Source of the DNA: Prochlorococcus marinus str. MIT 0918
Lineage (GTDB): Bacteria; Cyanobacteriota; Cyanobacteriia; PCC-6307; Cyanobiaceae
Direction: 5' to 3'
DNA length: 64,000 bases
Assembly (NCBI RefSeq): GCF_027359415.1
Contig: NZ_CP114780.1
Location: 1,634,764-1,698,763, forward strand
Shown here: positions 1-64,000 of the stretch, piece after piece
Layout: the number at the start of each line of letters is the position of its first letter
Numbering within the stretch: the first letter of the stretch is position 1
Translations under genes and position numbers: made by a program
Notes under the pieces: generated by a model
What the model was told of the DNA's origin: nothing
The model's database searches: none
Seen by the model: the letters and a program-made list of their open reading frames with translations, nothing else

Positions 1-424
1 GTCGTATACCTGGTGTAGGTAGTTGGGCCTCTTTGCCTTCTAAGAGCGAACTGTCTATGGACTTCTCTTCTAGAATTTTTTCCGTAGCAGGTGTAGGAGA
101 AGCACTATGCCCATTACTGTGATGATGATCAGTATGACGCTCTTTGTATTTTCTTAATTGTCTGCAAAGCTTATTTGCAACAAGGTCAATACTTGCATAA
201 AGATTTTGGCTTCGTTCTTGTGCACGTATAACAGTGCCATTAGCAAAAACAGTCACCTCAGCAGTTTGTTGGGGCACTCTTGGATTTTTTGCTACTGATA
301 GATGAACATCAGCTTCTTGTACCATTTCCTCAAAATGATGAATAGCTTTTTCAAGTTTTGCCTTTGTGTATTCACGTAATGCAGGTGTTAACTCAAGATT
401 TCGGCCATGAATCAACAATTTCAT
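1..424 (-). CDS. hpf: Ribosome hibernation promoting factor, long form (3' end outside window)
   Basis: Reads on the minus strand from ATG at 424, preceded by a strong GGAGGA ribosome binding site, and stays open to the window edge, giving 141 residues without a stop. The start MKLLIHGRNLELTPALREY and the following beta-alpha-beta-beta-beta-alpha pattern (residues 1-105) match the YfiA/HPF domain that binds the 30S decoding centre and silences ribosomes in darkness or starvation. A His/Ser/Pro-rich linker follows (about 106-141). The C-terminal dimerisation domain of long HPF (LrtA in cyanobacteria) must lie beyond base 1. The first 18 bases overlap a possible but unlikely upstream start of lipB, so the two genes are divergent and share a very short promoter region. 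Confidence 0.9.
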   Translation of the reverse strand, partial: MKLLIHGRNLELTPALREYTKAKLEKAIHHFEEMVQEADVHLSVAKNPRVPQQTAEVTVFANGTVIRAQERSQNLYASIDLVANKLCRQLRKYKERHTDHHHSNGHSASPTPATEKILEEKSIDSSLLEGKEAQLPTPGIR

Positions 425-448
425 TCTTCCTCCTTGAGATCTAAAGAT

Positions 449-1117
449 ATGCATAAGTTAGCCATAAAATATCTATCAGAAGAAGGTCCCTCTACGGTTC
501 TTTTTGAACCTACTGAATTAATAGATTTTCAATCTGCTTGGGATTGGCAGAAGAACTGGCAAAAGGCTTTATTAGCAGATCCTTCGTCTAAACAAGCGAT
601 TTGGATGCTTGAACATTTTCATTGCTTTACTCTTGGAAGAGCTGCTAGTAAAGATAATTTACTTTTTGACTCTAAAAAAACATCAGTAGATTTATATCGA
701 ATTGATAGAGGAGGCGAAGTTACACACCATTTACCTGGCCAATTAGTGGTTTATTTGGTGTTAGATCTTCACCGTTATAAAACAGATTTGAATTGGTACT
801 TAAGAGAGCTTGAAGCTGTTTTGATTGATGTATTGGCTGATCTTGGGCTGATTGGTCAAAGAATGAAGGGCCTGACAGGTGTTTGGTGCGAAGGTAAAAA
901 GGTTGGAGCAATTGGGGTAGGTTGCAAAAGATGGGTTACTCAGCATGGATTAGCCTTGAATGTTAATTGTGACCTGTCTGGTTTTAATGAGATCATTCCT
1001 TGTGGCTTATCAGAACATCCAATTGGCAAAATTAATGAATTCATTCCTGAAGTTAAAATGAGGGAGGTTCGTTTTTTTATGAAGAAAAACCTGAGCAAGC
1101 ATTTCGGATTGTTATAG
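449..1117 (+). CDS. lipB: Lipoyl(octanoyl) transferase
   Basis: Moves octanoate from octanoyl-ACP to lipoyl domains, the first step of lipoate synthesis; the E2 subunit encoded at 3867 is a likely substrate. The family signature RGGEVTHHLPGQLVVY is present, followed by the conserved lysine segment KVGAIGVGCKRWVTQHG and the catalytic cysteine in IPCGL. An in-frame ATG at 407 lies inside the start of the opposite hpf gene and has no Shine-Dalgarno, so I prefer the ATG at 449 (222 residues); neither start has a good ribosome binding site. The reading frame ends 45 bases before the acyl ligase gene, which may be co-transcribed. Confidence 0.92.
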   Translation: MHKLAIKYLSEEGPSTVLFEPTELIDFQSAWDWQKNWQKALLADPSSKQAIWMLEHFHCFTLGRAASKDNLLFDSKKTSVDLYRIDRGGEVTHHLPGQLVVYLVLDLHRYKTDLNWYLRELEAVLIDVLADLGLIGQRMKGLTGVWCEGKKVGAIGVGCKRWVTQHGLALNVNCDLSGFNEIIPCGLSEHPIGKINEFIPEVKMREVRFFMKKNLSKHFGLL

Positions 1118-1162
1118 AAGTAGTAAAAAAACTTTGGGAGGACGTAAAAATTTATTATTCAA

Positions 1163-3163
1163 ATGTCAACCTTAAAAATTGGGAGTAAAAGTTTGCAAAT
1201 TTTCAAGAGAATGAATGGTGCAGAGACCAATGCGAAGAATGGTTTAGCAAGATCACATTGGATTTCTACACAACGAGAGCAAAAAGCACTAAATGCTCAT
1301 CATTGTGTAAAGGAAATTAAGCGAGTTGATCAAATATGGCCATGGTTGAGAAATCATCATGGTGATTTATTAGCTGTTGATGCTCCACATTCAATAGCCC
1401 GTGAGAGTTATACCTATAAAGAGCTTGCTGACAAGATTTCAATAGCTGCAGCTGCTTTTAATTCTTTAGGAGTAAAAAATAATGATGTTATTGCGTTGTT
1501 TTCAGAAAATAGTCCTCGATGGTTAATTGTTGATCAAGGTTTGATGAGGTTAGGGGCTGCTGATGCTGTGAGAGGAGCTTCAGCGCCAGTCGAAGAGCTT
1601 CGTTATATCTTGGATGATTCTCAATCAGTTGGTTTAATAGTTCAATCAGCAAGCTTGTGGGAAAAACTTTCGTTAAATCAAGAGCAAAAAACACAATTAA
1701 AATTTGTTTTACAGCTAGAGGGAGAGACTAAAGATGGTTTGATTAAATGGGAAGACTTTATGCGAAGTGGAGAAAAGTATCTTCAAAAGCCCGTTGCAGA
1801 TAATTGTTCCAATAACATTGCAACTATTTTATATACTTCTGGGACTACTGGTCGCCCTAAAGGTGTCCCTTTGACTCATGAAAACTTTCTGCATCAAATG
1901 CGATCTTTAGCATGTATTGCGAGCCCTTCTCCGGGTACACCTCTCCTTAGCGTTTTACCTATTTGGCACTCTTATGAAAGGAGTGCTGAGTATTATTTCT
2001 TTTCTTGTGCATGTTCTCAGAACTATACAACTATTAAACATTTAAAAGATGATTTAAAAAAGGTTAAACCTGTTGTTATGGCAACAGTTCCAAGGCTTTG
2101 GGAGGCGATTAAGACCGGTTTTGATGATGCGTTAAATAAAATGCCTCGCTCTCGTCAATTAATTATTAAAGCTGCTCTTTCTAATAGCCATTGTTTTAAA
2201 TTAGCTTTAAGGGAATCACGTGATTTGTTATTGGTAAATGTAAAAGTTTATAGGAGAATATTATCTTCTTTAGAAGTTGTTTATCGTTGGCCTTTTCATT
2301 GTCTTGCTGCTTTAACTTTGTGGCCCAAAGTTCTTAAACAACTTTCGGGTGGTAGGTTGCAATTCCCAATAAATGGAGGGGGGGCAATAGCTCCTCATGT
2401 TGATGAGTTTTTTGAAGCTCTTGGAGTAGAATTATTAGTTGGCTATGGACTTACTGAGACAAGCCCTGTCTTAAGCTGTAGAAGAACCTGGAGGAATATT
2501 AGGGGCAGTTCAGGATTGCCCTTGCCTCAAACAGAGTTTCGTATAGTTGACCCTGAGAAAGGTACGCCAATGCGATTTTCTCAACAAGGAAAGGTTTTGG
2601 TGCGAGGGCCTCAAGTAATGAAGGGTTATTTAAGAAAACCAGAAGAATCTCTAAAAGTACTTGATTCAGAAGGATGGTTTGATACTGGTGATCTTGGAAT
2701 GTTGCTTAAAGACGGAACAGTTGTGCTTACTGGAAGAGCTAAAGATACTATTGTTTTAAGTAATGGGGAGAATATTGAACCAGGGCCATTGGAAGAAGCT
2801 TTGGTTTCTAGTCATCTTATTGAACAGTTAATGATTGTTGGTCAAGACCAAAGGCAATTAGGGGCTTTATTAGTTCCTAATGTTGAACAAATGTTGATTT
2901 GGGCATTAGAAAAGAATTTGTCTTTAGGAGAAGACTTGGGGGGCTCTTTTGGTGATAAGAATTTAAGAAAGTTTCTTAAGGGAGAAATTAATAGGCTGCT
3001 TTCTATTCGCCAAGGTTCTCGTTCTGATGAAAGAGTAGCCGGGGTGGCTTTAGTTAAGCCATTTTCAATTGAGAATGGCTTATTAACGCAGACGTTAAAA
3101 CAAAGACGCGATAGGATTGCAAAACGTGATCGTAATGCTATTGAAGATATTTTTGGTTTATAA
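1163..3163 (+). CDS. aas: Long-chain acyl-ACP synthetase / acyl-CoA ligase (AMP-forming)
   Basis: A 666-residue ANL-superfamily adenylating enzyme. The phosphate-binding loop YTSGTTGRPKG is near residue 223, the A5 motif GYGLTETSP near 425, and the hinge DTGDLGMLLKDG near 509, followed by TGRAKDTIVLSNGENIEP. Length and the insertion between residues about 320 and 395 fit the long-chain FadD/Aas group. In cyanobacteria this single-copy enzyme mainly activates free fatty acids to acyl-ACP for recycling of membrane lipid; that it does so here is inferred from the phylum rather than from a diagnostic residue. A GGGAGGA stretch lies about 25 bases before the ATG, further than usual. It follows lipB on the same strand. 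Confidence 0.88.
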   Translation: MSTLKIGSKSLQIFKRMNGAETNAKNGLARSHWISTQREQKALNAHHCVKEIKRVDQIWPWLRNHHGDLLAVDAPHSIARESYTYKELADKISIAAAAFNSLGVKNNDVIALFSENSPRWLIVDQGLMRLGAADAVRGASAPVEELRYILDDSQSVGLIVQSASLWEKLSLNQEQKTQLKFVLQLEGETKDGLIKWEDFMRSGEKYLQKPVADNCSNNIATILYTSGTTGRPKGVPLTHENFLHQMRSLACIASPSPGTPLLSVLPIWHSYERSAEYYFFSCACSQNYTTIKHLKDDLKKVKPVVMATVPRLWEAIKTGFDDALNKMPRSRQLIIKAALSNSHCFKLALRESRDLLLVNVKVYRRILSSLEVVYRWPFHCLAALTLWPKVLKQLSGGRLQFPINGGGAIAPHVDEFFEALGVELLVGYGLTETSPVLSCRRTWRNIRGSSGLPLPQTEFRIVDPEKGTPMRFSQQGKVLVRGPQVMKGYLRKPEESLKVLDSEGWFDTGDLGMLLKDGTVVLTGRAKDTIVLSNGENIEPGPLEEALVSSHLIEQLMIVGQDQRQLGALLVPNVEQMLIWALEKNLSLGEDLGGSFGDKNLRKFLKGEINRLLSIRQGSRSDERVAGVALVKPFSIENGLLTQTLKQRRDRIAKRDRNAIEDIFGL

Positions 3164-3236
3164 CTTTTTTCGTGGAAAATTTAGTTAAACTATTTCACAT
3201 TGGCTGAGAACCTTGGCCTGAATTGCTTTTTTATTA

Positions 3237-3680
3237 ATGTCTGAAGTAACTACTCTTTCAATTAAACGTTCTATCACTATTAGAGCTGTTGTTACTCCTG
3301 CTTGGAAAGAAGAAGCTGAGAAGGAAATAAGCTCGGCTATTTCAACAAGTGATCAGCAATTAGCTCAATTAGAACAAGAAGGTCAACAAGTTGTTGAAGG
3401 GTTAAGAACTCAAACTTCAAATCCTCTTGATCCTCGAGTTCAAGAACAAGTTGCTCAAGTTCAGCAACAGGTCGCAATGAAACGTTCTGAGTTAGAGGAA
3501 CAAAAACGAAACTTGTTACAGCAACAAGCTCAAATTAGAGAGTTAGAGATGGAAGAGATTGTTGAACAAGGCCAAATAGAGAGTTTTTGTGATCTAAAAA
3601 AAGGAGATAACTTGGTAGATAAAATGAAGGTTTCTTTGCTTGTTAGAGATGGCGTTGTTGAGTCTATAGATCAAATTTGA
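3237..3680 (+). CDS. YlqD-like coiled-coil protein
   Basis: A 147-residue soluble protein. The N-terminal 25 residues (SIKRSITIRAVVTPAWKEE) and a C-terminal beta-rich segment (GDNLVDKMKVSLLVRDGVVESI) flank a Gln/Glu-rich heptad region from about residue 30 to 110 that should form a long coiled coil. This layout matches the YlqD family of Firmicutes and cyanobacteria, whose function is unknown. The ATG lacks a clear ribosome binding site. The gene stands between the acyl ligase and pdhC with 73 and 186 bases of spacing, so it is probably its own transcript or weakly coupled to the ligase. The family assignment is from memory of the pattern. Confidence 0.75.
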   Translation: MSEVTTLSIKRSITIRAVVTPAWKEEAEKEISSAISTSDQQLAQLEQEGQQVVEGLRTQTSNPLDPRVQEQVAQVQQQVAMKRSELEEQKRNLLQQQAQIRELEMEEIVEQGQIESFCDLKKGDNLVDKMKVSLLVRDGVVESIDQI

Positions 3681-3866
3681 TTTTTGATTTATTTCTTTTT
3701 TAATACATTCTTGGGAGTTTTATAAATTAAATGCAAGCAAAAAAAGTAGAAGCATGCACTTTGAGAACTAACATGATAAATAACTGGTCTGATCAAGTGA
3801 TCTGAGTCTAAAAACTTGAGTCACTTGTTTAGGTAAAATACTCAAAACTAAGTCCAAGACACAATT

Positions 3867-5243
3867 ATGGCATCACACGACATTTTTATGCCAGCCCTTA
3901 GTTCAACTATGACTGAGGGGAAGATTGTTGAATGGTTAAAAAAACCTGGTGAAAAGGTTGCAAGAGGAGAATCAGTTCTTGTCGTTGAATCGGATAAAGC
4001 TGATATGGATGTTGAGTCTTTCCAAGATGGGTTTTTGGCTGCTGTTTTAATGCCTTCGGGTAGTACTGTTCCAGTTGGTGAAACAATAGGTTTGATTGTT
4101 GAATCAGAAGGCGAAATAGCATCTGTTCAAGCCAATAACCCACCTCAGTCAAAAGGCTCTATTTCCAAAGAGTCTTCTCCCACAAAGGACAAAAAGAAAA
4201 TAACTGCTTCTCAAACCCCAGCCAAATCTGCTTCTCCATCTGCTGTAAAGCAAAAACTACCTTCTTCAGTTCAAATTCCTCATAGAGCTGTAGTAAATAC
4301 AGGTAGGGTTATTGCTACTCCTAGGGCTAAAAAACTTGCCTCTCAACTTGGCGTTGACTTAAAAACAGTTCCTGGCAGCGGCCCTCATGGAAGAATTCAA
4401 GCTGAAGATGTTCAGAAAGCCCAAGGCCAGCCTGTAACTGTTCCTTGGATTGCTGAAAGCAATGCTCCTGCCTCGATTGCTTTTGAGAAAGCTTCTGTTG
4501 CAAATCAGCCTTCTGATAATTCTGTCAAACGTATTGATGAAATCCCCAAGGGCAATAGTTTTGGTAAACCAGGAGAAACAATTAAATTCAATACACTGCA
4601 GGAGGCTGTAAATAGAAATATGGAGACCAGTTTATCTGTTCCATGTTTCAGAGTGGGATATGCGATTACAACAGATAAACTTGATCATTTTTATAAGCAA
4701 GTAAAGCCTAAGGGAGTCACAATGACAGCTTTGCTTGCAAAAGCTGTTGGAATCACTTTAGCTAGACATCCTCAATTAAATGCAGCTTGGAGTAATGACG
4801 GTATGGTATATCCCAATCAAGTAAATGTTGCCGTTGCAGTAGCAATGGAGGAAGGGGGGCTTATAACACCTGTGCTTCAAAATGCAGATATTGTTGATTT
4901 GTTTGAATTGTCAGCACAATGGGCTGATTTAGTTAAGCGTTCTAGAGCTAAGCAATTGCAACCTAATGAATACAATAGTGGGACTTTTACTCTTTCAAAC
5001 TTGGGTATGTTTGGAGTAGATAGATTTGATGCGATACTTCCTCCTGGGACGGGAGCTATTCTCGCAGTTGCTGCCTCATTGCCTACAGTCATAGCAGGTA
5101 AAGATGGATCTATTTCAGTGAAACGTCAAATGCAAGTAAATCTTACTGCTGATCATAGAGTGGTTTATGGTGCTGATGGCGCAGCTTTCTTGAAAGACCT
5201 CTCGCATTTGATTGAGAATAAACCTGAAAGTCTTGCTGCTTAA
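3867..5243 (+). CDS. pdhC: Pyruvate dehydrogenase E2, dihydrolipoamide acetyltransferase
   Basis: Transfers acetyl groups from the E1-bound intermediate to CoA. Domains in order: one lipoyl domain (residues 1-77, lipoylated lysine K44 in ESDKADMD), a Ser/Pro/Lys-rich linker, the peripheral subunit-binding domain (about 150-182, ATPRAKKLASQLGV), a second linker, and the catalytic acetyltransferase domain (about 228-458). The active-site motif reads ADHRVVYGADGA near residue 430: the catalytic His is kept, while the Asp common in bacterial HRxxDG motifs is Tyr, as I recall for plastid E2 proteins. The 186 bases before it form a probable promoter region containing TAAAAT-type boxes. E1 and E3 are not in this window. 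Confidence 0.93.
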   Translation: MASHDIFMPALSSTMTEGKIVEWLKKPGEKVARGESVLVVESDKADMDVESFQDGFLAAVLMPSGSTVPVGETIGLIVESEGEIASVQANNPPQSKGSISKESSPTKDKKKITASQTPAKSASPSAVKQKLPSSVQIPHRAVVNTGRVIATPRAKKLASQLGVDLKTVPGSGPHGRIQAEDVQKAQGQPVTVPWIAESNAPASIAFEKASVANQPSDNSVKRIDEIPKGNSFGKPGETIKFNTLQEAVNRNMETSLSVPCFRVGYAITTDKLDHFYKQVKPKGVTMTALLAKAVGITLARHPQLNAAWSNDGMVYPNQVNVAVAVAMEEGGLITPVLQNADIVDLFELSAQWADLVKRSRAKQLQPNEYNSGTFTLSNLGMFGVDRFDAILPPGTGAILAVAASLPTVIAGKDGSISVKRQMQVNLTADHRVVYGADGAAFLKDLSHLIENKPESLAA

Positions 5244-5293
5244 AGATTAGTATTGTTCTTAAAAATGGATTGCGTTAGTTAATTAGGTGATGA

Positions 5294-6415
5294 TTGAAAT
5301 TGTTATCTGAATCCAGAGATTTTTTACTCAGTTCTTATGACTATGAGTTGTCAAATCAACTCATAGCTCAAGAGCCTATTGAGCCAAGGCATGAAGCTCG
5401 CATGATGGTTGTCTCTAGGCAATCTGAAGATTCCTTAGAAATTAGTCATTCGAAAGTTTGGGATTTAACTACGGAGCTAAAAGAAGGGGATCTATTAGTG
5501 ATGAATGACACTCGTGTGTTAAGAGCAAGATTAAAAGTCCGATTAAAAAATGGTGGTTTGGGAGAACTTTTGTTATTAGAACCTAAAGGTGATGGGAAAT
5601 GGTTGTGCCTAGTAAAACCTGGAAAAAAAATGAGACCTGGTGATTGTTTTTTGTTAGAAGCTGGTGGAAAACAATCTCTTTCATTAACTATCGTTGACAG
5701 AGATGTGAAGACTGGAGGTCGAATTGTTCAGTTCCCTAAATGCTTTAGTGATAGAGAGAAGATTGAACACTGCCTTGACTTGTACGGTGAGATGCCTGTA
5801 CCCCCATATATTCATAGGCATGATTCAAGTAATGATCAGCGATATCAAACTAGATATGCATCTCGCCCAGGCGCTGTGGCAGCTCCAACAGCAGGCTTAC
5901 ATTTTAGCGATGATCTTTTGGATGATTTAGCTAAACGCGGAGTAGAACAAGCAAGAGTGACACTTCATGTAGGCCTTGGAACTTTCCGACCATTGGAAGA
6001 GGAGAATTTGGAAAATTTACAACTCCATAGTGAGTGGGTTGAGGTGAAGCCAGAGGTTGTTTCAGCCTGTCAAGCGTGTCAATTGAGAGGAGGACGCATT
6101 ATTGCTATTGGGACAACAACTGTAAGGTCTCTTGAAGCATCATTTATAGCTGGAGGAGGGTCCCTTAAACCATTTAAAGGAACAGTTGATTTAGTTATTA
6201 AACCTGGTTATAAATTTGGAGTTGTTGATGGGCTATTGACAAATTTTCATTTACCAAAAAGCTCATTGTTATTATTGGTAAGTGCATTTATTGGCCGGCA
6301 GAAACTGCTTGAGTTCTATCAAGAGGCAATAGAAAGAAAATACAGGTTCTTTTCTTATGGAGATGCAATGTTTATCTCTCCAGATGCTGTTTTACCCTCT
6401 GCCCGACTTTATTAG
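5294..6415 (+). CDS. queA: S-adenosylmethionine:tRNA ribosyltransferase-isomerase
   Basis: Makes epoxyqueuosine at tRNA position 34 from preQ1-tRNA and SAM. Family landmarks are the N-terminal [28 protein letters not shown], the central [10 protein letters not shown] motif, [11 protein letters not shown] and the C-terminal [11 protein letters not shown]. The protein is 373 residues. The only plausible start is TTG at 5294, with AGGTG eight bases upstream; the ATG at 5290 is in another frame and stops at once. The stop codon overlaps the stop of the opposite-strand cysK, leaving no room for a separate terminator between the two genes. Confidence 0.93.
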
Positions 6416-7398
6416 TTATTGCTTGGCTGTTGAATAATACCTGTTGGGACATCTTCAAACATTATTGATGAAAGATAACGCTCTGCAAGATCTGGAAGAA
6501 CGACAACAATTGTTTTCCCAGCAAATTCATCTTTCTCGGCCAATCTAATGGCTGCTGCAGCTGCCGCTCCACATGATATACCAACCAATAAGCCTTCTTC
6601 TTTCGCTAAGCGAAGTGCCATGGCTATTGATTCATCATTAGTGACTTGTTCTACTTGATCAACCAGTTTTAGGTCTAGGTTCTTAGGGATAAAACCGGCG
6701 CCAATCCCTTGGATTTTATGAGGTCCAGATTTAACTTCTTCTCCGTTGAGAGTTTGGGAAATTACAGGACTATGAGATGGCTCTACTGCTACGGACAGAA
6801 TACTTTTGCCTTTTTCTTCTTTTAAATAACGAGAAACTCCTGTAATAGTTCCTCCAGTACCTACTCCTGCAACAAGCACATCAATATTGCCATTGCAATC
6901 ATTCCATATTTCTGGTCCGGTTGTTTTGAAATGAATCTCTGGATTGGCGGGGTTATCAAATTGCCCTGGCATGAAGTATTTATTTGGGTCACTTTCTGCA
7001 ATTTCCTTGGCTTTGGCTATAGCACCTGGCATCCCTTTCGCTGCTTCAGTAAGGATTAGTTCAGCTCCAAGAACAGCCATTACTCTACGTCTTTCTAAAG
7101 ACATGGACTCAGGCATGGTAAGTATAAGTTTGTATCCCTTTGCAGCAGCAGTGAAAGCCAAAGCAATCCCTGTATTCCCTGAGGTGGGCTCAATAATGGT
7201 CTGATGTTTTTTGAGAACTCCTTTTTTTTCAGCGTCCCAAATCATATTCGCTCCAATCCTGCACTTCACGCTGTAAGCAGGATTACGTCCTTCAATTTTT
7301 GCTAAAACTGTAGCTTTTGAGTTTTTAGTGACAGAGTGAAGTTTTACCAGTGGGGTGTTGCCTATAGCAAGGCTGTTGTCTTCGTATATTGGAGACAT
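6412..7398 (-). CDS. cysK: Cysteine synthase (O-acetylserine sulfhydrylase)
   Basis: A 328-residue PLP fold-type II enzyme that makes cysteine from O-acetylserine and sulfide. The PLP lysine is K45 in [11 protein letters not shown], the substrate loop is [12 protein letters not shown] (about 72), and the phosphate-binding loop is [13 protein letters not shown]. It is tail-to-tail with queA and 89 bases downstream of the two cystathionine-type PLP genes on the same strand, so the three form a sulfur amino acid block on the minus strand. Cyanobacteria often carry more than one cysteine synthase; whether this is CysK or a CysM-like paralogue is not settled by sequence alone. Confidence 0.92.
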
Positions 7399-7487
7399 TG
7401 TTAATAATCCAACCTATTAATACTTAGCTAAGGTTATTGCTTCGTGCATAATTCTGATGTTGATCTAAAAACTATTGAATCTTTTAA

Positions 7488-8960
7488 TTAACTTTCCAAT
7501 GCTGTTTTGAAGCGATCCCATAGATCTTCTGCGTTCTCAATGCCAACCGAAACTCTAATTAGTGCAGGGGGTACACCACATTTTTGAGCCCAATCCAGTT
7601 CCTTGTAATGTGCCAATAGAACATATGGACATGCCAATGTAAACATTGTTCCTAAACTGGGCCCTTTACATACTTTTAATGAATTGTAAAATCGCTTAGC
7701 TTTGTGAATCCCGCCTGATAACTCAAAAGACAGTAAACATCCATATCCCCCATGTGCGCGCATAATTGATTGAAAATTTTGACAGTATTCAGGATGATGT
7801 ACTTTTTTTATTTGAGGATGATTCTCTAAACGAGTTTTGAGTTGCATGCAAGATTGATTTAATAGATTTACGCGTGTTGTTACATCTTTGCTTGCTTCTG
7901 CAAGAGGAATTGCATCAGCATCGGATAAATGACTGAATGGTTCAATAGAGAAGAGCTCTTGCAAGGTTTGTTTCCATTGAGATTCAGGGCTGATCACTAA
8001 AGAACCTGCAAGGATATCTCCACAACCTGCGAAGCTTTTTGTTAGTGATGTAAATATGATGTCGGCATAAGGGAGAGGATTGATATTTATAGCTGATCCA
8101 ATAGTGTCATCTGCAATAACCGGGATTCCTTTTTCATGTGCAATTTTTGCTATAAGAGGTAGATCAACACATTCCAACATCGGGTTGCTTGGCAGTTCAA
8201 CAATTAATGCAGAAGGCTTTTTTTTATCGAGTTGATTGGCTAATTTTAAAGGATCTAAATTAAGTATGAGTTCACAGCCATTAAAGATTTCTTGGGGAAG
8301 TTTTAAAACATCAACATAGGGGAAGCCTAATTGCATTGTTCGATTCTGAGGTCTGCATTTTTGTAATGCTTCTAGGGCTGTGGTTAAAGCAGCCATTCCT
8401 GAAGGATGGAGTTGAATTAAATTTGATTCGCACCCATAAATTTTTGCTAGTCGATTCCGTATAGCAGTCCTTGCATGTTCACCTGCGTTTTTTGAAGGAG
8501 TCTTTTCTTTATTAAGTGCTATCGCTGCCTGTCTAGAAGAGGCTCCTAGTCCTGTGTGTTGCCAAAATGCTTTTGCTGCTGGAGTAGTATTACTATCAAC
8601 GATTAAGCATTGAAGACCAGCAACTTCTTTAATAGTTATCTGAGCATTATTGTTAATTTGATTACAATATTCCTTGGCTTTTTTTGCAGTAATGATATTT
8701 GGATAAGGCCATGCACTATTAGCACCTTTAAGATGAAGATTCAGTGCTTTTTCACCAACTGCCTTTAAAAAAGGGTGTAACCCAAAGCGGGGGTAGATAG
8801 ATTGAAGATTGTTGATGCATTCTGGATCTTTTTCTTCATATGCAATAACATCTTCCCATCTAGGCAAGGCTACTGAGACTGCATGTGGACTTGGCGGAAT
8901 GGCTTGCCCAAGATGTTTGGGTTCCCAAAGAGGATCAGTTAGTAATTCACTTCCAATCAC
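7488..8960 (-). CDS. metB: Cystathionine gamma-synthase-like PLP enzyme with long N-terminal domain
   Basis: A 490-residue Cys/Met-metabolism PLP protein. The catalytic half (about 160-490) keeps the aspartate segment PVIADDTIGSA and the PLP lysine K308 in TSLTKSFAGCGD. The first 150 residues are extra compared with the usual 380-400 residue bacterial enzymes and start with PPSPHAVSVALPRWEDVIAY followed by YPRFGLHP, a pattern I associate with fungal cystathionine gamma-synthases. The likely reaction is O-acetyl- or O-succinyl-homoserine plus cysteine to cystathionine; a lyase role is not excluded. Its start overlaps the stop of the upstream paralogue by four bases, indicating translational coupling. 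Confidence 0.8.
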   Translation of the reverse strand: MIGSELLTDPLWEPKHLGQAIPPSPHAVSVALPRWEDVIAYEEKDPECINNLQSIYPRFGLHPFLKAVGEKALNLHLKGANSAWPYPNIITAKKAKEYCNQINNNAQITIKEVAGLQCLIVDSNTTPAAKAFWQHTGLGASSRQAAIALNKEKTPSKNAGEHARTAIRNRLAKIYGCESNLIQLHPSGMAALTTALEALQKCRPQNRTMQLGFPYVDVLKLPQEIFNGCELILNLDPLKLANQLDKKKPSALIVELPSNPMLECVDLPLIAKIAHEKGIPVIADDTIGSAININPLPYADIIFTSLTKSFAGCGDILAGSLVISPESQWKQTLQELFSIEPFSHLSDADAIPLAEASKDVTTRVNLLNQSCMQLKTRLENHPQIKKVHHPEYCQNFQSIMRAHGGYGCLLSFELSGGIHKAKRFYNSLKVCKGPSLGTMFTLACPYVLLAHYKELDWAQKCGVPPALIRVSVGIENAEDLWDRFKTALES

Positions 8961-10126
8961 TTTAATTGGCTAAGACTTTGGTTTAGATCATTTTCTAGAT
9001 CAATTGAGTCTTCGCATCCAATTGACAAGCGAACTAGTGATTCATTGATCCCAAGCTTTTCTTTTATTTGCGATGAAAGGGAGGCATGGGTCATAGTTGC
9101 AGGGTGACATACAAGACTTTCAACTCCACCGAGGCTTTCAGCCATGGTAAAAAGTTTAAGGTTTTTGCAAAAATTATAAGTTTGGGTTTGATTAGCCTTA
9201 AGACTTAGAGTAATCATTGCTCCTCCTCCGGCCATTTGTTTTTTAGCCAGATCATTTTGAGGGTGGTCTGTTCGAAAAGGATATCTTACCCATTTAATGG
9301 ATGGGTGTTTAGCTAATTCATTGGCAAGAGAAAATGCAGTTGCCACTTGTCTTTGAATACGTAGAGGAAGTGTTTTGATACCTCTTGTAATGAGCCAACA
9401 GTCAAAAGGAGATGGTTGTAGACCTAGTGATTTTTGTGCAAATTTCATGCGTTCTTCCCAATTGAAGTCTTGGGTGCAAACAGCACCACCTAAGGCATCG
9501 GAATGTCCATTAATGTATTTAGTAGTACTGGTTAGTGATATAGTCGCCCCTAGATCAAGTGGGCGTTGCAACAACGGCGTTGCAAAAGTATTGTCTACTA
9601 CGACGGGTATTTGATTTTGATTAGCAATTTTGCAAATCTTTCTTATATCGATAATTTTTAAAAGTGGATTGGTTGGGCTTTCTATCCAAACCATTGTTGG
9701 ATTTATTTTTTTAATGGCCTCTATGGAATTTATTGTTGTAAAGTCAATCCATTTTGTTTCAAGCCCAAATTTTTGAAAAACTTGCTCAAACAATCGAACG
9801 GTACACCCGTAAAGATTTTCTTCACATAAAACAAGATCTCCAGATTTTAACGAACTTGCTATTGCGGTAATGGCACTTACTCCTGATCCAAAAACAGTTG
9901 CATATTGGCAGTTCTCTACAGATGCCAAAAGAGATTCTAATATTTTGAAGTTTGGATTTCCTGAACGAGTGTAATCAAACCCTTCGGGATTGCCATGTTT
10001 AAAGGTTGAACTAGGAAATATTGGCGGCATCACTGTACCTGTATTTTTTGCAAAACCGTCACCGTGGTGTATCACCCTTGTATTGATTCCTAGGGTGTGG
10101 CTCTTTTTTGTATCTCTTGAAGCCAC
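8957..10126 (-). CDS. Cys/Met metabolism PLP enzyme (cystathionine gamma-synthase or lyase)
   Basis: A 389-residue standard-length member of the MetB/MetC/MetY group. Visible landmarks are TGTVMPPIFPSSTF and DYTRSGNPN at the N-terminus, WIESPTNPLLKI, the cofactor aspartate in VVVDNTFATPLLQ, the PLP lysine K203 in TSTTKYINGHSD, and the C-terminal SLGGVESLVCHPATMTH. The last two are typical of gamma-synthases and gamma-lyases. It is the first gene of the pair with the 490-residue paralogue and overlaps it by four bases. The two probably act in sequence in trans-sulfuration (synthase then beta-lyase, or the reverse assignment). Which paralogue is the synthase cannot be decided by reading alone. 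Confidence 0.82.
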   Translation of the reverse strand: MASRDTKKSHTLGINTRVIHHGDGFAKNTGTVMPPIFPSSTFKHGNPEGFDYTRSGNPNFKILESLLASVENCQYATVFGSGVSAITAIASSLKSGDLVLCEENLYGCTVRLFEQVFQKFGLETKWIDFTTINSIEAIKKINPTMVWIESPTNPLLKIIDIRKICKIANQNQIPVVVDNTFATPLLQRPLDLGATISLTSTTKYINGHSDALGGAVCTQDFNWEERMKFAQKSLGLQPSPFDCWLITRGIKTLPLRIQRQVATAFSLANELAKHPSIKWVRYPFRTDHPQNDLAKKQMAGGGAMITLSLKANQTQTYNFCKNLKLFTMAESLGGVESLVCHPATMTHASLSSQIKEKLGINESLVRLSIGCEDSIDLENDLNQSLSQLK

Positions 10127-10346
10127 TTGGTTGATTTGTGTTTTACTTAGGCTAGATAATCATTGTATATAAATATTGAATGGAAGTAGAAGTTATATTT
10201 TTGAAGTGAAATTAAATGCTACGAGTAATCTTAGAAAGACAATTTTAATGTGAAACATTGATTTTAAGAGTGCTTTCCCTGCATGAACCAAAAAATATTC
10301 AAAGATTCTAAAGAATAAATATCTATTTAAATTAATATCGTGGATA

Positions 10347-11213
10347 CTATGAAGAATTCCTTTCGAGAGAGATGATTTTTTTTACCAGCTCTACTTTTCT
10401 AAGCTTGGAAGTATTTGAAACTCCTATTAATAATTTCCTTAGTTCAATATTTGTCATTTTCATTAGTTTCATTTCTCTTTCTTTTAATTCGATTTTCTTT
10501 AATGCCTCAGGGTTTTTTGAAATTAAATCAATCAATTGATCTCGACTTAGCTTCGGGACGAACTCTATGTCTTTAAGGAAGGATCTTAGCTCTTCAGTAC
10601 TTCTTTTGGTTAATTTAGTTGAAGTGGTGATATCAATTACCTTATCAGTTTGATTTGTAGCCTCAAATAGCTGCTTAGAAAATTCAAAAATTATTAGTAA
10701 TAATAAGAGTGTAAATTCTATTATTTTGTCTATATCAATAGAAGTTTCCTGTATAAACTCTTTTAAGTGAACTCTTAAAGGTGTTTTTTTCTTATTTCTT
10801 TTAACTGCAATGGGGTTTTGATTTAAAGGTACAAGAAAATTGTCTGTTTTTAATAGATTTTTTGAATCCTTTAAGGGTTTATTTATACTATTAAATATTG
10901 CCTCTTGTTGACTTTCTGCCTCTTTCTCCAAGGGATTATCATTTGCTATTTCTTCTTTGATTAATTGCGTTTGTAAGCCATCATTAGTTTGTTTTTTTTG
11001 ATTAACTGGTTTATTATTAAGGTATGATTTTGTTGCAATAAATATTATTAAAAATAATAATATTATTGCAACAAAAAGCCCAGCTTCTGCTTGTAAATCA
11101 TTTATAATTTTTAATTTGTTAGAGCTTAAAAGTTCTGCATAGTTATTAGCAGCTTGGTCGGACCATCCAATCAATTTAAGCTCTCTAACAGTATTGGGAA
11201 GTTCTTGAGCCAA
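10347..11213 (-). CDS. Membrane-anchored protein with two SAP/Rho-N-like repeats
   Basis: Not recognised as a named gene. The 288-residue protein has a short N-terminal domain (1-43), a clear membrane helix (about 44-63, AIILLFLIIFIA), a polar low-complexity stretch, a second hydrophobic segment (about 162-178, LLLLLIIFEF), and a basic C-terminus. The C-terminus holds two similar helix-extended-helix units at about 203-232 (STEELRSFLKDIEF then LSRDQLIDLIS) and 253-282 (TNIELRKLLIGVSN then LRKVELVKKII). Such units resemble SAP or Rho N-terminal motifs, which bind nucleic acid. A membrane-tethered nucleic acid or regulatory role is an inference only. It stands alone, 130 bases from the metB-like pair's upstream region, with its own AT-rich promoter area. 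Confidence 0.6.
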   Translation of the reverse strand: MAQELPNTVRELKLIGWSDQAANNYAELLSSNKLKIINDLQAEAGLFVAIILLFLIIFIATKSYLNNKPVNQKKQTNDGLQTQLIKEEIANDNPLEKEAESQQEAIFNSINKPLKDSKNLLKTDNFLVPLNQNPIAVKRNKKKTPLRVHLKEFIQETSIDIDKIIEFTLLLLLIIFEFSKQLFEATNQTDKVIDITTSTKLTKRSTEELRSFLKDIEFVPKLSRDQLIDLISKNPEALKKIELKEREMKLMKMTNIELRKLLIGVSNTSKLRKVELVKKIISLERNSS

Positions 11214-11424
11214 AAAGAATAAAGCTTTTACTTTGATTATGAGTAAATAATGTTTTTTGTCGAACTAATATTATTATTTGCAAAAAAACAACAAGTAGAA
11301 TCTGAAATAAATGCAAAAGCTGAGACTAGTAGTTAATACTTAGGTACTTTATATTCCTTGATAAAAAGTCATGTGAAAAGTGAATTTATGCTAATAGTGG
11401 CATCCGTCAAAGGAGGTTTAAAGT

Positions 11425-11574
11425 ATGTCTTCTAAGAATAGAGACCTATTCCTTGTTGAACAAAGAGATGCGATAGATTCTTACTTTGAATGTATCACTG
11501 AATGTAGTTTGGGCAGTGAGGGTGTTGAATGTACTACTCGTTGTTTAGAAGTCCATTTAAAAAGTGAGGAATAA
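11425..11574 (+). CDS. Small cysteine-containing protein (49 aa)
   Basis: A short gene with an excellent ribosome binding site, AGGAGG at 11411-11416, nine bases before the ATG. The product starts MSSKNRDLFLVEQRDAIDSY and carries four cysteines arranged CxxxC then CxxxC (FECITECSLG and VECTTRCLEV), which could pair into two disulfides across a helical hairpin or hold a metal. The stop is four bases before the ATG of the next small gene, so translation is probably coupled. I know no named family for it. The Shine-Dalgarno strength, paired cysteines and coupling are the grounds for calling it real. Confidence 0.65.
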   Translation: MSSKNRDLFLVEQRDAIDSYFECITECSLGSEGVECTTRCLEVHLKSEE

Positions 11575-11578
11575 AAAA

Positions 11579-11767
11579 ATGAATCGACATAATTCAGCAC
11601 ACCAAAGGAAAACAACTCTTAAATGGACTTCTGATGGAGAGCTTTCTCCTATTGATAAAGCGAGGATTCTTGAGAAACTTACAAACAAAGATTTAACTGA
11701 ATGTAAATTGGCCTGCAAAGTAGTTAGTCAAAAGCAAAGTGATTTGGATTTAGGTTTATGGTGGTAG
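11579..11767 (+). CDS. Small hypothetical protein (62 aa)
   Basis: Starts at ATG 11579, four bases after the stop of the 49-residue gene; a GTG at 11564 in the same frame lies inside that gene and is less likely. The GTGAGGAA just upstream serves as ribosome binding site. The product is basic at the N-terminus (MNRHNSAHQRKTTLKW) and has a central helical segment (SPIDKARILEKLTNKDLTECKLACKVV) with two cysteines spaced CxxxC, echoing the spacing in its neighbour. No family recognised. The shared CxxxC spacing suggests that the two products act together, which is inference. Confidence 0.6.
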   Translation: MNRHNSAHQRKTTLKWTSDGELSPIDKARILEKLTNKDLTECKLACKVVSQKQSDLDLGLWW

Positions 11768-11832
11768 ATCCTCTTTGATATGACCTTAAGAATAAAATAA
11801 GATTCAGTGTCTTGATATTAAAAATGTTTTCT

Positions 11833-12135
11833 TTAGTTAGCAGCAGATCTTCTGCGAACTGTCCTTTTACCTTCGCTTGCTTCTTGGCTTTGAGATGATT
11901 TTGATGTTGTTGGGTTTTCTTCTTTTTGATTAGGGCTTTCATCGACATCTTCCATTTCTAAGCAAGTTGCTACAACCATTGCAGCTTGAATTGAGTCTGG
12001 AAGATCTCCAATTGTTATCAGAGCTTTTAGGACCAGTTGCATCCTAGGGTCTTTGCCAAGCTCTGGACGAAGTTTTTTAACAGATTGCCAAAGCTCTTTT
12101 GTTACTTCTTTGAGCAGTGCCTTGTCGGTAACCAC
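11833..12135 (-). CDS. Conserved small hypothetical protein of marine picocyanobacteria
   Basis: A 100-residue protein with a folded helical N-terminal part (about 1-65: KEVTKELWQSVKKLRPELG, MQLVLKALITIGDLP, AAMVVATCLEMED) and a disordered Ser/Gln/Glu tail ending in the basic KRTVRRRSAAN. It looks like a short family I remember from Prochlorococcus and Synechococcus with no known function, but I cannot confirm that here. It converges with the two small plus-strand genes; 65 bases separate the stops. No membrane segment or signal peptide is visible. Its promoter must lie in the 480-base gap that separates it from rpsD. Confidence 0.65.
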   Translation of the reverse strand: MVTDKALLKEVTKELWQSVKKLRPELGKDPRMQLVLKALITIGDLPDSIQAAMVVATCLEMEDVDESPNQKEENPTTSKSSQSQEASEGKRTVRRRSAAN

Positions 12136-12450
12136 AGAAATTATTTTGTATATGATTACTTAACGTAACAGCTCATCTGAAAAATGCTTTATTGCATTCT
12201 GTCCTTAGAACATTTAAGAATGAAAAAAATGGCTGTGAATTTTGAATGTCATCGATTTTAAAAAGGATATTTATTTTTTAAATTTTTCTTTAATAACCTT
12301 CAATTTTATTTAGCAGCAAGCAATTTGACTTTAATTTTACATTTGTGATTTTCTCGATCAATATAAAAAGATTAAAAATCTCCTTGCTTTTATTTTTTTA
12401 ATAAAACCTCATCTATTCATGCGAAATGTTAAGGGGTCAATTTAATTGAG

Positions 12451-12552
12451 ATGGCTGTGGCTTTTATACAGGTATTGCCTATTAATTATTCTTTTGGAGA
12501 ATATTGGCCATTAAATAATTTGCTGGGCAATTATAATTATATTTACATTTAG
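12451..12552 (+). CDS. Possible 33-residue ORF
   Basis: ATG at 12451 opens a 33-residue aromatic-rich frame (MAVAFIQVLPINYSFGEYWP and onward, ending YNYIYI) that stops inside the hairpin described at 12538. AAGGGG lies about 14 bases upstream, too far for a good ribosome binding site. It may be chance; no relative is known to me. Confidence 0.15.
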   Translation: MAVAFIQVLPINYSFGEYWPLNNLLGNYNYIYI

Positions 12553-12585
12553 GCCCCAATCTGTAACGGCCTAAATGTAAATATA
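12538..12585 (-). terminator. Perfect 18-bp inverted repeat after rpsD
   Basis: Arms 12538-12555 and 12568-12585 are exact reverse complements (18 bp) around a 12-base loop. The structure sits 32 bases past the rpsD stop on the minus strand and has GGCC at the base of the loop. There is no long T run after it on either strand, so it may act as an mRNA 3'-end stabiliser or weak terminator rather than a classical intrinsic terminator. Confidence 0.6.
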
Positions 12586-12616
12586 TTAATGAATAGAACT
12601 CATTAAAAGCAAGCTT

Positions 12617-13225
12617 TTATACCTTGCGTGAGTAGTATTCAACTACTAGAAGTTCATTGATTTCTATTGCGACCCATTCTCGATCACATTTACCTATAAC
12701 CTTAGCTGTCATTTTAGACTTTTCCAATTCCAGGTGTGGAGGAACATTTGCTAGACCAGGAAATTCAAGATTGCCTTCAGCAAGTGTTTTGCTTGCTTTG
12801 CGTTCGCGAATGGAAATGATGTCACCTGCTTTACATTGATAACTGGCGATATCTAGGACTTTCCCATTAACAGTTACATGACCATGGTTAACAAGCTGAC
12901 GGGATCCAGGGACGGTTGGACCAAAACCTAGCCGAAAACAAACATTGTCAAGTCTATTTTCTAATAGTTTTAGAAGGTTAGTACCTGTAGAGCCTTCCAT
13001 TGAACGTGCTTTCTTTACGTAGCGAACAAGCTGACGTTCCGAAATCCCGTAATTAAACCTTAGCTTTTGTTTTTCTTCTAAACGGATCGCGTATTCTGAG
13101 CGCTTGCGACGGGCTGAGCCGTGCTGACCTGGTGGATTTGACCGTTTTGCGGCTTTCCGGGTGAGACCTGGGAGGTCCCCCAAGCGACGCGTGATCCTCA
13201 GGCGAGGCCCACGGTACCTAGACAT
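12617..13225 (-). CDS. rpsD: 30S ribosomal protein S4
   Basis: Primary 16S rRNA-binding protein and nucleator of 30S assembly. The 202-residue length is normal. The N-terminus [20 protein letters not shown] and the S4 RNA-binding domain (about 92-150, [17 protein letters not shown] then [16 protein letters not shown]) are characteristic of the cyanobacterial and plastid form, which lacks the zinc-binding cysteines. It stands as a single-gene unit, divergent from yidD with 100 bases between them, and is followed by the 18-bp hairpin. Confidence 0.97.
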
Positions 13226-13325
13226 AGATAAGATAATTTAAGGGGCAATAGTGATTATATTTAGGATGAGGAATTAAAACCTTGTCCCAAATTTTCTCCA
13301 CTAGCTGAATATCTTATCTTGAAAC

Positions 13326-13562
13326 ATGATTAAGAAGATGAATGACCTTTTTGGGAAGTTGTTTTTAAACATGATCAGCTTTTATAGAAATTGGATTTCT
13401 CCTTTGTTAGGACCTAACTGCCGATTTGTTCCAACTTGTAGTGAATATGGCTTAGAAGCTATCTCTAGACATGGTCCATGGAAAGGTGGGTGGCTTACAG
13501 TCAAGAGATTGTCTCGATGCCATCCATTTACTCCTTGTGGGTGTGATCCTGTGCCAGATTGA
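13326..13562 (+). CDS. yidD: Membrane protein insertion efficiency factor
   Basis: A 78-residue YidD protein that assists YidC-dependent membrane insertion. The family hallmark is complete: YRNWISPLLGPNCRFVPTCSEYGLEAISRHG, then GGWLTVKRLSRCHPFTPCGCDPVP. The amphipathic N-terminus should lie on the inner face of the membrane. Conserved cysteines are in NCRF, TCSEY, RCHP and CGCDP. Its stop is three bases before the start of the glutaredoxin-like gene, so the two are co-translated, and murE follows closely. Confidence 0.93.
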   Translation: MIKKMNDLFGKLFLNMISFYRNWISPLLGPNCRFVPTCSEYGLEAISRHGPWKGGWLTVKRLSRCHPFTPCGCDPVPD

Positions 13563-13565
13563 TTG

Positions 13566-13868
13566 ATGGATGGCAATAAATTAATTCTCTTAAGCAGGGT
13601 TGGTTGCTGTTTATGTGAAGGATTAGAAGAACGATTAAATAATCTTGATTTGAATAAATTAAATCCACCTTTGAATTTATGGGTACGAGATATTGATGGG
13701 GAAAGTGTCTCTGAAGTAGATAGAGCTAGGTATTCACTAGAAGTACCAGTCTTGCTTCTTGCAATATATAAAACATCTAGAATAATTGAATTACCAAGGG
13801 TTTCACCAAGACTTTCAGATGAGGGGCTTTTTACTTGGCTTCAAAAAAATATTCAAGAAAAATTTTAA
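13566..13868 (+). CDS. Glutaredoxin-like protein (DUF836 type)
   Basis: About 100 residues starting at ATG 13566 (a TTG directly before it is also in frame). A thioredoxin-fold start, LILLSRVGCCLCEGLEERL, holds a CCLC active-site region in place of the glutaredoxin CPYC, as in the glutaredoxin-2/DUF836 group. The cis-proline region EVPVLLLA follows at about residue 62. It probably acts in thiol-disulfide exchange, but its partner is unknown. It is sandwiched between yidD (three bases) and murE (31 bases) on the same strand. Confidence 0.8.
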   Translation: MDGNKLILLSRVGCCLCEGLEERLNNLDLNKLNPPLNLWVRDIDGESVSEVDRARYSLEVPVLLLAIYKTSRIIELPRVSPRLSDEGLFTWLQKNIQEKF

Positions 13869-13899
13869 AACTTAAAGCTTTTCCTTTGCATTTTTAAGT

Positions 13900-15414
13900 A
13901 TGCCTCATGATCTCCACTCACTTTTAAAAGAAGTTGGGATTCAATCTTCTGTTGAGCTGCAAGAAATTAAGGTTCACAGTATTAGCTGTGATACTAGAGA
14001 CTTGTGTCAGGGAGCATTATTTGTAGGTTTGATAGGCGAAAATGTTGATGGAGGTTGCTTTTGGCGGAAGGCTTTATCTAAAGGAGCAGTTGCTGCAGTT
14101 ATAAGCATTAATGCAGCAAAGATAGATCCCCCAGAAGAAGATGATTTGGTTTTTGTTTCTCCTATTCCAGTTAGTGCTTGTATGGGGGAGTTGGCTGCAG
14201 TTTTGTGGGACAAACCATCATTAAAGATGAATCTGATTGGTGTAACAGGGACTAACGGAAAAACAACTACTACATACCTTATAGAACATCTTAGCTCTAG
14301 TTCTGGAGTGCAATCTGCATTGTTTGGTACTTTAGTGAACCGTTGGCCAGGGTATAGCCAAACTGCAGCTCATACAACTTCGTTTGCTGATCAATTGCAA
14401 GCCCAACTTGCGAAAGCTGAATCTTCAGGTACTTGTTTAGTAGCTATGGAAGTTAGTTCACATGCTTTAGCCCAGCAACGTGTTACTGGATGTCGTTTCT
14501 CAGGAGCTGTCTTTACAAATCTCACACAAGATCACCTTGATTACCATAAATCCATGGAGCAATATTTTCAGGTAAAGACCCTCTTGTTTCAACCACCTCT
14601 ATTAAAAGGAAACGGAGCAAGAGCTATCGTCAATATTGATGACCCATGGGGATATAGATTGTCTACTCAATTAAAAGATGCTTGTTGGAGAGCTTCTTTG
14701 GATAGTAATTTAATTAAGAACGAACATCCAGAACTATTCCTTACGGATATAAAATTATCGTCTAATGGTGTAGAAGGTGTTTTACATAGTCCCCTTGGAG
14801 AAGGCTTTTTTAATTCTCCTTTAATAGGAATGTTTAATTTAATGAATTTGCTTGAAGCTGTTGGGGTGCTATTGCAACAAGGTTTCGACTTGGACAAACT
14901 TTTGCCTGCTATAAACAAATTTCCTGGAGTCCCAGGCCGTATGGAGCAAATAAGTTTGAGAGGTGGAAAGATTAAGGCACCTGTGATTTTAGTCGATTAT
15001 GCACATACACCAGATGGCTTGAAAAATGCTTTAACTACTTTGCGTATGGTGACTACTGGGAGAATATATTGTGTATTTGGTTGTGGTGGAGATAGAGATA
15101 AAGGTAAACGTCCATTAATGGGAGCTGTTGCAGCACAATTAGCTGATTTCGTCATACTTACATCGGATAACCCACGCACTGAAGACCCTCAGCTGATTAT
15201 TAAAGATGTTTTAACTGGAATACCTACAGAGGAAGAGGTGATTGTTGAGAGTGATCGACGTAATGCGATTGAGTTGGCAGTTTTGAAGGCTGCTCCCAAG
15301 GATGTCGTATTAATTGCTGGCAAAGGACATGAGAATTATCAAATACTTGGATTAGAAAAAATCCCTTTTGATGATAGGGAGATTGCGAGACAAGCTTTGA
15401 CTTTGAGGTTATAA
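13900..15414 (+). CDS. murE: UDP-MurNAc-L-Ala-D-Glu:meso-diaminopimelate ligase
   Basis: Adds diaminopimelate to the peptidoglycan stem peptide in the cytoplasm. The 504-residue protein has the N-terminal Mur domain (HSISCDTRDLCQGALFVGLIG), the ATP loop GVTGTNGKTTTTYL at about 112-125, the central-domain segments VAMEVSSHALAQQRV and FTNLTQDHLDYHK, and the DNPRTEDP motif near 422 that marks diaminopimelate (rather than lysine) as the substrate. It is the third gene of the yidD-grx-murE run. Its stop overlaps the stop of the opposite-strand PLP gene by six bases. Confidence 0.95.
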   Translation: MPHDLHSLLKEVGIQSSVELQEIKVHSISCDTRDLCQGALFVGLIGENVDGGCFWRKALSKGAVAAVISINAAKIDPPEEDDLVFVSPIPVSACMGELAAVLWDKPSLKMNLIGVTGTNGKTTTTYLIEHLSSSSGVQSALFGTLVNRWPGYSQTAAHTTSFADQLQAQLAKAESSGTCLVAMEVSSHALAQQRVTGCRFSGAVFTNLTQDHLDYHKSMEQYFQVKTLLFQPPLLKGNGARAIVNIDDPWGYRLSTQLKDACWRASLDSNLIKNEHPELFLTDIKLSSNGVEGVLHSPLGEGFFNSPLIGMFNLMNLLEAVGVLLQQGFDLDKLLPAINKFPGVPGRMEQISLRGGKIKAPVILVDYAHTPDGLKNALTTLRMVTTGRIYCVFGCGGDRDKGKRPLMGAVAAQLADFVILTSDNPRTEDPQLIIKDVLTGIPTEEEVIVESDRRNAIELAVLKAAPKDVVLIAGKGHENYQILGLEKIPFDDREIARQALTLRL

Positions 15415-16611
15415 AACTGTCTCTTTAGTAATTTCTATTACTGAATAGATAAGTTTGTTTATTTCTTCTTCGGTACTTGTTATATGAACACATGCTCGTA
15501 ACCATGTGGGATCTTCTAAAACTCTTATCCAAATAGATTGTCTGCCAAGTTTCTTGACGATTTGATTTGGAGAAAGTTGAGAATCTATGTTAAAAGCAAC
15601 TAAACCTGCAGGTGGGGATGTTTGCAGAATGGGGTTTATCCCCTTTGCAGCCATTAATTTTGACCATAGTCTGTTGCTAAAAGTTTTAATTGTTTTGAGC
15701 CTTTCACTAGCAGTTCCTTCTTGTTGAAGAAGATTAAGAGAGTTGCGTAAGCCTGCTAATAAAGGGGTACATGAGGTTGCTATTTCAAATCGTCTACCAT
15801 CTGTATGAAAGGGGTTGAGATTATTGCTATAAATGCTCTCTTCTTTTTTAAGACTTTTCCATCCAACTAGAGTAGGATTTGATTCACTTAACACTCTCTC
15901 TGAAAGGATAACCCCTCCAAGACCTTCCGGTCCAAATGCCCATTTATGCCCTGTAAAAGCATAAATATCTGCTTTTGAAGCAGCATCTTTGATAGAGATT
16001 TGACCAAAGCTTTGTGCTGCATCAACTAGTAAATAAGGTTTATTCTTGTGATTATTAATGAGCTCTGAAATTAATTCTATAGGCATTATTTCCCCTGTAT
16101 TCCATAGGATATGAGATAAAACTATAACTTTAGTCTTTTGGCATAAAGTTTTCTCTAGTTGTTGAATTATTAGATTGTCTTTTTGTGTTTTTGTATAAAC
16201 TGATTTATTTAGACTTTGAACTTTTAGGATATCTATTATTAGATGATGTCTTTTTGCTAATTCCTTACAGGCTGATACAACACCAGGGTGTTCGCAATCA
16301 CTTATTAAAAGGTGGTCTCCTGAATTTAAAGGCAAACCTAATAATGGCAATATGCACCCACTGGTGACATTTTCTGTGAGCGCAACTCTATTATTTGTTA
16401 CCCCACAAATTATTGATAGTAGAGCTTTTGTTTCTTTGATTTCATTAGAGATATAAGGCCATACATTATTTGTAAAAGGACCCAGTTCTTGTATCTTGTA
16501 CCAACTATCTGTAATTGCTTTTATTGAAGATGTAGGTAAAGGACCCTGTCCACCATAGTTAAAATAATATTTATTAGCTAATGCTGGCAAGACTGCTCTG
16601 AAAGAGCTCAT
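15409..16611 (-). CDS. Class V aminotransferase-like L-cysteine/cystine lyase (C-DES type)
   Basis: A 400-residue PLP fold-type I protein related to NifS/SufS. The cofactor aspartate is in LLVDAAQSFGQI and the PLP lysine near 223 in FTGHKWAFGPEGLGG. The TGHKW-GPEGLG form matches the cyanobacterial cystine C-S lyase (C-DES of Synechocystis) better than the SufS pattern, and the C-terminal catalytic cysteine segment of SufS is not evident. C-DES releases persulfide from cystine and can supply sulfur for Fe-S clusters. A role as isopenicillin-N-epimerase-like enzyme cannot be ruled out. It is tail-to-tail with murE. Confidence 0.75.
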   Translation of the reverse strand: MSSFRAVLPALANKYYFNYGGQGPLPTSSIKAITDSWYKIQELGPFTNNVWPYISNEIKETKALLSIICGVTNNRVALTENVTSGCILPLLGLPLNSGDHLLISDCEHPGVVSACKELAKRHHLIIDILKVQSLNKSVYTKTQKDNLIIQQLEKTLCQKTKVIVLSHILWNTGEIMPIELISELINNHKNKPYLLVDAAQSFGQISIKDAASKADIYAFTGHKWAFGPEGLGGVILSERVLSESNPTLVGWKSLKKEESIYSNNLNPFHTDGRRFEIATSCTPLLAGLRNSLNLLQQEGTASERLKTIKTFSNRLWSKLMAAKGINPILQTSPPAGLVAFNIDSQLSPNQIVKKLGRQSIWIRVLEDPTWLRACVHITSTEEEINKLIYSVIEITKETVL

Positions 16612-16710
16612 TGCTGAGATGTTATTTGGGATTGCTTTAGCTTAAACTTTATATAGTTAATATAATCAATGCTGGTTATAATGAATAATAATTTAATCAG
16701 GGATACCGAA

Positions 16711-16932
16711 TTATAAGTGTTGTGGACATTTCAGAAGGGCAACAGAAACAGCAGTGAAGTTCAAAGCTTCTGATTCGGAAATTACTTTTTTGACTTCTGA
16801 TACACCATATTTTTCACTAGCATCACTATAAGCTAAGAGTAAAGCCTTGTAAGTATCACTCCCTTCTGAACGATATTCGCAAAACTTATCTCCTATAGAG
16901 TTAAGAAGAACCATTAACGTCAGCTCAATCAT
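16711..16932 (-). CDS. Small hypothetical protein (73 aa)
   Basis: A 73-residue, mostly helical, acidic protein (MIELTLMVLLNSIGDKFCEY at the start, then SEVKKVISESEALNFTAVSVALLK) with two cysteines and no membrane segment beyond the mildly hydrophobic N-terminus. It is not recognised. The ATG is embedded in a 14-bp AT-only palindrome that could fold over the ribosome binding region. It is followed by the cystine lyase-like gene 99 bases on, on the same strand. Confidence 0.5.
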   Translation of the reverse strand: MIELTLMVLLNSIGDKFCEYRSEGSDTYKALLLAYSDASEKYGVSEVKKVISESEALNFTAVSVALLKCPQHL

Positions 16933-16962
16933 TATAATAATTTATTTATAAATTATTATAAT
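16931..16962. repeat. 14-bp AT-only inverted repeat at a start codon
   Basis: Arms 16931-16944 and 16949-16962 are exact reverse complements around TTTA. The structure covers the first bases of the 73-residue gene and its leader. Because the local sequence is almost entirely A and T, chance is a real possibility. Confidence 0.4.
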
Positions 16963-17266
16963 ATCTCTTTTGATGTAAGGTGCAAAAAAACAATAGCTGA
17001 GAATATATCTTTTGAAACCTAAATTGATTTTTAAGAATAAATAAGAAAAATCTTTTTGAATTTAAAATTTCTCTTTCCGTCAATAACTATTAATTAAAAT
17101 TTTTATATAATTCTTTTAATATAGAATTTTATTTTCCTAAATTAATTCTTTTCAATCAATACCTCAGACAGATTGTCCTAACATAAGAATCTTGAACTTC
17201 TTTAATTAACTTGATTCTATTTGTCGTTTGATTTAAGTGGGTTCAAAAATAAGTTACTAGTTAGAA
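16963..17266. other. AT-rich gap with no visible gene
   Basis: About 300 bases with many T and A runs. I find no reading frame with a ribosome binding site and no stable GC-containing stem until the hairpin at 17267. It presumably holds the promoter of the 73-residue gene. Confidence 0.5.
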
Positions 17267-17317
17267 AATAATAAAGAGCTTAAAAGCAACTTTAATGCTT
17301 TTAAGCTCTTTATTATT
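17267..17317 (-). terminator. Perfect 22-bp terminator-like hairpin
   Basis: Arms 17267-17288 and 17296-17317 are exact reverse complements (22 bp) with a 7-base loop; one more A-T pair extends the base. The upper stem contains GAGCTT/AAGCTC and the lower stem is A/T only, so it supplies its own U-rich tail. It lies 33 bases past the stop of the DUF4278-type gene and most likely ends that transcript. Confidence 0.75.
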
Positions 17318-17349
17318 TAATTAAGATAGATAGCTAAACAAGATTGTGC

Positions 17350-17520
17350 TTAGGCTTTTTGATATTGCACTCCACGGTAAGTAAGTGTTGAGAAGAGAGG
17401 CGAGGCTTTTTCTTGTCTGTTGATATAGACATTTTGTCTATAAGTCAGTTCAACAAAGTGCTTCTGTGCAATTTGTTTGTGCTGAACGTATGCTTTTCCT
17501 CGATAAATAAGGGTTTCCAT
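17350..17520 (-). CDS. DUF4278-type microprotein with three YRG repeats
   Basis: A 56-residue protein read from ATG 17520. It is built from three short repeats of the form L-x-Y-R-x-x-x-Y: LIYRGKAYVQ (4-13), LTYRQNVYIN (25-34) and LTYRGVQYQK (46-55). The LTYRGVxY element is the hallmark of the DUF4278 family common in cyanobacteria; function unknown. GGAC lies ten bases before the start, a weak ribosome binding site. The roughly 100 bases upstream form three hairpins on the leader, and a perfect 22-bp hairpin follows the stop, so this is a compact single-gene transcript. Confidence 0.75.
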   Translation of the reverse strand: METLIYRGKAYVQHKQIAQKHFVELTYRQNVYINRQEKASPLFSTLTYRGVQYQKA

Positions 17521-17539
17521 TTGCAGAGTCCGTTTTAGT

Positions 17540-17617
17540 GCCTGGCCCCCGTTCCTTGACCAGGCTGGAACTGCGCTCTGAAATCCAGAGCGAACGTTTT
17601 TTTGTAGCGGTTGCTAC
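17540..17617 (+). ncRNA. Structured segment: leader of the DUF4278 gene or opposing small RNA
   Basis: Three stems occur in a row: GCCTGG/CCAGGC (17540-17545 with 17560-17565), CGCTCTG/CAGAGCG (17574-17580 with 17586-17592) and GTAGC/GCTAC (17604-17608 with 17613-17617). Read on the plus strand, the second is followed by seven Ts (17597-17603) and the third by a long T-rich run, like two intrinsic terminators, although no plus-strand gene lies upstream. That suggests a small RNA antisense to the minus-strand gene's leader. Read on the minus strand, the same stems make a structured 5' leader. The strand given is a choice, not proof. Confidence 0.4.
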
Positions 17618-17810
17618 ATTATTTATTTTCTTTTTTTTAAAATAGTTTTGTAGTTCACTTTGATACAGAGCAAGCAAGCTATAGATTTCGTTAATGTTTG
17701 AAGCCTTTATAGGCGAAATTGAATAGCATATGATCTTTAAAGACTCAATTTCTAGATTGGATCTAATTGAGGATTTTAGTTCTATTCCTATTTACTCGAA
17801 GAATTAAAGG

Positions 17811-18083
17811 ATGAAACCTGTTTTGTTTTTTCTTGGATCAGCTATTAGGTGGATGGGTAAGAATCCCAGTAGATTCTTATTCTTCCATTTATATATTTCT
17901 TTGATTTATGTGATTACTTATATTGCAAAATCAAATTCATTAGACCTTTATCGCTTCATTTTTATTGCAGGGGCTATAGCCCCCTTGCTAATTGCTATTT
18001 ATAGAGGACTCCCATTAGATTGTCTGGATCTACAGACTGCAATAAAAAGAGAACTTTCAGAAAAAGAGTCCTTGGATACATAG
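17811..18083 (+). CDS. Small membrane protein (90 aa)
   Basis: A 90-residue protein with two hydrophobic segments, about 24-39 (FFHLYISLIYVITYIA) and 48-64 (RFIFIAGAIAPLLIAIY), followed by an acidic C-terminal tail (LQTAIKRELSEKESL). AAAGGATG at the start supplies a plausible ribosome binding site. I do not recognise the family; small two-helix proteins of this kind are frequent in picocyanobacteria. The gene converges with nfu, 72 bases away. Confidence 0.6.
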   Translation: MKPVLFFLGSAIRWMGKNPSRFLFFHLYISLIYVITYIAKSNSLDLYRFIFIAGAIAPLLIAIYRGLPLDCLDLQTAIKRELSEKESLDT

Positions 18084-18155
18084 TCAATTTCCTTTTGACA
18101 CAAAAGATATTTTTGTAAGGTTAATGAAAAAATCAATTCCAATTTACTTGTTGAT

Positions 18156-18401
18156 TTATAAAACCTGAATCACCTCACTTACCTCTGGGATCATTTCCTG
18201 AAGCTTTCTTTCAATGCCCATTTTAAGTGTCATGGTGCTACTAGGACAGCTGCCACAAGCCCCTTGTAATCTTACTTTGACTATTGGGCCATCAATTTCT
18301 ACTATTTCTACATTACCTCCATCAGCCATTAAGAATGGTCTTAATTCATCAAGGACTTTTTCAACATTTTCATGTGTAAGAGCCATGGTCTCATTTTCCA
18401 T
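18156..18401 (-). CDS. nfu: NifU-like Fe-S scaffold protein (Nfu C-terminal domain)
   Basis: An 81-residue stand-alone Nfu domain, the cyanobacterial and plastid CnfU form, which assembles and hands on [4Fe-4S]/[2Fe-2S] clusters, including to photosystem I. The ligand cysteines are C49 and C52 in [20 protein letters not shown], after the signature [16 protein letters not shown]. Start at ATG 18401; an internal ATG at 18386 ([12 protein letters not shown]) is equally possible and neither has a strong ribosome binding site. It is divergent from mqo with 72 bases between them. Confidence 0.93.
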
Positions 18402-18473
18402 AAGGCTGTTGATTGTGTTTAAGTATATCTAGCCTACTCAATATTCTGTACTAATTAGAAAAGATTTGGATTT

Positions 18474-19964
18474 GTGTTTGCATCTGACTCTCTAGGCTCT
18501 GAAACTCAATTTGATGCGGTATTAGTTGGTGCTGGCATTATGAGCTCTACATTGGCTGTATTGCTTCATGAGTTAGAGCCTGATATGAAGATATTAATTG
18601 TTGAACGTTTGCATGCGCCAGGTTTGGAAAGTAGTTGTGCAGTTAATAATTCCGGTACAGGACATGCTGCTAATTGTGAATTCAATTACACCCCATTAAA
18701 TTCTGATGGGAGTTTAAATATTGATAAAGCTCTAGCTATTAATGCTTCTTTTGAAAGAAGCTTAGAATTCTGGTCTTCTATGACCGAAATGGGAAAACTT
18801 GTTCCCGATGAATTTTTACATGCTTTACCTCATGTGAGTTGTGTTTGGTCTCAGAATGATATTTCATATTTACGCCAACGTTTTTTACAGCTCAGTTCAG
18901 TAGATGTTTTTAAAGAGATGGAATGGAGTGATGACAAAGAGGAGATTAGAGAATGGATCCCTTTAATGATGAAAAGTCGTCAACCGCATCAGAAAGTTGC
19001 TGCAACACGTATGGCAAGAGGTACTGATATTGACTTTGGAGCACTTACATGCGCTTATTTAAAAGTCTTAGAAAAAAGCGGAGCTATTGAAATCAAATAT
19101 TCTACTGAAGTAATAGACATTCAAAGAGCTAATAAGAGAACCTGGCAGCTTTCAGTGCTTAATGAAAGAGAAGTTACTAGTGTTCAGGCATCTTTTCTTT
19201 TTCTGGGAGCTGGTGGAGGAGCTTTGTCACTCTTGAAAAAATCTGGGATAGCTGAATGCTATGACTATGGTGGGTTTCCTGTAAGCGGTAAATGGTTGGT
19301 ATGCAATGATGAAGAATTAGCTAATCAACATAATGCGAAAGTTTATGGAACTAGTGCCGTAGGAGCGCCACCAATGTCTGTACCTCATTTAGATTCTAGA
19401 TGGATAGAAGGAAAGAAGTCTTTATTGTTTGGACCATTTGCAGGTTTTAATACTAAATTTTTAAAGAATGGATCTAATTGGGATTTCTTTCGATCGATTC
19501 AATTCTCAAATGTTACTCCGATGATACAAGCAGGATTGGGGAATTATGATTTGATCAAGTATTTGATTAGCCAATTGCAACTTGACCACTCTGCGAGAAT
19601 GGATCAATTGAGGGACTTTTTCCCTGAGGCTAGATCAGATGATTGGCAGGTCTCAATTGCAGGACAGAGGGTACAAATTATTAAAAAGACTTCTAGAGGA
19701 GGTCTACTAAAATTTGGTACGGAAGTAGTATCTTCTTCAGATGGTACTCTTGCAGCTTTGCTTGGTGCTTCACCTGGGGCTAGTACAGCAGTTTCGATAA
19801 TGTTAGAAATTTTGAAACGATGTTGGAGTGAGAAATTGTCATCAAATATTTGGCAAGAAAGATTGAAAAAACTGCTACCTAGTTATGGGAAAGACTTGAA
19901 AAAAGATAGAGAATTATTTGATAATCTTCGAAGCCGTAGTAACACTCTTCTTGGTTTAGGTTGA
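18474..19964 (+). CDS. mqo: Malate:quinone oxidoreductase
   Basis: A 496-residue peripheral membrane FAD enzyme that oxidises malate to oxaloacetate and reduces quinone. The FAD-binding start is [20 protein letters not shown] (about 14-33), followed by [25 protein letters not shown] and the C-terminal [19 protein letters not shown], all typical of Mqo. The start is GTG at 18474 with GGA nearby. In picocyanobacteria, whose TCA cycle is incomplete, it would feed the plastoquinone pool. It stands alone between nfu and lepA. Confidence 0.93.
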
Positions 19965-20049
19965 GTGAGTTATGCGCTTTTTTTTCTTAATTGGATGACT
20001 TTGATGATTCACAAACACTTTTCAAATCTCTTTAGATAACTAAAAGCAC

Positions 20050-21858
20050 ATGACTGACGTCGCTGTCTCTAGATTAAGAAATTTTTGCATAATTGCTCAT
20101 ATTGATCATGGCAAATCAACCTTGGCTGACAGACTTTTACAAGAAACGAATACCGTCTCTTCAAGAGATATGCAGGAGCAGTTTCTTGATAATATGGATA
20201 TTGAAAGGGAAAGAGGAATAACTATCAAGCTCCAAGCAGCAAGAATGAATTATCTCAATAGTGATGGCGAACAATATGTGTTGAATCTTATAGATACTCC
20301 TGGTCATGTAGATTTTTCGTATGAAGTGAGTAGGTCTTTGCAAGCTTGTGAAGGCGCCTTATTAGTAGTAGATGCAAGTCAGGGTGTTGAGGCCCAGACG
20401 TTGGCAAATGTTTATTTGGCATTAGAAAATGATTTGGAAATTATTCCTGTTTTAAATAAAGTTGATTTGCCTGGATCGGACCCTGAAAAGATTAAGAAAG
20501 AGATTGAATCGATTATTGGTTTGGATACGTCTAATGCAATTTCTTGCTCTGCAAAAACTGGGTTAGGCATTCCAGAGATCCTTCAGGCGATAGTAAATAA
20601 AATACCTCCCCCTAAAGCTTTGTTGAATGAGTCAACTAAAGCTTTGATCTTTGACTCTTATTATGATCCTTATAGGGGAGTCATTGTTTATTTTCGTGTA
20701 ATGACTGGCAGCATTTCATCAAAAGATAAAGTTTATTTAATGGCGAGTAAGAAGAGTTATGAGTTGGATGAAATTGGTATAATGGCTCCAGACCAGATTC
20801 AAGTAAATGAATTACATGCTGGAGAAGTAGGTTATTTAGCAGCTTCAATAAAAGCTGTTGCAGATGCTCGTGTAGGAGACACTATTACCCTATGTAATCA
20901 AATTGCATCTACTCCTTTACCTGGATATAAAGAAGCAAAACCAATGGTTTTTTGTGGGCTTTTCCCTACAGATGCTGACCAATATCCAGATTTAAGAGAA
21001 GCATTGGACAAGTTACAACTTTCTGATGCTGCATTGAAATATGAGCCGGAAACTAGTAGTGCAATGGGCTTTGGTTTTCGTTGTGGTTTTCTTGGATTGC
21101 TTCATATGGAGATAGTTCAAGAAAGATTAGAACGTGAATATGATTTGGATCTAATTGTTACGGCTCCATCTGTTATTTATCAAGTGAATATGATTGATGG
21201 AGAAGTTTTATTAATTGATAATCCAGCTACTTTGCCGGACCCACAAAAACGTGAATCTATAGAAGAACCATATGTTCGAATTGAAATATATTCACCTAAT
21301 GACTTTAATGGAACTTTAATGGGGCTTTGCCAAGACCGTCGAGGTGAATTTGTTGATATGAAATATATAACTACTGATAGAGTTACCCTTATTTATGAGA
21401 TCCCATTAGCGGAAGTTGTGACAGATTTTTTTGATCAGATGAAAAGTCGTACTAAAGGTTATGCTTCGATGGAATATCATCTTATTGGGTATCGAAAAAA
21501 TGATTTAGTTCGGTTAGATGTTCTAATTAATTCCGAAAGAGCTGACCCCTTGACTACTATCGTTCATAGAGAAAAAGCCTATGGAGTTGGCAGAGGATTG
21601 GTCGAGAAGTTAAAAGAATTAATCCCTAGGCAGCAATTTAAGATCCCATTACAGGCTTCTATTGGAAGTAGAATTATCGCAAGTGAAAGTATTAGCGCCC
21701 TTCGTAAGGATGTTTTAGCTAAGTGTTATGGCGGCGATATATCCCGTAAGAAAAAACTGCTTCAAAAACAAGCAAAAGGTAAGAAAAGGATGAAATCCAT
21801 GGGGAAAGTAGACGTTCCTCAAGAAGCTTTTATGGCAGTTTTAAAATTAAACCAATAA
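20050..21858 (+). CDS. lepA: Elongation factor 4 (back-translocating GTPase)
   Basis: A 602-residue translational GTPase. The G1 loop is [15 protein letters not shown] (about 16-30), then [16 protein letters not shown] and NKVDLP (G4). The LepA-specific C-terminal domain ends in [20 protein letters not shown] and the usual [18 protein letters not shown]. It reverse-translocates stalled ribosomes and affects subunit assembly. The ATG at 20050 is preceded by only a weak AAAAGCAC spacer. No signal peptide gene (lepB) accompanies it as in enterobacteria. Confidence 0.97.
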
Positions 21859-21874
21859 AAACTATTCTAATTTT

Positions 21875-22045
21875 TTAGATCTTTTTTGAACTAACAAGTT
21901 CATTTTCAATTCTATTTATTAGATTAAGACTTTGCTCATTATCATTATTTTTGAGAAAAGTTGACCACAATATTCCGATGAATATGCATATCCCTAGAAT
22001 TATCGTTAAATCTCCAACTGTAAGGCCTCGATTTTTAAAAAACAT
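21875..22045 (-). CDS. Small single-pass membrane protein (56 aa)
   Basis: Read from ATG 22045: basic N-terminus MFFKNRGLTVGD, one clean membrane helix at about 12-31 (LTIILGICIFIGILWSTFL), then a polar tail with a short amphipathic helix (SLNLINRIENELVSSKK). Positive-inside topology puts the N-terminus in the cytoplasm. GTGGAC just before the start is a weak ribosome binding site. The stop is 14 bases from the lepA stop (convergent). Not recognised; the protein-like composition is the main ground for calling it. Confidence 0.5.
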   Translation of the reverse strand: MFFKNRGLTVGDLTIILGICIFIGILWSTFLKNNDNEQSLNLINRIENELVSSKKI

Positions 22046-22141
22046 GTCCACGCATATTTGAATATGTACCTATATAAACCTTTAATCCAAAAAAATTCTA
22101 TTTATTATTATGATTTTTCATAAAAGAGCATGTGTTGTTAG

Positions 22142-23005
22142 ATGTTTTTCCCATTTAGTCAATCTGGCGTAAAAAGTCTGTCTCAAAAGATGAGTGATTG
22201 GGGGGTTTGTTTATTAGGTATTTATTTAGTTATTGCTTTTCTTACTCCTATCTTAATAAATCTAGGGCTTATTCCTGATGGACAGTTCGGACTAGATAGC
22301 CCCATTTTTGCCCCACCTTCTTTAGAGCATTTCTGTGGAACAGACCGTTTAGGGAGAGATGTTTGTTCAAGAACTTTGCAAGGTACAAGTGTTGCTCTCC
22401 AAGTCGTTTTTTTAGCTGTTGGGCTTGCCGTGTTAATTGGACTGCCTATTGGTATTCTTAGTGGATATATTGGTGGTTTTTTTGACAAGGCTTTGGTGTT
22501 AATAATGGAAACGCTTTATACTGTCCCAGTCTTGCTTTTGTCGGTAGTGATTGCTTTCCTTCTTGGGAGAGGAATTCCCAATGCATCTATCGCCTTATGT
22601 GTTGTATATATACCGCAATATTTTCGCGTTGTTCGAAATCAAACGGCGCAGGTCAAAACCGAACAATATGTAGAAGCGGCTAAGGCCATGGGTGCAGGCC
22701 CTTTATGGATAATGAAAAGATATCTGTTTAAAAATGTTATTACTTCTGTACCTGTGCTTTTAACTTTAAATGCTGCTGATGCAGTTTTGATTTTAGGAAG
22801 TCTAGGCTTTCTTGGATTGGGCTTGCCTGAAACGATTCCTGAATGGGGTAGTGATTTGAATATGGCTTTAGATGCAATGCCATTAGGTATCTGGTGGACA
22901 GCCCTATATCCAGGAATTGCGATGTTTGGATTGGTTCTTTCACTGTCTCTTGTTGGGGAATCTTTAGAGCTTTTTTTTAATCACAAAAAAACAGTTCAGA
23001 AATAA
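22142..23005 (+). CDS. dppC: Peptide/nickel-type ABC transporter permease (DppC-like)
   Basis: A 287-residue inner-membrane permease of the DppC/OppC group. It has an N-terminal helix (about 20-40), the conserved periplasmic segment HFCGTDRLGRDVCSRTLQG, and five further membrane helices. The ATPase-contact EAA loop is present as EQYVEAAKAMGAGPLWIMKRY (about 177-197). Its usual partners (DppB, binding protein and ATPase) are not adjacent, so it must assemble with products encoded elsewhere. The substrate, whether dipeptide or other oligomer, cannot be inferred. ATG follows a short leader with no clear ribosome binding site. Confidence 0.88.
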   Translation: MFFPFSQSGVKSLSQKMSDWGVCLLGIYLVIAFLTPILINLGLIPDGQFGLDSPIFAPPSLEHFCGTDRLGRDVCSRTLQGTSVALQVVFLAVGLAVLIGLPIGILSGYIGGFFDKALVLIMETLYTVPVLLLSVVIAFLLGRGIPNASIALCVVYIPQYFRVVRNQTAQVKTEQYVEAAKAMGAGPLWIMKRYLFKNVITSVPVLLTLNAADAVLILGSLGFLGLGLPETIPEWGSDLNMALDAMPLGIWWTALYPGIAMFGLVLSLSLVGESLELFFNHKKTVQK

Positions 23006-23041
23006 TTCTTTTATATCAAAAACAAATTAATTTATTTAGAT

Positions 23042-23731
23042 CTAACAATGGAATTTAATCGTTCTAGGTAGACTTTCCAAGATTTCTCCATTAGTTCCTA
23101 ATTCAGGGTAATTACGACCTTCCTTTTTACACCAATTTGCCACCTCGGGATAAGACCATTCAAATAAGGTTTGTTTATAAAGATCTTTAGTTAGCCCTTC
23201 ACCTGATTGTGGAGTTTTACCTTCCTTATCTCGTTGTTTTAATGCTTCAGAAAGAAGTATTGCAGTAGCTACTGAGACGTTTAGAGACTGAACCATCCCT
23301 CTCATAGGGATGTAAATTGATTCGTCTACCAACTCTTTTGCTTCTTGACTCAATCCCCATTTCTCAGCACCTATAACAAAAGCAGTTGCTTTTGTATAAT
23401 CAAGTAGGCGATAATCTTTTGCATTTTCTTGTAGATTAGTTCCATATAATTTAAACCCCATTTGCTTTAATGATTTAATTGCTTCCGAAATACTTTTATG
23501 TTGCTTTAACCTTACCCACTTTTGACTGCCTTGTGCAGTATTGTTGAAAGTTGGTGTTTTATTTTGTTTGCTTATAATATGAGTTTCGAGTATTCCAATG
23601 GCATCACAAGTTCTTAGTATGGCTGATAGATTATGCGGCTTTTCTACTTCTTCAATTAATAATGTAAGGTTTGACATTCGACGATTCAAGACTGATTTGA
23701 TCCTCTCAAATCTTCGTGGTAAAAGAGGCAT
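23042..23731 (-). CDS. trmH: tRNA (guanosine-2'-O)-methyltransferase
   Basis: A 229-residue SPOUT methyltransferase that methylates Gm18 in the tRNA D-loop. N-terminal MPLLPRRFERIKSVLNRR and LTLLIEEVEKPHNLSAILRTCDAIGI (motif 1 with the catalytic Arg), the SAM knot segments AFVIGAEKWGLSQEA and IPMRGMVQSLNVSVATAILLSEAL, and a positively charged C-terminal extension mark TrmH rather than RlmB. It converges with dppC (36 bases) and is divergent from rsmB over a 220-base AT-rich spacer. Confidence 0.9.
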   Translation of the reverse strand: MPLLPRRFERIKSVLNRRMSNLTLLIEEVEKPHNLSAILRTCDAIGILETHIISKQNKTPTFNNTAQGSQKWVRLKQHKSISEAIKSLKQMGFKLYGTNLQENAKDYRLLDYTKATAFVIGAEKWGLSQEAKELVDESIYIPMRGMVQSLNVSVATAILLSEALKQRDKEGKTPQSGEGLTKDLYKQTLFEWSYPEVANWCKKEGRNYPELGTNGEILESLPRTIKFHC

Positions 23732-23951
23732 GAGGGTAATTAGCTTCTATTTAAGAGATTTTTAAAGAATTGCTGACTCTGATGTTATGCAAACAAATGA
23801 GCCCTTTAGAAATTTAATTTTAGCATTATATTCTGGAATATTAAGAGACTAGATTTTGATAGCAAGTGGATCCTAATGAAATTTGTTAAATAACTCTATT
23901 ATAATTATTATTGGTATATAACTGAGTAAATTAAATTATTTTAGAAAGAAT

Positions 23952-25259
23952 TTGAAAATCGGACTTTTATCAAGGATGGCAGTATGGGAGATTCTCCAAG
24001 CTGTAGCAAGTGGCGCATATTCTGATGTTGCAATCGAACGTACTTTTCGGAAATATTCTTTAACTGAAGTAGATAGAGCTTTTGTCATGGAATTGTCTTG
24101 TGGTGCAATTCGTCAACGTTTGTTTTTGGATAGTTGGATTGATTATTTAGGAAAGGTACCTGCTCTTAAACAGCCACCTCTCTTACGTTGGTTGCTTCAT
24201 ATAGGCATGTATCAAATTTTTTTTATGCAAAGAGTTCCTATTTCTGCAATAGTTAATACAAGTGTCGAACTATCAAAAGAAAGGAACTTAGGACATCTTT
24301 CTAAAGTAGTTAATGCAATATTACGTCGTGCGATGAGAGCCCATGAGAATGGGGAGACGCTACCCATTAGGGGGAACAAAGTAGAACAATTTGCGAAATC
24401 TTTTTCAATTCCTATATGGCTAGCTCAGGGGTTAATTGATTGGAGAGGAGAAGCTAAAGCATTGATAACGGCTCAAGCGTTGAATAAACCCCCTTCTATT
24501 GATCTAAGAGTTAATAGAATGAAGTCTGATGTTAAAAATGTGCAAGAAAAATTTAAAAGTTTGGGTTTTAAAAGTCATTCTATAGAGGGATCCCCTTATG
24601 GTATAGAAGTCGTTTCTAGTTTTGGAGACTTACGAGAATGGCCTGGATATAGAGAAGGGGAATGGTCTGTTCAAGATAGATCTGCACAGTGGGTAGCACC
24701 TTTACTTGAAGCTAAGCCTGGTGAGCGTATTCTTGATGCGTGCGCAGCCCCTGGAGGGAAAACAACGCATATAGCAGAGCTGGTCGATGACTCTAGTGAG
24801 GTTTGGGCAGTAGATCGTTCTTCTAATCGTTTGAAAACGACTTCTTCTAATGTCGATCGACTTGGCTTCAATTGTGTTAATTTTCTCAAGGCTGATTCTT
24901 CCTCATTATTGGAAAGATTCCCTTCCTGGAGAGGTTATTTTGACAGAATCTTATTAGATGCTCCATGCTCAGGATTAGGCACTTTGGCAAGAAATCCTGA
25001 TGCAAGATGGAAGATTACACCTTCTAAAATTACAGAATTAGTTCGGGTTCAATCAAAATTATTAGAAAACCTTTTGCCGTTATTAAAGGTAGGAGGACGC
25101 ATTGTCTATTCCACTTGTACGTTTCATCCAAAAGAGAATTTTTTTCAGATTGAAAATTTAATGTCACTTCATCATTATTTACGGCTAATCAGTCAAAAGC
25201 AAATATGGCCTGGTGAAGAATATGGCGACGGATTTTATGCTGCGATTATTGACATTTGA
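23952..25259 (+). CDS. rsmB: 16S rRNA (cytosine-967-C5)-methyltransferase
   Basis: A 435-residue protein with an N-terminal NusB-like RNA-binding domain (about 1-140, AVWEILQAVASGAYSDVAIERTF) and a C-terminal Rossmann methyltransferase domain. The SAM loop is LDACAAPGGKTTHIAEL (about 259), and the two catalytic cysteines are near 339 (DAPCSGLGTLARNPD) and 389 (STCTFHPKEN). The start is TTG at 23952 after GAAAGAA, with no better ATG in frame. It converges with the PBP gene, 17 bases between stops. Confidence 0.93.
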   Translation: MKIGLLSRMAVWEILQAVASGAYSDVAIERTFRKYSLTEVDRAFVMELSCGAIRQRLFLDSWIDYLGKVPALKQPPLLRWLLHIGMYQIFFMQRVPISAIVNTSVELSKERNLGHLSKVVNAILRRAMRAHENGETLPIRGNKVEQFAKSFSIPIWLAQGLIDWRGEAKALITAQALNKPPSIDLRVNRMKSDVKNVQEKFKSLGFKSHSIEGSPYGIEVVSSFGDLREWPGYREGEWSVQDRSAQWVAPLLEAKPGERILDACAAPGGKTTHIAELVDDSSEVWAVDRSSNRLKTTSSNVDRLGFNCVNFLKADSSSLLERFPSWRGYFDRILLDAPCSGLGTLARNPDARWKITPSKITELVRVQSKLLENLLPLLKVGGRIVYSTCTFHPKENFFQIENLMSLHHYLRLISQKQIWPGEEYGDGFYAAIIDI

Positions 25260-25276
25260 ATTCAACAGAGCGTTTA

Positions 25277-27097
25277 TTAATTGACTTTTAAAGGTGGGTC
25301 GGGAAATTTTAAAATTTTTAGATCATTATTAATTCCCTCCATAAATTTTCTCCATGCATAAGCAGCGTCCCCGCTAGTACCATCGATGATTTCGTTGTTG
25401 TCTTTCCCAAACCAAACTCCAGTTGAAAGTTGAGGTATTGAACCAATAAACCAGAGGTCACGATTTCCTTCAGATGTCCCAGTTTTTCCTGCAACTTCCC
25501 GATCCTTTAGTGATGCAGCTACGCCAGACCCTTCGGTGACAACTTTTCTTAACATCCAATTTATTGTATCGGCCACTTTGATTGGAATAGCTATAGTACT
25601 TTTTTTTATATTTATTTCTTGACTCCACAAGATTTTGTTATTAGATGATTTGATTTCTTTTATTGGAGATGGTTTTATATATCTTCCTCTATTGGTAAAA
25701 CCGGCATAAGCAGCTGTCATATTAAGAACCGTTTCTTCATTTGCTCCTATTGCCAAAGAGTAATACCTCCCTAGAACTCGGTCTTGGCCAATTCCAAAAC
25801 TATTTGCTATCGATATTACTTTCTTAAAACCTACTTTTGACAAAAGATCAACTGCAACAGTATTTAATGAATTAGCTAAGGCTTTGATTAATGAAATTTC
25901 ACCATAATACTTACCGCCAAAATTCTTTGGACAATACCCATACCAGCATCTAGGCGTATCAAAAAGAACATCTTCTGGCTTATAACCTTCGTTAATAGCT
26001 GCTGCGTAAGTAAATATTTTAAAAGTAGAACCTGGTGATCTAAGTGCTTGAGTGGCTCGGTTGAATTGGTTTTGATAAAAGTTTTTCCCTCCCACGAGCA
26101 CCCTAATGAGACCTGTATTAGGTTCAATTGCAACAATGGCTCCATTAGTATCTTTAGGACTGTAATTGAGGAGAATATCTTTTGCCTTTAGCTGCCAATC
26201 TAGAATAAGACTTGTATGAATTTGCAGACCTCCAATCTCAAGTTGTTCTTTTGTGAGCAAATAAGGGAGACTTTGTTGAGCCCAGCTAGTAAAAAAAGGA
26301 GCTTTGCTAATTGAATATTTTGGGATTGCTGGTTGAAGAATTAAGGGACTTGTTAAGGCGCTTGATAATTCTTCTTTTGATATGAATTTTTCTAGGTACA
26401 TCTTTTGCAGAACCATTGATCTACGTTTTAGTGCTAAGTCACTATTAACTAGAGGAGAAAATAATGATGGAGCAGGAGTAATGCCAGCTATAAGAGCAAT
26501 TTCTGACAGGGATAGATTCTCAGGTTTCTTCTTAAAGTAGATCCATGCTGCATCAGAAATTCCATATGCTCCAGATCCTAAATAAACATTGTTAAGATAT
26601 TGTTCGATTATTTCTCCTTTGGTTAACTCTCTTTCAAGTTTGTAGGCAAGGGTAATTTCTTTTAGTTTGCGTTTTAATGTTCTTTCTTGATTTAGGAAAA
26701 TTATTCTTGCTAATTGTTGTGTAATTGTACTAGCACCTTCAACTACTGATCTCTTACGAATGTTAGTGATTATTGCTCTACTTATGCCTAATAAATCTAC
26801 CCCTTTATGATTATAAAACCTTCGATCTTCAGATGCTATAAAGGCCTTTTTTATTAAGGTTGGCATCTCACCTGGGGCAACTTTTTCTCTTGATACAGCT
26901 CCAATCTTTTGAATAATTTCCCCATCATTGTCTAGGAGTGTAATAGTACCAGGTCGACTGAATTCATTGATTTTACTAATCTCAGGGAGGAAAGAATCTA
27001 CTGTTAAACTGATAAAATTCTCAGATATGGCTGTTATTGATCCTATTGCTATAGAGCTTGTGAGTATGAATAGACAATTACTAATTGTTCTTTTCAC
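25277..27097 (-). CDS. mrcA: Class A penicillin-binding protein (PBP1A type)
   Basis: A bifunctional 606-residue peptidoglycan synthase. It has an N-terminal membrane anchor (about 8-24), a family 51 glycosyltransferase domain with catalytic E90 in ASEDRRFYNHKGVD and the STITQQLARIIFL motif, then the transpeptidase domain with the acylated Ser near 356 (SPGSTFKIF), SLN (ANSLNTVAVD) and KTGT near 542 (VAGKTGTSEGNRD). It acts on the outer face of the plasma membrane. It lies seven bases downstream of chlG, so the two may be co-transcribed even though they share no pathway. Confidence 0.94.
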   Translation of the reverse strand: MKRTISNCLFILTSSIAIGSITAISENFISLTVDSFLPEISKINEFSRPGTITLLDNDGEIIQKIGAVSREKVAPGEMPTLIKKAFIASEDRRFYNHKGVDLLGISRAIITNIRKRSVVEGASTITQQLARIIFLNQERTLKRKLKEITLAYKLERELTKGEIIEQYLNNVYLGSGAYGISDAAWIYFKKKPENLSLSEIALIAGITPAPSLFSPLVNSDLALKRRSMVLQKMYLEKFISKEELSSALTSPLILQPAIPKYSISKAPFFTSWAQQSLPYLLTKEQLEIGGLQIHTSLILDWQLKAKDILLNYSPKDTNGAIVAIEPNTGLIRVLVGGKNFYQNQFNRATQALRSPGSTFKIFTYAAAINEGYKPEDVLFDTPRCWYGYCPKNFGGKYYGEISLIKALANSLNTVAVDLLSKVGFKKVISIANSFGIGQDRVLGRYYSLAIGANEETVLNMTAAYAGFTNRGRYIKPSPIKEIKSSNNKILWSQEINIKKSTIAIPIKVADTINWMLRKVVTEGSGVAASLKDREVAGKTGTSEGNRDLWFIGSIPQLSTGVWFGKDNNEIIDGTSGDAAYAWRKFMEGINNDLKILKFPDPPLKVN

Positions 27098-27103
27098 TAA
27101 AAT

Positions 27104-28048
27104 TTAAACAAGTGAACTATGACCTATTGCTAATGCAGTAACTAACATGCCAAGTATTAAAAAAGGTTGTGCACTTGCTTGATATTTAACATCAAACTCT
27201 AAAGGATCACGAATTAGCCAAATATCTTGAAAAGTTATTTGTGGAATAATTAAAAGAATTAAAATTACTGAAGCAAAATGTTGCCCAATAGTTATTAATA
27301 CTACAGCCATTGCGAGTTGAAAAATATCAATCATGGCTGCACTAATATAACTAGCATTTTTAATTCCAAAAACTACTGGTAATGATTGAAGGCCTAATGC
27401 CTTGTCTCCTTCTACGCTTTTAAAATCATTAATTATTGCAATACCTAAACCTGCCAAACTATAAGCAAGTGTTAATAGTGCGGTTGTCCAAGTTAGATGG
27501 CCAAATAGTGCCTGCCCTGCCCACCATGGAAGTGCTATATAACTTGCTCCAAGTGCATAATTGCCAAGCCATCCATTTTGTTTCAGTTTTAATGGTGGTG
27601 CAGAATATATATAACTTACAAAAGAACCTCCTAGGGCCAAAAAAAATACAGATGGGATTGAATGATTTGCCCATAGATCAAGGCCATATCCAAAAGCTAG
27701 TCCTAATAAAAGTAGTAACCAAATCTGTACTCTAACTTGAGTAAGAGAAATCGCTCCTGATGGGATAGGCCTGTTTGGCTCGTTTATCGCATCAATTTCT
27801 CTATCGTAGTAGTCATTAATAGTTTGAGTATATCCTGCTAATAGAGGCCCACTCATTACCATGCATGCTATGGCAGCTAAAAAATTACTTAAGTTCCAAT
27901 GGTAATTCCCACTGGCCGCACCACCACAAATAACTCCCCACAACAAAGGGATCCAAGTGATAGGTTTCATAAGCTGCAGGCGCAACTTCCAGATGTTTTT
28001 AGTTTCTGAGCCTCCTTTGATCCCAAGGAGCTGACGGGCATCACTCAC
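27104..28048 (-). CDS. chlG: Chlorophyll a synthase (prenyl transferase)
   Basis: Attaches the phytyl or geranylgeranyl tail to chlorophyllide in the thylakoid membrane. The 314-residue protein is a UbiA-family membrane enzyme with about eight to nine helices. The first Asp-rich motif is NDYYDREIDAINEPNRPIPSGAIS (about 94-117), and a second motif INDFKSVEGDKALGLQSLPV follows. The EPNRPIPSG extension distinguishes ChlG from UbiA. In Prochlorococcus the product would be the divinyl pigment. It begins a DUF2862-chlG-PBP minus-strand group. Confidence 0.95.
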   Translation of the reverse strand: MSDARQLLGIKGGSETKNIWKLRLQLMKPITWIPLLWGVICGGAASGNYHWNLSNFLAAIACMVMSGPLLAGYTQTINDYYDREIDAINEPNRPIPSGAISLTQVRVQIWLLLLLGLAFGYGLDLWANHSIPSVFFLALGGSFVSYIYSAPPLKLKQNGWLGNYALGASYIALPWWAGQALFGHLTWTTALLTLAYSLAGLGIAIINDFKSVEGDKALGLQSLPVVFGIKNASYISAAMIDIFQLAMAVVLITIGQHFASVILILLIIPQITFQDIWLIRDPLEFDVKYQASAQPFLILGMLVTALAIGHSSLV

Positions 28049-28059
28049 TGTTTTAATCC

Positions 28060-28290
28060 TCAGCCTCGTCCAATTTCATTTTCAAAAAACCAATTATTTG
28101 TTCCGTCAGCAAGTTTAACTACTAATCCTACTCCTCCGCCATCAGTCATTTTGTAGTCTAAAACTGTCCCCCTAGGATCAGTTGAGATTTTTTTCATGAG
28201 ATCACCAGATATACGATCTTGAACTTTGTCAAGGTCAATTTTGATTCTGGAGCCTATTTTTGTAAGGTTTATTGATTGGGGCATAACCAT
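28060..28290 (-). CDS. DUF2862 family protein
   Basis: A 76-residue conserved cyanobacterial protein of unknown function. It has the IGSRIKIDLDKVQDRI segment and a small beta-barrel-like tail, RGTVLDYKMTDGGGVGLVVKLADG, ending in NNWFFENEIG. The start could be the second ATG (MPQSINLTKIG) two codons in. It is 11 bases upstream of chlG on the same strand, consistent with a shared transcript, and divergent from hisF across 55 bases. Confidence 0.8.
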   Translation of the reverse strand: MVMPQSINLTKIGSRIKIDLDKVQDRISGDLMKKISTDPRGTVLDYKMTDGGGVGLVVKLADGTNNWFFENEIGRG

Positions 28291-28345
28291 TAAATCTTTG
28301 GTGGTGACGCAACCCTAACAGTCGCTGCACTTTAAATTCACTTTT

Positions 28346-29119
28346 ATGGTTGCTCTTCGTTTAATTCCGTGTCTTGATGTTGCAAAAGGCAGAGTTGTAA
28401 AAGGCGTTAATTTTGTTGGGCTCAGAGATGCTGGAGACCCTGTAGAGCTTGCAAATCGCTATAGCCAAGAGGGTGCTGATGAATTGGTCTTTCTTGATAT
28501 TGCTGCTAGTCATGAAGCAAGAGCTACTTTGATTGATATTGTTTGTAGAACTGCTGAGTCTGTAACTATTCCTTTTACAGTTGGAGGTGGAATTAGTTCA
28601 ATTAATGGAATCACTGAACTCTTAAGAGCGGGCGCTGACAAGGTAAGTTTAAATTCTTCTGCTGTGAAAAACCCTGATTTGATTTGTAAAGGGGCTAATC
28701 AATTCGGTTCACAATGCATTGTTGTTGCAATAGATGCAAAAAAGAGGAAAGAAGGTAATCCTGGTTGGGATGTTTTTATTAATGGTGGAAGAAAAAATAC
28801 AGGGTTGGATGTTTTAACTTGGGCGAAGAAGATTGCAAAACTTGGAGCAGGAGAAATACTTTTAACTTCGATGGATGGAGATGGAACGCAACAGGGATAT
28901 GACTTAGAATTAACAAGAACTATAGCCGAAGCAGTTTCTATTCCTGTCATTGCCTCAGGAGGTGCAGGATCTCTTGAAGATATCCTTAAGGCTTTTCAGA
29001 GGGGAAAGGCTTCTGCAGCGCTTTTGGCTTCTTTATTACATGATCAGGATTTAACTATTGATCAGATTAAAAAATATCTTTTAAGTAAGAATCTTTTAAT
29101 ACGTCCAACTAATTATTAA
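28346..29119 (+). CDS. hisF: Imidazole glycerol phosphate synthase, cyclase subunit
   Basis: A 257-residue (beta/alpha)8 barrel enzyme that makes IGP and AICAR from PRFAR and ammonia provided by HisH. Catalytic D11 is in [13 protein letters not shown] and the second catalytic Asp near 130 in VVAIDAKKR. Phosphate-binding loops FTVGGGISS and VIASGGAGS and the segment [15 protein letters not shown] are all present. It stands with menG/ubiE 49 bases downstream; no other his gene is near, as usual in cyanobacteria. Confidence 0.96.
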
Positions 29120-29168
29120 TAAACTTTCATGTAAGAAATTATATTTATAGAGAAAGGGTAATTTTATT

Positions 29169-29870
29169 TTGAGACCTAGAGATCCACAAGCAGTAGAAGC
29201 TTTGTTTCAGTCTATTGCTCCTAGGTATGACTTTTTAAATGATTTATTGAGTTTTGGACTTCATAGGTTTTGGAAAAGGCAATTATTATCATTTCTAAAA
29301 CCTTCTTCAGGTGAAAATTGGATAGATCTCTGTTGTGGAACTGGTGATCTTAGTTTGGTATTGGCACGTTTAGTACTTCCAGAAGGAAGTGTTTTAGGGA
29401 TTGATTTCTCTGAGGCACAAATTTTGATAGCAACAAAAAAAGCTTTAAAAAAGCCTTCTCTCAATCTCACTTGGATTAAAGGAGATGCTTTGAATACAGG
29501 TCTGCCTTCAAATTCATATGATGGTGTTGTTATGGCATATGGTCTACGCAACTTAGCTGATCCAGAAAAAGGTATTAAAGAAATCCATCGCCTTTTAAAA
29601 CCTGGAGGCAAAGCAGGGATTTTAGATTTTAATAATGCACCTGAAGGCTCTAAAACATCATCCTTTCAAAAGTTTTATTTAAGAAATTGTGTTGTTCCAA
29701 TTGCTTCTGTAATGGGCTTTTGTAAAGAATATGAATATCTAGAACAAAGTCTTAAGGATTTTCCTAGAGGTGAATTACAAGAACAAATAGCTTTAAAGGT
29801 TGGGTTTAAAGAAGCAAGTTATAGGCTCTTAGCTGCTAGGCAGATGGGGGCTTTATTACTTAAGTCATAA
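29169..29870 (+). CDS. menG: Demethylphylloquinone/demethylmenaquinone methyltransferase
   Basis: A 233-residue SAM-dependent UbiE/MenG methyltransferase. It has FxSIAPRYDFLNDLLSFGLHR-type N-terminal pairing (residues 14-34), the SAM motif WIDLCCGTGDLSLVLA (about 52-67), DGVVMAYGLRNLADPEKG and LLKPGGKAGILDF. In cyanobacteria the enzyme does the last methylation of phylloquinone for photosystem I. The start is TTG at 29169 with AAAGGG upstream. It follows hisF on the same strand. Confidence 0.92.
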   Translation: MRPRDPQAVEALFQSIAPRYDFLNDLLSFGLHRFWKRQLLSFLKPSSGENWIDLCCGTGDLSLVLARLVLPEGSVLGIDFSEAQILIATKKALKKPSLNLTWIKGDALNTGLPSNSYDGVVMAYGLRNLADPEKGIKEIHRLLKPGGKAGILDFNNAPEGSKTSSFQKFYLRNCVVPIASVMGFCKEYEYLEQSLKDFPRGELQEQIALKVGFKEASYRLLAARQMGALLLKS

Positions 29871-29899
29871 TCATGGAAGTTTATAAAAGTTAAGTTGAA

Positions 29900-30358
29900 T
29901 TATTTTGACAAATCCTTTCTCCAACAAAAGCTACATTTCTTCCATAATGATATCTCTCCTGATGGAGTTGGATTATGACAGATAGGGCAATCTGTTTTGC
30001 CATGAATATCTGATCTGCTTGGATGCTTTGCCCAAATTGTGGGTTCAGAATCTTTTAGTTGTTTTTGATTGGGATAATGTTGTCTGATTCTTAAATCTTT
30101 CACATCATGTCCTGCTGCTCTAAGTGTTGCTAATAACTTATTTCTACTAAACATTAAAGCTTGAATCCATTGAGGATGATTAACTCCTATGGTCAGGATA
30201 CCTCTGAAAAATGTGAGGGGGAAACAATGTTCAGAAAGTTGTTCGCCTGCAATTTTTGGCCAGTCTTGCCATAAAGATGCAATGCTTTTATTTTTTCGCC
30301 ATTCAATTTGCAAATGATCCAAACATGAAGAGATAGATGATGGTTTCTTGGGACTCAT
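29900..30358 (-). CDS. DciA/DUF721-like protein with C-terminal zinc ribbon
   Basis: A 152-residue protein. The first 100 residues follow the DUF721 pattern (SIASLWQDWPKIAGEQLSEH, then FFRGILTIGVNHPQWIQALM and LLATLRAAG), the KH-like fold found in DciA, which loads the replicative helicase in bacteria lacking DnaC. The tail has two CxxC pairs, CPICHNP and CSFCWRK, that should hold one zinc. DciA activity is inferred from the family. It converges with menG (30 bases) and is divergent from birA. Confidence 0.75.
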   Translation of the reverse strand: MSPKKPSSISSCLDHLQIEWRKNKSIASLWQDWPKIAGEQLSEHCFPLTFFRGILTIGVNHPQWIQALMFSRNKLLATLRAAGHDVKDLRIRQHYPNQKQLKDSEPTIWAKHPSRSDIHGKTDCPICHNPTPSGEISLWKKCSFCWRKDLSK

Positions 30359-30597
30359 TGATAAGTGCTTTAGTGAGATGCTTTGTCTTTGTATTGCCTT
30401 TGATGTTTCTTATAAACCATACATAACAGTATCTTAATTGCTCTTTCTCTTAAAATGAATTGATTTTTTTTTAAAATATTAGTTAAGTTCAGAAGATTTA
30501 AAAGATTAATGGGTAAGACTATTAAGTATCTTTTAACAAAGAATTATTATTCAAGAGGTTTTGGTGTTTGAAAAAAGTTTATTTGAGTTGCAATTAA

Positions 30598-31371
30598 GTG
30601 AGTCTTAGTGAAATGCGAAAATCTACGTGGAAAGGAGCTGCGCCAATTGCTTATGAAATAAAAACTAGTGGAAGCTTGAAGAAAACTTGGAAATTGAGAT
30701 GGAAGCCAGTTTGTGGAAGCACTGAAATTGAACTTTCAAGGTGGATTAGAGATGTCCCAGTAGGGGTAAAGACTCCACTTGCTTTTTTTGCAGCAAAACA
30801 ATCACACGGACAAGGGCAAAGAGGAAAATTTTGGAGTTCTCCTTTTGGAGGGGTTTGGCTAAGTGCCGCAATCCCTTTAGCTTTTGAGCAGGAATCTGTA
30901 GGTTTGTTTGGATTAGCAGTATCAGTTGCATTAGCTAACCGGCTGCAAAAATGTTCTATTCCAGTTCAAATTAAGTGGCCCAATGATTTGCTAGTTGAAC
31001 AAAGGAAAATAGCTGGTTTTTTACCTCGAATTATTTACAGAGGTCAGACACCTACCTTTATGTGTTTAGGGGTTGGTTTAAATGTATTTAATCGTGTTCC
31101 AAACGAAGGAATTTCCTTAATAGAAATTTCTGATAATAATAATATTTGTTTAGCAAAATGGTCGGTAGAAGTTCTTATAGCTATCGAGAAAGCCATTGTG
31201 TTTTTAAATAACCCTAGTTTTCTTTGTTCAAAAGCAGAATCCCTTTTGTGGTCAACAAAAATATATCAATCAGGTTCTAATAAACTTTGGACTATTGATG
31301 GGTTAGATCAGAAGGGGCAATTGAAAGTAAGAAGAGGATTTCATAAAGAAGTTTGGAATCGTTGGGAATAA
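30598..31371 (+). CDS. birA: Biotin-[acetyl-CoA carboxylase] ligase, group I
   Basis: Attaches biotin to the acetyl-CoA carboxylase carrier protein. The 257-residue protein has no N-terminal helix-turn-helix, so it is a ligase only. The substrate motif CGSTEIELSRW is followed by SHGQGQRGKFWSSPFGG, a diverged form of the usual GRGRRGR biotinyl-AMP loop. Next come IKWPNDLLVEQRKIAGFL and the C-terminal SH3-like domain. The likely start is GTG at 30598; an ATG four codons later is also in frame. The substituted loop deserves attention but the downstream KWPND motif is intact. Confidence 0.87.
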   Translation: MSLSEMRKSTWKGAAPIAYEIKTSGSLKKTWKLRWKPVCGSTEIELSRWIRDVPVGVKTPLAFFAAKQSHGQGQRGKFWSSPFGGVWLSAAIPLAFEQESVGLFGLAVSVALANRLQKCSIPVQIKWPNDLLVEQRKIAGFLPRIIYRGQTPTFMCLGVGLNVFNRVPNEGISLIEISDNNNICLAKWSVEVLIAIEKAIVFLNNPSFLCSKAESLLWSTKIYQSGSNKLWTIDGLDQKGQLKVRRGFHKEVWNRWE

Positions 31372-31386
31372 ATTATTTCAACTATT

Positions 31387-32067
31387 TCAGGAGGTTTTTA
31401 TAATCATCCCATCTTTAAAATATGCTTTTCTCTTTGCTCTCAAAGCAACTTCATCTTCATGGGTTACCAAAACTAAAGTTATTCCTTGGCTATGTAATTC
31501 ATCAAATAAATTGAGAACATCTTCGGTTGTCTTGGAATCCAAAGCCCCTGTAGGTTCATCTGCAAGAAGTAAGGAAGGTTTGTTGATTATTGCTCTGGCT
31601 ATTGCAACTCGTTGTTGTTGCCCTCCCGAAAGTTGGTTTGGTCGGTTATGAACCCTATCTGCAAGACCTACTCTTGCAAGAGCTTCTGTGGCCAACTTTG
31701 TTCGTTGTATTGAGGGAACGCAAGCATAAAGCATAGGTAGCATTACATTCTCTAATGCTGTTGCGTCTTGAAGTAAATGAAACTGTTGAAAAACAAAACC
31801 AAGTTCTTGATTGCGAAGATCTGCTAGCTCATCGTCGCTAAGGTCTTCTACTGCAAGTCCATTGAGTTTATAGCTGCCTTTGCTTGGTCTATCAAGACAA
31901 CCCAAAATATTCATTGCAGTACTTTTACCAGACCCGCTGGCACCCATTACCGCAAGATAATCTCCACTGTTAATTTCTAGATTTAATCCATCTAGTGCTT
32001 TAACGACTAATTCTCCTTTCCCGTAAAGCTTGCTGACATTAGAAAGCTTTGCAACCGGAATTGGCAT
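31387..32067 (-). CDS. devA: DevA/LolD-type ABC transporter ATP-binding protein
   Basis: A 226-residue ATPase of the MacB/LolD/DevA group. Walker A GASGSGKSTAMNILG, the Q-loop region QNQELGFVFQQFHLL, signature LSGGQQQRVAIARA, Walker B LLADEPTGALDSKT and the H-loop VTHE are complete. Start at ATG 32067; a TTG at 32076 is in frame and overlaps the ndhB stop. DevA-type ATPases pair with a DevC permease and DevB membrane-fusion protein, which are not in this window. The position directly after ndhB implies co-transcription, not a shared function. Confidence 0.88.
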   Translation of the reverse strand: MPIPVAKLSNVSKLYGKGELVVKALDGLNLEINSGDYLAVMGASGSGKSTAMNILGCLDRPSKGSYKLNGLAVEDLSDDELADLRNQELGFVFQQFHLLQDATALENVMLPMLYACVPSIQRTKLATEALARVGLADRVHNRPNQLSGGQQQRVAIARAIINKPSLLLADEPTGALDSKTTEDVLNLFDELHSQGITLVLVTHEDEVALRAKRKAYFKDGMIIKTS

Positions 32068-32072
32068 GTTAT

Positions 32073-33635
32073 TCAACTTAAAATTGTTTTATCAGCAACA
32101 GTTATAGCTTCTTGGAGGATAGGGGTTCCTGCTACAGCAGTATTTGCCCATTTAAATAATGGATTAGATAAGATACCGCCAATTGCAGTTGCGAAAACAC
32201 AAGTCAATAAAGCCAATCTTAATGTTGGCATTCCTATGGTGTTCCATTGAATTAATGGATAGGCTTTTACAAGCTCAGATGCCTCTTGAGGCTCTTTTAC
32301 TACCATCATTTTTATTACAGATATATAGTAATAAATTGAAATTACTGAGGTAATAAGACCAACAATTACTAATAAATATTGTCCATCTGACCATCCTGCA
32401 AAGAAAAGATAAATTTTTCCAAAGAAACCAAGCATAGGTGGAATTCCGCCTAAAGAGAGTAGGCATAGACTCAACCCAAGAGTAATTAAGGGATCTTTTT
32501 GATATAAACCTGCGTAATCTGAAATCTTGTCACTTCCTGTTCTTAATGTAAATAGAATAATGCATGCAAATGCTCCAAGATTCATAAAGAGGTAAGCAGC
32601 CATATACAAGATCATTGCTGAGTAACCTTCTTCAGTTCCGCAGACGAGCCCAATCATTACAAAACCTGCTTGACCTATTGAGCTATATGCAAGCATTCTT
32701 TTCATAGATGTTTGAGCAAGGGCTACTACATTCCCTAAGGTCATGCTTAGAACTGCTAAGACAGTAAAAAGAAGTTTCCATTGAGTATCAAAAGCGCCAA
32801 AACATCCAACTAGAAGTCTTACAGCTAAAGCAAATCCTGCTGCTTTTGAACCAACTGAAAGGAATGCAACTACAGGAGTAGGAGATCCTTCATAAACATC
32901 TGGTGTCCATTGATGAAAAGGAACGGCAGCTATTTTGAAAGCGACAGTTGCAAGAATAAAAACAAGAGCTAAAGCTGCTAATGGAGAAGGGCTATTTTGA
33001 AGTGATAACCCAATCTGTTTAAGGCTAGTGGATCCACTTAATCCATAAAGTAATGACGCACCATATAAAAATACGGCAGCAGCAGCAGAACCAACCAGAA
33101 GGTATTTGAGAGCCGCTTCAGAGCTTCTTGCATCTTGCTTGAGGTAGCCAGAAAGAAGATAGCTTGCCACTGAAAGTGTCTCAAGAGAAATAAATATACT
33201 AATTAGGTCTATAGAGCCACATAAAAGCATTGCTCCAAGGGTCGCTGCCAGAAGAATTGCCGCATATTCTCCTATAGGACTTCCTGTTTGTTTTGCATAT
33301 TTCCAGCTGATAAGAAGGGAGACTAATGTTGAAAGAGCAATAATTGCCCTAAATGCAATTGAGAAATTATCTGAAATAAAAGAACCAAGAAATGCAGATT
33401 CAGGGACCCCATCCCATTGAAAACCAAGGATTATTAATGCTGAACCTAAGCCTAAATAACATATTGGTGGTGACCACTTGGTTGAGATCTCTTCTCCTGC
33501 TAAATCGACCAATAAAGTTCCAATTAATGCTAAAAGCACACACCCTTCAGGAAGAACTGCTTGTGCATTAAGAGAAAGGTTTAATAAATCTCCTGGAGCT
33601 GCCATTGCTTGAGTCGTAATAAGAAGTTCACCCAT
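32073..33635 (-). CDS. ndhB: NAD(P)H-quinone oxidoreductase subunit 2 (NDH-1)
   Basis: A 520-residue antiporter-like subunit of NDH-1, in the thylakoid or plasma membrane, with about 14 hydrophobic helices. Typical segments are [61 protein letters not shown] and [15 protein letters not shown]. The lysines and glutamate in the first two (E of LETLS, K of EAALKYLL) are the proton-path residues. It is divergent from topA. The stop overlaps the upstream TTG of devA. Confidence 0.96.
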
Positions 33636-33775
33636 GTCGGGAATGATTTTCAGAAGGAAAAATTTAAGTCCTTTTAACTCTAGCGATGTTATGAATTATG
33701 CCTTAGTTATGACTATGGTCTATGCATTTTGGTGGTTGATGCGATAAAGATGAAGATATATTTATCTGTTCGCCT

Positions 33776-36472
33776 GTGGCGCACACTTTGGTCATCGTAG
33801 AAAGTCCAACTAAGGCAAGGACTATTAAAAGCTTCTTGCCAAAAGGCTTTCAAGTAATTGCTTCTATGGGGCATGTTCGGGATCTCCCAAAAGGGGCCAG
33901 TGAGATACCAGCAGCTATGAAAAAAGAAAAATGGTCAAGAATTGGGGTTAATACTTCACAAGACTTCGAACCTTTGTACGTTATTCCTAAAGATAAAAAG
34001 AAAGTAGTTAGAGAGTTGAAATCTGCTTTAAAAGATGCAAAAGAACTCTTATTGGCTACTGATGAAGATAGAGAAGGTGAAAGTATTAGCTGGCATTTAC
34101 TTCAATTGTTAAAGCCTAAAGTGCCAACTAAAAGAATGGTTTTCCATGAAATAACTAAACCTGCTATTTCAAAAGCTCTCCAGAAGACTAGAGACTTAGA
34201 TATGGAGCTTGTGCACGCACAAGAAACAAGAAGAATTCTTGATCGTTTAGTTGGATATACTCTTTCTCCTCTTTTATGGAAAAAAGTTGCTTGGGGTCTT
34301 TCTGCAGGAAGAGTTCAGTCTGTTTCGGTAAGGCTCTTAGTAAAGAGAGAGAGAGAAAGAAGAGCTTTCCAAAGTGCAAGTTATTGGGATTTGAAATCTA
34401 CGCTAGAGAAAAATACTCTTCCTATCGAAGCTCGTTTAACTCATTATTTAGGGCAAAAAATTGCTAAAGGAAGTGATTTTGATGAAAAGACAGGAAATCT
34501 AAAAAGTAATGTAAAAGCTAATTTACTCCAGGAAAAAGAGGCAAAAGAACTTGCAGATGTTCTCGAAAAAGAAAAATGGCTAGTTACTGCTGTAGATAAA
34601 AAGCCAACAATCAGAAAACCTGTACCACCATTTACAACAAGTACTCTTCAGCAAGAAGCTAATCGTAAATTAAGGCTTTCCGCAAGAGAAACAATGCGAT
34701 GTGCTCAAGGCTTATATGAACGTGGTTTTATTACTTATATGAGAACAGATTCAGTGAATCTTTCTCAACAAGCGATAAAAGCCTCTCGTGGTTGTGTTGA
34801 ATTGCGTTATGGCAAGGAGTACTTGAGTGAATCCCCTAGACAATTTAGTTCTAACACAAGAAATGCTCAAGAGGCTCATGAGGCAATTAGACCTGCTGGA
34901 GAGGAATTTAAGACTCCAAAGGACTCAGGCTTGACAGGGCGTGATTTGAACTTATACGAGTTGATATGGAAAAGGACAGTTGCAAGTCAAATGGCTGAAG
35001 CTCGTTTGACAATGCTTTCTGTTGATATAACAGTTGGCAAAGCTATTTTTCGGGCTAGTGGTAAAAATATTGATTTCCCAGGCTTTTTCAGAGCATATGT
35101 TGAAGGAAGTGATGACCCTGAAGCTGCTCTAGAAGGGCAAGAGATTCTTTTGCCTTCTTTAGCAGTCGATGATGAATTAAGCCCAAAGTCTGTCGAGGCT
35201 ATTGGACACGCAACAAAGCCGCCAGCTAGATATAGTGAAGCTTCTTTAGTAAAAACTCTTGAAAAGGAAGGGATTGGAAGGCCTTCGACTTATGCAAGTA
35301 TCATTGGAACTATTGTTGATAGAGGATATGCTTCTTTAAATGCAAACTCACTTGCCCCAACTTTTACTGCATTTGCAGTAACTTCTCTATTAGAAGAACA
35401 TTTCCCAGATTTAGTTGATACAACGTTCACTGCAAGAATGGAATCTTCATTAGATGAGATTTCAGCAGGTTCTGTTCAATGGCTGCCTTATTTGGAATCT
35501 TTTTATAAGGGCAGTAAGGGTTTGGCTGCTCAAGTTGATAAGAGAGAAGGAGATATAGATGGAAAGGCATATAGGAAAGTTGAACTTGAAGGTATCCCCT
35601 GCACAGTTCGAATTGGATCGAATGGTCCTTGGTTAGAAGGAAAAAGGATGAATGAAAACGGAGAAGAAGTTGATGCAAAAGGTAATTTGCCGATGGATAT
35701 AACACCAGGTGATCTTGATATAGAAAAGGTAAAACAAATTCTTAATGGTCCGTCAGACCTAGGTCTTCATCCAGATACAGGAGAGAAAGTTTATCTTCGT
35801 TTTGGCCCATGGGGACCTTTTGTTCAATTAGGCGAGGCAATGGATAAAAAAGATAAACCTAGGAGAGCCTCACTACCCAAGGGGATGAAGACACAGGAAA
35901 TTTCATTAGATGCTGCGGTCAAACTTTTGAGCTTGCCGCGATTGCTAGGTGATCATCCTCAGGGTGGGATAGTTGAAGCTCGAACTGGTCAGTTTGGTCC
36001 TTATGTTGTTTGGGATAAGGGTACTGGTGAGAAACCTGATAATCGTTCATTGAAGAAAGAAGATGATGTTTATGAAATTGAATTAACAAGAGCGCTTGAG
36101 TTATTATCAATACCAAAACTTGGTAGAGGAGGGCGAATAGCTCTTAAAGATTTAGGAATACCTAAAGGCGAGAAAGAAAATATTCAAGTTTATAATGGTC
36201 CTTATGGACTTTATGTGAAACAAGGAAAAATCAATGCTTCTTTACCTAAGGGAAAGGAGGCAGAGGAGGTAACACTAGAAGAAGCAATTTTATTGTTAGG
36301 AGCAAAGAAGACATCTGGCAAGCCAAGTTCAAAATCAAAAAAAAGCACTAAAAGATCTGTTAGTGCAGCCAAGAAAAAACCTGCAACAACTAAAACAACT
36401 AAAACAACTAAAACAACTAAAACAGGACGCTTAAGAGCAAGTGCAGTCAGAGTTATTAAAGCGAAAAAGTAG
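33776..36472 (+). CDS. topA: DNA topoisomerase I (type IA)
   Basis: An 898-residue relaxing topoisomerase. Toprim at the N-terminus (AHTLVIVESPTKARTIKSFL, ATDEDREGESISWHL), the active-site tyrosine Y321 in FITYMRTDSVNLS, and the conserved GIGRPSTYASI are present. The C-terminal part has cyanobacterial TOPRIM-C repeat modules (GPYGLYVKQGKI and related) rather than zinc fingers, and ends in a Lys/Thr-rich tail with a 9-base tandem repeat. The start is GTG at 33776. The gene heads a plus-strand run that continues through the lipoprotein, DUF2232 and cobT-like genes. Confidence 0.96.
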   Translation: MAHTLVIVESPTKARTIKSFLPKGFQVIASMGHVRDLPKGASEIPAAMKKEKWSRIGVNTSQDFEPLYVIPKDKKKVVRELKSALKDAKELLLATDEDREGESISWHLLQLLKPKVPTKRMVFHEITKPAISKALQKTRDLDMELVHAQETRRILDRLVGYTLSPLLWKKVAWGLSAGRVQSVSVRLLVKRERERRAFQSASYWDLKSTLEKNTLPIEARLTHYLGQKIAKGSDFDEKTGNLKSNVKANLLQEKEAKELADVLEKEKWLVTAVDKKPTIRKPVPPFTTSTLQQEANRKLRLSARETMRCAQGLYERGFITYMRTDSVNLSQQAIKASRGCVELRYGKEYLSESPRQFSSNTRNAQEAHEAIRPAGEEFKTPKDSGLTGRDLNLYELIWKRTVASQMAEARLTMLSVDITVGKAIFRASGKNIDFPGFFRAYVEGSDDPEAALEGQEILLPSLAVDDELSPKSVEAIGHATKPPARYSEASLVKTLEKEGIGRPSTYASIIGTIVDRGYASLNANSLAPTFTAFAVTSLLEEHFPDLVDTTFTARMESSLDEISAGSVQWLPYLESFYKGSKGLAAQVDKREGDIDGKAYRKVELEGIPCTVRIGSNGPWLEGKRMNENGEEVDAKGNLPMDITPGDLDIEKVKQILNGPSDLGLHPDTGEKVYLRFGPWGPFVQLGEAMDKKDKPRRASLPKGMKTQEISLDAAVKLLSLPRLLGDHPQGGIVEARTGQFGPYVVWDKGTGEKPDNRSLKKEDDVYEIELTRALELLSIPKLGRGGRIALKDLGIPKGEKENIQVYNGPYGLYVKQGKINASLPKGKEAEEVTLEEAILLLGAKKTSGKPSSKSKKSTKRSVSAAKKKPATTKTTKTTKTTKTGRLRASAVRVIKAKK
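36386..36421 (+). repeat. 9-base tandem repeat (x4) in the topA tail
   Basis: Four exact copies of ACAACTAAA encode a KTT-type repeat in the disordered C-terminus of topoisomerase I. In-frame copy number changes would alter only the tail length. Confidence 0.85.
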
Positions 36473-36474
36473 AC

Positions 36475-36975
36475 ATGTGTTTTTTTAAGCTATTTTATAA
36501 GAAAAAACATTTGAAAAATTTTGTTGTCTTTATATGTTTCCTTGTAGTTCAAGCCTGTTCAGATTCTCAAATTGGTAAAAAGCTTGCTAATAGTTTTGAA
36601 GATCCTTTGACAAGAGATGTTTCTAGTAATACTTCGAAAAAAAATAGATTGAATGATTCATCCTTCACTAAAGCAATTGTAAGTTCAGAGCAAACAGAGA
36701 AAAAATCCTCTGTTTCTATAAAGAAAAAACCAAGCTCTTCAATTCAAATAAGAAAGCCTTATAAACAAGATAGAGTGCAGAAAAAAAAATATTTACCAAA
36801 GAAAGCTTTTAAACCCAAGCCTTATAGAATTGTTCTCAAATTAAAAGGGGCTAATCCATCTGCTCCAGCTGAAGCTTTGACAACAGCCTTAAGAAATGCA
36901 GGTGTGATTTTTGAGATAGAGAAAATAGAACGCTATGAACAAATACCTTCTGTAAATAAGTCATTGAGGAGGTAG
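36475..36975 (+). CDS. Putative small lipoprotein, lysine-rich
   Basis: A 166-residue protein with a basic N-terminus and hydrophobic stretch NFVVFICFLVVQAC that fits a lipobox (VVQAC, acylated Cys near residue 28), followed by a Ser/Lys-rich disordered region and a small C-terminal domain (about 120-166, PYRIVLKLKGANPSAPAEALTTALRNAGVIFEIEKIER). It starts three bases after the topA stop. Not recognised as a named protein; lgt (58803) could modify it. The next gene starts six bases downstream. Confidence 0.6.
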   Translation: MCFFKLFYKKKHLKNFVVFICFLVVQACSDSQIGKKLANSFEDPLTRDVSSNTSKKNRLNDSSFTKAIVSSEQTEKKSSVSIKKKPSSSIQIRKPYKQDRVQKKKYLPKKAFKPKPYRIVLKLKGANPSAPAEALTTALRNAGVIFEIEKIERYEQIPSVNKSLRR

Positions 36976-36980
36976 TTGCT

Positions 36981-37664
36981 TTGAAGAACTTAAAAAAAAT
37001 ATCTAGATTTAAACGTATTCCAAGTAAACCCTTAACACGAACGGAGATGGTTCGGTTAGTAGAGACCTCTTATTTATCTGCGGCTACAGCTTTGATTTGG
37101 ATAGCCCTTTACTATTTGCCTATTGGAGGAGCTTTCTTTCGACTTGCTTTACCTCTCCCATTAGCCCTTCTACAAGTGAGAAGAGGTTCTAAAGCTGGAT
37201 TGGAAGGAGTTAGCCTTTTGGTGATGCTTTTAATTGCATTAATGGGACCTGTTCGTGGGCCATTAGTTTTATTCCCTTATGGTTTTCTTTCTCTTTGGCT
37301 TGGTTGGAGTTGGTTTAGAGGTCTTAATTGGTGGATTAGTTGGAGTGTTGGTGTGTTCATAGGAACACTAGGATTCTTAGTTAGAGTTTGTTTGCTTTCA
37401 TTTTTGGTTGGAGAAAATCTGTGGATTGTTATTACTCGTGCAGGATACCTTTTGATTGAGAGAATAATCGATCTATTTAATATTCCTTGGATTCCTGATC
37501 TTATTTTTGTGCAATTAGCAGCACTATTTTTAGTTGTTTTTCAGGAATTTATTTTTGTACTCACATTGCATGCAGTGGCTTTCTGGGTCTTCCCAAAACT
37601 TCAGGCTTCCATTCCAATGCCACCACGTATTTTAAATAATTTAATTTTGTGGGATCCAATTTAA
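36981..37664 (+). CDS. DUF2232-like integral membrane protein
   Basis: A 227-residue protein with five to six hydrophobic helices, starting at TTG 36981 (MKNLKKISRFKRIP). After a basic N-terminus (TEMVRLVETSYLSAATALIW) come LPLPLALLQVRRGSKAGL, VMLLIALMGPVRGPLVLFPYGFLSLWLGW and later helices. This matches the DUF2232 (YybS-like) family, whose function is unknown; it resembles the membrane component of ECF-type systems in topology. It is co-directional and tightly packed between the lipoprotein and the cobT-like gene (three bases). Confidence 0.75.
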   Translation: MKNLKKISRFKRIPSKPLTRTEMVRLVETSYLSAATALIWIALYYLPIGGAFFRLALPLPLALLQVRRGSKAGLEGVSLLVMLLIALMGPVRGPLVLFPYGFLSLWLGWSWFRGLNWWISWSVGVFIGTLGFLVRVCLLSFLVGENLWIVITRAGYLLIERIIDLFNIPWIPDLIFVQLAALFLVVFQEFIFVLTLHAVAFWVFPKLQASIPMPPRILNNLILWDPI

Positions 37665-37667
37665 AAA

Positions 37668-38852
37668 ATGAAGCATGTTGATAATAGTTTTTTAAATGAA
37701 CTACCTGAGGGTTGCAAAGCATTTGGAGCATCATCATCATCTTCTTCCAAATTGAAGATGATGAAACGACTTTGGACTTTGGCTGGTAATGATATAAATA
37801 GTTTGTTGGTTTTAGCAAATTCTAAAACAGCTGAGATAAAAGGTATATCTGCTGCTGGGTCTACTAAAGAGTCTAGGCGATATACAGCTGCTGCTGATGC
37901 CGAACTTCTCTTGTTAGGACCTTCTGCTCAACGAAAATGGCCACTCCCTCCTCTTCCTGCTGGCGTTTCACCTGCTTTAATTAGTCATGTTGCTGCCAAT
38001 TTACTAGAGGTTAAGACATTAGTTCTTAGTGTTGGTTTATCCCAGGTACCTTCCTGCCCTTATTTAGCAGTTGATGGAGCTTCTGTTGGACCATCTGAAT
38101 GCCTTACTACAGGTAAAGCAATGAATATAAATCGAGTGGATACTCTTTGGAGAAAAGGGCTTGAAATGGGATTGAGAATGTGTAAACCACTGTTGATTTC
38201 AGAGTGTGTTCCTGGAGGCACTACCACGGCACTTGCTGTTTTGACTGGCTTAGGAGTTTCTGTAGATGATTTAATTAGTAGTAGTAGTCGTACCCCACCG
38301 ACAGGACTAAAGAAAAAATTGGTCGCAAAGGGGTTGAATTCTGCAGGACTAGGAATTCACCCTGCCCCTAAAGATTTGTTAGCGGCTGTAGGAGATCCCT
38401 TTCAGCCATTTGCAGTTGGCCTTTTATTAGGAGCAAGGGAAGCAGAACAGCCGGTTTTGTTAGGAGGAGGAGGACAAATGGTAGCTGTACTCGCAACTGC
38501 GTTGGCGTCTATGGATGATTCTTTAAGAGATAAGTTTGTGGAGGGTATTTCAATTGCTACAACTGCATGGTTGGCTAATGAATCATTTTCTTCGTTTCAA
38601 ACACCCAGCGCATTTTCCACTTTGATAGAGCGAATAGAAGGATTTTTCGAAGTGTCTCTACTTGGGTTGTCTTGTGGGTTGCGTTTTTGTAGAAGTTCTA
38701 AGAAGGTTTTAAGAGATTACGAACATGGATTTGTTAAAGAAGGAGTTGGTGCAGGTGCATTCACTTTGTTAGCTCAATTAAATGGTTTTACTTGTCAAAA
38801 ACTATTGGAAGAATGTGAAGAGGCGGTTGATAGTCTATATAGAATTAACTAG
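37668..38852 (+). CDS. cobT: CobT-like nicotinate nucleotide:base phosphoribosyltransferase
   Basis: A 394-residue member of the CobT-related family (TIGR00303 type) that activates the lower ligand base of cobamides. Key segments are [18 protein letters not shown], the glycine-rich [19 protein letters not shown] and [20 protein letters not shown] short serine run ([15 protein letters not shown], from TCA and TCT codons) lies near residues 25-40. Marine picocyanobacteria make pseudocobalamin with adenine as lower ligand, so the base here may be adenine; this is inference. A further cobamide gene, cobM, is 20 kb away. The Tat lipoprotein gene follows. Confidence 0.8.
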
Positions 38853-38883
38853 TTATGTTGATGACATTCATAGGGCCTGAATT

Positions 38884-39888
38884 ATGAGAGGTATGACGAC
38901 CCTAAGCAGAAGAGATTTTATTCGATTAGGAGTTTTAGCAGGGACCCTGAGCCTATATGGCTGTTCATTTGGAGATAGTAGAGCTACCATTAGACTTCCA
39001 AAAGGGATTATCCCTAAAGAATTCTTGAAGACTTTGCCTTCTAATTGGCGATATCAGCTTTTAGATATTACTCCAGGTACCGATTTTTTTAAAGCTCGAT
39101 TTCAAGAAGACACTGATTTAATAGCTATTGGTGATGGCTGGTTAAGAAATTGCCCTTATGATGATTTTCAGTCTATTGCTTCAGATGATTTCTTGGCTAG
39201 ATATAATAGTCAAGCAAAAATCTTTTTAAATAATTTCTCCTCAGAGATAGCATTACGACTCCTGCCAGTAGCTGTTAGCCCTTGGGTAATGATTTTTAGA
39301 AGAGGTGAGAATTGGGCCAGTGAAGCAAAAGGCTCATGGGATGTACTCTTGGATTCTGACCTTAAAGGACATATTGTTTTCCCTAATAGTCCCCGGTTGA
39401 TTATGTCTTTAGCAGATCGAATGAGCCCTAGTGACTCATTGCAACGTTTAAGAAAGCAAGCAGCGGCTTTTGATGATGTTAATGGCATGAATTGGCTTCT
39501 TTCTGGGAAGGCCAAAGTTGCTATTCTTCCTTTGCAAGTTTGCTTGAAAATCCTAGTAAGGGACTCTCGCTTAAGGATTGCATTCCCTATTGAAGGAGCT
39601 CCTTTGAATTGGACATTACTACTTAAACCAAGACTGTCTCTAAAACCAACGCCGTTGGAATGGATTAAGCAATCATGGACTCTCCCATTATTGGTCCAAT
39701 TGCTTTCAAATGGTTGGATCCCTCCTCTGCCATACTCTGAACTTGAGCAGGCAATTGATTTACTTCCATTAAAATATCAAGTCATTTATAAATCTAGACG
39801 ATCTTTTGAGAATTCTTGGTCTTTCTCTCCATTAACTCTTATGGAAGAAAACCTTCTAGAAGAACGTTGGTTTAATTCATTCCCATAG
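38884..39888 (+). CDS. Tat-exported lipoprotein, periplasmic solute-binding protein-like
   Basis: A 334-residue protein with a twin-arginine signal (SRRDFIRLG, residues 8-16), hydrophobic core and lipobox LYGC, so it is exported folded by Tat (tatC is at 61649) and lipid-anchored. The remainder has the two-lobe composition of a periplasmic binding protein such as a spermidine/putrescine-type receptor (SWDVLLDSDLKGHIVFPNS, SLADRMSPSDSL). I see no adjacent permease or ATPase, so the transport role is a guess. Start is ATG 38884, preceded by AGGG, with a second ATG three codons later. Confidence 0.65.
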   Translation: MRGMTTLSRRDFIRLGVLAGTLSLYGCSFGDSRATIRLPKGIIPKEFLKTLPSNWRYQLLDITPGTDFFKARFQEDTDLIAIGDGWLRNCPYDDFQSIASDDFLARYNSQAKIFLNNFSSEIALRLLPVAVSPWVMIFRRGENWASEAKGSWDVLLDSDLKGHIVFPNSPRLIMSLADRMSPSDSLQRLRKQAAAFDDVNGMNWLLSGKAKVAILPLQVCLKILVRDSRLRIAFPIEGAPLNWTLLLKPRLSLKPTPLEWIKQSWTLPLLVQLLSNGWIPPLPYSELEQAIDLLPLKYQVIYKSRRSFENSWSFSPLTLMEENLLEERWFNSFP

Positions 39889-41013
39889 TCTGCGTTTAGG
39901 AGAATCTAATAACTCAGAATGAGTTTCTTCAAGCAGATCAGGAATTAAAAGATTGTTAGGACATCTAGGCAAGCAATCCCCGCACTTTTGACATGAGCTT
40001 GCATTATGCGTTTCCCACCAATGCCCTGCTTTGCCTATTAAATTATACCTCTCTTTAGAAAAAGATTGCAGCTCATGTCCTATGGCTAGGTTTCGGAGGC
40101 GTAGGATCTCAGGTATGGGAACGTTCATAGGACATGGGAGACATTCTCGACATTGCCCGCAAAATGTATTTCCTAAACGTCTTTTAGCATTGCTATGAAT
40201 TCGACTTATAACCACCTTCTCCAATGGCCTTAAAGGATCATTCGCATTGATCAACTTGCTTGTAAGGTCAAGGTCTTTGCATGATTGTGCACCTATTGTT
40301 AAAGTGCTAACCCCCTGGGAAAGTAAAAATCTATAGGCTATTTCTATAGGAGCTATAGGATAACAATCATCTATTAAAGTTTGACTTGGCGTATGTAAAT
40401 GACCTCCTTTGTCCGCAGGTGAAATAGCCATTACTCCCATTCCTTTCTCTAAAGCTTTTTGTGCAAGAGGGATTCTTTCTGGATCTAATAAGTGAAGGTG
40501 AAGACTACAAAAGTTAAAATGATTACTCTCAATAGCCGATTGAATTAGAGAATAAGAGCCATGTGAACTAAAACCGACTTGCTCAATTAAATTCTCATCC
40601 CTTGCCCACTCAAACAATTCATAACCATCACCATTCAGTGCCCAATTGAGGTGTGTAGAAAGATTTAAGCCATGTATTGCTAAATTATGAATCTTTTCGA
40701 CACCTAATCTTTTAAGCATTCCTTTGATTTGCTTCTTCCCTTTAGCTAGTGGACAATTCGGGATGATTTTAGTGGTTATTATCCAGCCTCCTTGAGGATG
40801 AATTCCTTCAAAGTTAAGTTTCTCAAGAGATTCTCCTAGAAAAGTTTCTGCAGGACCATATATAGGAGCAGTTTCAATATGATTAATTCCTATCAAACAA
40901 GCTCTTTTTAGCACTGAATACATTTGTGCTTTAGACTCTATAGCTCTCATGGTCCCTAAGGTAAACAAACTCACTTTTGGGCCTATACCAAATTGATTAC
41001 GTATGATCTTCAT
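39877..41013 (-). CDS. Aldo/keto reductase with C-terminal 4Fe-4S ferredoxin domain
   Basis: A 378-residue protein, start taken as ATG 41013 (MKIIRNQFGIGPKVSLFTLGT) because the upstream 13 residues of a longer frame are poorly protein-like. The barrel has catalytic-type segments NHIETAPIYGPAETFLGESL (Asp replaced by Glu at the usual DTA position; Tyr kept) and WIITTKIIPNCP. The C-terminal 100 residues hold cysteine clusters CGQCRECLPCP and CQKCGDCLPRCPNN, the second a complete 4Fe-4S motif. Fe-S aldo/keto reductases of this kind are common in cyanobacteria, substrate unknown. It overlaps the Tat lipoprotein stop by 12 bases (convergent). Confidence 0.78.
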   Translation of the reverse strand: MKIIRNQFGIGPKVSLFTLGTMRAIESKAQMYSVLKRACLIGINHIETAPIYGPAETFLGESLEKLNFEGIHPQGGWIITTKIIPNCPLAKGKKQIKGMLKRLGVEKIHNLAIHGLNLSTHLNWALNGDGYELFEWARDENLIEQVGFSSHGSYSLIQSAIESNHFNFCSLHLHLLDPERIPLAQKALEKGMGVMAISPADKGGHLHTPSQTLIDDCYPIAPIEIAYRFLLSQGVSTLTIGAQSCKDLDLTSKLINANDPLRPLEKVVISRIHSNAKRRLGNTFCGQCRECLPCPMNVPIPEILRLRNLAIGHELQSFSKERYNLIGKAGHWWETHNASSCQKCGDCLPRCPNNLLIPDLLEETHSELLDSPKRRLWE

Positions 41014-41138
41014 TTTTTCTTCATAACAGTTGAATATGATGAGTTGGAGCAAGAGAGTGCAATTGTTTTTCTCTGAAATGCTTTTTGTTAGTTTATTGAA
41101 TAAATTATGACTAAAGATTTTTATTTAGGTGCTTTTAA

Positions 41139-41804
41139 ATGTTTACAGGGCTTGTTCAAGCAGTAGGAAAAATTCAACGTCATGCTCAGGGTGTCTTGAT
41201 TGAAGTGCCAAACTCTTTTCCTGACTTGAATTTAGGCGATAGTATTGCTGTTGATGGAGTTTGTTTAACAGTTTGCGCACTTAGAAACACAGCATTTTTA
41301 GCTAATATCAGCGAAGAGACTTTAAAGAAAACTGTACTTGGTTATAAAGCAGATGAAAGAGGAATTGTTAACTTAGAACTTGCTTTACGTTTATGTGATC
41401 GTTTAGGTGGGCATTTAGTGAGTGGGCATGTAGATGGGTTAGGCAAGGTTATTTCTATCCAGGCTTTAAGTAATTCGTGGCATTTAAAAATTAAATGGGA
41501 AGACTTTACATTTTCAAAATATACATGTGATAAAGCAAGTATTTCATTAAATGGAATAAGCCTTACCGTAGCAGAAAGCAAATTTGATCAAGGAACTTTC
41601 TCAATAGCCGTTATCCCGCATACTTGGGAAAACACTTCTTTAAAATATTTAAAAGAAGGAGAGTTAATTAATTTAGAAGCTGATCTGATGGCAAAATATG
41701 CAGAGAGCTTATTGGGTGAACGTTTAATTGATAAGAAAAAGAATTCTCAGGTTGAAAATTCAAACCTTTCAGAAGATTGGTTAATAAATAATGGATTTGG
41801 TTAA
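41139..41804 (+). CDS. ribE: Riboflavin synthase, alpha subunit
   Basis: A 221-residue enzyme that dismutates two lumazine molecules to riboflavin. Both repeated barrels are visible: MFTGLVQAVGKI and LGDSIAVDGVCLTVCAL in the first, LVSGHVDGLGKVI and CDKASISLNGISLTVAE in the second, each with the SGHVDG or DGVCLT-type substrate loops. It is divergent from the aldo/keto reductase and converges with cyAbrB (34 bases). Confidence 0.95.
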   Translation: MFTGLVQAVGKIQRHAQGVLIEVPNSFPDLNLGDSIAVDGVCLTVCALRNTAFLANISEETLKKTVLGYKADERGIVNLELALRLCDRLGGHLVSGHVDGLGKVISIQALSNSWHLKIKWEDFTFSKYTCDKASISLNGISLTVAESKFDQGTFSIAVIPHTWENTSLKYLKEGELINLEADLMAKYAESLLGERLIDKKKNSQVENSNLSEDWLINNGFG

Positions 41805-41838
41805 ACTCTTTTTGTTTATGCAGAAAGAGTAAATTTTT

Positions 41839-42204
41839 TTATGCTTTTTTACCACTTAAGGGTTGAAGAGAGATAGCACCAGAATCTTTTCTTATGTCTA
41901 TCCTAAATTCTTGACCAGGCTCTAAACCTAGTTTTTTGGTATAGGCGTGTCCGATTAAAAGGTTTCCATTTCCGTGAACTTTAGTGCGAAATTCTGCTTG
42001 TCGGCCACGAGAAGATCGATTCCCTGGCCTTCCAGGACCATTTGAACGTAGTTTGTATCCCTTTGCTTGCACTAAGGCTCGATAGAAGTTTTTTCGTAAA
42101 ACCCTTCCACTTGGGCCCACATAACCGCAACCTCTTGCAATCTCATCCTCAGAACAATTGCTTAAGGATTTGGCTTTTTCGAGTAATTCCTTGCCTACCA
42201 GCAT
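41839..42204 (-). CDS. cyAbrB-type transcriptional regulator
   Basis: A 121-residue cyanobacterial AbrB-like DNA-binding protein. Residues 1-60 (LVGKELLEKAKSLSNCSEDEIARGCGYVG) are the conserved cyAbrB N-terminal region. The C-terminal half (about 74-117, TKVHGNGNLLIGHAYTKKLGLEPGQEF) has the AbrB-like swapped-hairpin fold. These regulators act on carbon/nitrogen balance genes in other cyanobacteria; targets here are unknown. It is between ribE (convergent) and the cox operon, and cox oxidase genes are 99 bases upstream on the same strand. Confidence 0.88.
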   Translation of the reverse strand: MLVGKELLEKAKSLSNCSEDEIARGCGYVGPSGRVLRKNFYRALVQAKGYKLRSNGPGRPGNRSSRGRQAEFRTKVHGNGNLLIGHAYTKKLGLEPGQEFRIDIRKDSGAISLQPLSGKKA

Positions 42205-42302
42205 TTAATAGTTCTATTAATTTCTATTAATTCTGACGAATAACTGCAATTGTGGCAACAAAACGCTGTGAAATTTTCTTTTTTAGTATCAAGAATTCAA
42301 GA

Positions 42303-42905
42303 TTAAAGAAGATAGAGGATGATGAATAAAACAACCCATATGCCATCAACAAAATGCCAATACACTTCTGCTGCCTCTAGAGGAAACTTGTTTTCACTTG
42401 ATATGCGCCCTCCAGGGGAACGTGCTTGCCACCATACAATTAAGATCATTAATGTTCCTAGAGTGACATGTAGCCCATGGAAACCAGTAAGTGCATAAAA
42501 AGTGCTTGCATAAAGGTTGTCTGTGAGCCCAAATGGCAGGGTGAAATATTCCACCATTTGGCTTGCTAAAAAAGCAATCCCAAGCCCTGCGGTAACAAGT
42601 AGCCAAATTTGACATTGACTATTCTTTTTTTTGCCTAAGGCTGTTCCGGCTCTATGAAATGTCGCACTGCTTACAAGTAGTAATATTGTATTTAATGTTG
42701 GGAGTGGAAGTTCTAACTCGTAAATAGCATCAGGAAGTAAAGGGTTGACTGCTTTGTAAGTTAAATAAGCAGCAAAAAATCCCGCAAAGGTCATTCCATC
42801 TGCCACAAGAAAAGCAATTAAACCAAACAATCGATGATCTTCATGGTTGTTTTGTTGGGAAATTGATTGTTCAGATTTCTCGTTTAGCGGTGAAACTATG
42901 GTCAT
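42303..42905 (-). CDS. ctaE: Cytochrome c oxidase subunit III
   Basis: A 200-residue membrane protein with five helices, the short cyanobacterial form of subunit III. Landmarks are LFGLIAFLVADGMTFAGFFAAYLTYKAV, LPTLNTILLLVSSATFHRAG, LTGFHGLHVTLGTLMILIVWW and the C-terminal AAEVYWHFVDGIWVVLFIILYLL. The start overlaps the ctaD stop as ATGA, so the two are translationally coupled, and it is the last gene of the ctaC-D-E operon. Confidence 0.95.
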   Translation of the reverse strand: MTIVSPLNEKSEQSISQQNNHEDHRLFGLIAFLVADGMTFAGFFAAYLTYKAVNPLLPDAIYELELPLPTLNTILLLVSSATFHRAGTALGKKKNSQCQIWLLVTAGLGIAFLASQMVEYFTLPFGLTDNLYASTFYALTGFHGLHVTLGTLMILIVWWQARSPGGRISSENKFPLEAAEVYWHFVDGIWVVLFIILYLL

Positions 42906-44560
42906 AAGCTTTGTAATTCGTTGTTAGTTGGCTCGTCGTTTTTGTGCTCTTCTTCTCCATATCCATATGGCTTAGTTACCAGAGGCGCTTCTCCAACCCA
43001 ATTTTCAACAGGTGGTGGAGAGCTTGTTAACCATTCAGGTGTTAAAGCTTGCCATGGATTATCACCAGCTTCTTCTCCTTTTATAGCGCTATAAATAACA
43101 TTAAATAAGAATGGAAGAGTACTTAAGGCCATAAGTAATGCACCTATACTGCTTATTTGATTAACCAAAGCAAATTGAGGGTCATATTCTGCGACGCGTC
43201 TTGGCATGCCATTAAGACCTAACCAATGTTGAGGGGCAAAACATAGATTGAAGCCAATAAAGGTAATAATAAAATGTAATTTACCGAGTTTTTCATTAAG
43301 CATTTTGCCTGTGAATTTTGGGTACCAATGATAAATTGATGAAAAGATTACAAAAACAGAACCTCCATAGACTATGTAATGAAAGTGGGCGACTACAAAG
43401 TAGGTGTCATGAACATGTACATCAAAAGGGACTTGAGCTAAAGCAACTCCTGTAATTCCTCCTAGAACAAAATTCACAATAAATCCACAGGAAAAAAGAA
43501 TTGCACTATTAATTGATATACGCCCTCCCCAAAGAGTTGCTACCCAATTAAAGAATTTAATACCAGTTGGTACTGCGATAAATGCAGTAGCAATAGTAAA
43601 AAAGAGCCTCATCCATGGTGGTGTGCCACTGGTAAACATGTGGTGTGCCCAAACTATAAGGCCTAGAACTACAATCCCCATTATTGAATAAACCATAGTT
43701 GTATATCCGAAAAGAGGTTTTCGCGAATGAATTGGAAGGATCTCGCTTACTAATCCAAAAGCTGGTAAAACCATTATGTAAACCGCAGGATGAGAATAGA
43801 ACCAGAAAAGATGTTGATAAACAATTACATTGCCTCCTAAAGCAGGATTGAAAAAACCTGTATGCGCCACAATGTCGAAACTTAAGAGGATTAGGGTTCC
43901 AGCCAATACAGGTGTAGATAAAACCACTAAAATACTTGTTCCCAACATTGCCCAGCAATACATAGGCAATTGCATGAGCTTTAAGCCAGGCCTTCTTAAT
44001 TTGAGAATAGTAGCTATGAAATTGATACCTCCAAAGATAGAACTACCACCAAGCAGTAGCACACTGATAATCCATACGATTTGGCCTGCTGCAGGAGTAG
44101 TAATACTGAGAGGTGGGTAAGCAGTCCAACCAGACTGAGCAGCACCATTAATAAAATAACTACTTATTAACATTAATCCTGCAGGAGGGATAAGCCAAAA
44201 AGCAACTGCATTAAGTCTAGGGAATGCCATATCTCGAGCTCCGACGTAAAATGGAATTAAATAATTACCAAATGCACCATTTACAACTGGAACAATCCAC
44301 AAGAAAATCATTATTGTTCCATGAAGAGTCAAAATTTGGTTGTAGATTTCTCTTGGCATAAAGTCTGAAATAGGGCTTACAAGTTCTATACGAATAGCAC
44401 TAGCTAAAGATCCTCCTATCAGGTAAAAAATAAAGCCGCAAACTAAATATTGAAGACCAATAACTTTGTGATCTAAGCTAAAGCTAAAGTAACGGAACCA
44501 ACCGGTAGGTTGAAGGTTTGGTTCCTTTTGAGTGTTTTCTTGTTGGATTGAAAAGCTCAT
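42902..44560 (-). CDS. ctaD: Cytochrome c oxidase subunit I
   Basis: A 552-residue catalytic subunit of aa3-type oxidase with 12 helices. Heme and copper ligands can be seen: LTLHGTIMIFLW (low-spin heme His), FWFYSHPAVYIMVLP and GLIVWAHHMFTSGTPPW (CuB and covalent Tyr region), TGVALAQVPFDVHVHDTYFVVAHFHYIVYGG (heme ligands). The N-terminus is cytoplasmic. It overlaps both neighbours by four bases (ATGA), a tight translational operon. Confidence 0.97.
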   Translation of the reverse strand: MSFSIQQENTQKEPNLQPTGWFRYFSFSLDHKVIGLQYLVCGFIFYLIGGSLASAIRIELVSPISDFMPREIYNQILTLHGTIMIFLWIVPVVNGAFGNYLIPFYVGARDMAFPRLNAVAFWLIPPAGLMLISSYFINGAAQSGWTAYPPLSITTPAAGQIVWIISVLLLGGSSIFGGINFIATILKLRRPGLKLMQLPMYCWAMLGTSILVVLSTPVLAGTLILLSFDIVAHTGFFNPALGGNVIVYQHLFWFYSHPAVYIMVLPAFGLVSEILPIHSRKPLFGYTTMVYSIMGIVVLGLIVWAHHMFTSGTPPWMRLFFTIATAFIAVPTGIKFFNWVATLWGGRISINSAILFSCGFIVNFVLGGITGVALAQVPFDVHVHDTYFVVAHFHYIVYGGSVFVIFSSIYHWYPKFTGKMLNEKLGKLHFIITFIGFNLCFAPQHWLGLNGMPRRVAEYDPQFALVNQISSIGALLMALSTLPFLFNVIYSAIKGEEAGDNPWQALTPEWLTSSPPPVENWVGEAPLVTKPYGYGEEEHKNDEPTNNELQSL

Positions 44561-45378
44561 AATTCTATTTCAGGCTGTTTGGCATTCTTTTGGAACCAGG
44601 ATTGATATTCTTCAGGTTGTTCCACTACAACAGTGGAACGCATGCCCCCATGATATGGCCCACATAGCTCTGCACATATGATTGGATATCTCCCAGCTTT
44701 GGTAGGTGTGAAATTCAAGATTGTTGGTTGACCTGGTATTACATCTTGTTTGAGTCGAAACTCAGGTACCCAAAATGCATGAATTACATCTTTAGATTCC
44801 ATTCTCATGCTTACTGGTTGCCCTAATGGAACATGAAGTTCTCCAGAGATAATTTCTCCTTCCGGATAATTAAATAGAAAAGCAAATTGCATTGCGGTTA
44901 ATTCAATATTTAGTACAGGAATTGATTGCAAAGATTCAGTCTCTTGTTTTGCTGACCCAATACCTCCCCAAAGCCTTTGATGAACCATTTCTGACTCATT
45001 GTTATGACTATGATTCAGAGTTTGCATTCCCCCCATGCGTTCATATATGTCATAGCTGTAAAGACCAACAAATAAAATTACTATTGCTGGAATAGCTGTC
45101 CATAAAATTTCAAGTGGCAGATTGTCCTCTATTGGCAAACCATCTCCTGTTTCCCCTGGTTTTTTTCGGAAATGAATAAGGCTATAAACAACAAGGGCTG
45201 TCATCCCAACAAATAATATTGTCCCAATAACAAAAAGAACTTTAAATAATTCATCATATATAGGTGCATTAGTACTTGCTACAGCAGGTAAAAAACTTAA
45301 ATGATCACTTGCCCATATACCGCCAAGGATAAGGGTCAGGCTAATTAAAATTGTATATATAGCTGTTTTTGGGAGCAA
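44557..45378 (-). CDS. ctaC: Cytochrome c oxidase subunit II
   Basis: A 273-residue membrane-anchored CuA protein. After a signal-anchor and two helices (about 5-22, 45-67) comes a periplasmic cupredoxin domain. The CuA ligand set is in AELCGPYHGGMRSTVVV with the upstream His in VIHAFWVPEFRLKQD. The internal segment HNNESEMVHQRLWGG is an insertion before the copper domain. It is the first gene of the operon, with a 260-base divergent promoter region toward ctaA. Confidence 0.95.
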   Translation of the reverse strand: MLPKTAIYTILISLTLILGGIWASDHLSFLPAVASTNAPIYDELFKVLFVIGTILFVGMTALVVYSLIHFRKKPGETGDGLPIEDNLPLEILWTAIPAIVILFVGLYSYDIYERMGGMQTLNHSHNNESEMVHQRLWGGIGSAKQETESLQSIPVLNIELTAMQFAFLFNYPEGEIISGELHVPLGQPVSMRMESKDVIHAFWVPEFRLKQDVIPGQPTILNFTPTKAGRYPIICAELCGPYHGGMRSTVVVEQPEEYQSWFQKNAKQPEIEL

Positions 45379-45638
45379 TATAAAACTAAATGAACTTAAT
45401 TTCTAATTTATAGAGAATTGCACTTTCATGCATGCAGAAAACTTTCTATATGATTAATTCCTGAGATTTTCTTTCTTTTAGAGGGATTTGAATAATCCAT
45501 AAAATCAAATGAAGTGAATTTGTCAGGAATGGGAGATTTTTCAAACTTTATTTAGTTGTACTCCTGATAAAAACATGCCGTAGCATCTGAAATGGCTACC
45601 TTGCGATATAAGAAATATTTTTTATTTGGAGCTCAATT
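45379..45638. promoter_or_regulatory. Divergent promoter region between ctaC and ctaA
   Basis: 260 bases with no gene separate the oxidase operon from the heme A genes, so both must start here. A 6-bp inverted repeat TCAGGA/TCCTGA lies in the middle of the gap (about 45520-45570). No NtcA box (GTA-N8-TAC) was found by eye. The shared position suggests coordinated control, which is inference. Confidence 0.45.
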
Positions 45639-46565
45639 TTGACCAGTTTGACTCCAAACATAATTAGAGCCCGCCTAGGCCAATTGGCCTCTCATGTTCT
45701 AGTGGCCTTGATAGCATTGGTTGCCATTGGAGGCGCTACACGTGTTATGGAAGCTGGCTTAGCTTGTCCTGATTGGCCTCTTTGTTATGGGTCGATTTTC
45801 CCAAAAGGCAAAATGAATGTCCAAGTTTTTCTTGAATGGTTTCATCGTTTAGATGCTTGCTTTGTTGGTATTGCTATTGCCGTGCAATTCTTATTATCTT
45901 TAATATATAGATCTTATGTATCAAATAGGTTGCTATGGCTGAATTTTATGATCTTATCTTTAGTTATTCTTCAAGGTAGTTTTGGCGCTTTAACTGTTAT
46001 AAATCTTTTGCCTTCTTTTGTGGTAATGGGTCACTTGTTTTTGGCTTTAACATTAGTAGCGCTTGTGAGTGGATTGTCCCAGAGTTTACTTTCTCCAAAT
46101 GGAACAGACCCTCCATTTTGGTGGAAGTTTTTAGCAAGAGGTTCGCTTTTGATGGTTTTTATGCAGTGTTTGCTTGGGAGCAGATTAGCAACAACATGGT
46201 CAGCTCAAAAATGCATATCTAATGGTGTTGATTGTGGATGGTTGAATCTGCATAGTTTTTCAGCATTGCCAGTTGTCCTAAGCATTTGTTTGTTGTCCTT
46301 TGTATCTATTTCTATGGGGGGATGGTTTCGCTCACAATGGCCGTTCTTTTTAATTCTTTTAGGACTTGTGGTTTTGCAAATTGGGTTAGGTTCACTTGCT
46401 GTTTTCTTAGCTTTAAGTGAACCATTAGTAATCGTTTGCCATCAACTAATTGCATCCTTATTAGTTGCATTCTTATCTGCTCTTAGTGTTCGAAAGGTAA
46501 CCCATTCGTCTTCTATTGCACCTCATTTAGTTGATGAAACTTCTCTTAAGATTTGCCATGGTTAG
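45639..46565 (+). CDS. ctaA: Heme A synthase
   Basis: A 308-residue eight-helix membrane protein that oxidises heme O to heme A. Landmarks are [21 protein letters not shown], the histidines in [24 protein letters not shown] and [14 protein letters not shown], and the C-terminal [16 protein letters not shown]. The paired cysteines typical of some CtaA proteins are present in ACPDWPLC and [10 protein letters not shown]. Start is TTG at 45639 with GGAG about 11 bases upstream. It overlaps ctaB by eight bases. Confidence 0.92.
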
Positions 46566-47559
46566 TTCAACTACTCAAATTTTTCCAGAATCTACTAGGC
46601 GTGATCAAATAGTTCCGTCTAGGAAAAAGATTAAGCTACCCCCTTGGTTGGAAGTAGCAAAGCCTCGTTTGATCCCATTGCTTTTGGCAACAACAATTGG
46701 CGGAATGGCATTAAGTGATGGGTGGCCTTTATCCTCTCCAAAAATTGTTTGCACTCTGGGAGGAGGTGCTCTTGCCGCTGCTGCTGCTGGAGCATTGAAT
46801 TGCCTTTGGGAGCAAGATTTAGATGGACGTATGCAACGTACTAGTTCTAGGGCATTGCCTTCTGGCCGCTTATCCCCTACAGCAGTTTTTGCAGGTGCCA
46901 TCTCTTGTACATTGGCTGCAGCTGCTCTTTTGATCAGTGGTGTTAATTGCTTGGCAGCAGGGCTTTCTTTGCTGGGGTTATGTAGCTACGTTTTGCTGTA
47001 TACAGCTTTTTTAAAGCCTCGAACCTCTCAAAATATAGTGATAGGAGGAGTTGCTGGAGCAATCCCTCCTTTGGTTGGCGCAGCAGCAGCAACTGGGCAT
47101 ATTGGTCTTAGCGGATGGTGGCTGTTTGCATTGGTAATGGTATGGACACCTGCACACTTCTGGGCATTAGCAATTTTCTTGAAAGATGACTATAAATCCG
47201 TAGGGATACCTATGTTGCCAGTAGTTAAGGGCTCTGCTGTTACTGCAAAGGCAATCTCTCAGTATGGTTGGGCAACAATCTTATTAAGCTTTTTAGGTGT
47301 ACTTGCCTTGCCTGAAGGAGGACTATTTTATGGAATTTTAGTAGTGCCTTTTAATGTAAGACTCTTGCAAATGGTTCAAAGATTGGCTGAAGATCCTGAA
47401 GATATGAAACGAGCAAAAGGACTTTTTCGTTGGTCGATTCTTTATATGTTTGGGATTTGTCTTTTGCTCGTTATTAGTCGGCTTTCGTTAGCGTGCCAAT
47501 TTCATAACCAAGCTATTTACCTTTTCCTAAATATGAGAGATGTGTTTTCTATTGCTTAA
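46558..47559 (+). CDS. ctaB: Protoheme IX farnesyltransferase (heme O synthase)
   Basis: A UbiA-family enzyme of about 333 residues that adds a farnesyl chain to heme B. Start is ATG 46558 inside the end of ctaA ([16 protein letters not shown]), in an overlapping frame. The Asp-rich motif is [27 protein letters not shown] (about 82-108), and a second is [17 protein letters not shown]. About nine helices are visible. Together with ctaA it makes heme A for the oxidase encoded on the opposite strand. Confidence 0.94.
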
Positions 47560-47644
47560 AAAAAGATAATTAACATCATTGATAATTCACTTTTTACCAA
47601 TTTTTTCTCTAGATTTCTAATATTGATTATCTGATCCCTTTTCA

Positions 47645-48658
47645 ATGCACCTTATTGAACTTCAGGATTTAGAGAAGTCTTATGGCTCTGTCAAGGCTTT
47701 AAGAAAATTAACTCTTAAGGTTCCAGAAGGGTGTTTGTTTGGTCTTCTTGGACCTAATGGATCTGGCAAAAGTACTACTTTGAGAATCCTTTGTACTTTG
47801 TTAGAACCTGATTCTGGCCAAGTTACTCTTGCTGGCATAAACGCTTTAGAAAATCCTGATTTTGTTAGAAATAAAATTGGTTATGTAGCGCAAGAGGTTG
47901 CAATAGACAAGATTCTTACAGGGAGAGAGTTACTTCAGTTGCAAGGTGATCTTTATCACCTGCGTAAGACTTATAGAGATAGAAGAATTGGAGAACTAAT
48001 TAAAAGACTTGCTATGACTTCTTGGATCGATAGACGTTCTGGTTCTTATTCAGGTGGCATGAGAAGACGACTAGATCTTGCTGCTGGACTATTGCATGAA
48101 CCTCAATTATTAGTTTTAGATGAACCTACAGTTGGTTTGGATATAGAAAGCCGAGCAACCATATGGTCATTGTTAAGAGAGCTTCGTGATGAAGGTAAAA
48201 CTATTCTTTTAAGTAGCCATTATCTTGAGGAGGTTGATGAACTTTCTGATCAGATGGCAATAATTGATTCTGGGAGGGTTATTGCTCAAGGGTCTCCAGA
48301 GGAACTAAAAAAAGAATTAGGAGATAATAGAGTTACTTTGAGGGTTAGAGAATTTAGTACGCAAATTGAGGGTGAAAAAGTTAAAGGTTTGATTGAAGAG
48401 ATTGAAGGTGTCAATAATGTAGTAGTTAATAAGGCTCAGGGATTTTCTTTGAACTTTTTTATTGATGCTGCTGACTCTTTATCCAGATTACGCTGTAAAT
48501 TAAATGGTGAAGGGTTTGATGTATTTGCAGTTTCTGAAAGTCGCCCTAGTTTAGATGATGTTTATCTGCAGGCAACTGGAAAGACTCTCATGGATACAGA
48601 GTTGGAAGTCTCTAGTAAGAGAGATTTTAAAAAAGAAGCAAAGCAATCTATGAGATAA
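47645..48658 (+). CDS. ABC-2 exporter ATP-binding protein
   Basis: A 337-residue ATPase of the drug/polysaccharide ABC-2 group (CcmA/DrrA type). Walker A GPNGSGKSTTLRIL, signature YSGGMRRRLDLAAGLL, Walker B LLVLDEPTVGLDIESR and the switch LLSSHYLEEVDEL are complete. A C-terminal extension of about 90 residues (VTLRVREFSTQIEGEKVKGL, then SRPSLDDVYLQATGK) is typical of DrrA-like ATPases. The permease follows 51 bases later; together they form one exporter of unknown substrate. It follows ctaB with an 85-base gap. Confidence 0.9.
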   Translation: MHLIELQDLEKSYGSVKALRKLTLKVPEGCLFGLLGPNGSGKSTTLRILCTLLEPDSGQVTLAGINALENPDFVRNKIGYVAQEVAIDKILTGRELLQLQGDLYHLRKTYRDRRIGELIKRLAMTSWIDRRSGSYSGGMRRRLDLAAGLLHEPQLLVLDEPTVGLDIESRATIWSLLRELRDEGKTILLSSHYLEEVDELSDQMAIIDSGRVIAQGSPEELKKELGDNRVTLRVREFSTQIEGEKVKGLIEEIEGVNNVVVNKAQGFSLNFFIDAADSLSRLRCKLNGEGFDVFAVSESRPSLDDVYLQATGKTLMDTELEVSSKRDFKKEAKQSMR

Positions 48659-48709
48659 AACCCCTCTTTAATTAATGCGATTAAGAATTTTTTTCTTATT
48701 AGTTGCCTC

Positions 48710-49564
48710 ATGAAAACTACAGCTTCACCTCTGCAAAATACTGAAAAAACCAGCTCCCAAATGGCGCGATTTTTTCAAGAAGTTTTCGCTTTAACTTGGA
48801 GACTTTTTTTGCAGCTAATCCGTCGTCCTTCAACTTTAGTTGCAGGCATCCTTCAACCATTGATTTGGTTGTTTTTGTTCGGCGCTTTATTTGCAAATGC
48901 GCCTAAAGAGTTTTTGCCAGGAGGAATGGATTATGGAAAATTTCTTGGTGCCGGGATCATTGTTTTTACTGCTTTTAGTGGAGCCCTTAATGCTGGGTTG
49001 CCAGTAATGTTTGATCGTGAATTTGGATTTTTAAATCGCTTACTTGTTGCTCCTTTACAGACGAGAAGTTCAATTGTTTTTTCTTCAGTCATTTATATAA
49101 CAAGTATTAGTATTTTGCAAAGCATTTCGATTATGGGGGCAGCTTTTCTTCTTGGTTATGGATGGCCTAGCGCAGAGGGATTTGCCTTAGTACTTTTAAC
49201 TCTTATTATTTTAGTTTTTGGAGTAACTGCATTAAGCCTGGGATTGGCATTTCTTTTACCAGGACATATTGAATTAATTGCTGTGATATTTGTTTTCAAT
49301 TTACCACTACTTTTTGCAAGCACAGCTTTAGTTCCAATTTCTTTCATGCCTGTATGGTTGGGCTGGCTAGCAACAGTTAATCCTCTTACATTTGCTATAG
49401 AACCTATTCGAGCTGCATATAGCAACTCGCTTGATATGGGAAGCATCCTTATACAAGCTCCTTATGGAGACATCACAGGATATGGATGCTTGCTTCTATT
49501 AATGGTTTTAACTGTAGGTTTGTTTTTGCTTATTCGCCCATTATTAAATCGCAAACTCACTTAA
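48710..49564 (+). CDS. ABC-2 type exporter permease (DrrB-like)
   Basis: A 284-residue membrane protein with six helices. The family pattern LFLQLIRRPSTLVAGILQPLIWLFLFGALF begins the first, followed by FTAFSGALNAGLPVMFDREFGFLNRLLVAPLQTRSSIV (coupling helix) and a C-terminal LIRPLLNRKL. It pairs with the ATPase just upstream. Substrates of this type range from drugs to lipids and glycans and cannot be deduced. Ordinary codon use and neighbours give no hint of recent transfer. Confidence 0.9.
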   Translation: MKTTASPLQNTEKTSSQMARFFQEVFALTWRLFLQLIRRPSTLVAGILQPLIWLFLFGALFANAPKEFLPGGMDYGKFLGAGIIVFTAFSGALNAGLPVMFDREFGFLNRLLVAPLQTRSSIVFSSVIYITSISILQSISIMGAAFLLGYGWPSAEGFALVLLTLIILVFGVTALSLGLAFLLPGHIELIAVIFVFNLPLLFASTALVPISFMPVWLGWLATVNPLTFAIEPIRAAYSNSLDMGSILIQAPYGDITGYGCLLLLMVLTVGLFLLIRPLLNRKLT

Positions 49565-49580
49565 CTTTGATTTTTTAACA

Positions 49581-50066
49581 ATGCCAATAGAATGTATTCT
49601 CTTTCGCAAAGACCATCTTCGCAAGAAGATTTGTAATGCTATCAAGATTGATTCTCAGGATCAGGTTTCTTGTTTAAAAGCACAATGGGTGCATAGATTT
49701 GGTTATGACACTCTTGATGAATCTACTGCTCAAGAGACAAGTTTTGTTGAAAACATTTCTGTATATACAGAGCATTCAACGTTAGAGAATAATCCTGGTG
49801 TAAAAAATGGTTTAGATCAAGATGCTTTAGTTAATTATTCAAATGAGATTTCATCCATAACAAAAAATCAAAATTTGGTAAATTACATAGATGAAACTGT
49901 TGACTATCAGGAGATAGATACATTGGAACAAATGGATAAGAGCTTAAAAGAACATGGGCAAATTGAGGAATTAAAATATATTTCACCTCCACCATCCCCA
50001 GCAATAAGCAGTTTTAGAAGATGGTTGCCTACTCGTTTTGAAGAGTCAATACCTAAAGCTTCTTGA
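49581..50066 (+). CDS. Hypothetical acidic protein (161 aa)
   Basis: A 161-residue soluble protein with a basic start (MPIECILFRKDHLRKKI), a short conserved-looking block SCLKAQWVHRFGYDTLDES, and an acidic, mostly disordered middle (IDETVDYQEIDTLEQMDKS), ending SFRRWLPTRFEESIP. The final RRWLPT segment looks like a conserved motif. I do not recognise the family. It starts 17 bases after the permease stop and may be the third gene of that transcript. Confidence 0.55.
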   Translation: MPIECILFRKDHLRKKICNAIKIDSQDQVSCLKAQWVHRFGYDTLDESTAQETSFVENISVYTEHSTLENNPGVKNGLDQDALVNYSNEISSITKNQNLVNYIDETVDYQEIDTLEQMDKSLKEHGQIEELKYISPPPSPAISSFRRWLPTRFEESIPKAS

Positions 50067-50132
50067 ATTAGTGTAGGAACCTATAGATATTAGATATAAG
50101 AAAATTATTGTTGTTTTGACTTGCCTATGAGA

Positions 50133-51851
<1,719 letters not shown>

Positions 51852-51959
51852 TTAACACTCTTACGGAAAGTCAGATGTAAAGAAGTGGGGAAAGCCGAAT
51901 CCTTTGAATTTTTGATTTAAATTGTGGATATTATCTGTTCGAGACTTAATGTTGAATAT

Positions 51960-52136
51960 ATGAATGATTCGGGATCGTTATTTTTTATTTTGATGACCGG
52001 CCTGGCTGGAATAATGACTGTGATTTATTTCCCTTTGCGCCTTTTCTTGACAGCAACAGCTAGGAAGAGGAGATTAAAGTTGCTACAGCGTATTCGTAGA
52101 TTGAGGGATGAACTTGGCCAATCAATAGAGCAATAA
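51960..52136 (+). CDS. Small conserved membrane protein (58 aa)
   Basis: From ATG 51960 the protein has one membrane helix (SLFFILMTGLAGIMTVIYFPL, about 6-26) and then a basic, helical tail ATARKRRLKLLQRIRRLRDELGQ. A GTG at 51924 in the same frame would add 12 residues. I believe such short proteins occur in several cyanobacteria next to groL, but function is unknown. It is divergent from groL; the stretch between them is the likely promoter region of both. Confidence 0.65.
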   Translation: MNDSGSLFFILMTGLAGIMTVIYFPLRLFLTATARKRRLKLLQRIRRLRDELGQSIEQ

Positions 52137-52487
52137 TAATTTAAGTGTTAGCGTGCCAGTTAGAGCTCTCTTTCATTTATCAATAAGCGTTTTAATCCAA
52201 GAAAAAGCTATTAATGTTAATGCTTTCTTTCAATCAAAGCGCCCTATGGCTTATTTGAGGAATACTATCAAGGATCCCAATTTGATAACTAGAGGATTAA
52301 TTATTGATAGTACATAAGCATGATTTTAGTTATAGTATTAACAATTTTGAGGTTTTAGAGGAGTTAATCTTCATTGTTCTGATTAGTTATTCCTATTCCA
52401 CTTGTATTATCTAGCTAAACAAATTGGTTTAATCTGATCGGTTTCCTTTTGATATAAGTGTTTCGAGAATTGAGTAGTTTTTTAGAT
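52137..52487. other. Intergenic region between the small membrane protein and fabG
   Basis: 350 bases without a supported gene. A GTG at 52153 opens a 54-codon frame to 52317, with a protein-like tail, but has no ribosome binding site, so I do not call it. No hairpin with a GC stem was seen. Confidence 0.5.
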
Positions 52488-53240
52488 TTAGCTCATCACC
52501 ATTCCCCCATCGACTTGCAAAACTTGTCCAGTGATATAGGAAGCAGCAGGATCACCTGCTAGGAAACATACAGTTCCAGCAACATGTTCAGGAGTCCCGA
52601 AACAACCCAATGGAATTGATTTAAGGATTGGGGTTGCATCTAATTCTTTTGTCATATCGGTTTGTATAAATCCAGGAGCAACAGCATTTACTGTAATACC
52701 TCTGCTAGCAAATTCTTTTGCTGTACTTTTTGTTAATCCAATAACACCTGCTTTAGCTGAAGCGTAATTAGATTGACCACCATTCCCCATAATGCCTACA
52801 ACAGATGTGATGTTAATTATCCTGCCTTTTTTTTGTTTGATCATTGATCTGGAAACTGCTTTGGTACAAAAGAAAACGCCTGTTAAATTCAGATTAATTA
52901 CTGATTGCCAATCTTCTTTCTTCATTCTCATTAATAAACCATCTTTTGTGATACCAGCATTGTTTATTAAAATGTCTATTTTTCCACTTTTCTCTAAAAC
53001 TGTATTGATTAATTGATTAACAGAAATTTCATCTGCTATATCAGCTTTTAAGGCATAAGCATTTCCGCCAGAGGCTTTGATTTTATTTACAACCTCCTCG
53101 GCTTTTTCTAGTGAGTTTGCATAATTCACAACAACTTCTGCTCCTGCATTGGCAAGAGATAAAGCAATTGCTTTCCCTATCCCTCTACTAGCACCAGTAA
53201 CAATTGCAGTTTGACCATGAAGAATTGAGGAAGAAGTCAT
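52488..53240 (-). CDS. fabG: 3-oxoacyl-[ACP] reductase
   Basis: A 250-residue short-chain dehydrogenase of fatty acid synthesis, start taken as ATG 53240 (MTSSSILHGQTAIVTG) because a longer frame adds only 11 poorly conserved residues. The NADPH loop is TGASRGIGKAIA, and the catalytic Ser-Tyr-Lys set is in NITSVVGIMGNGGQSNYASAKAGVIG. The C-terminal GQVLQVDGGMVMS is typical of FabG. It is divergent from ispD, 116 bases apart. Confidence 0.94.
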   Translation of the reverse strand: MTSSSILHGQTAIVTGASRGIGKAIALSLANAGAEVVVNYANSLEKAEEVVNKIKASGGNAYALKADIADEISVNQLINTVLEKSGKIDILINNAGITKDGLLMRMKKEDWQSVINLNLTGVFFCTKAVSRSMIKQKKGRIINITSVVGIMGNGGQSNYASAKAGVIGLTKSTAKEFASRGITVNAVAPGFIQTDMTKELDATPILKSIPLGCFGTPEHVAGTVCFLAGDPAASYITGQVLQVDGGMVMS

Positions 53241-53356
53241 GCGATGTTTTGTTTCTTTGATTGTGGGGATCAAAGCAGTATGTGCTCAACTTAATAAGTT
53301 AGAACAATGTTGAGTAAGTTCAACGTTATTAATCTCTTTCTTAAAAGGAGTAAATT

Positions 53357-54037
53357 TTGCATTTATTAATTGCAGCAGCAGGTAGTGGTACTCGGATGGG
53401 TGCTAATTGCAATAAATTACTGTTGAAAGTAGCGGGAAAACCTGTATTGGCTTGGACTTTTGAGGCTGTTAAAGCAGCTAAATCAATAGAGTGGATTGGA
53501 ATCGTTGCTCAGCCTTGTGATAAAGAAGCCATAATTCCTCTCATTGAAGAACATTCCATGAATGTTCATTGGATTGATGGAGGCAGGACACGTCAAGAGT
53601 CTGTTCAATTAGGCTTGGCTGCTTTGCCTTTAGAAGCTGAATATGTTCTTATTCATGATGGAGCAAGATGCTTAGTCGAGTCTGATTTGTTTGATAGCTG
53701 TTCTAAATTAGTCCAACAAGGAGTTTCAGTTATTGCTGCGACTCCAGTGAGCGACACAATAAAAAAAGTATCTAAAGATGGTTTTATAGCCAATACTCCC
53801 GAGAGATCTGATTTGTGGGCTGCACAAACGCCTCAAGCTTTTTCTGTTCAAGAGTTAAAAAAAGGGCATCAAACAGCTCTTTTAAATGGTTGGAGCGTCA
53901 CAGATGATGCATCTTTGTTTGAAAAACTTGGTTGGCCTGTGAAGGTTTTAGAATCCTCGCCATCGAACATTAAAGTGACCACGCCATTTGATCTTGTTAT
54001 TGCTGATGCATTAATTAAGAGCAGGGGAAAAGACTAA
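53357..54037 (+). CDS. ispD: 2-C-methyl-D-erythritol 4-phosphate cytidylyltransferase
   Basis: A 226-residue MEP-pathway enzyme for isoprenoid precursors (chlorophyll tails, carotenoids, quinones). The CTP loop is [18 protein letters not shown], followed by the [17 protein letters not shown] and the C-terminal [11 protein letters not shown] and [15 protein letters not shown]. Start is TTG at 53357 with AAAGGAG eleven bases upstream; no ATG fits. It converges with ldcA and overlaps it by 23 bases. Confidence 0.95.
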
Positions 54038-54920
54038 GGGTCCCTTGTTGACCATTAAGAGTAGCTTCCCACCCGAGAGGGAGGGCGGCATTACCGCAAC
54101 AATGACCTACAGGGAGATTTGCAACTACAGGAATATTTAAATCCATAGAGCGTTCCTTAAGAATTTCTTGTAGATTGAAAGATTGATTATCCTGGTCTTC
54201 TTGTTGGGATTCGCAATCCCTGAAAGTGCCAAACGCTAGTCCTGCAAGGTTTTGAAGTAAGCCATTTAGTCTCCATTGAGTCAACATCCTATCAATCCTA
54301 TAAGGAGCTTCTCCAATATCTTCAATAACTAAAATAGCACCTTTAAGATTTGGCATATGGCTACTTCCTAGTAGATGAGATCCTACAGTTAAGTTGGTTG
54401 CAATTAAAGGACCATGACCTATCCCATCAACCCAGGGCTCTCCATAAAGGCTAGGCACAGATTTGTCGAACAAAAGAGACCTTAGTCGTTCTTTGCTCCA
54501 CTTAGGTTCAGTTGCAAGAGTGCTTATCATTGGTCCATGAACCCCACCATCAAAACCAGCTTTTAATCTTGCAAGCAGTAGAGATGATATGTCTGAGTAA
54601 CCAAGTACCCAACCTACTTTCCATGGTTGAGGGTATTCTAATAATCGAGCAGATCCCCAGCCCCCTTTGGCAAATGCAGTTAAGGAAGGGGTTTTGGCAG
54701 GATACAATTCATCATGTCTAAGAGCATCTTCTCCGGAAAAATATCCCCAATGTCTTCCAATTTCAACTTTGTTATCAATTATCAAGCCCCATTCTTTTAG
54801 TATCTTTAACCCTTGAAGTAGCGTCTCCTTGTTGTTTACAGGTGAACTTACAGCTATTGAAAGGACCTTGTCTCCAGTTTGTAGTGGCTTTGTAATTGTA
54901 CCTTGGTTAATAAGAGTCAT
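54015..54920 (-). CDS. ldcA: LD-carboxypeptidase (muramoyltetrapeptide carboxypeptidase, S66)
   Basis: A 301-residue serine peptidase of family S66 that recycles murein tetrapeptides. The nucleophile region is [20 protein letters not shown] (catalytic Ser in GYSD), with the acidic/His part in [22 protein letters not shown] and [22 protein letters not shown]. No signal peptide, consistent with cytosolic location. It is three bases from ubiA on the same strand, so the two are probably co-transcribed. Confidence 0.88.
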
Positions 54921-54923
54921 TTG

Positions 54924-55835
54924 CTAAATATTTCCAACCATTAGTCCAAGTAAAATCAGGCTTCCTAAAAAGACTTGGTTGCGAAAATGTCGCCCAAAAA
55001 ATTTCATGTTTGATTTTAATGTGGTTAAGGATATTAATTCTCGTTGCATCCCCATGCTGGCCAATATCCAAAAAGGCCAAAAGATTATCCCTATCCCCTG
55101 GCTTAATGCGCTAATTGCGATGAACAAGGATGTTAAGGCATAGCAAATAGAAACTATTTTAAAAGCGTTTGTCCCAAGTGCTATAGCACTGCTATTAAGA
55201 CCGAGTTCTTTATCGTCATTTTTATCTGCCATGGCATAAACAGTATCAAAGCCAAAAGTCCAAACCATTGTTGCTAGCCAACATGTTAGGAGAGGTAATC
55301 CACCATTTAGAGAGGATTCACTTGCTGCCCAGGGAATTAATACTGCAAATCCCCAGCAGATTGCAAGAAGAATTTGTGGATATTTAAACCATCTTTTAGA
55401 AGATGGATAAATTAGTATCGGTAATAAAGCAATCCCAGCAAGTTTTAAGCAAAGATCTTGGCTAGACGTAGGAAGTAAAAAAATGACTTTTAAACTTAAT
55501 AAAAGAAATAACACTAATATTGCTAGAGCAGTGTTTATGCTGATGCTCCCATTGGCTAAAGGTCTATTTTTAGTGCGTTGAACTTTAGAGTCTATTTTTT
55601 TATCCCAGAGATCATTTGCGATACAACCGGATCCGCTAACCAAGAGACCTCCTAATATTATTAGTAAAATTAAATTCCCATTAGGCGGAGCCGATGGAAC
55701 AAGCCAAAGTGCCCATCCTGCAGGAATTAGTAAAATCAATCTGCCACTAGGTTTGTTCCATCGGAGCAGACTTATTAAATTTTCAAGGGTTTTGTTGGCA
55801 ATGAGAAAATTTTTCACTTGTAAGTTTTCCTTCAA
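54924..55835 (-). CDS. ubiA: 4-hydroxybenzoate polyprenyltransferase (UbiA family)
   Basis: A 303-residue membrane prenyltransferase. The Asp-rich motif is CIANDLWDKKIDSKVQRTKNRPLANG (about 72-97) and the second TFGFDTVYAMADKNDDKELGLNS. About eight helices are visible. In cyanobacteria it prenylates 4-hydroxybenzoate for plastoquinone synthesis. It is upstream of ldcA and divergent from ppx with 36 bases between. Confidence 0.92.
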   Translation of the reverse strand: MKENLQVKNFLIANKTLENLISLLRWNKPSGRLILLIPAGWALWLVPSAPPNGNLILLIILGGLLVSGSGCIANDLWDKKIDSKVQRTKNRPLANGSISINTALAILVLFLLLSLKVIFLLPTSSQDLCLKLAGIALLPILIYPSSKRWFKYPQILLAICWGFAVLIPWAASESSLNGGLPLLTCWLATMVWTFGFDTVYAMADKNDDKELGLNSSAIALGTNAFKIVSICYALTSLFIAISALSQGIGIIFWPFWILASMGMQRELISLTTLKSNMKFFGRHFRNQVFLGSLILLGLMVGNI

Positions 55836-55871
55836 TGATTAAGGAATTGCTGCTAGATTTCTTGAGCGGCT

Positions 55872-57551
55872 TTGAGACTAATTGTGTCAAAGAATCCTGT
55901 TGAAGTTACAGGCTTAGATCCTTTTTCATCTAATGATGAGGGGAATTTTCAAAGCAAGGATTCTCGCTTTAGAAATAATGAAAAGATTCGCAGAGTAGCA
56001 GCAGTTGATATAGGGACAAATTCTACTCACTTAGTGATTACAACTGTAGACTTAAAGTTGCAAACATTTAGTATTGAATTAGCCGAAAAATCATCTACTA
56101 GGCTTGGGAACAGAGATTCGGATACAGGTGAACTTACAGAATCTGCAAAAAAGAGAGTAATTGATACTTTAAGACGCTTTAAAGAACTTGCTCTTAGTTA
56201 TAAAGTTGATGAGATTCTTTTAGCGGCTACAAGTGCTATTAGAGAAGCTCCTAATGGTAGAGAGCTCTTAGCTCAGATTAATGAAGAACTTGAATTAGAA
56301 GTTGAATTAATAAGTGGATCCGAAGAAGCCCGACTTATATATTTAGGAGTGCTTTCAGGAATGTCTTTTGAGGGGAACCCTCATCTGATTATTGATATTG
56401 GTGGAGGATCTACAGAATTAATACTTGCTGATAGCCAAGATGCAAGGGCTTTGACTAGTACAAGGATAGGAGCTGTAAGCCTTCAGAGAGATTTCTTGAA
56501 AGATGAGTTTGCTTCGCCAAATAGAGTTGAATTTTTAAGAACATTTATACAGGGATCTTTAGAGCCAGCTGTTAATAAGATTTGTTCTCGTGTAAATGAT
56601 TTAGGTAGCATGGTATTAGTAGCGACTAGTGGTACTGCACTTGCCATAGGTGCGTTAACAGCATCAGAAGAAGAGGATTTTTTGCTGAAAATGCATGGAT
56701 ATAAATTTTCAAAAGCAAAATTAGATAAGTTACTTGAGAAGTTGCTGAAGATGTCATTTCCTCAACGGAAAAAGTTGTCGTTTATAAGTGAACGACGAGC
56801 TGAGATTATTGTGCCAGGCGCGTTGATTATGCAGACAGCAATGCAAATGTTAAATAAAAAGGAGGTTGTCCTTAGTGAGAGGGCTTTAAGAGAAGGGTTG
56901 ATTGTTGATTGGATGTCTCGCAAAGGCTTGTTAAAGGATCGATTTAGTTTTCAAGGCAGTATTCGTGAACGTACTGTTATTCATCAAGCAGAAAGGTTTT
57001 CAGTCAATAGAAAACGATCTGAAAGTGTGGCAAAACACGCGCTTTCTATCTATGACAATACTCATGGGGTTTTGCATCATGATGATGGCGCTGGCAGACA
57101 ATTGCTTTGGGCTGCAGCTATTTTGTATTCTTGCGGCAAACACATAAATTTAAGTTCTTACCATAAGCATTCTTGGTATTTAATACGTCATGGTGAATTG
57201 TTGGGTTATTCAGATGCAGAACATCTCATGATCGCAGCTATAGCTAGATATCATAGGAAAAACCTTCCAAAGAAAAGGCATGAGTCTTGGCAGGTTTTAG
57301 AACAAAAGGAACATCGTAAACTTGTGCAAGAAATGTCTTTAATTTTGCGCATTTCAGCTGCTTTAGACCTTCGACCTGAGCCTGTAGTTAATTCTTTGAA
57401 GCTAGTTTGCAAAAATTCCGAAGTTATGATTTATTTAATTCCAGAAAATAAAAATCAGAATTTAGCACTGGAATGTTGGAGCTTAAGTAATTGTTTCCCG
57501 ATCGTGAAAGATATGACAGGAGTTGATTTGAAAGTTTTAGTTGATCAATAA
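55872..57551 (+). CDS. ppx: Exopolyphosphatase (Ppx/GppA family)
   Basis: A 559-residue protein. The N-terminal ASKHA fold has AAVDIGTNSTHLVITTV (about 43), STRLGNRD and IDIGGGSTELILAD motifs. The C-terminal HD-like region has HALSIYDNTHGVLHHDD and IAAIARYHRKNLPKKRHES. It removes terminal phosphate from polyphosphate and may also act on pppGpp. Start may be TTG 55872 or GTG 55884; neither is clearly better. It is divergent from ubiA and convergent with the HTH gene (13 bases). Confidence 0.9.
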   Translation: MRLIVSKNPVEVTGLDPFSSNDEGNFQSKDSRFRNNEKIRRVAAVDIGTNSTHLVITTVDLKLQTFSIELAEKSSTRLGNRDSDTGELTESAKKRVIDTLRRFKELALSYKVDEILLAATSAIREAPNGRELLAQINEELELEVELISGSEEARLIYLGVLSGMSFEGNPHLIIDIGGGSTELILADSQDARALTSTRIGAVSLQRDFLKDEFASPNRVEFLRTFIQGSLEPAVNKICSRVNDLGSMVLVATSGTALAIGALTASEEEDFLLKMHGYKFSKAKLDKLLEKLLKMSFPQRKKLSFISERRAEIIVPGALIMQTAMQMLNKKEVVLSERALREGLIVDWMSRKGLLKDRFSFQGSIRERTVIHQAERFSVNRKRSESVAKHALSIYDNTHGVLHHDDGAGRQLLWAAAILYSCGKHINLSSYHKHSWYLIRHGELLGYSDAEHLMIAAIARYHRKNLPKKRHESWQVLEQKEHRKLVQEMSLILRISAALDLRPEPVVNSLKLVCKNSEVMIYLIPENKNQNLALECWSLSNCFPIVKDMTGVDLKVLVDQ

Positions 57552-57564
57552 CTTTAATTCAACT

Positions 57565-58050
57565 TTATCTTAAAGTTTGTTCTTGCAGTATGTCTCTTTT
57601 ATTAGTTGTGTCTGTATAGTTTTCTTTGAGAAAACTTTGGACCAAAAACTTAGTTGATAAAATACCTGACAATATTGCAATGATAGATAATATTGGAAAA
57701 AGTATATAGGACTTTTTAAATTTAATTCGTGATTTCTTCTTGTTTATGACTTTATTTGGCCTCTTTTTGTTAGCCTCTTTCTCTAAAAAACTTACTATGT
57801 CAATATTTAGCTTTTCTGAGAGTCTTCTTATCATTGCTTTTACATAAATCATTTCAGGTAAGGAACTCTCATCAGCATCCTCAATTGCATAAAGATAGTC
57901 TTGGCTAATTTTGAGGCTTTCAGATAATTTTTCTAGTGATATATTTTGTTTTTCTCTTGCATCTTTTATTAAAGGACCAATGGTTTTCAATGTTATTTTA
58001 GCATCAGTTAAATTATTTGCTTTTGATTGTATTTTCTCAGACTTTCCCAT
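57565..58050 (-). CDS. RodZ-like helix-turn-helix membrane protein
   Basis: A 161-residue protein with an N-terminal XRE-like helix-turn-helix (about 26-85, GPLIKDAREKQNISLEKLSESLKISQDYLYAIED), a basic stretch (NKKRPNKVINKKKSRIKFKK) and one membrane helix (about 116-138, YILFPILSIIAILSGILSTKF). This is the RodZ/HTH_25 layout: cytoplasmic HTH, single span, short outer tail. Full RodZ proteins are longer. A cell-shape or regulatory role is inferred. It starts directly after the cobM stop on the same strand. Confidence 0.75.
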   Translation of the reverse strand: MGKSEKIQSKANNLTDAKITLKTIGPLIKDAREKQNISLEKLSESLKISQDYLYAIEDADESSLPEMIYVKAMIRRLSEKLNIDIVSFLEKEANKKRPNKVINKKKSRIKFKKSYILFPILSIIAILSGILSTKFLVQSFLKENYTDTTNKRDILQEQTLR

Positions 58051-58803
58051 TTATTCTTTCCTAAATAAATGTTTGTGACCATCATAATAGAGCTTTGAAC
58101 GTTGATCATGTGATTTCAATGCAGGACTGATGATATAAAGCGTTGTTCTAATAAATCCTTCTTTTTTTGATATCGCAGCCATTTCTCTTAAAGGAACTAT
58201 TTTTAACCATTGATCTTTCCACGTCACCCTATGCCCAATAGCCACAGGAGTATCTTCAGGATAATGATTTAACAGTTTTTTTTGCACATCATCTATGTGT
58301 CTGGCGCTTAGATAAATGCATAATGATGCCCCGGTTTTTGCAAAATTCTCTAGTTCTTCTGTTTTGGGAGTTCCGGTTCTGCCACTTGTTCTGCTGAGAA
58401 TAATGGTTTGTACTAAACCTGGAATGGTTAATTCCTTTTTTAATTCTGCAGCAGTAGCTTGATATGCACTTATACCAGGTATAACCTCAACTTCTATTCC
58501 TTCTTCAGCTAAGCCGCAAATTTGCTCTGATATTGCGCCATAAAGGCATGGATCTCCATCGTGAAGCCTAACTATTTTTTTCCCGTCTTTTGCTCGCTTG
58601 ATAAGCAAGCATAAAATTTCTTCAAGAGTTAGAGAACTGGTTCTAATTTTTTCACATTGAGTTGGTGCTAGAGCTATGATTTCTGGAGAGATTAATGAGT
58701 CTGTCCATACGATTACGTCAGCTTCTTTAACTCTATTTAATGCTCTTAGCGTTAATAAATCTTTGGCACCAGGTCCAGCTCCAACTATTGAAATCGGATT
58801 CAT
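58051..58803 (-). CDS. cobM: Precorrin-4 C11-methyltransferase
   Basis: A 250-residue SAM-dependent tetrapyrrole methylase of cobamide synthesis. Landmarks are SIVGAGPGAKDLLTLRALNRVKEADVIVWTDSLI (1-40), LHDGDPCLYGAISEQI and IPGISAYQATAAEL. Overlaps the lgt stop by one base and is followed immediately by the RodZ-like gene, in the petC-petA-lgt-cobM operon. The cobT-like gene at 37668 acts later in the same pathway. Confidence 0.93.
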   Translation of the reverse strand: MNPISIVGAGPGAKDLLTLRALNRVKEADVIVWTDSLISPEIIALAPTQCEKIRTSSLTLEEILCLLIKRAKDGKKIVRLHDGDPCLYGAISEQICGLAEEGIEVEVIPGISAYQATAAELKKELTIPGLVQTIILSRTSGRTGTPKTEELENFAKTGASLCIYLSARHIDDVQKKLLNHYPEDTPVAIGHRVTWKDQWLKIVPLREMAAISKKEGFIRTTLYIISPALKSHDQRSKLYYDGHKHLFRKE

Positions 58804-59708
58804 TATCTTTTCTTGTTAATTATGCCAAGCTTAGGCATTTTTCTTTTGATTTGATATATCCATAAGAGACCAAGTGCACCTAAACAAATCATCATTAAGC
58901 TAACGATTTGTGCGATTTTAAAACCACCTTCACAAAAAGGAGGAGTTGACCCAATGCATAGCGGATCAATCCTAAGCCCTTCTATCCAAATACGGCCAAA
59001 ACCGTAAGAGATTAAATATATGCAGCTTAATGCTCCAGAAGGTAGCTTTATAGAACCATTAATATTTAATCTAAAGAGATTTATTAGCAAGAAGAAAATA
59101 CATATATTCCATAGTGACTCATAGAGAAATGTGGGGTGAAAAAATTTGTAATTTAAAAATTCATCAGGTCTAGCATAATATGGGATAAATAATTTCCATG
59201 GAAGATCAGTTGGGATTCCAAAAGCTTCATTGTTAAAAAAATTACCCCACCTTCCTATAGCCTGTCCAAGTGCTACTGATGGTAAAAGAACATCTAGAAC
59301 ATCCCAAAAATTCTGCTTTTTATATTTACAGAAAAATATTACTGAAATTGTTCCCATTATTAATGCACCATGAATTGCAATACCTCCACTCCAAACCTCT
59401 AGAAAACTAGGTATTGAAAATGTTATGCCAAATAAATTTATTTGGCTCCAAAAGTAAATACCATTATATTTTCGCCACTCAAATACAACATAATAAATTC
59501 TTGCTCCAATAATAGAGCTTAAAACTAATATAGGTAATAAGTCATTGATTAAATTATTGGGAAGATCTCTACTTTTAGCAAGTTGACTAGAAATTCTAAG
59601 ACCAATTAATACTGCTAATGCAATAAGGATGCCATACCAACGTAAATGTAATACTCCAATTTCTAATATTGGGCCAGGAGATATTAAGGCAGCAATAATT
59701 GCTTCCAT
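58803..59708 (-). CDS. lgt: Prolipoprotein diacylglyceryl transferase
   Basis: A 301-residue inner-membrane enzyme that adds diacylglycerol to the lipobox cysteine of lipoproteins. Seven helices; conserved [18 protein letters not shown], the [14 protein letters not shown] motif, [12 protein letters not shown] and [11 protein letters not shown] near the C-terminus. It serves the two lipoproteins predicted at 36475 and 38884. It starts 18 bases after petA stops and overlaps cobM by one base. Confidence 0.95.
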
Positions 59709-59726
59709 TTAGTGTTATTTGTATTC

Positions 59727-60659
59727 TTAGAATTCTTTAGCAGCTTGCACTTTCTCGACTTGTTTCTTCTTTAGGACTAGTAAAATTTGTGTTAATGCAA
59801 CTCCTGCAAAGAATGCAATTAATCCAAACACTCTGGCAGGACTCTGAAGGACAACCTCTGTATCTAACTGACCAAAGCCACCTGCATTAGGGTCATTGGT
59901 TAAAGCCATTCCTGCTTCTATTTTATCTCCTTCTTTTACTATTACATTTGGCCCAACTGGAATTGTTTCGACAAATGAATCCCCTTCATCTGATTGAATT
60001 GTGATATTGGTAATACCGTCTTCGTCATTTGTAATTGATGAAACTGTGCCTTGTTTGGATGATGTGAAAATAGAATTGTTACTTTTTTCACCTGTCGGAT
60101 AAACCTGCCCTCTCCCTCTATTGCCTCCTACATTTATTGAGTATTTCCCAAAGTGAATATTCTTATCTGTTGCAGGATTGGGAGAAAGAATAGGAAAGAC
60201 TATTTCTTTATTTTGATCACCAGGTAATGGACCAACCAATATTATATTGTCTTTATCCTCGCTGTAATTGGTAAAGTAAACACCTTTGGTTTCTTCTTTA
60301 ATATCTTCTGTCCAACGATCTTGTGGGGCAAGTTTAAAGCCATCAGGCAACATTACAATTGCGCCTACCTGAAGAGGTACTTTGCTTCCATCTGCGCCTA
60401 TCTCTTCAGTACCTGCTTTATAAGGAATTTTAACTGCTGCTTTAAATACGCTATCTGCTCCAACTGATTGAGGAACTTCTACTTGGGTTGTCATCTTTGC
60501 TAGGTGACAGTTTGCACAAACCAACTTGCCAGTAGCTTCTCTAGGATTCTCATAATTTTGTTGTGCCCAGAAAGGGTAGGCCCAACTTGAAGATGGGAAG
60601 AAAATCAAAGAAAATCCAACAATTATGGATCCTAGGAAAAAAGTAAGTATGCGTCTCAT
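59727..60659 (-). CDS. petA: Cytochrome f
   Basis: A 310-residue c-type cytochrome of the b6f complex. A Sec signal of about 27 residues ends before YPFWAQQ, so the mature N-terminal Tyr ligates the heme; the heme attachment is VCANCHLA (about 47-54). A large lumenal domain follows, including [13 protein letters not shown], then a C-terminal membrane helix (about 278-299, [22 protein letters not shown]) and stroma-facing [14 protein letters not shown]. It is 53 bases downstream of petC, in the usual petC-petA order. Confidence 0.97.
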
Positions 60660-60712
60660 GATGTGGTGATTTTAATGATTACAGGAAAAAAGAATTAAAT
60701 GAGAGAAACAAA

Positions 60713-61249
60713 TTAGGCCCACCAAGGCTGATCTCCAGTTCGGAAGTCAGTTTCTGTCCATTGACTTACAAGTACATTGTCATCTTCTACATCTATATGT
60801 GTTAAGGCAAGAGATAGTGGTGCAGGACCTCTTACAACTTTTCCATTGGCATCATATTGACTCCCATGACATGGGCATATGTATTTATTTTCTCCACTAT
60901 TCCAAGGAACGACACAGCCTAGATGAGTACATATTGCATTAATGCCAAAATTTCCAATTGCATCATCCCCGTCGACTATTAAATAAGTGGGGTCTCCCTT
61001 TAGACCTTGAACAAGACTTCTATCGCCAGCGGGGTGATTGGATAACCATCCACTGGCGGTTACTGAATTGCCCAGTTCATCTTTTGCCGTTGAACCTCCA
61101 GTCCCACCTCCAGCTCTTAATGGCATGAAAAAATTTGCAACAGGGTATAGAGCCCCTAAGGCAACTCCTGTAGCAGTACCAAAAGTAAGAAGGTTCATGA
61201 ACTGACGTCTCCCCATTGAGGGCACATCGCTAGGACTCATTTGTGTCAT
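60713..61249 (-). CDS. petC: Rieske Fe-S protein of cytochrome b6f
   Basis: A 178-residue protein. An uncleaved Tat-type signal-anchor starts with [21 protein letters not shown] (Arg-Arg near 14-15) and precedes the lumenal Rieske domain. Ligands are in CTHLGC (about 107-112) and CPCHGSQY (about 125-132), binding one [2Fe-2S] cluster through two Cys and two His. First gene of the petC-petA operon, divergent from the DUF3067 gene. tatC, needed for its insertion, is 400 bases away. Confidence 0.97.
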
Positions 61250-61347
61250 GCCTGATGTTCACACAGTTCATAATTAAAACCATTATGACTTGTAAAGGGT
61301 CTACCCTGCTTGAAAAAGAAGGGATTTAAATATCATTCTTTGATTTT

Positions 61348-61698
61348 GTGGCTACTAGTATTTCTGAAAGTACTCAAAAAACCAACCCTTTAGGAGTCCA
61401 AGAAGTCATGCAGTGTCTTCGCAATCGTTGGGGAGTCACTTACGACCTTAGGCTTGTATTAAAAGGTGAACGGTTTTATTTGCAAATGATGTGGGGTTAT
61501 CTAGAAAAACAATCTTTCCCTTTAAAAGAAATGGAATATTGTGAAAAGCTTGAGAAAGTACTTGAGATTATTAATAGACTTGGGAAGAGCAATTTAGTTA
61601 GGCATTGGCTTTTAAATACAAAACAAAAGCCAAGTGTAGGAAGGGCTATTAGTTTGCTTTTGAGGGGGGATGAGCAGTTGGAGGAATTTGTTCTTTAA
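61348..61698 (+). CDS. DUF3067 family protein
   Basis: A 116-residue soluble protein conserved in cyanobacteria and, I recall, plants, with unknown function. It reads from GTG 61348 (MATSISESTQKTN), then LRNRWGVTYDLRLVLKGERFYLQMMWGYLEKQSFPL, which is the conserved core. The position between petC and tatC fits a role around b6f or thylakoid proteins, which is inference. Its end overlaps the tatC stop on the opposite strand by 50 bases. Confidence 0.8.
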   Translation: MATSISESTQKTNPLGVQEVMQCLRNRWGVTYDLRLVLKGERFYLQMMWGYLEKQSFPLKEMEYCEKLEKVLEIINRLGKSNLVRHWLLNTKQKPSVGRAISLLLRGDEQLEEFVL

Positions 61699-62413
61699 AT
61701 TGATCAGTAATAGCAACAAGTAAAACACCTAAGAAAAATAAAATTGATATAGAACTTGCTAATAAAGTCATTGTTATGGGATCTGTTGATGGTGTGATAA
61801 TTGCTCCAGCAATTGCTGAAGACATTATTACCCATCTCCATGCAGAGAGCATTTGTTTCCAGTTAATGAGATTAAAAACACCTAAAAGCAATTGTAATAT
61901 TGGTATTTGAAAAGAGAGCCCTGTCCCAACCATAAGCAATAAAACAAAATCTAAATACCTTTCAATTGACCAAAGTGGTTCTACTACATCTGCACCATAA
62001 TTAACTAAAAACTTCAAAGCGGCAGGTACTAATGCCCACCAGGCAAAAAATATTCCAACAAGAAATAGTAAGCTAGAACCTGCTACAGCAGGAGTAATCA
62101 GGTTCTTTTCTTTTTTTGTAAGACCAGGTAAAACAAAAGAAAGAATTTGAAAAACTATATATGGTAGGGCAATAGTTAACCCTCCATAACCAGCAACTTT
62201 TATTGATACGAATAAAAACTCACCGGGTGAGAGCTGAAGAAAATGTATACCTTCGGCAGGTAATTCTAATGCTTTAACTAATGGTTTTACAAAAATAATA
62301 CATATTAAGGCTCCAATTAAAATAGATAAAAGGCTTTTTAAAACCCTTTGGCGGAGTTCCTCTAGGTGCTCTACTAATGGCATTTGTTTGTCTTGACCAT
62401 GTTCATTGACCAT
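61649..62413 (-). CDS. tatC: Sec-independent protein translocase TatC
   Basis: A 254-residue six-helix protein that recognises twin-arginine signals. The N-terminal MPLVEHLEELRQRVLKSLLS, the conserved LSPGEFLFVSIKVAGYGGLTIALP with periplasmic Glu, and a C-terminal ITMTLLASSISILFFLGVLL are typical. In cyanobacteria the complex inserts the Rieske protein and other folded proteins. It is next to petC but on a convergent gene arrangement with DUF3067. A stop-proximal overlap of 50 bases with DUF3067 is unusual. Confidence 0.95.
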   Translation of the reverse strand: MVNEHGQDKQMPLVEHLEELRQRVLKSLLSILIGALICIIFVKPLVKALELPAEGIHFLQLSPGEFLFVSIKVAGYGGLTIALPYIVFQILSFVLPGLTKKEKNLITPAVAGSSLLFLVGIFFAWWALVPAALKFLVNYGADVVEPLWSIERYLDFVLLLMVGTGLSFQIPILQLLLGVFNLINWKQMLSAWRWVIMSSAIAGAIITPSTDPITMTLLASSISILFFLGVLLVAITDQFKEQIPPTAHPPSKAN

Positions 62414-62560
62414 GATTTTTGGTACTAGACAGATTATGAGAAGTCTTTTTTTATTAGTTTAATAATCTTGGTAAACATCTTCTTACTTATTTATTCTATA
62501 AAACATTTTTGAAATGATTTCTTTACTGAATTTTTATAGTTTTATAAATGGTTATATCTA

Positions 62561-62583
62561 AAAAGAAAAGGCTAGAGCCTTTA
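62561..62583 (-). terminator. Intrinsic terminator after the small membrane protein gene
   Basis: On the minus strand AAAGGC-TCTA-GCCTTT forms a 6-bp stem with a 4-base loop, followed by TTTTCTTTTT, a good T-rich tail. It starts nine bases after the stop at 62592. Confidence 0.7.
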
Positions 62584-62591
62584 TTTAATTA

Positions 62592-62888
62592 TTATGCAAA
62601 TCGACCCTTTTTAGAATTATTTTGACGGTTCATTGATGATTTAGGGTTTGTTGGATCAGGCAAAATAAATGGTGGGCAGTCATTTAATGATGATTTCCCA
62701 TAGTTTTCATACTCTCTATATCCTCCCATTTTCCCATTAGTTTTCATGAGAGCACTAATGAAAGCCAATAGCAGGAAGACTGTCGGAGCACCTATTATTA
62801 ATGCGGCTCCAAAAATGTAACCGACTAAGAATTCAGCAAAAGTATGATTCCCTAGGAATTCATGTGATCCAAGAATAAAATCAAACAT
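62592..62888 (-). CDS. Small membrane protein (98 aa), unknown
   Basis: A 98-residue protein with one long hydrophobic helix (about 20-48, LVGYIFGAALIIGAPTVFLLLAFISALM) and a cytosolic or lumenal polar tail with a YREYENYGKSSLNDCPPF block and a basic end (MNRQNNSKKGRFA). It is not recognised with certainty. It lies between the NFACT gene (36 bases) and a good terminator; single-helix proteins of this size are common among photosystem and NDH accessory proteins, but nothing here decides it. Confidence 0.6.
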   Translation of the reverse strand: MFDFILGSHEFLGNHTFAEFLVGYIFGAALIIGAPTVFLLLAFISALMKTNGKMGGYREYENYGKSSLNDCPPFILPDPTNPKSSMNRQNNSKKGRFA

Positions 62889-62924
62889 TTTAAAACCTTC
62901 ACTGGCCTAAAATAATAAGTCATT

Positions 62925-64000
62925 CTAGGCTTTTTTTGTGGATTGCTCTAGATATCTTTTGCCATTGGATGGTTGACCCCATACAACCTTTCCTTCTCTA
63001 GGGCTTACAGTTCCTGTTGCCGCACCTTTAAGCTTTTGAAGTTGATTTGTTTGAACCATAAGAACTGAGACTTTATTATTCCCTTTAGCTTTACTCAAAA
63101 ATGAGGCCAAATCAGCGCTAACTTTAATATCCTCTTCTTCTATCGTTCCATTGGAAGCTTTTAAAACTATATGACTTCCAGGACACTCTTGAGCATGAAA
63201 CCAAATATCTCCTTTCTTAGATTTCTTTATACTTATTAATTCATTTTGGCGATGATTCCGACCAATCTGTATGTCTAAGCCACTTGGGCTTTTTATTTGT
63301 AAAATTTGATGAGGCTGTTTTCTTTGTGCCCCTTTTTTAGTATTGGTTTGTTGCTTGTTAAAAAGGTAAGTTTCTATATCTTCTATTAGGTTTTTTATAC
63401 TAGTTAGTTTCTCATGTTCAAGTTGATTCTTATTATTGATAATATATTCAAGAAATAGATTCGTTTCATTTATAAATAAAATTCTTTCTTCATGATGTTT
63501 TACTCTCTCTAGTAATATTGATTTAGCTCTCTTTAGTTTTTTTGCTGTGTTATATAATTTTTGAGCTTCTTTTATTTTTTCTTTGTTTAAGTCATTTAAG
63601 CATAAAATCATATCTGCACTTCTTGTTAAGGAATTAACGTTTAGTGTTTTTTGATATATATCTTGCTGCTTATGTAATAATCTCTCTTCATTTATTTTTC
63701 TTTTAATAAGCTCTGATGATAGTTTTTTATATGCTTCTTCAAGCTTCTTTTGCGCTAGAAATTTAGTATAGTAACCGCCAAGATTTAAACTTAGATTGCA
63801 ATCTGAATCCTTAGCTAATCTTTCAGGTTTCCATACTCTGTATGGACTCGGTCCATTAAAACAAAGGCAGAATTCTTCTTTGTCAATAACCCTTAACCAT
63901 TTTTCCCACCTTGAATATATACATTGCCAATCTTTTGAGGATAGGTTTTGTACAGATGTATTTATTAATGTATTAGCAATATCTTTATTTTCATTAGCTA
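62925..64000 (-). CDS. rqcH: Rqc2/RqcH-type NFACT protein (5' end outside window)
   Basis: The minus-strand frame is open from the window edge to the stop at 62925, about 358 residues; an internal ATG at 63611 is not a real start because the open frame continues upstream without a break. The visible part has a middle coiled-coil region (LNLGGYYTKFLAQKKLEEAYKK and KLKRAKSILLERVKHHEERI) and the C-terminal NFACT-R domain (DIWFHAQECPGSHIVLKASNG, then LASFLSKAKGNNKVSVLMV and VSPREGKVVWGQPSNGKRYLE). Rqc2-type proteins bind obstructed 50S subunits and elongate nascent chains with alanine tails. The NFACT-N domain lies beyond the window. Confidence 0.87.
   Translation of the reverse strand, partial: ANENKDIANTLINTSVQNLSSKDWQCIYSRWEKWLRVIDKEEFCLCFNGPSPYRVWKPERLAKDSDCNLSLNLGGYYTKFLAQKKLEEAYKKLSSELIKRKINEERLLHKQQDIYQKTLNVNSLTRSADMILCLNDLNKEKIKEAQKLYNTAKKLKRAKSILLERVKHHEERILFINETNLFLEYIINNKNQLEHEKLTSIKNLIEDIETYLFNKQQTNTKKGAQRKQPHQILQIKSPSGLDIQIGRNHRQNELISIKKSKKGDIWFHAQECPGSHIVLKASNGTIEEEDIKVSADLASFLSKAKGNNKVSVLMVQTNQLQKLKGAATGTVSPREGKVVWGQPSNGKRYLEQSTKKA

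Follow-up and report, generated by a model that had tools for sequence, protein, structure and literature searches.

The locus and its microprotein

The window, the whole stretch of 64,000 nucleotides of Prochlorococcus marinus str. MIT 0918 that we analysed, carries on its minus strand a small gene together with the following features:

17269..17315, minus strand (found on both strands): AT-rich hairpin of 20 bp with a U-tract on both strands, the probable terminator of the microprotein mRNA
17350..17520, minus strand: DUF4278 microprotein of 56 aa with three L-x-Y-R-x-x-x-Y repeats (PF14105)
17529..17531, minus strand: probable Shine-Dalgarno sequence GGA, predicted to pair with UCC of the linking strand (17569-17567) in the ligand-free state
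17540..17599, minus strand: glutamine-II (type 2, "Downstream-peptide") riboswitch aptamer (RF01704)
17590-17586/17580-17576, minus strand: P1 of the aptamer
17565-17558/17548-17540, minus strand: P2 of the aptamer
17596-17592/17554-17550, minus strand: pseudoknot CGUUC/GAACG
17575-17566, minus strand: linking strand of the aptamer
17604..17617, minus strand: NtcA box GTAGCAACCGCTAC (GTAN8TAC, by sequence consensus), which is the third "stem" and probably a site of repression, located at the transcription start or slightly downstream of it
17618..17625, minus strand: weak, AT-rich -10-like region TAAATAAT (by sequence), directly upstream of the NtcA box
17650..17667, minus strand: conserved promoter element TGTATCAAAGTGAACTAC (consensus TGTATCnnnnTGAACnnC, from the alignment of host loci), centred about 42 nt upstream of the start of the NtcA box

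The preliminary description of this DNA had read the 56-residue protein as three copies of L-x-Y-R-x-x-x-Y and had assigned it to DUF4278. Both readings were borne out. The copies stand at residues 4, 25 and 46 with a period of exactly 21, and two or more copies appeared in none of 200,000 composition shuffles. The PF14105 HMM scored 35.0 bits (cut-off 25.3) over residues 3-53, and no Pfam match besides DUF4278, which fills these residues of the 56, was found in the microprotein. Fourteen columns were invariant among 23 homologues, and the invariant Y, R and G residues were encoded by mixed synonymous codons, which supports translation of the microprotein. Among the 53 distinct host YRG peptides, 29 had two repeats and 24 had three; three repeats is one of the two ordinary host forms. 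An AlphaFold2 model (pLDDT 72.5, but pTM 0.29) suggested two YRG hairpins, one at each end, together with a helix, and no sequence relatives of the microprotein were found in the PDB. An ORF on the plus strand opposite the DUF4278 gene (17413-17538) was unsupported.

Aptamer, putative operator and leader

Three GC-containing stems had been noted upstream of the gene, and we located them at 17541-17565, 17574-17592 and 17603-17618. The first two are P2 and P1 of a minus-strand aptamer. RF01704 was the only Rfam match in the 64-kb window; it covered the full model (1-60) with 62.3 bits (cut-off 33, E 1.1e-12), and the 56-aa ORF begins 19 nt downstream. By this match the aptamer is a glutamine-II riboswitch, for which glutamine binding and ON switching would be as in its relatives. 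The covariation of the stems among relatives, proposed earlier as a check, revealed compensatory changes in both P1 and P2, with the exchanges C-G/T-A, G-C/A-T and C-G/G-C. In 54 distinct host aptamers P2, which was placed by an anchor, was paired in 93% of cells versus 78% when the arms were exchanged between sequences; P1 was paired in 87% versus 66%, a figure that is somewhat favoured since its 3' arm was picked by best pairing. The pairing of P1 in 53 viral sequences was like that of the hosts, while the viral P2 figure is lowered by some type-1-like aptamers in this set.

The third stem behaved differently from P1 and P2. It reads TGTAGCGGTTGCTACA, that is GTAN8TAC, the NtcA consensus, and this motif occurred 17-24 nt upstream of the aptamer in all 26 parsed genus loci and in 27 of 28 further family loci. 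Among 33 loci, its inner four positions were complementary in 28, 25, 10 and 15; the outer three positions were set by the search itself. Because complementarity was not kept at the inner positions, we rejected the RNA helix and regard the third stem as a DNA operator. Of 27 genus loci, 16 had TANNNT at -12 to -7 relative to the box, and transcription of the relative Yfr6 starts some 20 nt upstream of the motif (PMC2864571). One further locus (L032) had the NtcA-type box GTATCCGTTGCTAC twice, in identical copies spaced by 54 nt, upstream of a single aptamer.

The aptamer was found in 14 of 14 genus genomes and in 75 of 121 family genomes (more than 90% complete). The genome of MIT 0918 (1.79 Mb) has three RF01704 copies, two of which precede three-repeat DUF4278 ORFs; the third copy scored 32.9 bits and is followed by a 59-aa peptide (MNTLPLIRSQLQRAKRLHKAQ...) that has no DUF4278 domain. 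The N-terminus of this third host peptide matched the cyanophage family phrog_545 (2.5e-8), which also weakly matched the YRG end of the window microprotein (8e-4). At L003 (about 1305-1552, minus strand), and also at L026, L027, L028 and L032, an aptamer and an NtcA-type box (GTATCTGTTGCTAC) stand before a nearly unchanged 59-aa peptide, MNTLPLIRSQ..., without DUF4278.

How the leader might switch was approached by folding. In the fold of the window leader, GGA together with CUGC (17526-17523) was paired with GCAG-U-UCC of the P1/linking region at a probability of 0.82, the predicted flanking pairing being that of CUGC with GCAG (17574-17571). Leaders of the window type formed anti-Shine-Dalgarno duplexes of -7.2 to -11.5 kcal/mol. 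Over all loci the native pairing was -4.59 kcal/mol versus -3.35 kcal/mol for shuffled leaders, and it was not better than that of leaders swapped between loci (p = 0.08). A fixed anti-Shine-Dalgarno across all loci was rejected since swapped leaders paired as well; these models suggest such pairing only in the window's own ortholog group. There, glutamine would break the Shine-Dalgarno helix because the linking strand enters the pseudoknot. Klahn et al. (2018), as related in PMC6316151 and PMC6698751, report that glutamine turns the Prochlorococcus type 2 switch ON.

A probable nitrogen-control cassette and its alternatives

Taken together, the locus is very probably a nitrogen-control cassette of the minus strand, composed of an NtcA-box promoter, a glutamine-II riboswitch and a DUF4278 microprotein. 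The parts that can be read directly in the DNA (the aptamer with its covarying stems, the NtcA-type box, the extra promoter box and the family of the microprotein) would work together with an ON behaviour and a response to nitrogen like those known from close relatives. The promoter, overlapped by the NtcA box, would yield an mRNA of about 350 nt, with the riboswitch as its 5' UTR and the microprotein as its sole ORF. Under nitrogen limitation NtcA, seated at the start site, would block transcription, a repression that we infer here by analogy. With nitrogen in excess NtcA would leave and glutamine would rise; glutamine would then fix the P1-pseudoknot-P2 fold, the linking strand would be drawn into the pseudoknot, and the freed Shine-Dalgarno sequence would allow the peptide to be made. 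The peptide most likely dampens nitrogen assimilation via protein contact, as the related IF17 does on glutamine synthetase.

The same layout has been described before. PMM1846 of MED4 combines a DUF4278 gene, the riboswitch and an NtcA motif (PMC6316151), and Yfr6 of the same strain drops upon nitrogen depletion (PMC1242208). Both RF01704 members resemble our locus in the full aptamer, a small ORF just downstream, several copies per genome, the NtcA motif and the DUF4278 product. Nothing essential differs; the window copy is of the three-repeat 56-aa form and has a TGTATCnnnnTGAACnnC box, as have most relatives. In Synechocystis PCC 6803, gifB/IF17 likewise has a DUF4278 domain, a glutamine riboswitch in the 5' UTR and an NtcA box near the transcription start. 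However, IF17 has a type 1 (glnA) aptamer and a C-terminal inhibitory (IF7-like) part, while the window protein is DUF4278 only. With riboswitch, microprotein and NtcA-box promoter already described for the group, the window locus is an ordinary, well-explained member.

Two of the stems had been said to look like intrinsic terminators on the plus strand although no plus-strand gene precedes them, and a regulated leader or an antisense RNA had been offered as explanations. The observation was reproduced: a consensus scan flagged 17574-17592 and 17603-17618 (5 terminator-like plus-strand sites in the 2-kb region versus 1.1 expected), and no plus-strand gene lay closely upstream. The regulated leader held, as the RF01704 riboswitch, whereas for the antisense RNA the terminator look was explained by the aptamer, an A-run and the putative NtcA operator. 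The look of P1 arises because the A-run precedes the minus-strand aptamer, whose complement then reads as P1 followed by a T-run. This T-run was present in 22 of 33 related loci, and the others kept the aptamer without it; it was missing at the host loci with the 59-aa non-DUF4278 peptide, at a few other loci and in the phage copies. As a sequence inference, plus-strand terminators or an antisense RNA were thus rejected, since the aptamer and the NtcA box account for the hairpins and the T-run is not kept. We consider it improbable that the microprotein is regulated by a small plus-strand RNA that is antisense to the leader and has its 3' end at the terminator-like hairpins. Two antisense RNAs were measured in MED4, Yfr14 against Yfr6 and asMED4_04601 against a related gene (PMC2518516), which together with the terminator-like matches speaks for it; yet the aptamer and the NtcA box already explain the hairpins, the aptamer persists where the T-run is lost, and promoter matches in the region were not above those in shuffles. 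That the hairpins truly stop plus-strand read-through before the gene at 17811 is barely conceivable: they do match the consensus, but this signal arises as a side effect of the aptamer, no plus-strand gene is nearby upstream, and the hairpin at 17269-17315 is already terminator-like on both strands.

The product of the cassette raises further alternatives. A target in glutamine synthetase, and with it a role in restraining nitrogen assimilation, is presumed from IF17. IF17 can inhibit without its N-terminal DUF4278 part (PMC6316151), and inhibition of glutamine synthetase is therefore uncertain for a protein that consists of this part alone; with nothing beyond DUF4278, the microprotein is not an IF17. 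The chance that the cassette is real and the peptide acts elsewhere, e.g., on PII, an ammonium transporter or a photosynthetic complex, falls a little below even in our judgement. Besides the presence of only the DUF4278 part, marine picocyanobacteria are said to be without full-length inactivating factors (PMC6316151), and phages retain a minimal 17-aa YRG peptide beside psbA; against this, IF17, the best-studied relative with DUF4278 and a glutamine riboswitch, does act on glutamine synthetase. A bifunctional regulatory RNA, as proposed for Yfr6 (cf. RNAIII), in which the RNA and not the peptide acts in trans, would be in keeping with the structured transcript of Yfr6 (about 244 nt, with a small ORF), which was first taken as non-coding (PMC1242208). 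We hold it to be very unlikely, since conservation is concentrated in the aptamer, in the promoter boxes and in protein residues encoded by mixed synonymous codons, and since loci and phages alike keep the peptide motif but not the remainder of the RNA.

A further promoter box and the phage cassettes

When host loci were aligned on the NtcA box, 39 of 59 distinct ones had a TGTATCnnnnTGAACnnC box with GAAC 38 or 39 nt upstream of it, and GTA, GAAC and the last C of the box were invariant in these 39. The exact pattern gave 50 matches in the 121 family genomes versus 10 for the reversed pattern. In at least 36 of the 50 cases a listed glutamine-II aptamer followed at a distance of 47-52 nt; inspection of 12 of the other 14 revealed an additional aptamer (L262) and two genes for DUF4278 proteins (L259 and L260), and the remainder was about what the reversed-pattern control predicts. 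The box is nearly exclusive to promoters of glutamine riboswitches and DUF4278 genes, and it seems undescribed in the literature that we searched. It also reads GTAN8AAC, but we did not take it for a second NtcA site, since all 39 copies share the AAC and one more C is likewise fixed. Given a start site near the NtcA box, its position is that where activators would bind, and hence the promoter logic may exceed simple repression by NtcA. A third DNA-pattern match in the own genome was flanked by unrelated genes and was dropped. The two DUF4278 genes at L259 and L260 each had a TGTATCnnnnTGAACnnC box and a GTAN8TAC site, and no glutamine aptamer was seen in their leaders; at L259 an aptamer lay about 400 nt downstream of the promoter box, before a 104-aa non-DUF4278 protein.

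Glutamine riboswitches are known from T4-like cyanophages and a methylophage. By a DNA-pattern search and blastn we located RF01704 copies in T7-like cyanophages, where tblastn with the window microprotein had found nothing. P-SSP7, P-SSP6, S-RIP2, P-GSP1 and S-TIP37 (L189-L193) had one match each (48-56 bits), flanked in four of these five isolates by psbA upstream and by the capsid gene downstream; in P-SSP6 it was upstream of the capsid gene with no annotated psbA adjoining. No earlier report of glutamine-II aptamers in T7-like cyanophages was found in the open literature, of which our coverage is incomplete, and these cassettes seem undescribed in what we searched. As in the host, the aptamer is followed by a YRGxxY microprotein (17-79 aa, mostly unannotated; in P-SSP7 the unannotated 17-aa peptide MKVTFVYRGVAYTRVIG). 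The phage cassettes differ from the host form in having one repeat (in the five phages checked), no TGTATCnnnnTGAACnnC promoter element (0 of 46 viral sequences) and rarely an NtcA box (2 of 46), and in their psbA/capsid location. Eight other viral contigs (L065, L068, L093, L097, L120, L130, L132 and L182) showed two tandem aptamer-like cores before YRG peptides, and some of these cores were closer to the type 1 (glnA) aptamer.

These observations suggest a wider proposal, for which we see about equal odds either way: that the picocyanobacterial glutamine-riboswitch/YRG cassettes share a dedicated TGTATCnnnnTGAACnnC box read by a factor besides NtcA, and that T7-like cyanophages such as P-SSP7 acquired the cassette but not the promoter signals of the host and carry it beside psbA or the capsid gene, so that high glutamine in the infected host leads to synthesis of a minimal YRG peptide of 17 aa.

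The regulation of glutamine synthetase and of nitrogen assimilation in marine picocyanobacteria was called unclear in a review (PMC6316151), and microproteins under riboswitch control are the main candidates. The layered module of upstream box, NtcA box, glutamine aptamer and YRG peptide recurs through the group, and its phage counterpart has a single YRG repeat and lacks the promoter signals of the host. As a minimal active unit, the shortest phage peptides (17 aa) are easily put to the test, and the TGTATCnnnnTGAACnnC box gives a handle for finding the missing regulator.
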